A program made the position numbers and the translations under genes. Positions 1-27,377 of a stretch of DNA of 27,377 nt are shown piece by piece (positions within the stretch are counted from its first letter, which is position 1; each line of letters starts with the position of its first letter). Source of the DNA: a virus. The stretch lies in the IMG/VR virus record IMGVR_UViG_3300037014_000156, positions 1-27,377 of that record; one strand, 5' to 3'. The notes below the pieces were generated by a model. It saw only the letters and a program-made list of their open reading frames with translations. It made no database searches and was not told the origin of the DNA.

Positions 1-12
1 GGAAGAAATTCC

Positions 13-29
13 CCTATCTTTTTTATAGG
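13..29 (+). promoter_or_regulatory. Small hairpin covering a ribosome binding site
   Basis: The arms CCTAT (13-17) and ATAGG (25-29) are perfectly complementary around a 7-base T-rich loop. The right arm contains most of the AGGA ribosome binding site of the Gly-X microprotein whose ATG is at 37. A folded transcript could partly hide that site. Five A/U-rich pairs are weak, so this is a possible but unproven translational control. Confidence 0.25.
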
Positions 30-36
30 AAAGACA

Positions 37-156
37 ATGGAAGACAAAGATTACGGTGACGGTTCAGGTTCAGGTTTCGGTTTCGGTGACGGTGACGGTT
101 CAGGTTCAGGTTTCGGTTCCGGTGACGGTTCAGGTTCCGGTTCCGGTGTCGGTTAG
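37..156 (+). CDS. Gly-X dipeptide-repeat microprotein (39 aa)
   Basis: The gene starts at ATG 37, about 6 bases after AGGA, and ends at TAG 154-156. After a short head, MEDKDY, every second residue is glycine; the partners are Ser, Asp, Phe and a final Val. The DNA consists of GGT codons alternating with TCA, TTC, TCC or GAC, in blocks that each begin GAC-GGT-TCA, a sign of growth by slippage or duplication. There is no signal peptide or membrane segment. Such a chain should be flexible and acidic. It is followed 20 bases later by the coiled-coil gene, which has its own strong ribosome binding site. I have a weak memory of similar Gly-X products in phage early regions but know no function. 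The good ribosome binding site and stop-free repeat favour a real gene. Confidence 0.6.
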   Translation: MEDKDYGDGSGSGFGFGDGDGSGSGFGSGDGSGSGSGVG

Positions 157-176
157 TTTTTAAAAGGAGATACAAA

Positions 177-1172
177 ATGAATGATAAAAAAGAAATTGAA
201 CGCTATAGTCCTGTAACCGCTGCTCTTGCTGATATCAGGGCACGCCACGAAAACGTTGTGATCGACGTAAGCAACCAGGCTGGCATGATCTCGGCAAGAA
301 ACGGACGTGCAGAACTTCGGGAATTACGAATAAAGCTTGAGAAAGCACGCAAAGAAGAAAAGGAAAGTTCTATCGCCTATGGTAGATACGTCGATTCTGA
401 AGCAAAACGAATATCCGATGTTATAATACCACTCGAGGAACGTTACGATGTTTTGATCAAGCAAGAAGAAAAACGACTCCTCGATATTAAAGAAGAAAAA
501 GCTAGAATACTTGCCGCCGAAATCGAACAAAAAAGATTAGATGAAGAAGCGAAAATTCGACAAGAAATGGAAGAGAAACTTGCTATTGAAAAAGCTGCTC
601 GTGAAGAATCAGATAGAAAGCTAGACGAAGAAAGAAAGAAAATGGCTGCGGAAAGAGAGGCATTTGAAAAAGAAAAAGAAGAACTACGAAGAAAAGAAAT
701 TGAAGCAGCCGAAAGAATAAAAGAAGAGCAAGCCATACATGCTGCAAAGATCAAGGCACTACAAGAAGAAGAAATATTAAGAAAGGAAACAATTGCCAAA
801 GAAGAACGAGAACGGTTAAGAGCTATCGATGAAGAGGATAGAAAAAGAAGATTTCTAATTGAAACCGAAGAAAGAATATTAAGGGAGAAAAAAGAAGCCG
901 AAGAAAAAGCAAAACGCCTTGCAATCGAAGAAAAGGAACGAGAAGAACGAACCAAGAAAGAACTTATTGAACAAGAAAAAAGGCTTGCTGAACAAAAAAT
1001 AAAAGATGCTGCGCTTGAGAAGAAAAGAAAGATAGACTTGGAGAGAAAATTAAAAAGCGACGCAATGACAATGATAGAAACGTTTTTTGTAAAATATAAA
1101 GATGATATCGAGTTTAAGATTATAATAGAGGCGATTAAGGTTTTTTATGATCAAAGACCCGACAAAGTTTAA
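177..1172 (+). CDS. Phage coiled-coil protein, charged (331 aa)
   Basis: The start is ATG 177 after a strong AAGGAG site. Residues 1-95 form a more ordered head (YSPVTAALADIRARHENVV, then RAELRELRIKLEKARKEEK), a pattern I associate with coiled-coil proteins encoded near phage recombination or ssDNA-annealing genes. Residues about 95-290 are an almost uninterrupted Glu/Lys/Arg-rich helix of long coiled-coil character. The last 40 residues (MTMIETFFVKYKDDIEFKIIIEAIKVF) look like a small globular end. No enzyme motif is visible. No RecT, Erf or exonuclease gene lies in this window, so a recombination link rests on family resemblance only. It heads the rightward cluster, and its 3' end overlaps the next gene by 26 bases. 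Confidence 0.75.
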   Translation: MNDKKEIERYSPVTAALADIRARHENVVIDVSNQAGMISARNGRAELRELRIKLEKARKEEKESSIAYGRYVDSEAKRISDVIIPLEERYDVLIKQEEKRLLDIKEEKARILAAEIEQKRLDEEAKIRQEMEEKLAIEKAAREESDRKLDEERKKMAAEREAFEKEKEELRRKEIEAAERIKEEQAIHAAKIKALQEEEILRKETIAKEERERLRAIDEEDRKRRFLIETEERILREKKEAEEKAKRLAIEEKEREERTKKELIEQEKRLAEQKIKDAALEKKRKIDLERKLKSDAMTMIETFFVKYKDDIEFKIIIEAIKVFYDQRPDKV

Positions 1173-1308
1173 ATGCAAAAACGGGCATGACGTTTGCATT
1201 TATTCTTTAAAAACAAATTGCCCTGTGTGTGGCGAAATAATATTTTCTCAAAGCTTTGAACTAAGCGAGAATATATCTGAAATTGGAGATATGGAAAATG
1301 GTGATTAG
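1147..1308 (+). CDS. Small zinc-ribbon protein (53 aa)
   Basis: This ORF starts at ATG 1147, six bases after an AAGG site that lies inside the end of the coiled-coil gene, and it overlaps that gene by 26 bases in another frame. The protein contains C10, H14, C17 and a C25-P-V-C28-G knuckle, so CPxCG plus an upstream Cys/His pair gives a plausible single zinc site. The C-terminal 20 residues are acidic. Its end overlaps the start of the MazG-like gene, as expected for coupled genes in a tight cluster. No specific function can be given; small phage zinc ribbons often bind nucleic acid or a host protein. Confidence 0.6.
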   Translation: MIKDPTKFKCKNGHDVCIYSLKTNCPVCGEIIFSQSFELSENISEIGDMENGD

Positions 1309-1591
1309 CATGAAACGATTAACCAAGATCGTTAATTTTTTGGTAAATAAAAATGGAAAAGACGTGCAATTAAATCAAGTGATCGAAGAGCTAAACGAAT
1401 TGGCCGTTGCAATAAATCACCTTCGAAGAGGAAAATCAAACAAAGAAAATTTGGTTAAAGAAATCTGCGATGTGTACTTCATGATGGAACAACTAGTTAT
1501 GATCTTTGGAGTCGAAGAACATGAGTTCAATATTTGTTACGAAATGATAGCAAGAAGAGTAGAAGAAGAACAACAGGGTAAAAAAGAATGA
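1298..1591 (+). CDS. MazG-like nucleotide pyrophosphohydrolase (97 aa)
   Basis: The protein resembles the all-alpha NTP pyrophosphohydrolase (MazG-like) fold, a four-helix bundle that binds Mg2+ and cleaves NTPs to NMP and pyrophosphate. Visible support is the EExxE helix (IEELNELAVAINHL) followed about 30 residues later by the ExxD metal-binding helix (EICDVYFMMEQL). At about 97 residues it fits the short single-domain phage type. I chose ATG 1298 because GGAG lies 9 bases upstream; TTG 1283, GTG 1301 and ATG 1310 are alternatives. Phage MazG-like enzymes are proposed to alter the nucleotide or (p)ppGpp pool, or to sanitise dNTPs. The stop overlaps the next ATG (ATGA). Confidence 0.75.
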   Translation: MVISMKRLTKIVNFLVNKNGKDVQLNQVIEELNELAVAINHLRRGKSNKENLVKEICDVYFMMEQLVMIFGVEEHEFNICYEMIARRVEEEQQGKKE

Positions 1592-1803
1592 ATATTCTAA
1601 CCGACCTTTTTTTATTGTTCACGATCCAAGCTCACGTCTATTGTGAAGATCTCGCAACAACAGGATATTTTCAAGGCGATGTACGGCCAATTGTTGAAAC
1701 GTGCAAGGAACTTTTGTTTGATTGTATGATCGACGAAGGCATAAGAAGTTATGAACAGGGAATAAAAAGCTTTGATTACTGCTCGAAACATTGGAGCGAC
1801 TAA
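1588..1803 (+). CDS. Hypothetical small protein, hydrophobic N-terminus (71 aa)
   Basis: ATG 1588 overlaps the TGA of the MazG-like gene by four bases, with AGGG upstream, so translational coupling is likely. The first 18 residues (MNILTDLFLLFTIQAHVY) are hydrophobic and could act as a weak signal or anchor sequence, although no positive charge precedes them, so export is uncertain. The remainder is polar and has four cysteines (C19, C39, C46, C65). I do not recognise the family. Confidence 0.55.
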   Translation: MNILTDLFLLFTIQAHVYCEDLATTGYFQGDVRPIVETCKELLFDCMIDEGIRSYEQGIKSFDYCSKHWSD

Positions 1804-1840
1804 CAACAGAAGAAAAAATAGAAATTAAGGAGAAACCAAA

Positions 1841-2230
1841 ATGAATTTTCAATCAAAACAAGAAGCGGTTGAAGCAATCTTACGAAGAAAGGATCTTTAC
1901 TGTAACAAATATAGAAATCTTGATAGATTTTCTATAGATGAAAATCTTGGTATATTTTTTAAGCACATAAAACCAATCGATCTTTCAGTAGAAATAGTTA
2001 TAAGAGATTATTTAGATTGGGGAATTTGTGAAAAACCAATTGAGGAACAAGAAGAGAAACCAATTGAAAAAGTTCAATTGTACGAAGTAATCGTTCAAAG
2101 AATCGACTCGGTTTACCCAACTATTTTTGTTGGACTATATACATCAGAAAAACAGTTTTATGAACGATCTATGGCTAATAAATCAGAAATCAAAGAAATA
2201 CAACTAGTGCCCTTCGGAAAACCAATGTAG
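1841..2230 (+). CDS. Hypothetical protein (129 aa)
   Basis: The start ATG 1841 follows a strong AAGGAG site. The N-terminal half is helical and charged. The centre carries a short direct repeat, EKPIEEQEEKPIEKV (about residues 64-78), that looks like a linker. The C-terminal part (LYEVIVQRIDSVYPTIFVGLYTSEKQF) looks like a small beta-alpha domain. There is no recognisable catalytic motif. It lies in the same-strand cluster of short phage genes, 37 bases after its neighbour. Confidence 0.6.
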   Translation: MNFQSKQEAVEAILRRKDLYCNKYRNLDRFSIDENLGIFFKHIKPIDLSVEIVIRDYLDWGICEKPIEEQEEKPIEKVQLYEVIVQRIDSVYPTIFVGLYTSEKQFYERSMANKSEIKEIQLVPFGKPM

Positions 2231-2246
2231 AAAAGGAGATACTTCC

Positions 2247-2531
2247 GTGAACGAACGAAAAAACAAAATCCTGCACAAAATTAACGAAAACCTTAAGTCA
2301 TGTAACAAAAAAACCGGACTACCGCCCAGGGTAATCTTGAACATGCTTTCTATTCCGGTTGATTCTAGTTTCATTCAAACAAAACGCCTTTGTGGATTCA
2401 ATTCTAAAATCATGATATTCAACAGAAAACTAATGAATCTTCAATCTACAATTGACAACCCATCATTTGCAAATTTAACATTAAAGATGCAAATGAGATT
2501 GAAAAAACAATTATCAGTTTTGTTGAAATAA
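2247..2531 (+). CDS. Hypothetical basic protein, GTG start (94 aa)
   Basis: The likely start is GTG 2247, preceded by a strong AAGGAG site ending about 9 bases upstream, which makes the rare start credible. The product is basic and helical, with many Lys/Arg/Asn residues and a C-terminal amphipathic stretch (LTLKMQMRLKKQLSVLL). Basic charge suggests nucleic-acid contact, but no helix-turn-helix is evident. One base separates its stop from the next start. Confidence 0.55.
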   Translation: MNERKNKILHKINENLKSCNKKTGLPPRVILNMLSIPVDSSFIQTKRLCGFNSKIMIFNRKLMNLQSTIDNPSFANLTLKMQMRLKKQLSVLLK

Positions 2532-2532
2532 C

Positions 2533-2823
2533 ATGGAAGATACTCTAAACAACATACAACTCAAGTTTCTACTGAATCGTCTTTATGACGGGAACGATGC
2601 GACTATCTTCTACCTGTTGCAGCTCCACGCCTTCTATTCAAAAAAGAAAGACAAAAATCGAGAACATAGCATCCTACTTTGGCTCGCAAAAAACGGATTG
2701 ACCGGACAAAAGTTAGTTGATTTTTTTGGTCAATTCGAAGGATCTTTTCTTAATGGCCTAAACTATATTGTATCTAAGATCGACAGAAGAAATAGATTGA
2801 TCAATATCAATGAGGCGTTATGA
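2533..2823 (+). CDS. Hypothetical protein (96 aa)
   Basis: ATG 2533 lies immediately after the previous stop, so translation is probably coupled; no separate strong ribosome binding site is seen. The sequence is helical (LNNIQLKFLLNRLYDGNDATIFYLLQLHAFY, then LLWLAKNGLTGQKLVDFFGQFEGSF). The segment NGLTGQKLVDFF could be part of a small DNA-binding helical domain, but I cannot assign a family. The stop overlaps the next start (ATGATG). Confidence 0.55.
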   Translation: MEDTLNNIQLKFLLNRLYDGNDATIFYLLQLHAFYSKKKDKNREHSILLWLAKNGLTGQKLVDFFGQFEGSFLNGLNYIVSKIDRRNRLININEAL

Positions 2824-2975
2824 TGTGCTTTTCTAAATACACTTTCACAAATTTAACATTTTGTGAAATCATGAAAAAACATTGCGAGAGCACCGACACG
2901 CCAACTTTCCAAAGATATGTTTTTGACTTGATTAAAAAAGGTCTAGTTAAATTGTTTTTTTGCGGATTCAGGTAG
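2820..2975 (+). CDS. Hypothetical small protein ending the rightward cluster (51 aa)
   Basis: The ORF starts at ATG 2820 inside the stop codon of the preceding gene (TTATGATG), the junction style of this cluster. The product is Cys/Phe-rich (four cysteines) with a helix pair resembling part of a winged-helix protein (QRYVFDLIKKGLVKLFFC). Its last 33 bases overlap the 3' end of the convergent lipoprotein gene. No known family is recognised, and the call rests on coupling and position. Confidence 0.45.
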   Translation: MMCFSKYTFTNLTFCEIMKKHCESTDTPTFQRYVFDLIKKGLVKLFFCGFR

Positions 2976-3293
2976 CTTACAAGTATCAATATAAAATTGC
3001 TCAAGTTCTTTTTTCCATGGGAGTATTTTCTTTGCCCAATCGTCAAGACTAAACCCAGAAGTTTTATCGCAAAATTCTATTGGAAAATTAGTCGTATAAA
3101 AATCAGATCCATCGGAAAATTTACAATTAGAATCATTAATTATTTTCATCTTATTTAGGTCAAAACAAACGAGGCGACATCGATCAAATTCAATCGACAT
3201 ATCGTATTTTATCAATGGCTTTATTTTAGGCGCATTACAACTAACGAAAGATATCGTCAACAGAAGCGTCATAATCAATTTGTGTTGTAGCAC
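2943..3293 (-). CDS. Small lipoprotein of the late-region end (116 aa)
   Basis: The N-terminus MLQHKLIMTLLLTISFVSC is a lipoprotein signal: a lysine, a hydrophobic core and the lipobox FVSC with Cys19 as the lipidated residue. I chose GTG 3293 because AAGGG precedes it at good spacing; ATG 3272 has no purine-rich site. The mature part contains paired cysteines (CRLVC, then NCK, EFC, DTC) and SLDDWAKKILPWKKELEQFY near the end. It is the last gene of the leftward late run. A lysis role (outer-membrane spanin-like) is possible from position and lipobox, but the protein is longer than typical Rz1-type spanins and not proline-rich. It overlaps the gene before it by 53 bases. Confidence 0.65.
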   Translation of the reverse strand: MLQHKLIMTLLLTISFVSCNAPKIKPLIKYDMSIEFDRCRLVCFDLNKMKIINDSNCKFSDGSDFYTTNFPIEFCDKTSGFSLDDWAKKILPWKKELEQFYIDTCKLPESAKKQFN

Positions 3294-3525
3294 TATTTAC
3301 CCTTTTCATAACCTGGACACCGTTTTCTACGGCGGCGTAATACAATTTTTTTCGATAAAGGAAATTTATTGCCGGCAAAATTGCCTTATCGAAACCATAT
3401 TGCAAAACCAATTTTACTATCAATTTTTGAAACCAGCTTGACCCAGAAAAAAAACTAGAGAGTACACCTTTCACCAATGTACTCTCTAACAAGTCGATAA
3501 ACTTCTGCTTAGTTGACTTAATCAT
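3241..3525 (-). CDS. Hypothetical amphipathic protein (94 aa)
   Basis: ATG 3525 overlaps the end of the preceding gene by 8 bases. Residues about 12-60 are rich in Leu, Val, Phe and Ser with interspersed lysines (LLESTLVKGVLSSFFSG, then WFQKLIVKLVLQYGFDKAILPAINFLY), more like membrane-active amphipathic helices than clean transmembrane spans. The acidic tail ends DYDASVDDIFR. The position beside a lipoprotein and a coiled-coil protein with signal peptide suggests the lysis or envelope end of the late operon. A holin-type role is conceivable but not shown. Confidence 0.55.
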   Translation of the reverse strand: MIKSTKQKFIDLLESTLVKGVLSSFFSGSSWFQKLIVKLVLQYGFDKAILPAINFLYRKKLYYAAVENGVQVMKRVNSATTQIDYDASVDDIFR

Positions 3526-3730
3526 TTGGATTAATTTTTTCCAAAAGTTCCATGATCAAAGGTTTGGCCTTTTCAAGCACCAAAGAAACCATTTTAACAA
3601 AAACGTTATTACTGGCAACACATTCAAGTTCAAGCCAAGAGATTACTGCACGAGCAATGCCCTTTGCACCCTCTTCCGCTACTTCAATTCCTTCCTTCTT
3701 AAGTTCTACCACTAAGTTGTTTAAGTTCAT
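3518..3730 (-). CDS. Hypothetical helical protein (70 aa)
   Basis: I start this at ATG 3730 because AAAAGGGG lies 6-10 bases upstream; the frame is open for 17 more codons but without a better site. The product is an all-helical, mildly acidic protein (NNLVVELKKEGIEVAEEGAKGIARAVISWLELE, then VFVKMVSLVLEKAKPLIMELLEKINPND). Its two halves look like amphipathic helices that could associate with membranes or with one another. It is coupled to the following 94-residue gene by an 8-base overlap. The family is not recognised. Confidence 0.55.
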   Translation of the reverse strand: MNLNNLVVELKKEGIEVAEEGAKGIARAVISWLELECVASNNVFVKMVSLVLEKAKPLIMELLEKINPND

Positions 3731-3755
3731 CAGATGCCCCTTTTTGTTGTTGTAG

Positions 3756-3819
3756 GTGCGAGCTTCATGCTCTGCTAGCAAAATTTATTCCTTCAACCAT
3801 GGGAACAATCCACTCGCAC
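3756..3819. repeat. Inverted repeat between small late genes
   Basis: GTGCGAG (3756-3762) and CTCGCAC (3813-3819) are perfectly complementary across about 50 bases. A smaller hairpin, GAGC-TTCAT-GCTC, nests beside the left arm. On the plus strand a TTTTT run follows the right arm; on the minus strand, the transcribed one, an A-rich stretch with the next ribosome binding site follows. The large loop makes it a weak terminator. It may be an RNA structure in the 95-base space between two late genes. Confidence 0.3.
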
Positions 3820-3825
3820 TTTTTA

Positions 3826-4011
3826 TTATAAAGATTTTTTATTCTTTGTCATGTTTTCAATACTTGACCTAATCTCTCGTGTGTCCTGTTTTATCTCAAG
3901 GATTATATCCCTCATCGATCGTACTTTTTCTTCCAAAACCGCAACGTCAATAATCGCCTTCGCACCAGAAGCGATTGCAAGAATCATCAAAGAAATAAAT
4001 AAGGTCTTCAT
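3826..4011 (-). CDS. Exported or membrane-anchored coiled-coil peptide (61 aa)
   Basis: The start at ATG 4011 is set by GGAGAG 5-8 bases upstream; the longer open frame runs back through the tRNA-like element and is not coding. Residues 1-18 (MKTLFISLMILAIASGAKA) form a signal peptide or membrane anchor ending in an AxA-like site. The rest (IIDVAVLEEKVRSMRDIILEIKQDTREIRSSIENM) has a clear heptad pattern and should form a coiled coil. N-terminal membrane segment plus periplasmic coiled coil is the plan of inner-membrane spanins, but those are usually longer, so the role stays open. It lies directly downstream of the tRNA-like element. Confidence 0.6.
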   Translation of the reverse strand: MKTLFISLMILAIASGAKAIIDVAVLEEKVRSMRDIILEIKQDTREIRSSIENMTKNKKSL

Positions 4012-4030
4012 ATATCTCTCCAAAAAAATA

Positions 4031-4113
4031 GCGGTGACACTGGACTCGAACCAGACAGTACTCCACAAGCCCCCGAGAGGGAATAGTCACCGCCATTACT
4101 GAACGTATCACCG
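4031..4113 (-). tRNA. tRNA-like element, unusual or degenerate
   Basis: Reading the minus strand, a perfect T-arm is visible: CTGG, loop TTCGAGT, CCAG (about 4054-4040), with invariant T-T-C and A58. The 3' strand GTCACCG can pair with CGGTGAT at 4113-4107, giving an 83-base tRNA-like molecule with a plausible D-arm (GTTC, AGTAATGG with A14 and G18G19, TGAC) and an anticodon loop CTCTCGG (anticodon CTC, Glu, if real). The variable region is then about 12 bases and base 8 is A, both irregular. GCGGTGAC at 4093-4086 instead gives a perfect 8-pair acceptor with no D-arm (63 bases). No CCA is encoded; TATTTTTTT follows. It is either a real odd phage tRNA, a decayed one, or a tRNA-shaped terminator. 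Confidence 0.4.
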
Positions 4114-4121
4114 TCCAATTG

Positions 4122-4676
4122 TTATTCTCCCAAGCAAGAATTTATCCTAGAAATTATTTCGGATTGATCCGACGCCGTTATCAGTATTCCATCAGGGATT
4201 ATTTCAGATATTTTTGACTTTGCAATCAACAAAGATCCGTCCTTCAACAACATTTTTGGCAAAGAATATAATGCACTCATGTCAATTCTTTGCTGGTCCG
4301 TTAAACTTTTTAGATCATTTTTGTAAGCAACAAAATCGACAATTTTCTCACCACATTCCCGATCAATTGACTTTTTTATAATGGCCTTTTCGATTAAATC
4401 TTTGGCAAGTTCTTGATTTTTTCTGGATTCAGAAATCTGGACAGGGCATAAAATAACATCGTTTGAATCACGTTCCAGATATGAATATGGAATAGGAAAG
4501 TTTGTATTATGATCTATGATTGTTGCCTCACATAAAGGAAAACCGTTAGGTGTTTGGATAAAAACACCGTTTACCTCGACTTGTTCAGAAGTGCCTAGCC
4601 ATCCATTTTTTATATAATAAAATTTCTCTGCCGCCAAAGATGAAAAACAAATTAAAAACAAGAATAAATATCTCAT
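4122..4676 (-). CDS. Exported hypothetical protein (184 aa)
   Basis: ATG 4676 follows AAGGGG. Residues 1-16 (MRYLFLFLICFSSLAA) form a clear Sec signal peptide with predicted cleavage near LAA/EK. The mature protein has a beta-rich first half (KFYYIKNGWLGTSEQVEVNGVFIQTPNGFPLCEATIIDHNT) and a helical second half, with Cys pairs that could be disulfides in the periplasm. No enzymatic motif is recognised. It lies 10 bases after the signal-peptide fibre gene, so the two exported proteins may act together. A chaperone, partner or receptor-blocking role is possible, none demonstrated. Confidence 0.65.
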   Translation of the reverse strand: MRYLFLFLICFSSLAAEKFYYIKNGWLGTSEQVEVNGVFIQTPNGFPLCEATIIDHNTNFPIPYSYLERDSNDVILCPVQISESRKNQELAKDLIEKAIIKKSIDRECGEKIVDFVAYKNDLKSLTDQQRIDMSALYSLPKMLLKDGSLLIAKSKISEIIPDGILITASDQSEIISRINSCLGE

Positions 4677-4686
4677 AATTCCCCTT

Positions 4687-6417
4687 TTATAGATAACAAC
4701 ACATACCGTATAGAGTATAGCTAGTTATTGTCGCATTGCTGTTAGAATAACAAGTATTGTCGCTCATAAATAACGACACCACATATGCCGCTTGTTGAGT
4801 TGAGAAGCCGCAAGAAATCGCTTTTTTGTTTGTTGGGCATGTTAACGTGATTGATGCTACGCTCCCGAGGGTATATGTCTCACGAGCGCATCCCCAATAT
4901 AAGTTTCCACCTAATGTATTGACCTTTGTTTTTGAATTCAAATTTAAAAATTTATTTGCGCCCGTGTTTATTATTATGCCATTAGAATCATTTAAAATAA
5001 AAACATTTGGATCAAGCGAAGACATTTTATTGTATCCGCTTTTAATCTCGATTGAATTTCCTTCTTGCTGTATAAAATTATTTGGATCTAGTGAGATAAA
5101 CCTATTTTTTTTACTTTTAATCGATACCCCATTTGAGTCCAAAATAAATACGTTGTTCGAATCTCCTCCAACAATATTAAAGCCATTCATTTTTAAATTT
5201 TCGGTAGCTGTATGATTACCGAGGTTGTCTCCTTGTGCTGTCCCAGTTATCCATGACGTTAGACCATTCCCATCTGTAGACAAAACCTGACCGGACAACC
5301 CTTGATCAACTGGCAAAGATAAAACCAAATCAGAAAAAATGTTTTGTTGTGATATGGATGTAACATTTGATTTATCTGCATCTAAAATTCTTAAAATATT
5401 TGTTGATACAATATTGTTAACAATTAAATTAGAATCGACCAATAAATCAGGACCATTGTTCGATAAAATTTTAATTCCATCAAAAAGAACATTGCCATCG
5501 ATGTTTAAATCTTTGTTAACATCCAAAGTTTTGTTTATTGTTACGTCACCATTTATTAGTGTTGTGTTGGTGTCTATTCCTATAATTAAATCTCTTCCAG
5601 AATTTGAAGCCATTTGAAAAGAATCAAACAAAAGAGACCCGTTAGTATTGATATCGCCTATAGAACTTAAAGTTTTATTAACGGTAACGTCGCCATTTAT
5701 TAGTGTTGTGTTGGTATCAATACCCAAAGTTAAATCTCTGTCACTGTTTGAAATCATTTGAAAATTATCGAAAGATAAAAAACCGTTTGTATTGATATTT
5801 CCCGTAGAGTTCAACGTTTTATTTACCGTCACATCTCCATTAATTAAAGTTGTGTTCGTATCGATTCCTAGAGAAAGATCACGTCCAGTATTTGAAATCA
5901 TTTGAAAAGAGTCTAAAAGAAAAGAACTATCTGTGTTTATGTTCCCATTAGAACTCAACGTTTTATTTACCGTCACATCTCCATTTATCAATGTAGTGTT
6001 TGTGTCAATTCCTAAAGCTAGGTCTCTTCCAGTATTAGAAATCATTAAAAAAGAATCGAGAAGAAAAGATGAGTTTGTGTTTATATCTCCATTAGCATCA
6101 ACCGTGTTGCTTGTTGATATGTAACCATTCGTTTGAATAATATTTGCGTCGATATTCAAATCTTTTTTTGCAGATACGATCTTGTTTATTGTCACATCTC
6201 CGCTTATCAAAACACCAGTAATATCATTGGAGTCCTTTAGTGATAGACCGTTTGCATCGCCAGCTTTAATAGAAGAAGCGTTTAACTCTCCTAATCCTTT
6301 TGTTCTTCCAATGAAAACATTATCCTGGCGAAAATTTATTTCATTTTCTGCTGAATTGGCATTGAAATAAATAATCAATAATATTACAAAACATAAAAAA
6401 TTTAAAATTGTTTTCAT
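4687..6417 (-). CDS. Fibre protein with N-terminal signal peptide and tandem repeats (576 aa)
   Basis: ATG 6417 follows GGGAGAAG. Residues 1-23 (MKTILNFLCFVILLIIYF then NANSA) look like a Sec signal peptide, unusual for a virion fibre. Residues 35-110 begin a fibre-type region (VFIGRTKGLGELNASSIKAG). Residues 139-330 are four 48-residue repeats starting TNTTLINGDVTVNK. Residues about 365-390 hold the LSGQVLSTDGNGLTSW element common in trimeric fibres. Residues 410-500 are more Asn/Asp-rich stalk, and residues about 505-576 form a Cys-rich tip (CPTNKKAISCGF, ending MCCYL). It is expected to be trimeric and elongated. Either it is a tail fibre whose hydrophobic N-terminus has another use, or a phage-encoded fibre exported to the host surface. 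It directly follows other fibre-type genes. Confidence 0.75.
   Translation of the reverse strand: MKTILNFLCFVILLIIYFNANSAENEINFRQDNVFIGRTKGLGELNASSIKAGDANGLSLKDSNDITGVLISGDVTINKIVSAKKDLNIDANIIQTNGYISTSNTVDANGDINTNSSFLLDSFLMISNTGRDLALGIDTNTTLINGDVTVNKTLSSNGNINTDSSFLLDSFQMISNTGRDLSLGIDTNTTLINGDVTVNKTLNSTGNINTNGFLSFDNFQMISNSDRDLTLGIDTNTTLINGDVTVNKTLSSIGDINTNGSLLFDSFQMASNSGRDLIIGIDTNTTLINGDVTINKTLDVNKDLNIDGNVLFDGIKILSNNGPDLLVDSNLIVNNIVSTNILRILDADKSNVTSISQQNIFSDLVLSLPVDQGLSGQVLSTDGNGLTSWITGTAQGDNLGNHTATENLKMNGFNIVGGDSNNVFILDSNGVSIKSKKNRFISLDPNNFIQQEGNSIEIKSGYNKMSSLDPNVFILNDSNGIIINTGANKFLNLNSKTKVNTLGGNLYWGCARETYTLGSVASITLTCPTNKKAISCGFSTQQAAYVVSLFMSDNTCYSNSNATITSYTLYGMCCYL
5428..6003 (-). repeat. 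Four tandem 144-bp (48-aa) repeats in the fibre gene
   Basis: Residues 139-186, 187-234, 235-282 and 283-330 align without gaps. Each begins TNTTLINGDVTVNKT (last copy VTINKT), continues through a variable glycine/asparagine turn (S-N-G, S-T-G, S-I-G) and ends in a RDLxLGID-type motif. Flanking partial units extend the pattern on both sides. The DNA copies are similar but not identical, so expansion is not very recent. Such arrays set stalk length and may vary between relatives. Confidence 0.85.
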
Positions 6418-6939
6418 TTATCTTCTCCCGAAATTTATTAATTCTTCCCATATACCGGCTTTTCTTTGTTGTATTACAAAATCACCTCCAATATCTCCCA
6501 ATCTAAAACTATCATTATCATTCGGCTGACCGTGATATTTTATAGGCAAGTATGAGTCTGTCGATGAACAGATAAGCCATTCTGTCCCACTCGATTTAAT
6601 TAAAATGCCTTGATATTTTTGTGAAAAATAAAAAGATGTCTTCCCATTTATATTACATGCCGTTGGTAAAAGTCTTATTGTATTTGTAATGTCCGAACAA
6701 ATAAATAAAAAAGTTTTTCCCTTATTTTCTGGTAGTGCCGTTGGTACTGTAATATCAATGGTGCTTAAACTAGAATTTAATTCTATTACAGAATCATTAG
6801 AGGCCAAAGTGTAGTTTGCACCTATGGTTAAGAGTGCGCCATTGCCAAATGAGCCGATAATTGAATCCCTTAAATCATTAAACCAAGAGGCATAAATTGT
6901 GCCGCCGTTCGGTCTTGTCGGAATATCTGATATTAACAT
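6418..6939 (-). CDS. Putative tail fibre or adhesin-type protein (173 aa)
   Basis: ATG 6939 is preceded by TAGGAG. The first 35 residues (MLISDIPTRPNGGTIYASWFNDLRDSIIGSF) resemble the attachment head of phage fibre proteins, and the opening NGGTIYASWFNDLRDS parallels GTTIPSAHHNSLKDAL in the next gene upstream. Residues 36-130 are beta-rich (SNDSVIELNSSLSTIDITVP, then KTFLFICSDITNTIRLLP), of the kind seen in fibre knob domains. The end (GGDFVIQQRKAGIWEELINF) is a typical virion tail-tip closing motif. It has no signal peptide, in contrast with the fibre after it, and probably sits at the tail tip. Confidence 0.6.
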   Translation of the reverse strand: MLISDIPTRPNGGTIYASWFNDLRDSIIGSFGNGALLTIGANYTLASNDSVIELNSSLSTIDITVPTALPENKGKTFLFICSDITNTIRLLPTACNINGKTSFYFSQKYQGILIKSSGTEWLICSSTDSYLPIKYHGQPNDNDSFRLGDIGGDFVIQQRKAGIWEELINFGRR

Positions 6940-6950
6940 CTTAGTATCTC

Positions 6951-7736
6951 CTAAAGTTCGTAAGCTACTAACTTATAATTGTTTATGTATACAGATTTAT
7001 TTGTTAAATTCTCAACTATCGCCTGTAGCTTATAATTGTATGAACCTGCTGCGACAACATCCATGGTTAACATCGAGGGTGTATAAAAAGCGTATGATGC
7101 TGAATATCCTGTTATGGTAAATTGTGATATCTCTACACCATCTCTTGTGATTCTTATTTTTGCGTTTACGCTTCCATCGTTAGGAGTATATATATTTGAA
7201 TCGGCAACAGGTTGCAAGAAAACCATAACAGGCCTTCCTAGTGTTGTTATGCTTACGCTTAAATTAGTAACATCGACAAATGAATCGGATGAAGTAGAAA
7301 AATTTCCACATGATGAACTAATTTGTTGCCCTACCGTTAGTCCTCTTTTTGCATTTGTTACGGCATTATTTACTATCTCGTTTGTATTAACAGAATTATC
7401 TTGCATCTGTGAATTGCCAACACTATTTGTCGCAAGCCCGAATAATCCAGTAGCAAGGACAGAACACACATCAATATTATTTCTTGTGATTACTATGTCT
7501 CCTCCTGGTTCGGTCCACACAGAATTATTTTTTATCGGATCACCTATAAATAATCTTCTCATGAAAGCATACAACCAAACAAAGGTTGAAGATCCAAGGC
7601 TTCCGGCTTCATTGGTTACTACGCCTGAAACATTTCTCGGAACAACGTCAACGCATAAAGCATCCTTCAATGAATTGTGATGAGCTGACGGGATTGTCGT
7701 CCCATCTGTTGCAGAATTAATATTTCCTATTCCCAT
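6951..7736 (-). CDS. Putative tail fibre / tail-tip protein (261 aa)
   Basis: ATG 7736 follows GAGAGG just after the upstream stop. The N-terminus (SATDGTTIPSAHHNSLKDALCVDVVPRN, then EAGSLGSSTFVWLYAF) is a pattern I know from phage genes next to fibres, where it probably attaches to the tail. A middle helix (NSVGNSQMQDNSVNTNEIVNNAVTNAKRG) has the spaced-Asn repeat of trimeric stalks. The C-terminal 110 residues are a beta-sandwich-like domain (SSSDSFVDVTNLSVSITTLGRPVMVFLQP, then RITRDGVEISQF) suited to receptor or carbohydrate contact. Receptor specificity cannot be inferred. Confidence 0.65.
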   Translation of the reverse strand: MGIGNINSATDGTTIPSAHHNSLKDALCVDVVPRNVSGVVTNEAGSLGSSTFVWLYAFMRRLFIGDPIKNNSVWTEPGGDIVITRNNIDVCSVLATGLFGLATNSVGNSQMQDNSVNTNEIVNNAVTNAKRGLTVGQQISSSCGNFSTSSDSFVDVTNLSVSITTLGRPVMVFLQPVADSNIYTPNDGSVNAKIRITRDGVEISQFTITGYSASYAFYTPSMLTMDVVAAGSYNYKLQAIVENLTNKSVYINNYKLVAYEL

Positions 7737-7737
7737 G

Positions 7738-8964
7738 TTAAACCTCTCTTAATTTTAATGTTACAGTTTGTTGTTTTATATTTAACGACAAAGACATAAT
7801 CTTAAATTCTGTCGTCGGATCTAAAGTTAAACTCCATTGGCCCAAAGGATATTTTGCCACACCATATTTGCTTGCTCCGTATACAGGCACATCCCCACCC
7901 TGCGCTCCCACGAATACTGTCGGGTAGTCACATACAACTTTATTTAATATTCCAACTAATAACAATTCATATGTAAAAGGCGATTGTATTTCTAATTCCA
8001 TCTTAGGGTTTTTGTACTCTGTAACAAGTGAATCAAGAATGTCTTGTCTTCTAGAATTATTTGTAATCTGATCAAAATTAATTGGATCTCTTGATCGTAT
8101 TCCCCATTTTTGGATTGACGAAAAGTCTCTTGATGATAAATCTGTTTCTTCCCATTTCAAAAGATTAAATGTTTTGTTTAATCCTATTCTTACATCGGAA
8201 AGAGAAATTATATTCTCAACGCCATTAATTGAAGCTTGTCCATAAAAAGTATAATCAATACTTGCTGTTTCCACTCTTGATGAAATATAAATAGTCTGAT
8301 CTTTAATGAACAAAACTGAATTCGACAAAAACAATAAATCATCTAATGCCTTCTTAACAGTCACGTTTCGAAATGGCTCAACAACATCTATGATTGAATC
8401 CACATTTGGATTTATATTAAGCGTATCGACAACCAGCAAATCATTAATCCCGACTTGATCTAAGATCAATAATAAAATTGCCTTTGTTGTTTGTCCATTG
8501 GCAAGACTTCCGAAGTTTACTTCCACAGAGGAGAAGAGAGATTCGAAACCTAATACAGTAAACTTAAATCTTTGATCATAAATATCTGTAGTGCTTGCAT
8601 CGTCGTCTATTAGTCCGGTAAAGATTTCAACCGCTGGAGATAGTTTATACTCTCCGCAAATTGCTACACAACATTGTGTATCAATGTCTTGTATCTCCCA
8701 AGTCATTTTAAAAATAGAACTTTTGCGCTTGTACTTGAACATGCTCAACGTTGCTGGAGGATTAGAATATTTTCCATGGTCATTTCTCAACGCCAAAGAA
8801 AAACTAGAATATTTGAAAAATCCAATGTCATAATCATTGCTATCTATTGATTGATTTATTGATCCTATCGAAGAGACATTGACATCTTTTGTTATATCAA
8901 CAAAATCAGCTTCGTAATTTCCAGCTTGATCAAAAGTTTTTATATAAAATTTTATTGCTCCCAT
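7738..8964 (-). CDS. Putative tail hub / baseplate protein (408 aa)
   Basis: The gene overlaps its upstream neighbour by one base (TAATG), showing coupling. The protein is all-beta with segments typical of tail-hub proteins: an N-terminal strand-rich domain with SSFSLALRNDHGKYSNPP (about 50-70), FTGLIDDDASTTDIYDQRFKFTVLGFESLF (about 115-145) and a helix (VTVKKALDDLLFLSNSVLFI). The C-terminal 70 residues are strands ending KQQTVTLKLREV. Two-domain hub proteins with a tandem-beta ring occupy this place, after the tape measure and distal tail protein. Family assignment is by order and style, not a diagnostic motif. Confidence 0.6.
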   Translation of the reverse strand: MGAIKFYIKTFDQAGNYEADFVDITKDVNVSSIGSINQSIDSNDYDIGFFKYSSFSLALRNDHGKYSNPPATLSMFKYKRKSSIFKMTWEIQDIDTQCCVAICGEYKLSPAVEIFTGLIDDDASTTDIYDQRFKFTVLGFESLFSSVEVNFGSLANGQTTKAILLLILDQVGINDLLVVDTLNINPNVDSIIDVVEPFRNVTVKKALDDLLFLSNSVLFIKDQTIYISSRVETASIDYTFYGQASINGVENIISLSDVRIGLNKTFNLLKWEETDLSSRDFSSIQKWGIRSRDPINFDQITNNSRRQDILDSLVTEYKNPKMELEIQSPFTYELLLVGILNKVVCDYPTVFVGAQGGDVPVYGASKYGVAKYPLGQWSLTLDPTTEFKIMSLSLNIKQQTVTLKLREV

Positions 8965-9785
8965 TAAGTTGTTACCTCTGCAAGATCCATCTTAATATTC
9001 AATCCACTTTTATATAAATTGCTTGACCATTCTGGTTGGTACTCATTTGTTGGCCTAACCAAATAAATGTCTTCTTTCTTATATCCGATTCGCTTGCTTG
9101 AAAATTGATCTTCGTCGCCTCCACTAAGCCAAACCAAAACGCCCTCTCTTCTGAAAAATATCTTCTCAAGAATATCAAGATCACCACTAGGTTTCCATGT
9201 TGATAGGCTTAATGATGCTTTAAAAAAACCAGCCGTCTCAATGATATGCGTTTTGCCGCTTATCATTTTAGAAGATTGCTTATTCAATGATATTTCTGGA
9301 TTATCTATTTTAGGCCATGTCTCTAATTGTCCAACTCCCAATTTATCACAACAAAGAATTTGTCGAATAAACTTATCGTCGTTTGCTACCATAGTTCCTG
9401 TGATAATTATTCTAATTTGGTATGTCGTAACCTTTGTAAACTCGTGTTGTGTAACAGAACTAGTATTTGTCGTTTCATTAATTGCCGTTGAAAAATCTTG
9501 AAACGCTAGTCCATCAAAATATTTAATTGAATAACTTTTTAAATTATGAAGTATCAGAAATATTGAAGTTAAATCTCGACTATCGCCAAAGAAAATATCT
9601 AACGTCGTGTTTGCTGCATCAGTTGATTGTGTTGTGGCCCATGACGACGTATTATTTCTATTTCTCATATAATCGACAAATGACTGACCGTTATTAAATG
9701 CTACTGCATCAGTGACTTGAATGCTTGCCGAAGAATTATCAAGATCAATTATATTCTTTGTAAAAAACTTTATTTGTGCGCTCAT
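8964..9785 (-). CDS. Putative distal tail protein (273 aa)
   Basis: ATG 9785 overlaps the tape-measure stop in an ATGA junction, the classic site of the distal tail protein in siphoviruses. The sequence is beta-rich. Residues about 60-170 (TTLDIFFGDSRDLTSIFLILHNLKSYSIKYFDG, then TTYQIRIIITGTM) have the look of a galactose-binding-like (discoidin) sandwich, while the C-terminal part resembles a beta-barrel (KMISGKTHIIETAGFFKASLSLSTW). It would form the ring joining tube to tip. Function is inferred from order and fold impression. Confidence 0.6.
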   Translation of the reverse strand: MSAQIKFFTKNIIDLDNSSASIQVTDAVAFNNGQSFVDYMRNRNNTSSWATTQSTDAANTTLDIFFGDSRDLTSIFLILHNLKSYSIKYFDGLAFQDFSTAINETTNTSSVTQHEFTKVTTYQIRIIITGTMVANDDKFIRQILCCDKLGVGQLETWPKIDNPEISLNKQSSKMISGKTHIIETAGFFKASLSLSTWKPSGDLDILEKIFFRREGVLVWLSGGDEDQFSSKRIGYKKEDIYLVRPTNEYQPEWSSNLYKSGLNIKMDLAEVTT

Positions 9786-12631
9786 ATAATACCTACATTT
9801 AATGCCCGTCTTTCTACGACTTGGGCCTCTATGAAATCCATTAAGTTTTCAGTCAATCTTAAATTAATTGTTGTCGATTGTTCAGCACTATTATTGTTCG
9901 GTCTTCCAACTGATTGAATGAAATCGGGAACAAGAGCCTTTGGTGTCACCAACTCTCCGGGTTCTAACATCATTGGTATTCTATCTCTCGAGCCTCCCAT
10001 GCCACCAGGCACGATACCACCTTGAGCCGCCCTTGATATGGCAAGTTGTTGTTCAATTCCATACGCTGTCAATGCCGACGCTGCTGCAATACCTAGTGCA
10101 GGTCCAACTATCGGGATACCAACTAATGATGTGTATGCTTTTATTGCCCCTTCTTTTGTCGCAATAAAAGCATTGAAATGCGCAGCGGTCTTTCCTATTG
10201 CCTTCATCGTAGCATTTTTTGAATTTGCCAAAGCTACTAATTCACCAGATGCAGCAACAACTCCCTTAATATCTTCTCTTCGAAAAAATTCATTTGTTTT
10301 TGCTACAGCAGAACCGTATTTTTTTTCTTCTAAAAGAGATTGGTTTTTATTAGCAATATCTTCTGTAAGTTTTTCTGTTGCAATTTGTTCTCGTATTTGT
10401 TTATCGGTCAAAAGTTTTTGAGCTAATTTATCTTGTTCCTCTAAACTCAAAGCATCCCTTGATTCTTTATCTAGTTGATCAAACATTGCCTGTTGTTCTG
10501 TTCGTGCAACGTTATAAGCGTTCAACTCTTCTAATAGTGCAGCATCTTTTAATTTGGCATTCTCAATCGCCATATCTCTTTCGGTTACGTTAGATAGCAA
10601 CTCGGCTGATGATCTCTCAGCATCTGCTTCTTGACTTTTCTTTATAAATCCTATTTCAACGTCATTTAAGCCTTGCGCTTGTGCCTTGAGTATTTCATTC
10701 TCATTTATTTTTAAAAGAATTCTTTTCTTTGTTTCCTCGTCTAATGAATTTAAACTTGCTAATTTTAATTTTGCATTTTCAATTGCCAAGTTTCTTTCTT
10801 GAGCATTTCCCATTAATTTTGCTGCTGAAAGTTCTAACTCGGCTTCTTGACGTTTTTTCATCAACACTATTTCAGAAGCAGCTACTCCCCTAGATTGAGC
10901 AAGCAATATTTCATTTTCATTTTTCTTGATTTGAATTCTTTTCTTCGATTCCTCGTCTAATAAATCAACGCCTGATTCGACACCTATTTTTTCTTTTGGA
11001 GTAACTGGTTGAGGAACAACCTTTGTATCTTGCTCTTGTTTTTTTATTTTTATAAGCTCTTGTATTTTTTGAATTTGAGAATCAAGTGAATTTATTTCTT
11101 CTTGTCTTGCCTTTAATGCGGCGTCCTTCATAGACTTTGGTAGCCATGAGGCAATATTTTGTACCAATAACTCATTTCGTCTTTTTATTAAACCGTCTAA
11201 ACTAGAATTTAATTCCTCTACAGTTTTTGCAGAATCATCTTTTGCTATAATGTTAAAAAGTTTTTGCATTCCTGCAATAATTTCAGGAAGAAAAGAGAGT
11301 ACGATCGTAATCCCTCCCGTCATTGCTCCCCAAAAGGCTATTGCCGAAACCCTACCGACTATTAAAGCTGTTCTTAATACGGCAAGCATACTCGATACTT
11401 TTAAAAAGCCTCCAACTAACAAAGTAGATGCAGTTACGCCAGTTCCTAGTGCTAATACAAATTTTACAAACCAATCTAGAGCAGTTTTTTGAGCTTCTGT
11501 TAATCCTTGGAATTCTTGCGCCAATGCCGTTAAAGAATCGGCGATACGAATTACAGTAGGAGCTAGACGCTCTCCTATCAGGATTGCAACCGCTAAAGTA
11601 GACGCTTGCAAACGGTCAAATGCCTTTGAAACCGTTGCTTGTTTTAATGCAAGAGCATCTTGAAAAGTAGCAGCAAGAACAGTTTTGTCATTCATGCCTG
11701 TTAAAATTTTATCGAATAGATTGGCTTGTTGACCTGTCAAAGATAGTGCTGCGCTCAATGCCTCGCTCGATCCAAGAAGTTTTTTCATCGAGATAACATT
11801 GCCGCCTGTTGCGTCCATCGTTTCTCGTAAGGCAACAACCAAACCTTTCGTCTTGACATTTTGAAGGCCTAGTGCTTTTTGAACTCCAACCGATTCACCG
11901 GACAATCTAGACTGTGCATCGATCACAGAGCTTAACAATGCTTTCATTTCTGAAAAGGCTTGTGTAGTTGGCTTCGCCCCGTTTGCTGTTAATGCCGAAG
12001 AAGCGGAAAGTATTTCATTAAATCCGATTGATAGTTGTCTCGCTAGTCCACCGACTTTATTAAACTCTTGCGATAACTCTCCGACCGTTGTAACGCCATA
12101 TTTTTGAGCAAGGAAAAACTTTTGTGCCACCTCTGACGTAGTGCCGGCTTCTCTCCCGTACGCTGTGATAGATGCAGTTAAAGCTTTAACAGCCGTTGCG
12201 GTATCTGTTGCTCCTGCCGCTGCAAGGTTGACGGCATCTGATAGCACGCTCGTAGCTTCCTCTGCTGGGAATCCTGCTGATATTAAATCAAACAATGCCT
12301 TATTTAAAACTTGAAAACTTTCCCCTGACGTTGAGCCAATTCGTAATACATCGGCTTGCAAGCCTTTGATGCCTTCGCTTAAAGTTTTTGTTTTAAAAGA
12401 AGAAGAGTCAAGTAATGTCCCTACATTAGTAAAACTATCTTGGAACGTTGCAAACTTTGAAACTGCGAAACCAACAGAAGCGGTCAATGCTGCGAATCCA
12501 ATCGCAGAAGCAGCGGCAATTTTATTAAGATCTTTTTCTAATGATTTTGTTTGGTCTTTAACTCCGTCAATTTCTTTATTGAAATCTTTGGCGTCTGCAC
12601 CTATTTTTATGAGCATTTCATTACTTGTCAT
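9782..12631 (-). CDS. Tail tape measure protein, TP901-like (949 aa)
   Basis: This is the longest gene of the window. It starts at ATG 12631 (MTSNEMLIKIGADAKDFNKEIDGV) with AAGGA upstream, overlapping the frameshifted chaperone end by 11 bases. Residues 15-300 form the conserved TP901 core (FQDSFTNVGTLLD, TATAVKALTASITAYG, EFNKVGGLARQLSIGFNEILSA). Hydrophobic spans at about 385-450 may cross the membrane during ejection. Residues 540-760 are a charged coiled coil containing a tandem duplication. The C-terminus has the usual AQGGIVPGGMGGSRDRIPMML-PGE element. As a ruler it predicts a tail somewhat over 130 nm by the usual 1.5 Angstrom per residue rule. Confidence 0.93.
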   Translation of the reverse strand: MTSNEMLIKIGADAKDFNKEIDGVKDQTKSLEKDLNKIAAASAIGFAALTASVGFAVSKFATFQDSFTNVGTLLDSSSFKTKTLSEGIKGLQADVLRIGSTSGESFQVLNKALFDLISAGFPAEEATSVLSDAVNLAAAGATDTATAVKALTASITAYGREAGTTSEVAQKFFLAQKYGVTTVGELSQEFNKVGGLARQLSIGFNEILSASSALTANGAKPTTQAFSEMKALLSSVIDAQSRLSGESVGVQKALGLQNVKTKGLVVALRETMDATGGNVISMKKLLGSSEALSAALSLTGQQANLFDKILTGMNDKTVLAATFQDALALKQATVSKAFDRLQASTLAVAILIGERLAPTVIRIADSLTALAQEFQGLTEAQKTALDWFVKFVLALGTGVTASTLLVGGFLKVSSMLAVLRTALIVGRVSAIAFWGAMTGGITIVLSFLPEIIAGMQKLFNIIAKDDSAKTVEELNSSLDGLIKRRNELLVQNIASWLPKSMKDAALKARQEEINSLDSQIQKIQELIKIKKQEQDTKVVPQPVTPKEKIGVESGVDLLDEESKKRIQIKKNENEILLAQSRGVAASEIVLMKKRQEAELELSAAKLMGNAQERNLAIENAKLKLASLNSLDEETKKRILLKINENEILKAQAQGLNDVEIGFIKKSQEADAERSSAELLSNVTERDMAIENAKLKDAALLEELNAYNVARTEQQAMFDQLDKESRDALSLEEQDKLAQKLLTDKQIREQIATEKLTEDIANKNQSLLEEKKYGSAVAKTNEFFRREDIKGVVAASGELVALANSKNATMKAIGKTAAHFNAFIATKEGAIKAYTSLVGIPIVGPALGIAAASALTAYGIEQQLAISRAAQGGIVPGGMGGSRDRIPMMLEPGELVTPKALVPDFIQSVGRPNNNSAEQSTTINLRLTENLMDFIEAQVVERRALNVGII
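10541..10963 (-). repeat. Tandem 69-aa duplication in the tape measure coiled coil
   Basis: Residues 557-625 (from LLDEESKKRIQIKKNENEIL) and 629-697 (from SLDEETKKRILLKINENEIL) align end to end without gaps, both ending ERxxAIENAKLKxA, with a three-residue spacer SLN. Nucleotide copies are 10757-10963 and 10541-10747. Many aligned residues are identical, but substitutions are spread along the unit, so the duplication is not very recent. In a tape measure this adds directly to tail length. Confidence 0.85.
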
Positions 12632-13297
12632 TTTTGCTTTTCCTTGCTTTAAATTCTGCTTGCATCCTAGCGAAAGCATTTTTAGCGAGTTCTGTTGATT
12701 CTTGCCTTTCTTCTTTGCTTAAATTTAATTCTACAATTCTAGGTTTCATTTTCATGTTGTGTATTTTAGCATCAAAAACCTTTTCGTCGTAATCAGCATT
12801 TTTTATTATCGTTAACAAATATGTAATCTGTCTTATCGTATAATTGTTATAAAATTCTTCAATCGTTAATCCGTATCGTCGAGCGAATACATCGTATATG
12901 GTTGCCCAGCACGTGTTATCGCTCTTTGCTACTTTTTTAGTTGGTCTTCCTCCTCATTAATCTCTACGGCTGAAATCCCAATGGTCTTTACCAAAACAGG
13001 AAGTAAAGAATTTAAAAGATTTGTTTCGGTTTCAAAACTTTCGATAAATTCCTCTAGAGAATTAAAGATACCCTTTGACTCGAGCAAAAAATAAATCATT
13101 TCCGAAATTTGAAAACTTCTTAAATTCGCAACATGGTCGCTTAATGCAAGCAAGCCATTCGGCTGTTCGGTTGTTGCAAAATGTCCAAAGGCCCAAACTC
13201 TAGCTGTTAGATTAAAATGTTTTACCTTGTACTCTTTTCCCTTAATCAAAAGAAAAGCGTTTGAAGGATTTAACGATTCCAGTAAGATGTTTTTCAT
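12621..13297 (-). CDS. Tail assembly chaperone, -1 frameshift fusion (G-T type, 225 aa)
   Basis: The upstream 122-residue frame ends CTA-AAA-AAG-TAG on the minus strand. The heptamer A-AAA-AAG lies in phase for a -1 slip, after which the frame continues open from 12932 to TAA 12621-12623. The new 103 residues begin VAKSDNTCWATIYDVFARRYGLTIEEF and end in a basic helix (FARMQAEFKARKSKNDK). The part after the slip has the RYG-x-T-x-EEF pattern expected of the T domain of tail chaperones and has no start codon of its own at a sensible place. In lambda-like siphoviruses G and G-T chaperones guide tape measure and tube during tail assembly. Position immediately before the tape measure and overlap with its start agree. 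Confidence 0.85.
12929..13297 (-). CDS. Tail assembly chaperone, unshifted product (G type, 122 aa)
   Basis: ATG 13297 follows GGAGAG. The acidic, helical protein (HFNLTARVWAFGHFATTEQPNGLLAL, then FQISEMIYFLLESKGIFNSLEEFIESFE) ends in an acidic tail, NEEEDQLKK, right at the slippery site. Length, position before the tape measure and the frameshift identify it as the abundant short tail chaperone, which coats the tape measure and is absent from mature virions. It is the first gene after the transcriptional break at 13298-13616, so its start region must hold a leftward promoter or receive antiterminated transcripts. Confidence 0.85.
   Translation of the reverse strand: MKNILLESLNPSNAFLLIKGKEYKVKHFNLTARVWAFGHFATTEQPNGLLALSDHVANLRSFQISEMIYFLLESKGIFNSLEEFIESFETETNLLNSLLPVLVKTIGISAVEINEEEDQLKK
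12932..12938 (-). promoter_or_regulatory. -1 ribosomal frameshift site A AAA AAG
   Basis: On the minus strand the seven bases A-AAA-AAG precede the stop TAG of the short chaperone directly, and the zero-frame codons are AAA and AAG as required for a simultaneous -1 slip. A possible stimulatory stem pairs AGCGA with TCGCT shortly downstream, with some bulging. The -1 frame stays open for 103 codons beyond. Confidence 0.85.
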
Positions 13298-13362
13298 TTT
13301 TACTCTCCAGTGATGTTAATAAAATTGTAATTTAAAAATGTTTGTTATAAAAGATAAAGTAT

Positions 13363-13382
13363 GTCTTACATTTTGTCTTACA
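13363..13382 (+). promoter_or_regulatory. Direct repeat GTCTTACA x2, likely operator
   Basis: GTCTTACA occurs at 13363-13370 and 13375-13382, 12 bases apart, about one helical turn, just upstream of the ribosome binding site of the ribbon-helix-helix gene. Such tandem short sites are the usual targets of ribbon-helix-helix dimers. The block lies in the 100-base divergent space between that gene and the tail chaperone gene. Rightward TTGTAA (13325) with TATAAA (13346), and leftward TTGTAA overlapping the repeats, are possible but weak promoter elements. Autoregulation, possibly also control of the leftward tail genes, is inferred. Confidence 0.45.
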
Positions 13383-13397
13383 AAAAGGGTAAAAGTC

Positions 13398-13640
13398 ATG
13401 AAAAACATGCGATTAAAAAAAGAAGAAAGCTACATGATCAACAAGGTAACAATTCGCTGTACTGATAAAGAAAAAAATCAGCTTCAAGTAATGGCAAATA
13501 TCTATTGTGAAGGAAATTTAAGTGAGTTCGTTAGATTTTGTGTTTTGAATTATGAAATAAAATTAGAAGATTTGCAAGAAAATTTAGGTAAAAAAAAACC
13601 GCCTATTTCTAGGCGGCTCACACATGGAGAAAATGAATAA
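13398..13640 (+). CDS. Ribbon-helix-helix-type regulator on the opposite strand (80 aa)
   Basis: This is the only rightward gene within the leftward late region. I start at ATG 13398 with AGGG nine bases upstream; the open frame begins earlier and ATG 13431 is a later option. The core (MINKVTIRCTDKEKNQLQVMANIYCEGNLSEFVRFCVLNY) fits a CopG/Arc-like ribbon-helix-helix: strand, helix, turn with G-N-L-S and second helix. The basic tail KKKPPISRRL is encoded by the inverted repeat that terminates the opposite operon. An independent regulatory gene of reversed orientation in a structural operon is the hallmark of a moron. Targets may be its own repeats at 13363-13382, other phage promoters or the host. 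Confidence 0.7.
   Translation: MKNMRLKKEESYMINKVTIRCTDKEKNQLQVMANIYCEGNLSEFVRFCVLNYEIKLEDLQENLGKKKPPISRRLTHGENE
13590..13616 (-). terminator. Intrinsic terminator after the tail tube gene
   Basis: On the minus strand CCGCCTA and TAGGCGG (13616-13610 and 13605-13599) form a perfect 7-pair GC-rich stem with a 4-base loop, followed by nine T (13598-13590): a textbook rho-independent terminator. It lies 40 bases past the stop of the tail tube gene and wholly inside the 3' coding part of the ribbon-helix-helix gene. On the plus strand no T-run follows, so it acts on leftward transcripts only. Confidence 0.88.
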
Positions 13641-13655
13641 CCTGAAACGTCCCTA

Positions 13656-14540
13656 CTACGCTCCCTTCACTTTTCTGAAAGTCGCAATACGGTCCAGTGA
13701 ACTATCATATAATACCTTAATAGTTAGCTCTGGGATACTAAAAGTTGTCTCCTCAAGAGCTATCGGAAACCCTGCCCCGACGCACTTATGAAGGTCCATT
13801 TCAAAAAGAGAACCATCACTTCTTTTTGCTGCCTGACAAAATAGGCCATGCTCTGGGAAAATTGCCGAAGATTTTCCTATGATAACGTCAGAGACCCCAC
13901 CGTGAGGTGCAACAACTTTAAAAATTGCCGTGTCTCCAATGGTCAATGCCGTTACAGAAGATCCACCAGTCAGTTCAATACCGAGATTTGGAACCGTTAC
14001 CGCAACAGTTGTCGCAATGGTTATCGGTGTTGTAGTAATCTTCAAAAGATCATCGACGAAAACTAAATCCGTTCCCCTGGAAAAATCCACATCGGTTGCA
14101 GCGAATACATCAACAGTATTAGCGGATATCGCTTTAATGATATACGTACCAGATTTAAGATCGGCTTCGCTACCCGTTTTTACTGTGACCGTTGCAATAC
14201 CAGTTGTGGCCTTAAAGACAGTTGTCCCAAGCGCATTTGCAAAGCTTCCGGCTGTTCCCGTTGTGCTTGCTGCAATAGTCGATACCTCGGCAGCAAGATA
14301 AAGTTCGAGCAAAAAGTCAGGAAGACTTTTTACGCTACAAGTAAACTCGGAAGAAATTGTCTTTGGCTCTGATGCCCAGGCATAACGGTTAGAGCCGCCA
14401 AAAAGCTCCTCGAATTCTGCTGAAAGAGACATAGTTCCACCGCCAAGGATCTTCAAAATGCCATAGGGCATCTTATCCGTGCGCTTGTATGGAACCATTG
14501 AATGAATCCCAAATACTAAAAAATCACTTGATAAACCCAT
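13656..14540 (-). CDS. Major tail tube protein (294 aa)
   Basis: The start is ATG 14540 with GAGGTG six bases upstream; the frame extends three codons further to a GTG that is part of the ribosome binding site. Residues 1-90 (GLSSDFLVFGIHSMVPYKRTDKMPYGILKILGG, then EFEELFGGSNRYAWASEP, SEFTCSVKSLPDFLLELY) are typical of phage tail tube monomers. Residues 95-215 are low-complexity Thr/Ala/Val-rich beta repeats, perhaps an added surface domain. The C-terminus returns to conserved strands (EETTFSIPELTIKVLYD). No sheath gene precedes it, so the tail is non-contractile. Position between tail completion and chaperone genes fits. A terminator follows at once. Confidence 0.75.
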   Translation of the reverse strand: MGLSSDFLVFGIHSMVPYKRTDKMPYGILKILGGGTMSLSAEFEELFGGSNRYAWASEPKTISSEFTCSVKSLPDFLLELYLAAEVSTIAASTTGTAGSFANALGTTVFKATTGIATVTVKTGSEADLKSGTYIIKAISANTVDVFAATDVDFSRGTDLVFVDDLLKITTTPITIATTVAVTVPNLGIELTGGSSVTALTIGDTAIFKVVAPHGGVSDVIIGKSSAIFPEHGLFCQAAKRSDGSLFEMDLHKCVGAGFPIALEETTFSIPELTIKVLYDSSLDRIATFRKVKGA

Positions 14541-14582
14541 ATAAATCACCTCATAAAAAAAATAATTTGCCGCCCACGCCGC

Positions 14583-15065
14583 TTATCTCGAACTATATCG
14601 TGCTGAAATATTTATTCCTGCGCTCCTGTACGTTGCCCCATTAATTTCAAAACTTGTAGGCAACAACTCTTCGACTTGAAATTTTATTCCACTCAAAATT
14701 CTATTTGGGTTTTTGTGAATAATTGATTCAAGTGCTCGACTATATCTCAACAATTTATAAAAAATATTTTCGCTTATTTTGCTGCCATCGTCGGTCAAGA
14801 CCACTTCAAAAAACATCAAGCAATTCTTAATTGAATTTGCAATGTTCGAATCGGTCAAAGTTGGACTTGCCTGTAATCCATAGACCACGAAAGAAGGATA
14901 ACTAAAAACCTCTGCATTCAGGTTTTGAAACGCCCAGGCATTATCATAAATTGGGTCCAAAACAAAATCAGCTTTTTCGGTATCGATCAATAAAAGTTCT
15001 GCGTTTAATTTAGATTTAATAAATGCAAAAGTTTCTTTGACAATCACTTCCGTATCTATTAGCAT
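14583..15065 (-). CDS. Putative tail terminator / completion protein (160 aa)
   Basis: ATG 15065 overlaps the preceding stop by one base (TAATG). Length and fold impression (N-terminal helix, then YPSFVVYGLQASPTLTDSNIANSIKNCLMFFEVVLTDDG and RYSRALESIIHKNPNRILSGIKFQVEELLPTSFEINGATYRSAGINISARYSSR) agree with the gpU-type or minor tail-completion proteins that cap the tube and bind the neck. The order connector, gpG-like, this gene, tube protein is the usual order. No diagnostic motif exists, so the call is contextual. Confidence 0.55.
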   Translation of the reverse strand: MLIDTEVIVKETFAFIKSKLNAELLLIDTEKADFVLDPIYDNAWAFQNLNAEVFSYPSFVVYGLQASPTLTDSNIANSIKNCLMFFEVVLTDDGSKISENIFYKLLRYSRALESIIHKNPNRILSGIKFQVEELLPTSFEINGATYRSAGINISARYSSR

Positions 15066-15394
15066 TACGCTCTCTCCTTAAATAAAAACGTCGCAAAACT
15101 ATCAATATAAAAATTAATCTTCTCGACAAACAAATGAATGTTGTATCTTAAAATTAGTATCTTAGATTTTTCTGATTTTCTGAAAAGATGAAGAAACACT
15201 TTTAAAATATTAAACTGATCTGCCGACTCATACCCTTTCATTTTATCGACAACGTAATCAGGCAATACATGTGGCATAATATCAAGACAACATTCCTTGA
15301 ACTTCTTTGTCGATCCGCAAATACACAAATCATTCCTTTCCAATCTCAACAGTGGATTCCATTTGTAATTGTTCTTCAACATGGTTACTTTCAT
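15065..15394 (-). CDS. SEC-C zinc-motif protein in the connector region (109 aa)
   Basis: ATGA and TAATG overlaps bind it tightly to both neighbours. Residues 20-37 carry the SEC-C signature RNDLCICGSTKKFKECCL (consensus RNDPCPCGSGKKYKKCC): four cysteines that bind one zinc, as at the C-terminus of SecA and in many small proteins. The rest is helical with many aromatic residues (HLFRKSEKSKILILRYNIHLFVEKINFYIDSFATFLF). SEC-C motifs mediate contact with SecB, ribosomes or other proteins. In a neck/tail operon its function is unknown; an assembly accessory or a host-interaction factor is possible. Confidence 0.7.
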   Translation of the reverse strand: MKVTMLKNNYKWNPLLRLERNDLCICGSTKKFKECCLDIMPHVLPDYVVDKMKGYESADQFNILKVFLHLFRKSEKSKILILRYNIHLFVEKINFYIDSFATFLFKERA

Positions 15395-15957
15395 TTAGCG
15401 AACCCTTCTTCGTTTATTGTGTCAACTATGTATTGATTGATTATATTCAGCCATGTCTCTCGTCGTCCAGATATATTTGCCCCTCTCGATTGTTCATAGG
15501 GTCCACCGTCGATAAATACTACTTTTCTTTGTGGCAGTTTAGGCGTCCCCGTTTGATGATAAAGGGCATATGGCACACCAGTACCCAGTATAAGATTCTT
15601 TTTATCTAATTTATAAACTGCTTCTGGATCGCTTCGATTCAACAGCGAAGAAGCAAGCCTACCAGTTCTAAAAAGTAAAGGATAAACGAAACCAACCTGT
15701 GCTTTTTTTAACCTTTTCGCCTTACTTCTGGCTGTCTCTGGCTTTCCATTAAAGAAGCCAACTTCTCTAAGCGGGTCAAAGCCACCGAAATCTCGATATA
15801 GGCCCTTACTTTTTAATTGAAAAATTTTTTTATTTGTTTTATAAAATTCATTTGCCATCATACCAAATGGAATTCTAAAATCGCTTACGGTCTTCTCAAG
15901 TCTCGATAATGCAGCGACAATGTCTTTATCGTTCGAAACAATGTAACTTGTAATCAT
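15391..15957 (-). CDS. Mu gpG-like virion morphogenesis / tail completion protein (188 aa)
   Basis: I begin at ATG 15957, which overlaps the upstream stop as TAATG; a TTG two codons earlier is less likely. The core FRTGRLASSLLNRSDPEAVYKLDKKNLILGTGVPYALYHQTGTPKLPQRKVVF matches the phage virion morphogenesis (gpG of Mu, gpS tail completion) pattern: G-x-L-x-x-S, a central strand with GT-x-x-PYA-x-x-HQ-x-G, then a P-x-R-x-F/V motif. The N-terminal 80 residues are helical. It should complete the neck or tail. Neighbours are the gp36-like connector and the SEC-C protein. Confidence 0.8.
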   Translation of the reverse strand: MITSYIVSNDKDIVAALSRLEKTVSDFRIPFGMMANEFYKTNKKIFQLKSKGLYRDFGGFDPLREVGFFNGKPETARSKAKRLKKAQVGFVYPLLFRTGRLASSLLNRSDPEAVYKLDKKNLILGTGVPYALYHQTGTPKLPQRKVVFIDGGPYEQSRGANISGRRETWLNIINQYIVDTINEEGFAK

Positions 15958-16430
15958 TACCAATTCGCTTCGTTCTTTTTGAAAACTGCAACATTCGTCG
16001 CAGAACTAAAAAGTGATGCTCCCGTGGGCGGCTCTGCCAGTAGTGCAGTATCAGGCAAAGGAGTTATCGGCTTTGACTTATTCAATGGTGCAATCTGATT
16101 CAAAAGATCATTCGCCATCTTGTCCCAACTATACGTTTCTTGTTTTACGGTATCGCTATTTGTTTGTGTTAACGAAAGTATATTTTTTATAACCTGTGCA
16201 GCTTTGTATTTTGCAATCTTGCCCAACAAAATTTTTGAATTTGTTCCTGCCGGAAGAATATAATAATTTGCAATCCTAGAGTTGATTTCAATTTCCGCTT
16301 CTGTTATGAATGCCTCAACGTCTTCTGTCGTTACCGCTGTATTGTTTGCCTCAACCAAAGTTTTAGCTTCAATCTTTATTTTTCTAAACAAGCTTTTGAC
16401 CTGATCAACTGTTGTATATAGCAATGCCAT
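15957..16430 (-). CDS. DUF1320 / Mu gp36-like head-tail connector (157 aa)
   Basis: Residues 1-75 (YTTVDQVKSLFRKI, then VEAFITEAEIEINSRIANYYILP) match the DUF1320 pattern of Mu gp36, an all-helical head-completion protein. The Y-x-P at the end of the second helix is typical. The C-terminal half (LPDTALLAEPPTGASLF) is extended and could latch to neighbouring subunits. TAATG overlaps join it to genes on both sides. It would form the ring between portal and tail completion protein. Confidence 0.78.
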   Translation of the reverse strand: MALLYTTVDQVKSLFRKIKIEAKTLVEANNTAVTTEDVEAFITEAEIEINSRIANYYILPAGTNSKILLGKIAKYKAAQVIKNILSLTQTNSDTVKQETYSWDKMANDLLNQIAPLNKSKPITPLPDTALLAEPPTGASLFSSATNVAVFKKNEANW

Positions 16431-17005
16431 TATAATTCCTCGGTATTAAAAACTATTTTAAATCTTCTGTCTTGAAGAAACGAAAGAGGAGAGTAAACCA
16501 ATTTACCGCCGACTTTTTCTTTTGTCAGTACAATCTGTTTTACCTGTTCAACTATAAATGCCGCAACCTCAAAACAATAAAAAGCTTTTGCCGAAGGATC
16601 AAAATAGAAATCATAAGGTTTTCCGATCAAACCTTTTGCGATCTCGCCAATCATTGCTTTTTCTTCTGGAAACATAAAAATATTTAAACCGATAACTCTA
16701 TCTTTTGTTGTGAAAAATGTAATCACATCGATAAGGGCAACGCCTTTTGCTGTTGCCTCGATTACATAATCAATACCATCTCCTAAAATATTTCCAACAA
16801 ACATTGAGCCGTGTTTAATTTTCATTGGATTAATTAAATCGGTTAACTCTCCGAACGTTGTCGATAACAATACAGTACCAATTTCCAAATGATCTTTTAA
16901 ATTCAAATAAATTTTCCCTGTTACTTTTTTCTTTGAATATGGAAACCTAACATTCGCCGCCCATTTTAAAAACGGTGTTAGGAGAGTTAAAATAAAATCA
17001 ATCAT
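16430..17005 (-). CDS. Permuted NlpC/P60-like (YiiX-type) cysteine peptidase (191 aa)
   Basis: The protein fits permuted papain-like amidases of the YiiX type. They carry the catalytic His first, IKHGSMFVGN (His65), then an acidic residue, DYVIEATAKGV (Glu83), then GKPYDFYFDP followed by the nucleophile in FYCFEVAAF (Cys144; related enzymes have YCSEL). The first 18 residues are hydrophobic and could be a membrane or lipid-facing helix. Such enzymes cleave amide or lipid-linked bonds and some cut peptidoglycan peptides. Genes on either side overlap by 1-4 bases. It may help entry, lysis or particle processing; no other candidate lysin is visible in the window. Confidence 0.75.
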   Translation of the reverse strand: MIDFILTLLTPFLKWAANVRFPYSKKKVTGKIYLNLKDHLEIGTVLLSTTFGELTDLINPMKIKHGSMFVGNILGDGIDYVIEATAKGVALIDVITFFTTKDRVIGLNIFMFPEEKAMIGEIAKGLIGKPYDFYFDPSAKAFYCFEVAAFIVEQVKQIVLTKEKVGGKLVYSPLSFLQDRRFKIVFNTEEL

Positions 17006-17649
17006 ACTACCTCGTGAAGACCTACGTTGAAGCCGATCTTTCTTGTTTGACCCTTGTTTTCATAAATAATTCGAATAATCATTCCCAATATAAGATCGGC
17101 ATCGTAGTGGCAATCTTCTTTATAAAAGTTATTGCACATTGCTACGTCAAAACCGAATTGGTTTAATTGCAAAAAAGGAGTGATAGGAGAGATTCCTTTT
17201 GATTGCTGGTATATTCCATTTTCTGAGTCTAGAATCACAACGTCTGCTATGTCTCCACATAAACAATTTGTCACCTCGATATCTGTGAGTTTAGCCCAAC
17301 CATAGTCAACCTCAACATCAATTGCCAGTGTTTCACCTGACTCGATTTGTAGAGTGTTCCCGTGTTTTCTTCTGAAGAGTTTTTGTCCTGTTGGCAGAAC
17401 CTTGTCATTAAAAGGATATTGGATTGTGCTTGAAATTATCTGTTTGTTGGATACTAAAATATAATTATTTTCAAAATCAATTTGGTCTGAACTCTTTGGA
17501 GTATTCTTTTCGATACTCGTCTCGATTCTAACTGAACCGATAGAACTAAATATCCAGTACACATCATCGATCTCAAGGAAATCAATCTTCAATTTCTTTG
17601 ATACAACTATTGATTTGAATTTTGCCCAAGATAATTTCGAAAATCTCAT
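17002..17649 (-). CDS. Putative virion-associated protein, beta-rich (215 aa)
   Basis: ATG 17649 follows GGGGTGATAA, which is also the end of the upstream gene. The sequence is beta-rich. The segments SSIGSVRIETSIEKNTP, then FRRKHGNTLQIESGETLAIDVEVDYGWAKLTDIEVTNCLCGDIADVVI resemble phage head-decoration or neck proteins that share a long C-terminal motif with LNQFGFDVAMCNNFYKEDCHYDADLILGMIIRIIYENKG. I recall this style in other phages but no established function. Its end overlaps the peptidase gene as ATGA. It is likely a virion component. Confidence 0.5.
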   Translation of the reverse strand: MRFSKLSWAKFKSIVVSKKLKIDFLEIDDVYWIFSSIGSVRIETSIEKNTPKSSDQIDFENNYILVSNKQIISSTIQYPFNDKVLPTGQKLFRRKHGNTLQIESGETLAIDVEVDYGWAKLTDIEVTNCLCGDIADVVILDSENGIYQQSKGISPITPFLQLNQFGFDVAMCNNFYKEDCHYDADLILGMIIRIIYENKGQTRKIGFNVGLHEVV

Positions 17650-17652
17650 TTA

Positions 17653-18255
17653 TCACCCCGTCGGACTTGTATAATCGTACTCGTACCATCTAGTCGATGA
17701 TGAAATTATATTTCCATTCTCATTGCTCTTTACACGAATCAAATAGTTTGTATTTCTTTTTAAGACGACTTCGGTTGATTCTTGAAGACCTCCCTGGGAC
17801 TGTGGCCCTCCAAGTCCAATTCTTTGAAATGCAACCAATGTCCCTTGATTTGTCAACGTAATTAGATTGTATACCTTTGTTGTGTTGACGTTAGCGCTAT
17901 TTCTGTTTCTATTAATTGTAACTACTTCTGTATTGTAAGTGCATGTCGGATCTTCATATAGCTCATAACTGCAATCACCCTTCGACATAATAATCACAAT
18001 TAAATGTGCATTTCTTGTGGTATCGGGAGAGACTAAGATATGATCATGAGTAGCATTTGTATTTAATGTATAAGTATGATCTAGGCTAAATGATCTTCCA
18101 ATGTGTACCATTTGATGTTCAAAATTAATTGTGGTTTGAGCAAAAAAATAATTAGAGACGACTTGAACCTTTAAACTATCTCCAACGTTCCCGATCTTTG
18201 TGCCATCGGTTCCACCTTCTAGAACATTATCAGGAGAGATATCGCCAAAGCCCAT
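17653..18255 (-). CDS. Putative virion decoration / fibre-type protein (200 aa)
   Basis: ATG 18255 lies directly after the preceding stop. The N-terminus is Gly/Asp-rich (DISPDNVLEGGTDGTKIGNVGDSLKV), a linker form. The body is a recognisable phage beta-sandwich pattern: HIGRSFSLDHTYTLNTNATHDHILVSPDTTRNAHLIVII, a vegetative acidic turn (YELYEDPTCTY), NRNRNSANVNTTKVYNLITLTNQGT, then RNTNYLIRVKSNENGN and a closing aromatic WYEYDYTSPTG. I recall close relatives as uncharacterised virion genes. It is most likely on the capsid surface or neck. Confidence 0.55.
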   Translation of the reverse strand: MGFGDISPDNVLEGGTDGTKIGNVGDSLKVQVVSNYFFAQTTINFEHQMVHIGRSFSLDHTYTLNTNATHDHILVSPDTTRNAHLIVIIMSKGDCSYELYEDPTCTYNTEVVTINRNRNSANVNTTKVYNLITLTNQGTLVAFQRIGLGGPQSQGGLQESTEVVLKRNTNYLIRVKSNENGNIISSSTRWYEYDYTSPTG

Positions 18256-18256
18256 T

Positions 18257-18490
18257 TTATTCGCTCTCTAATGATTTTAGTTTTGGTTTTTTATCGAGAT
18301 CGTTTAGTGCTTGCATTTTTAATGCTGAATCAATTTTTTTCTCAAGTGTTCTGTACCAGGAAAAAAGTGACCCAGCTTTTTCTAGTGCATTTCCTTTTAT
18401 CTGATAATCGCAAGAGGTGATTACGACAAACAATTCCCTTAGTTTTTGAATATCATCTTTTTCAAATTTTTCCAAAGGTCTTGCGTCCAT
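18257..18490 (-). CDS. Hypothetical small helical protein (77 aa)
   Basis: I choose ATG 18490 because GAGGTG precedes it by a few bases; the two codons before belong to that site. The protein is helical and charged: EKFEKDDIQKLRELFVVITSC, then GSLFSWYRTLEKKIDSALKMQALNDLDKKPKL. No family is recognised. It sits between two beta-rich virion-type genes with only short gaps, so it may be a scaffold or chaperone for one of them, but nothing proves it. Confidence 0.5.
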   Translation of the reverse strand: MDARPLEKFEKDDIQKLRELFVVITSCDYQIKGNALEKAGSLFSWYRTLEKKIDSALKMQALNDLDKKPKLKSLESE

Positions 18491-18509
18491 AATCACCTCT
18501 AGTTAAAAA

Positions 18510-19076
18510 TTAAACCTTGTACTCTACAACTCTAATGTCGTTAGATGCTCCCGAATGTGCGATTGCAAAAATATTTGCATTATCATCGAGATCGGCTTCG
18601 TAAACTCCGTTTTTGGGGATGAGCATACCGTTGGAAGTGCTTACACCTGTTGAGTTTTTAACGTAGATGTTACTACTAGAAAGATTTTGAATCAAAATGC
18701 TTACTCTTCCGGTAAGTGGAGTCGCTGCAATTTCTGATTCTGTTGCTGATGCAATTGCTTGTGCTGATACTTTCCAGTCTGAAAAACCACCTTGTGTTGT
18801 CTCAACAGATCCATCTACGGTAATAGATCCACCGCCATCAACTATTGTTACAGCATTGGTGATCGTACCAACTGTTCCAATATCCCATGTTCCAGATTGT
18901 GTCGCTGCAACTGTACCGTCAACGGTTAAACTTCCACCGCCATCAACAACGGTAACGCTGCCATTTACATTTGCTGTAAGATACCCAGAGGCATCAATTG
19001 CAAGCGCTTGTCCAGCAGCATTTTTAATTTCGATTGAGTGCGCACTTGATTGAATGTCGAATAAAGTTAAACTCAT
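18510..19076 (-). CDS. Beta-repeat virion-type protein (188 aa)
   Basis: ATG 19076 follows GGGAGG. Residues 25-90 contain two copies of a VTVVDGGGSLTVDGTVAATQSGTW-like block (second: VTIVDGGGSITVDGSVETTQGGF), short strand-turn units of the sort seen in phage stalk or decoration proteins. The C-terminal 70 residues (RVSILIQNLSSSNIYVKNSTGVSTSNGM, then IFAIAHSGASNDIRVVEYKV) form a beta-sandwich closely similar to the C-terminus of the 134-residue protein two genes upstream. It is likely a capsid-surface or neck decoration protein. Confidence 0.6.
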   Translation of the reverse strand: MSLTLFDIQSSAHSIEIKNAAGQALAIDASGYLTANVNGSVTVVDGGGSLTVDGTVAATQSGTWDIGTVGTITNAVTIVDGGGSITVDGSVETTQGGFSDWKVSAQAIASATESEIAATPLTGRVSILIQNLSSSNIYVKNSTGVSTSNGMLIPKNGVYEADLDDNANIFAIAHSGASNDIRVVEYKV

Positions 19077-19090
19077 AAAACCTCCCGTGG

Positions 19091-19417
19091 TTAATACAGC
19101 TCAACTATCTCTACGATAGTCGCTGTTGAGTCTGTTTGTATGTATAATATTTTATCAGTGAAATCCAATCCACTTAAAAATTCTTCGCAAAATTTCGGTA
19201 TCGTTTGAAACTGCACCGAACTATCTCCTTCAATAAACGCATATTGTAATCTTGATGCGCTCCTTGACTTTATTTTAAGCTGTTTCAACTTGCTTTGCAA
19301 TGGATGATTATATTCCGTATTAGCAAGCGAAAGAGTCAAGTTTGTTATTTTTATTGTTTTTGCTGCAATGACGTTTACGTCGCTTGCTGGAACAAAAACA
19401 GGACTAATATTTGGCAT
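19091..19417 (-). CDS. Small beta-rich virion-type protein (108 aa)
   Basis: ATG 19417 immediately follows the previous stop (TAAATG), so translation is coupled. The N-terminal half is extended with a short helix. The C-terminal half (LKIKSRSASRLQYAFIEGDSSVQFQTIPKFCEEFLSGLDFTDKILYIQTDSTATIVEIVELY) has the same strand order as its two neighbours: a strand with R-x-A or N, a G-turn, then an ILYIQ-type strand and an E-I-VEL end. It probably belongs to the same fold group, giving three adjacent related proteins. Role not established. Confidence 0.5.
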   Translation of the reverse strand: MPNISPVFVPASDVNVIAAKTIKITNLTLSLANTEYNHPLQSKLKQLKIKSRSASRLQYAFIEGDSSVQFQTIPKFCEEFLSGLDFTDKILYIQTDSTATIVEIVELY

Positions 19418-19822
19418 TTACGCAAGCTCCAATATTTTAATCAAAACTGACTTTCCAGTTTCGCAAATTCCATAAATGTCTATAGCATCAGTAATATCAA
19501 AACCCATGTACGACCCTGCGTAGATTTCCCAACCGCTTGTCGTCCCCTCTACACTATCGGCTGTCACGTTAGAATTTCCTAAATATAATATTTCAGCACC
19601 CTTGTTTTGTATTGATACTGCATTACGTTCTAACAATGCACTTAGCGGTATCTTGGTTGCAACATCAGTAATGGTCATAGTCGTGACCAACAGACCTTTC
19701 GTTAATCCTGTCGGCGAAAATGTCCCACTCACTGAATCTGTCGTAACTCTTAATTCTTGAACGAGTTCGTCGTCTTTATTTTTTCTAGTCTTCCATGCGT
19801 GAGGATCGTTAACTAATGACAT
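19418..19822 (-). CDS. Small beta-rich virion-type protein (134 aa)
   Basis: ATG 19822 overlaps the preceding gene by 14 bases. The N-terminus is charged (HAWKTRKNKDDELVQELRV), perhaps for docking. Residues 50-134 (LLERNAVSIQNKGAEILYLGNSNVTADSVEGTTSGWEIYAG, then DAIDIYGICETGKSVLIKILELA) form the same beta-sandwich-like unit as the 188-residue neighbour: R-x-x-x-I-QN, IYLGNS, G-turn, IYGI and L-x-x-LE. Capsid-decorating or neck fold is likely; no formal family is assigned. Confidence 0.55.
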   Translation of the reverse strand: MSLVNDPHAWKTRKNKDDELVQELRVTTDSVSGTFSPTGLTKGLLVTTMTITDVATKIPLSALLERNAVSIQNKGAEILYLGNSNVTADSVEGTTSGWEIYAGSYMGFDITDAIDIYGICETGKSVLIKILELA

Positions 19823-20051
19823 CTATTTTTTTCTTTTTATTTTCGTAACTTTTAATAACAGGTTGAACTTTTTCTTCTACAATCTCATAAACAAACCAAT
19901 GCTTGTTTCCTTCAAAACTAAGCTCGGTTAAATCCTCTTCACAAACAGCAAGTTCTTTTGATTCGTTTGAAATCCAAAACATCCCAGCTTTCGAAAAGAA
20001 TGGCATCCTGTTTTTTGGATGTCTATGTCTCAATTTAATTTTAATTTTCAT
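19809..20051 (-). CDS. Hypothetical basic protein, first after the capsid (80 aa)
   Basis: ATG 20051 follows AAAAAGGA. The N-terminus is strongly basic (MKIKIKLRHRHPKNRMPFF), followed by a beta-rich part (GMFWISNESKELAVCEEDLTELSFEGNKHWFVYEIVEE) and a lysine-rich tail. In Mu-like phages a small FluMu-type protein follows the capsid gene and has a similar look, but I cannot confirm homology. It lies 20 bases past the hairpin at 20070-20098, so its expression may be lowered by that structure. Confidence 0.5.
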   Translation of the reverse strand: MKIKIKLRHRHPKNRMPFFSKAGMFWISNESKELAVCEEDLTELSFEGNKHWFVYEIVEEKVQPVIKSYENKKKKIDVIS

Positions 20052-20069
20052 AAAATCCTTTTTAACAAG

Positions 20070-20098
20070 AGGGGAGAATTAAGTAGTAACTCTCCCCT
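20070..20098 (-). terminator. Strong hairpin after the major capsid gene
   Basis: AGGGGAGAATTA (20070-20081) and TAACTCTCCCCT (20087-20098) pair over 12 positions with one mismatch around the loop AGTAG. On the minus strand the hairpin comes 23 bases after the capsid stop and is followed by CTTGTTAAAAAGG, with no U-tract, so it is not a full intrinsic terminator. It may partly terminate or stabilise the upstream capsid mRNA, giving higher capsid than downstream expression. Confidence 0.6.
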
Positions 20099-20121
20099 AG
20101 TTTGGCTATGCCAAGAAACCA

Positions 20122-21033
20122 CTAATAAGTGATTTTAATTGCCTTTTGCCAAAGGCCATAACCGAAGCCGACTCGATAATCGACACCGTAAGAATACATC
20201 TTTCTCATAAATCCGCCTTCACTTGTAGCCTCTAGAGCTGCAAATTGTGGCTCTTGACGATTTTGTTTCACAAATGGCTTTATGTTACCGCTCGTCTCAA
20301 CAATGTACCAATTGGCACCATTCAATCTCGATGAAGTCATGTATTCAGCCATTCCCTTCATAGTATTAGTTGTGTTGTTGATAAGGTCTGCACCGAAGAC
20401 GGTGTCGAGAACACCTTGCATTGCCTTTGAAGCAATAACCTTGTATTTCAACTCGCCTTCATTGAACGGCTCCCCGTGCTCATCTACAAGTGTTTCAATC
20501 TTTGCTCGTGCTAAATTGAAATCGAGAATAAACTCGGCGGCTGTTGCATATGTTCCGACTTTTGTTCCAGAATGCAAATTTGATTGTGGTGTATTTCCAA
20601 CAAAATAAATGTGCGACGTTGAGAAAAAAGGTAGACCGTCGAAACATAGCCCTGTCGTACCAGCGTTTAGTAATTCAAAAAATAGTTTTCTTGGATGTGT
20701 CTTTGCTCTTTTAGTAAGATCTTGAATTCTTACCTTGATTGCTCCGTATTGATCATCTTCAATGTCGTTACGGTCAACCTGTAGAGTTCCTTCGTAATGC
20801 TTGTTTGCGATAGTATAATCGAAATCAAGCAATCCACTCAACTTTCTAGAATCTTTCCATTCAGACATTTGAGGAACGTTTCCTAGCCAACCGTATTTCT
20901 CGCTTGAACTAGTTGACTGTGTTTCCATGATCATGCTCATGACGTCCGCTGGATTTTCACCATTTTCAAAAGACTTCATGAACTCTGTTCGTAGTGCCTT
21001 TTCTAGCACGACCGAATTTTTTATTTGTCCCAT
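20122..21033 (-). CDS. Major capsid protein, Mu gpT-like (303 aa)
   Basis: ATG 21033 follows TAGGAG. The sequence has the features of the Mu gpT family: N-terminal VLEKALRTEFMKSFENGENPADVMSMIM, the EKYGWLGNVPQMSEWKDSRKLSGLLDFDYTIANKHYEGTLQVDRNDIEDDQYGAI block (about 45-100), RAKTHPRKLFFELLNAGTTGLCFDGLPFFSTSH and a late VRVGFGYGLWQKAIKI-type ending. These proteins adopt the HK97-type fold and build the capsid shell. At about 300 residues the length is normal. Upstream are the cement protein and protease; a stable hairpin follows. Confidence 0.9.
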   Translation of the reverse strand: MGQIKNSVVLEKALRTEFMKSFENGENPADVMSMIMETQSTSSSEKYGWLGNVPQMSEWKDSRKLSGLLDFDYTIANKHYEGTLQVDRNDIEDDQYGAIKVRIQDLTKRAKTHPRKLFFELLNAGTTGLCFDGLPFFSTSHIYFVGNTPQSNLHSGTKVGTYATAAEFILDFNLARAKIETLVDEHGEPFNEGELKYKVIASKAMQGVLDTVFGADLINNTTNTMKGMAEYMTSSRLNGANWYIVETSGNIKPFVKQNRQEPQFAALEATSEGGFMRKMYSYGVDYRVGFGYGLWQKAIKITY

Positions 21034-21094
21034 TTTTAAACTCCTATAAAAAAATTAAACCACTCTGAATCAAAACAACTTTTAAAAAAAGTTA

Positions 21095-21493
21095 TTACAA
21101 TTCAACCCAACCACTTGTTGCGCTCTCGAAACCTACAATAGTTCCTACTGCAATTTCATTAGCCGCTTGTGTTGCGCTAACTGTCTGATCATCGCTCGCA
21201 TACGCAATAGATCCAAGATCTGCTTGAGTAAGACCGACGAAAGTTAAAAGAAAAGTTCCCTTCCTTAAAACTTGACACCAAAGCGCACCATTTGCACCTG
21301 CTGAATTATCAACTAATTCAATTGCAATACCAGCTTTAAAACCTGCTGCTTCTGCTGATTGTGGCGCAAGATACCCGGCTGCATTTAGTTTGCAAATTGC
21401 ACCTTTAAAAATTTTGAATGTTGCGCCAACTGGAAAAGCTAAAACCTTGGTTTCTTTTTCCGTGACTTCTTTATTATCTGCTAATGCTGTCAT
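21095..21493 (-). CDS. Capsid cement / decoration protein, DUF2190-like (132 aa)
   Basis: ATG 21493 follows TTGGAG. The pattern fits small phage head cement proteins found between protease and capsid genes: VLAFPVGATFKIFKGAICKLNAAGYLAPQSAEAAGFKAGIAIELVDNSAGANGALWCQVLRKGTFLLTF, with GVA-like AGIAIE, DNSAGANG turn, and strand-G endings. It would bind the capsid lattice and stabilise it after expansion. No coiled coil, signal or enzyme motif is present. A 61-base gap with an A/T-rich small hairpin (AACTTTT/AAAAGTT) separates it from the capsid gene. Confidence 0.72.
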   Translation of the reverse strand: MTALADNKEVTEKETKVLAFPVGATFKIFKGAICKLNAAGYLAPQSAEAAGFKAGIAIELVDNSAGANGALWCQVLRKGTFLLTFVGLTQADLGSIAYASDDQTVSATQAANEIAVGTIVGFESATSGWVEL

Positions 21494-21551
21494 TTTCCAA
21501 ACTCCAATTTTTTAAATTTAATTTCGTTTTATCAATAAAAACAATTTTAAA

Positions 21552-22775
21552 TTATTTGTTGTACTTTACGAAATCCTCTTTAGAAATCCCAAGCACGTTA
21601 CAAGCTTTTTCTTCGCTTTCAGAAAGAGAAATTGAATCTTCTTTAGAAGACTTCCCCTTTCCGTCAACGTTCATATTCTCTGATAGTTTCAAGATTTCAT
21701 AAAGATCTTTTCCACTATTGAGAGCATCAAGTTGTGCTTTGTTGATTTTGTTTTCAGAAAAGAGCAATTCATTTTTTTGAATTCTTTCTTTTTCTGTTTT
21801 TTCAGTTTCGAGTAATTTTACTTTTTCCGACAAAAGAAGTGTCTCTGATTTAAGTCCAGCGATAATTTTTTTAGCATTATCTTCGGAAAGTTTTAACTCT
21901 CCTAATTGAACTTCAAATTTTGAAACGATATCTTTATGTTCCGTTAATTTGATTGTCATTGTTAAATCTCCTGATTGTTTTTCTTTCATGCTTACGATTG
22001 CATCCATTTTAAGGAATGGCCTATTGACTAGACCACCACCGATCAACGTTGCGCCATGATTTACGCCCGTGTGTGGATGTGTGTAACTTCTAACAAATTC
22101 AGGGGAAAAATACCGAAAACTTTTTTCGCTCAAACATTGTGCGCCTTTCGGTGTCCATTTAACCTCGCCGAAAAGTGTAGCACCGTCTAATGAAATATAT
22201 ACGCTTTTGATCCATCCGGCGGCTTCGGCTTGACCATGATCGTAATCAATCATTAAATCGACACCTATCACTTTTTTGTTAAAATTATCTTTAAAATTTA
22301 AAATCATTTCTTTTGTTACTTCGACTTCGCCGTATTGTGGATGATACCCCTTTACAACTTTTATCAACTCGATAATGTGTGGAAGAGTATCTGAAAAAAC
22401 TATTGAGTCATCATGGTTTCTTAATGACAGATACGACATTGAATCAGTACCCTGGGCATCTTGCTTTAGTGTTCCAATTATCGCCTTAACTCCTGTCGTG
22501 ATATCAATTGTTCGAAAAGATGTGTCTACGAATTCGCTTGGATCTAATTGCCTCAAATGCCAGGTATCTTTTTTCTCGTCAACCTTTACCGATGTAAACC
22601 CGTGCTCACGTGACCATGTTGATGCATCAGTTTCAGTTGGGAAAATCTTTTTGTCAAAAATAAGTGTTTGAACAACAGAGCCTTTTTCCGCATCTTGTTC
22701 AAGTAAATATTTTTCTACCTCATCGATTGACTCATAATATTTTTTGCTCATTAAAAGATCGACTACATTTCCCAT
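21552..22775 (-). CDS. Mu gpI-like prohead protease with scaffold tail (407 aa)
   Basis: ATG 22775 overlaps the portal stop by 13 bases. Residues 1-105 hold an accessory domain (FDKKIFPTETDASTWSREHGFTSVKVDEKKDTWHLRQLDPSEFVDTSFRTIDITTGVKAIIGTL) seen in other phage head proteases. Residues 135-265 are the Mu protease I core: IDYDHGQAEAAGWI, LFGEVKWTPKGAQCL, FRYFSPEFVRSY, GGGLVNRPFLKMDA. The histidine of DYDHG and the serine of YFSPEF are likely catalytic. Residues 285-345 form a coiled coil (scaffold), and the C-terminus is acidic. It would mature the head by cutting the scaffold and capsid. Confidence 0.9.
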   Translation of the reverse strand: MGNVVDLLMSKKYYESIDEVEKYLLEQDAEKGSVVQTLIFDKKIFPTETDASTWSREHGFTSVKVDEKKDTWHLRQLDPSEFVDTSFRTIDITTGVKAIIGTLKQDAQGTDSMSYLSLRNHDDSIVFSDTLPHIIELIKVVKGYHPQYGEVEVTKEMILNFKDNFNKKVIGVDLMIDYDHGQAEAAGWIKSVYISLDGATLFGEVKWTPKGAQCLSEKSFRYFSPEFVRSYTHPHTGVNHGATLIGGGLVNRPFLKMDAIVSMKEKQSGDLTMTIKLTEHKDIVSKFEVQLGELKLSEDNAKKIIAGLKSETLLLSEKVKLLETEKTEKERIQKNELLFSENKINKAQLDALNSGKDLYEILKLSENMNVDGKGKSSKEDSISLSESEEKACNVLGISKEDFVKYNK

Positions 22776-24970
22776 GAAATTATCCTTTCAGATAGGCTAA
22801 TGCTATCCTTGTCGGCTTTTGTTATCGGTGGAAGTCCCACTATCTCTGGTTTTATTTTTGCGCTAGTTTTAATAACAGACAAATATGATTTACAATTATA
22901 ATGAAGAGGCGGGCTATAGGCCATCGCCTCCGAATCGTCCTTTGCGAAAATCATCCCAGCTAATTTTCTACATATCGGTGACTTTGGATCACTGTTATTA
23001 AATCGATACGCATAAATTTCTTGCTGAACTTCTGGATCAAAAAAGAAATCATTTCTGCTTTGATTAACCAATGTAGACGCCGAGTTTATTGATCCCGTTA
23101 CTACTGCCGGACTAGTCAAGTAACCAGACACAGCATCAGACAATTCTTTTTCAATTCCCATGGCGCTATCAACAGATTGAACATTTTGCATAAATGAAAA
23201 TGCTACCCGATCCTCTAGCTCTCTTACTTGCCTTTCAACTAACCTGTCAGATTGTAATAAAATTAATCGCCTCAAATGCGCTGGCAAAGTAGAAAATTCT
23301 CTGTCGACAAATTTCAAATTATATTTGTCCATCTCTGCCATTATTTTTTCGTTAACTTTTAATTTAACATTCTTCTTTTCTGGTATCTCTTGCTTTGCTT
23401 GATCTAGTGCCCTTGACGAAGTTGTTGTAAAGATACCCTTCATCAGTCTTTTGTATTTTGCAACACCGCCCACAGTGATATCAGTTATCGCAGCAAGTTT
23501 ATTTTCAGCTGGCAATTGTTTATATTTATTCATAACATCGGCAATCAATTTCTTTCCGATGAATTCCAAATTATAAACCATTGCATCTTGTATGATCTTT
23601 GCTTCTGAATCAATCAATAAATTTGGCGTTTTATCTGCAAGCAAGATACTATCTTTTAATTTGGTTGTTTCTTCTGCTTCAACTTTTTTTTCTTCTTCAT
23701 TGATGTCTTCAACTTCAACGTCTTCGTCTATTTCACCGTCAATCTCTTGATTATCAATTGCGCTTCCTTCTGATTTTTTTGGTAGCCTATGAGTATTTCT
23801 AACGTAATCTTCGAGAGTTTCATCCTTACCAATTACACCGGCATTTGTGTACCCGGTGATAATTCGCATTAACGCCTCACCGGCTTTTTTCGAGATCCCG
23901 GAACATGCAAGCTTTGGATAAACAGAAATCTCTTGTCCGTAATTCATATTAACGATCGAAGGAATAATTTTGTCATTAAAAGAATTTGTTATCACAGAAG
24001 CGAATGACTCGATAACTTGCAAAAAGATATTCTCTAGATTATCACCAAGGGCATACGCTCCACCATTTCCACCAGTTCCCAACTCAAGAAAAGAAGCAAG
24101 CAAAGCGCCTGACATTTTCTCATCTTCTCTCTTGATTGAATCTTCCAGAAACATCGGATTGAATCCATTATTTTGTTGTAGATCTAACTTCCAGCCAGCC
24201 GGATATGTAATATAAGCATTTTCTGCGCTTGTGAATCCATTTAGTATTTTTATGGCTGCTTTATATTCTTCATCGTTTGGAGAAATGTTTGCTGGCACCT
24301 CGAGCGTCGGCGTTGGAATTGCAAATTTTTCAATCCCGATCATCTTAATTGTTTCGGTTAATTGTTTTCTCTTCCATGGCCCAACCATAGTTCTTAATAT
24401 CGGATAACCGTTGTCGCTTCCTTCCTTCTCGTTAAAAAAGAAAAGTAAGGTCATTGCATCAAGCCATACATCGACACCTAGGTCACCATATTGATACTGT
24501 CTAACCCGTGATATCTCTCCGGTTGATTCATCATGATCAAATTCAATAATTGATTCTTGAGAACGAAAACCAAGATTTGAAATTGTCGTGTACTTTCCAA
24601 AATCTTTTTTATCAACATTTTTGTGAATGATTTCAAAAACAGAAAAACCGTGAACAGGAAAAGTCAATATTTCGTTTAGTTTCTCAAGAAGTTTTATGTC
24701 TTTGAAAATTACTTGATCAACCAGGGCGGCAATTTCTAAATCTTTTGATTCTTCGCTTGCCGGTTCGATCGTCCATACTGCTGCTTTTATCGGAGAGTTA
24801 ATTGCCGTTAAAATTTTTCTGATTTGCGGATCACTTCGCCTCATCTTGTTGTATTGAACAGAAGCATTGACACCGACGTAAGCTTGGAGATAATCGTTTT
24901 GAACAATCCCGGACGATATTAAGGTCCCCGATTTGCCTTTTGGCGTATCGTTAAAAGTTGTATCCACCAT
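22763..24970 (-). CDS. Portal protein (DUF935-like) fused to a MuF domain (735 aa)
   Basis: ATG 24970 overlaps the terminase stop (TAATG). Residues 1-400 match the DUF935 portal family (Mu gp29): RRSDPQIRKILTAINSPIKAAVWTIEPA, FPVHGFSVFEIIHK, VGPWKRKQLTETIKMIGIEKFAIPTP and LGTGGNGGAYALGDNLENIF. An acidic linker, EIDGEIDEDVEVEDINEEE (about 415-435), joins a helical region and a MuF-type end with D661, C667 and the SPPLHYNCKSYLSVI box (His690, Cys693), typical of MuF minor head proteins. Separate genes encode portal and MuF in Mu itself; here they are one polypeptide, so both would be present in equal copy number. Confidence 0.92.
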   Translation of the reverse strand: MVDTTFNDTPKGKSGTLISSGIVQNDYLQAYVGVNASVQYNKMRRSDPQIRKILTAINSPIKAAVWTIEPASEESKDLEIAALVDQVIFKDIKLLEKLNEILTFPVHGFSVFEIIHKNVDKKDFGKYTTISNLGFRSQESIIEFDHDESTGEISRVRQYQYGDLGVDVWLDAMTLLFFFNEKEGSDNGYPILRTMVGPWKRKQLTETIKMIGIEKFAIPTPTLEVPANISPNDEEYKAAIKILNGFTSAENAYITYPAGWKLDLQQNNGFNPMFLEDSIKREDEKMSGALLASFLELGTGGNGGAYALGDNLENIFLQVIESFASVITNSFNDKIIPSIVNMNYGQEISVYPKLACSGISKKAGEALMRIITGYTNAGVIGKDETLEDYVRNTHRLPKKSEGSAIDNQEIDGEIDEDVEVEDINEEEKKVEAEETTKLKDSILLADKTPNLLIDSEAKIIQDAMVYNLEFIGKKLIADVMNKYKQLPAENKLAAITDITVGGVAKYKRLMKGIFTTTSSRALDQAKQEIPEKKNVKLKVNEKIMAEMDKYNLKFVDREFSTLPAHLRRLILLQSDRLVERQVRELEDRVAFSFMQNVQSVDSAMGIEKELSDAVSGYLTSPAVVTGSINSASTLVNQSRNDFFFDPEVQQEIYAYRFNNSDPKSPICRKLAGMIFAKDDSEAMAYSPPLHYNCKSYLSVIKTSAKIKPEIVGLPPITKADKDSISLSERIISWEM

Positions 24971-26550
24971 TAATTTTCCTTTGGGATAATCCGACGACAG
25001 TTGTCTTCTATATTGACATTAGTCTTTTTTGATTTCTCATTCATGCCTGAAAAACTTCCTGCTGTTTTCTTGAGATGCCGACCATAGTTTGCCAGAGCCA
25101 GGGCGTCAGAACTATCCGGTGATCCCCGTCCGGTTCGTTTTTTGTAATCATCTTTTGATTCAATGACCATTTTACCTTGTCCGTCAAAAGTATAGCGAAT
25201 CGATGGAAGTTCTACGATGTAATCCTCTATATCCATAATATCCAAATTTTGCTTTAGGTCAATACCCAACAAATCGAATATATACGCCTTTATGTTTTTG
25301 TAGCGTGTTTTATTTTCATCGAGGTCTAATGTTTGACCAAAATGTACTTCTATTACCTCAACAAATCTGTTGTTTTTAAAATGCTCTTTGAGAAGATCCG
25401 TCACGCCTCCACCGACGCCAGTAGCATCCACAACTATTTTTGTAATAGTCGTTTGCATCATGTTTACTCTAGCTATGATCGTTCCAACTATGTCGACTGC
25501 CCCTCGCTTTGAAAGTTTTTGGTGATACGTTTGTTTTGCTCCAACTAATTCGATTATTACTGTCGAGTCCTCGCCATACCTCGCAACGTCAACGCCAATA
25601 GATCTATTCTCAAGCATATTTATTTCTGATTCTCTTTCTATCGCTTCCAAAACATCTGCGTACTGAACAAGAACATTTTCGTCGATATCGGGAAATATTC
25701 CGAGAGCCTTCGATTGAAAAAGAGGATGATCAATGCCCCACTCCCATGCTTTAGAAATAACCCATTGGGCATTTAAAAGATATGGCACGGGCTTTTTATA
25801 TCGCTCGATGTGTTCGATCGCTTCTTCTTTTGCCATCTCCGAAATTATTTGTAATTCTCTGTTGATATCCTCGAGCGAATTAATCTTGTTCGCCTTCATG
25901 TTCGGCGAATCAAAACACGACATATAAACATTGTGCCATTGCTTCGATCCAAAACATTTAAAAAATTCACACGATCTGGTTGTCGGGTTTCCTATTTGGA
26001 CCCATTTGACAACCTTTCCTGACGTCGTTAGTCCCTCTGTCATTTTGTGAAAGTCGGTCGGTATTCCTGTTGCCTCATCAAAGATCACCAAAATATAAAG
26101 CGAATGGAATCCCTGAAATGTAGATCCAATTTGTTCTCTTGATTTTCCAGCTTCTTTCTGTGGCGTAAACCCCATTGCGTACCACTCTGGACCATACTTC
26201 AATTCTGTCGTTAAAAGATCTCCACCTAGTTCGACCGCTGCATTCTCGTATGCTGATCGTAACTCTCCCCAAAGCAATGCCTTGACTTGTCTATTTGTCG
26301 GCGCAGTAGTGATCACCTTTGAGTTCGGAAACGATGTTAAAAACCAAAGGGCAATTCTTGCCATAGTCCACGTTTTTGCTATTGAATGTGTCGCCGCTAT
26401 TGCTACTCTGTCATATTTTAAAACAGGATTTATTATTTTGTCTATTTGGTATTGATGAATCTCTCTTGTGCCAAGAACTTTTTTAAAGAAGAATACCGGA
26501 TCTTTTTGAATTCTTTTTACGAACGCAATTTCATTTTTACTAGTCGTCAA
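24970..26550 (-). CDS. terL: Terminase large subunit (526 aa)
   Basis: Residues 51-61 IAATHSIAKTW form a Walker A-like loop (canonical second Gly replaced by Ala59), 154-160 LVIFDEA is Walker B with the catalytic Glu, and GNPT (187-190) is the coupling motif. The C-terminal RNase H-like nuclease shows VDVARYGED (Asp321), VVDATGVGGG (Asp375) and GSPDSSDALALA (Asp479/Asp482). It packages DNA through the portal. The only usable start is TTG 26550, overlapping the small subunit by 11 bases, with no strong ribosome binding site; coupling is therefore likely. Length is as expected for siphoviral large terminases. Confidence 0.95.
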   Translation of the reverse strand: MTTSKNEIAFVKRIQKDPVFFFKKVLGTREIHQYQIDKIINPVLKYDRVAIAATHSIAKTWTMARIALWFLTSFPNSKVITTAPTNRQVKALLWGELRSAYENAAVELGGDLLTTELKYGPEWYAMGFTPQKEAGKSREQIGSTFQGFHSLYILVIFDEATGIPTDFHKMTEGLTTSGKVVKWVQIGNPTTRSCEFFKCFGSKQWHNVYMSCFDSPNMKANKINSLEDINRELQIISEMAKEEAIEHIERYKKPVPYLLNAQWVISKAWEWGIDHPLFQSKALGIFPDIDENVLVQYADVLEAIERESEINMLENRSIGVDVARYGEDSTVIIELVGAKQTYHQKLSKRGAVDIVGTIIARVNMMQTTITKIVVDATGVGGGVTDLLKEHFKNNRFVEVIEVHFGQTLDLDENKTRYKNIKAYIFDLLGIDLKQNLDIMDIEDYIVELPSIRYTFDGQGKMVIESKDDYKKRTGRGSPDSSDALALANYGRHLKKTAGSFSGMNEKSKKTNVNIEDNCRRIIPKEN

Positions 26551-26917
26551 TTTTCATTTCGATTTGTTTATTTTCGATTTCTACCTTTGAAACTTCTGCT
26601 ACCAAAACCGATAGATGGGTTTTTTTCTCTTCTATCGTCAGTTCGTTTTTATCCGACCACGTTGACAAATTCTTGAGCGTAAAGATCAAACATGTATTGT
26701 CTCCACCAATTGCTTTCTGAATCATTTTTTGTTTTAGTTTCAAAACGGTTTTCTCAAGTTTTTTTCTCTTGTATTCCATGAAAGTCATGTTATGCTTTTT
26801 TCTTATTCTTCGATCTAAAGTATCCTCACTCATTTCAAATTCTTGTGAACACGTTGATTTTGAAGCATCAAACGATAGATAAATATCTAATTTTGCCCAG
26901 TCTATGTCTTTTTTCAT
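26540..26917 (-). CDS. terS: Terminase small subunit (125 aa)
   Basis: ATG 26917 overlaps the methylase stop (ATGA). Residues 15-50 give a helix-turn-helix (STCSQEFEMSEDTLDRRIRKKHNMTFMEYKRKKL). Residues 55-90 (LKLKQKMIQKAIGGDNTCLIFTLKNLSTWSDKNELT) are the GD-x-x-x-LIF-xL-KN-xx-xx-DK element common in phage small terminases. It recognises the packaging site and feeds the large subunit encoded next. No pac or cos site can be identified from sequence alone. Confidence 0.88.
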   Translation of the reverse strand: MKKDIDWAKLDIYLSFDASKSTCSQEFEMSEDTLDRRIRKKHNMTFMEYKRKKLEKTVLKLKQKMIQKAIGGDNTCLIFTLKNLSTWSDKNELTIEEKKTHLSVLVAEVSKVEIENKQIEMKIDD

Positions 26918-27375
26918 TTTTTCACCGCATTCAGTATTTTTTGTGCAGCATTATTGCAGTACAACTTCTCTGTTTCTTTCTTTTGTCCACCAAAACAAGA
27001 AGCAGTTTCATACTCAACAACTTTATAAAACCTATCATCGTTTATATTGTACTCCGAAATAAAAACTGGCTCTGTTTGAGCACTTGCCCAATCTAGAAAT
27101 TTCCTTCTGTCGAAATTATTCCCATAGTCTTCGGTTTTGTCATATGGAATATCGCAATAAATAATAGAATTTTTTTTAATCTCAACTTTTTCATAACTCA
27201 ATGAAGATATTTGGAGTTGCTGGAGTTGTTGGAGTTGTTGGAGTCGTTCGAGTTGTTGGAGTCGTTTGAGTTGCTGGAGTTGTTGGAGTTGTTGGAGTCG
27301 TTCGAGTCGTTCATCTTTTTTATTATGAAATTCTTCTGCTTTTTTTCTTAGAAATAATCTTCTGAATTTTATATC
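26914..27375 (-). CDS. D12-class DNA adenine methylase, 5' end cut by the window
   Basis: The frame is open to the window edge: the visible C-terminal 153 residues begin DIKFRRLFLRKKAEEFHNKKDE, run through 11 Leu-ending tripeptide repeats (ERL, QQL), then LSYEKVEIKKNSIIYCDIPYDKTEDYGNNFDRRKF (motif IV DxPY with DIPY) and PVFISEYNINDDRFYKVVEYE, ending KKETEKLYC. These are the motif and C-terminal elements of Dam-like N6-adenine methylases. The TTG-based shorter start near 27201 is not needed. The N-terminal AdoMet-binding motif (FxGxG) must lie upstream of 27377. Phage methylases of this class protect DNA from host restriction or mark packaging DNA. Confidence 0.88.
   Translation of the reverse strand, partial: DIKFRRLFLRKKAEEFHNKKDERLERLQQLQQLQQLKRLQQLERLQQLQQLQQLQISSLSYEKVEIKKNSIIYCDIPYDKTEDYGNNFDRRKFLDWASAQTEPVFISEYNINDDRFYKVVEYETASCFGGQKKETEKLYCNNAAQKILNAVKK
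27214..27312 (-). repeat. Eleven 9-bp repeats in the methylase gene
   Basis: The minus strand contains 11 consecutive 9-base units, GAACGACTC, CAACAACTC, CAGCAACTC or AAACGACTC, encoding ERL, QQL or KRL tripeptides. The unit length keeps frame, so copy changes lengthen a leucine-rich helix instead of breaking the gene. From memory, similar LQxLQxL runs occur at this place in some phage D12 methylases. Slippage could vary its copy number. Confidence 0.9.
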
Positions 27376-27377
27376 TG

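Follow-up and report, generated by a model that had tools for sequence, protein, structure and literature searches.

The long fibre encoded in the late tail operon of a tailed phage, and most of its positional counterparts in related phages, carry predicted Sec signal peptides (SPs). Our preferred reading is that these are virion tail fibres that would leave the cytoplasm through Sec, acquire disulfide bonds in the periplasm and be joined to the tail at about the time of lysis; as a whole it is judged to stand an even chance of being correct. The sequences make export itself of the SP-bearing fibres highly probable, and the joining of the exported fibres to the virion is the step at which the scales hang level. 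A broader proposal is made tentatively, at slightly below an even chance: that a tailed dsDNA phage lineage completes its virions outside the cytoplasm, with fibres and some other decorations secreted by Sec and the SP acting as a switch between sister phages. Textbook tailed-phage assembly is wholly cytoplasmic.

The DNA analysed, referred to here as the window, is an IMG/VR virus record of 27,377 bases with its late genes on the minus strand, in the order terminase, Mu-type portal, protease, gpT capsid, tape measure, tail tip and two fibre/RBP genes. The fibre under study, designated fibre C, is encoded in this late tail operon, of siphophage type, after the tape measure and tail tip (Table 1). 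By its position and its overlap with a neighbour (2943-3525), the lipoprotein gene is spanin-like, which suggests a host with an outer membrane.

Table 1. Positions of the features in the window.
Feature	Position	Strand	Remark
Fibre C	4687..6417	-	576-aa repeat fibre with Sec signal peptide
Signal peptide of fibre C	6349..6417	-	residues 1-23
Shine-Dalgarno-like GGGAGA of fibre C gene	6424..6429	-	read from sequence
Four 48-aa (144-bp) repeats of fibre C	5557..6132	-	residues 96-287
Degenerate fifth repeat of fibre C	5413-5556	-	
C-terminal tip of fibre C	4690..4905	-	residues 505-576; Cys 510, 527, 536, 556, 573, 574
D	4122..4676	-	184-aa SP protein after fibre C, 4 mature Cys
Signal peptide of D	4629..4676	-	
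B	6418..6939	-	173 aa, virion-type N-terminus (DIPTRPNGGTIYASWFNDLRD)
A	6951..7736	-	261-aa fibre/RBP, SP-less in the window
Tail-tip protein	7738..8964	-	408 aa; query used to find the clade
Tail protein between tape measure and tip	8964..9785	-	
Tape measure protein	9782..12679	-	
Small protein overlapping lipoprotein gene	3241..3525	-	presumed lysis region
Lipoprotein (TISFVSC)	2943..3293	-	outer-spanin-like by position and overlap

The fibre C ORF was intact, with an ATG start and GGGAGA 7-12 nt upstream. It begins on the base after the stop codon of B, and the operon continues on the same strand. The N-terminus (MKTILNFLCFVILLIIYFNANS/AEN or NSA/EN, the slash marking the predicted cut) shows a basic n-region followed by a long hydrophobic core, and the residues close to the cut are small, in agreement with the Sec n-, h- and c-regions and the -3/-1 rule. 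SPs were called with a transparent, home-made tripartite score, not with SignalP. By this simple score fibre C reached 8.15, and a value above 5.5 was found in 5 of the 219 upstream ORFs of the clade, some of these five being virion-type proteins with an SP. No in-frame ATG, GTG or TTG occurs between codons 15 and 60 of the gene; a cytoplasmic isoform beginning just past the SP is therefore impossible, and the sole product has the SP. The repeats, of which neighbouring copies are 71-79% identical, begin at residue 96, leaving a spacer of 72 residues after the SP, and six cysteines fall within the last 67 residues. Comparison of fibre C with Pfam, PHROG and PDB sequences returned zero matches, and no S74 was found in the tip. 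When phages, plasmids and viral contigs were searched with the fibre and with its tip, a single match emerged, to a Salinibacter phage long tail fibre (22%, E 2e-3). The AlphaFold model of the tip (pLDDT 39.5) was too poor to judge the fold.

D likewise has a predicted SP (MRYLFLFLICFSSLA/A, score 6.07). It is a relative of D in phage L207, which bears an SP too (26% over 114 aa); the D proteins of L177 and L207 have an odd number of cysteines (7). Cytoplasmic fibre-assembly proteins are usually encoded at this position, after the fibre. Because D has an SP and occupies their usual site, it may be a chaperone of the exported fibre. B lacks an SP throughout the clade. A sequence-only reading of the window had described a fibre-like protein with a Sec-type SP in a tail operon, a Cys-rich tip suiting an oxidising compartment and a second SP protein following it, and all three descriptions held.

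A clade of uncultured phages was collected with tape-measure and tail-tip searches, giving about 25 further contigs. Since fibre C had no family match and only the one 22% hit, fibres were compared by position, not by sequence; SPs, SP position, junction, Cys parity and synteny were read directly from the contigs. The cassette of the nearest clade runs tape measure - 277 aa - 406 aa - A - B - C - D - lysis, where A starts MG(T/I)NxI..., B starts (F)SDIPTR.NG..I.ASWFN.IR and C is the long fibre. By its position in the sequence, fibre C is a member of this fibre cassette. The position-C fibre had an SP in 10 of 14 phages (the window, L177, L207, L201, L202, L205, L210, L212, L217 and L221). When C was a separate ORF, 10/11 had the SP, the SP-less exception being L178, as against 0/3 when it was not separate (hypergeometric p about 0.01 by hand calculation, the phages not being independent); these three are L176 and L209, in which an SP-less C forms one protein with B, and L215, which encodes a short B-type fibre but lacks a separate C. 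Two SP-bearing C proteins matched tail-fibre families, that of L177 phrog_24210 (8e-13) and that of L201 phrog_863 (1e-39), and SP-bearing and SP-less C proteins could be aligned with each other (L177/L209, E 2e-19; L210/L178, 36% over 220 aa). The pair of SP fibre and SP protein (C, D) is kept in place in L177 and L207. The tail-to-lysis interval of G001, a sister phage by gpT (72% capsid identity), encodes a virion fibre of 572 aa and a protein of 149 aa, with no SP pair.

The C proteins of L177 (6414-9620) and L207 (11812-14997) were missed by the score owing to Asp at position 2, and both were called by eye (MDCIKNLLLLFILTLTACSEVYA/WDK). They share Cys18 in a lipobox-like context (LTAC, IGSC) and also offer a YA/WDKS cleavage option; lipoprotein and SPI both fit. 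The possible lipobox would mean membrane anchoring. In L209 a 230-aa ORF (8168-8860), possibly a homing endonuclease, lies between A and the fused B-C fibre.

The strongest observation of the sequence comparison was the junction in A. Four phages encode A with an SP (L201, L205, L217, in two copies, and L221), and no SP-less copy of A was found in any of these four. The SP is 15-27 residues long and ends right before GTGTL, GTGSV, GTNTL, GTETL or GTNNL, and the residues where cleavage is expected are small in each of the five genes. SP-less A proteins begin MGTNTL or similar. With the junction placed at this motif, GT(N/G/E)xL, predicted SP cleavage or Met loss would give an identical A N-terminus. 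Between SP-bearing and SP-less A proteins the first 60 mature residues were the best conserved (39% vs 27%), being higher in 49/55 pairs. The model of A, with a mean pLDDT of 52 and values of mostly 63-83 in the C-terminal domain, is similar to TNF-like lectins and to C1q-type tips of phages. In a tree of the tail-tip protein, phages with an SP-bearing A fell at several places, L221 being sister to the SP-less L176 (support 97/99), so that gain, loss or exchange of the SP took place at least twice.

Even Cys counts point to oxidative folding of the SP-bearing fibres. Cysteines within the SP were left out of the mature count. Mature cysteines were present and even in number in all 11 complete SP-bearing A and C fibres (2 in seven fibres; 6, 10, 10 and 12 in the other four), compared with an even number in 6 of 28 Cys-containing SP-less fibres (Fisher p = 7e-6; L177 and L207 are sisters and L217 gives two paralogues, for an effective number of about 9) and 69/160 other clade ORFs. 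Cys density was significant inside the clade and equally high in SP-less outer-clade fibres; density was therefore not taken as diagnostic and only parity was used. The tail-type protein phrog_16194 has an SP and 2 Cys in L217 (5734-6159) and L216 (2148-2582), and its orthologue in L221 (6224-6604) has no SP and 0 Cys.

Further virion-type proteins may be exported, to go by their sequences. SP-bearing proteins were also present in the structural region of L221 (3041-3661), L217 (2168-2812) and L212 (1446-2123), the L221 protein sharing homology with the C-terminal portion of a 347-aa protein of L178 that lacks an SP (E 3e-12). SP toggles seen outside the clade, with the score run over all loci, were mostly noise arising from reverse-strand ORFs or from the choice of start. 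SP-like N-termini were found on 9 of 128 scanned Mu-type gpT capsid proteins (in L139, L143, L153/L078, L163, L168, L069, L072 and L082), and such a start, taken by itself, may therefore be insufficient proof that a virion protein is exported. These extensions (e.g. MKMFTTLILAVMVALFAVPAMA/AD) precede the usual MLVNK... start; Pseudomonas and other cultured gpT relatives align from residue 43-50 on only.

In the mechanism proposed, fibre C would be made late and exported through Sec, its SP being cleaved. Trimerisation and disulfide formation would follow in the periplasm of a host of Gram-negative type, with the exported neighbour D probably aiding maturation, and the fibre would attach to virion tail tips once the inner membrane opens at lysis. 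The actual export, the chaperone role of D and the joining to the virion are what we infer. The SP would act as an evolutionary switch, repeatedly present or absent on orthologous C and A proteins and on one or more further tail-type proteins; in A its placement is such that the cut would restore the normal virion N-terminus. P22 tailspikes and T4 long fibres are established examples of fibres that can attach to completed particles outside the cell.

The main rival to virion fibres completed in the periplasm is that the exported fibre acts on its own in the periplasm or at the surface (as a decoy, or in superinfection exclusion or adhesion) and never enters the virion. A factor of this kind requires an SP, the possible lipobox in C of L177 and L207 would suit it, the window retains SP-less A and B able to serve the virion, and the window taken alone is accounted for. 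Against this, the only A protein or proteins in L201, L205, L217 and L221 carry an SP, the N-terminal region of A is the best conserved and is needless for a decoy, other virion-type proteins also have SPs, the genes lie gapless in the late operon with C fused to the virion protein B in sister phages (L176, L209), and no path through the outer membrane could be seen. We regard this rival as unlikely. The accessory conversion or exclusion factor, distinct from virion fibres, that the sequence-only reading had proposed is not supported: the gene is gapless in the late operon, its positional relatives are PHROG tail fibres, and phages with an SP-bearing A have no SP-less copy. Its premise that virion fibres carry no SP is put in doubt by the clade comparison. 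The hydrophobic N-terminus could instead be an uncleaved membrane or assembly anchor, tethering tail parts to the cytoplasmic side of the inner membrane with no export. SP-like N-termini on some Mu-type capsid proteins, which are expected to assemble in the cytoplasm, speak for such an anchor, but it is made improbable by the small residues at the cut in five A genes, by a cut that restores the SP-less N-terminus and by even Cys counts, which indicate oxidative folding.

A phage-borne Bdellovibrio MAT adhesin, acquired from a predatory host, is very improbable. MAT fibres also have a Sec signal, trimer-type beta repeats in a long fibre and diverse, exchangeable C-terminal tips (PMC10769870), and TNF-like folds occur among those tips, as in A here. 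MATs, however, have a conserved ~130-aa domain directly after the SP (PMC10769870), for which the 72 residues between SP and repeats of fibre C leave no room, and fibre C was rejected as a MAT on this ground (judged by length only). Fibre C also lies in a phage late operon, not on a chromosome, there was no PDB sequence match and no host link to Bdellovibrionota, and the clade fibres match phage families instead. The likeness to Bdellovibrionota fibres suggested from the sequence thus amounts to analogy. Scarcely credible is an artefact of start-codon choice or chance hydrophobicity: the SP prediction is a simple score, not SignalP, but a strong Shine-Dalgarno sequence stands at the SP start with no alternative start, and the SP recurs at one position in ten contigs.

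Among known systems, Caudoviricetes tail fibres (PHROG 24210, 863; C1q/TNF-like tips) share the operon position, a repeat- or beta-rich fibre, tip domains and homologous modules in relatives; they differ from the fibres described here in the Sec SP, the even Cys and the exported neighbour, and the window fibre matches no family. The exported lysogenic-conversion protein Lom of lambda (PMC12309495) is likewise an SP-bearing phage gene product encoded beside fibres, but Lom is a beta-barrel outer-membrane protein, whereas here the fibre itself carries the signal. As a classic moron, fibre C was rejected on gene order and strand: it follows the B stop without a gap, on the same strand, and the operon continues. 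G3p of M13 (PMC8310372), which binds the receptor as part of the virion, is synthesised as a Sec preprotein and enters the particle from the envelope; M13, however, is assembled in the membrane, whereas the phage studied here is tailed, contains dsDNA and has a cytoplasmic head. Zero reports of Sec-exported fibres joining tails were found in the literature searched, which was open-access only and makes this weak evidence.

Orthologous fibres that differ by a cleavable SP make tail completion in the periplasm a testable question. If the preferred reading is true, RBP annotation would change, as SP-bearing fibres are easily filed as host adhesins, and such phages would be a possible source of disulfide-tolerant fibres.

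A host search by gpT in GTDB genomes gave a best match of 39%, with phyla scattered, and a tape-measure search in one sampled phylum returned unrelated phages only. Elsewhere in the window, a Peptidase_C92 (YaeF/YiiX, permuted papain-like) is encoded at 16430-17005 and is conserved in the tail-completion region of near relatives. Positions 40-155 hold dense GGTTCAGGTTCCGGTGAC-type repeats, coding for Gly/Ser/Asp if translated, directly upstream of a plus-strand coiled-coil ORF (177-1172).
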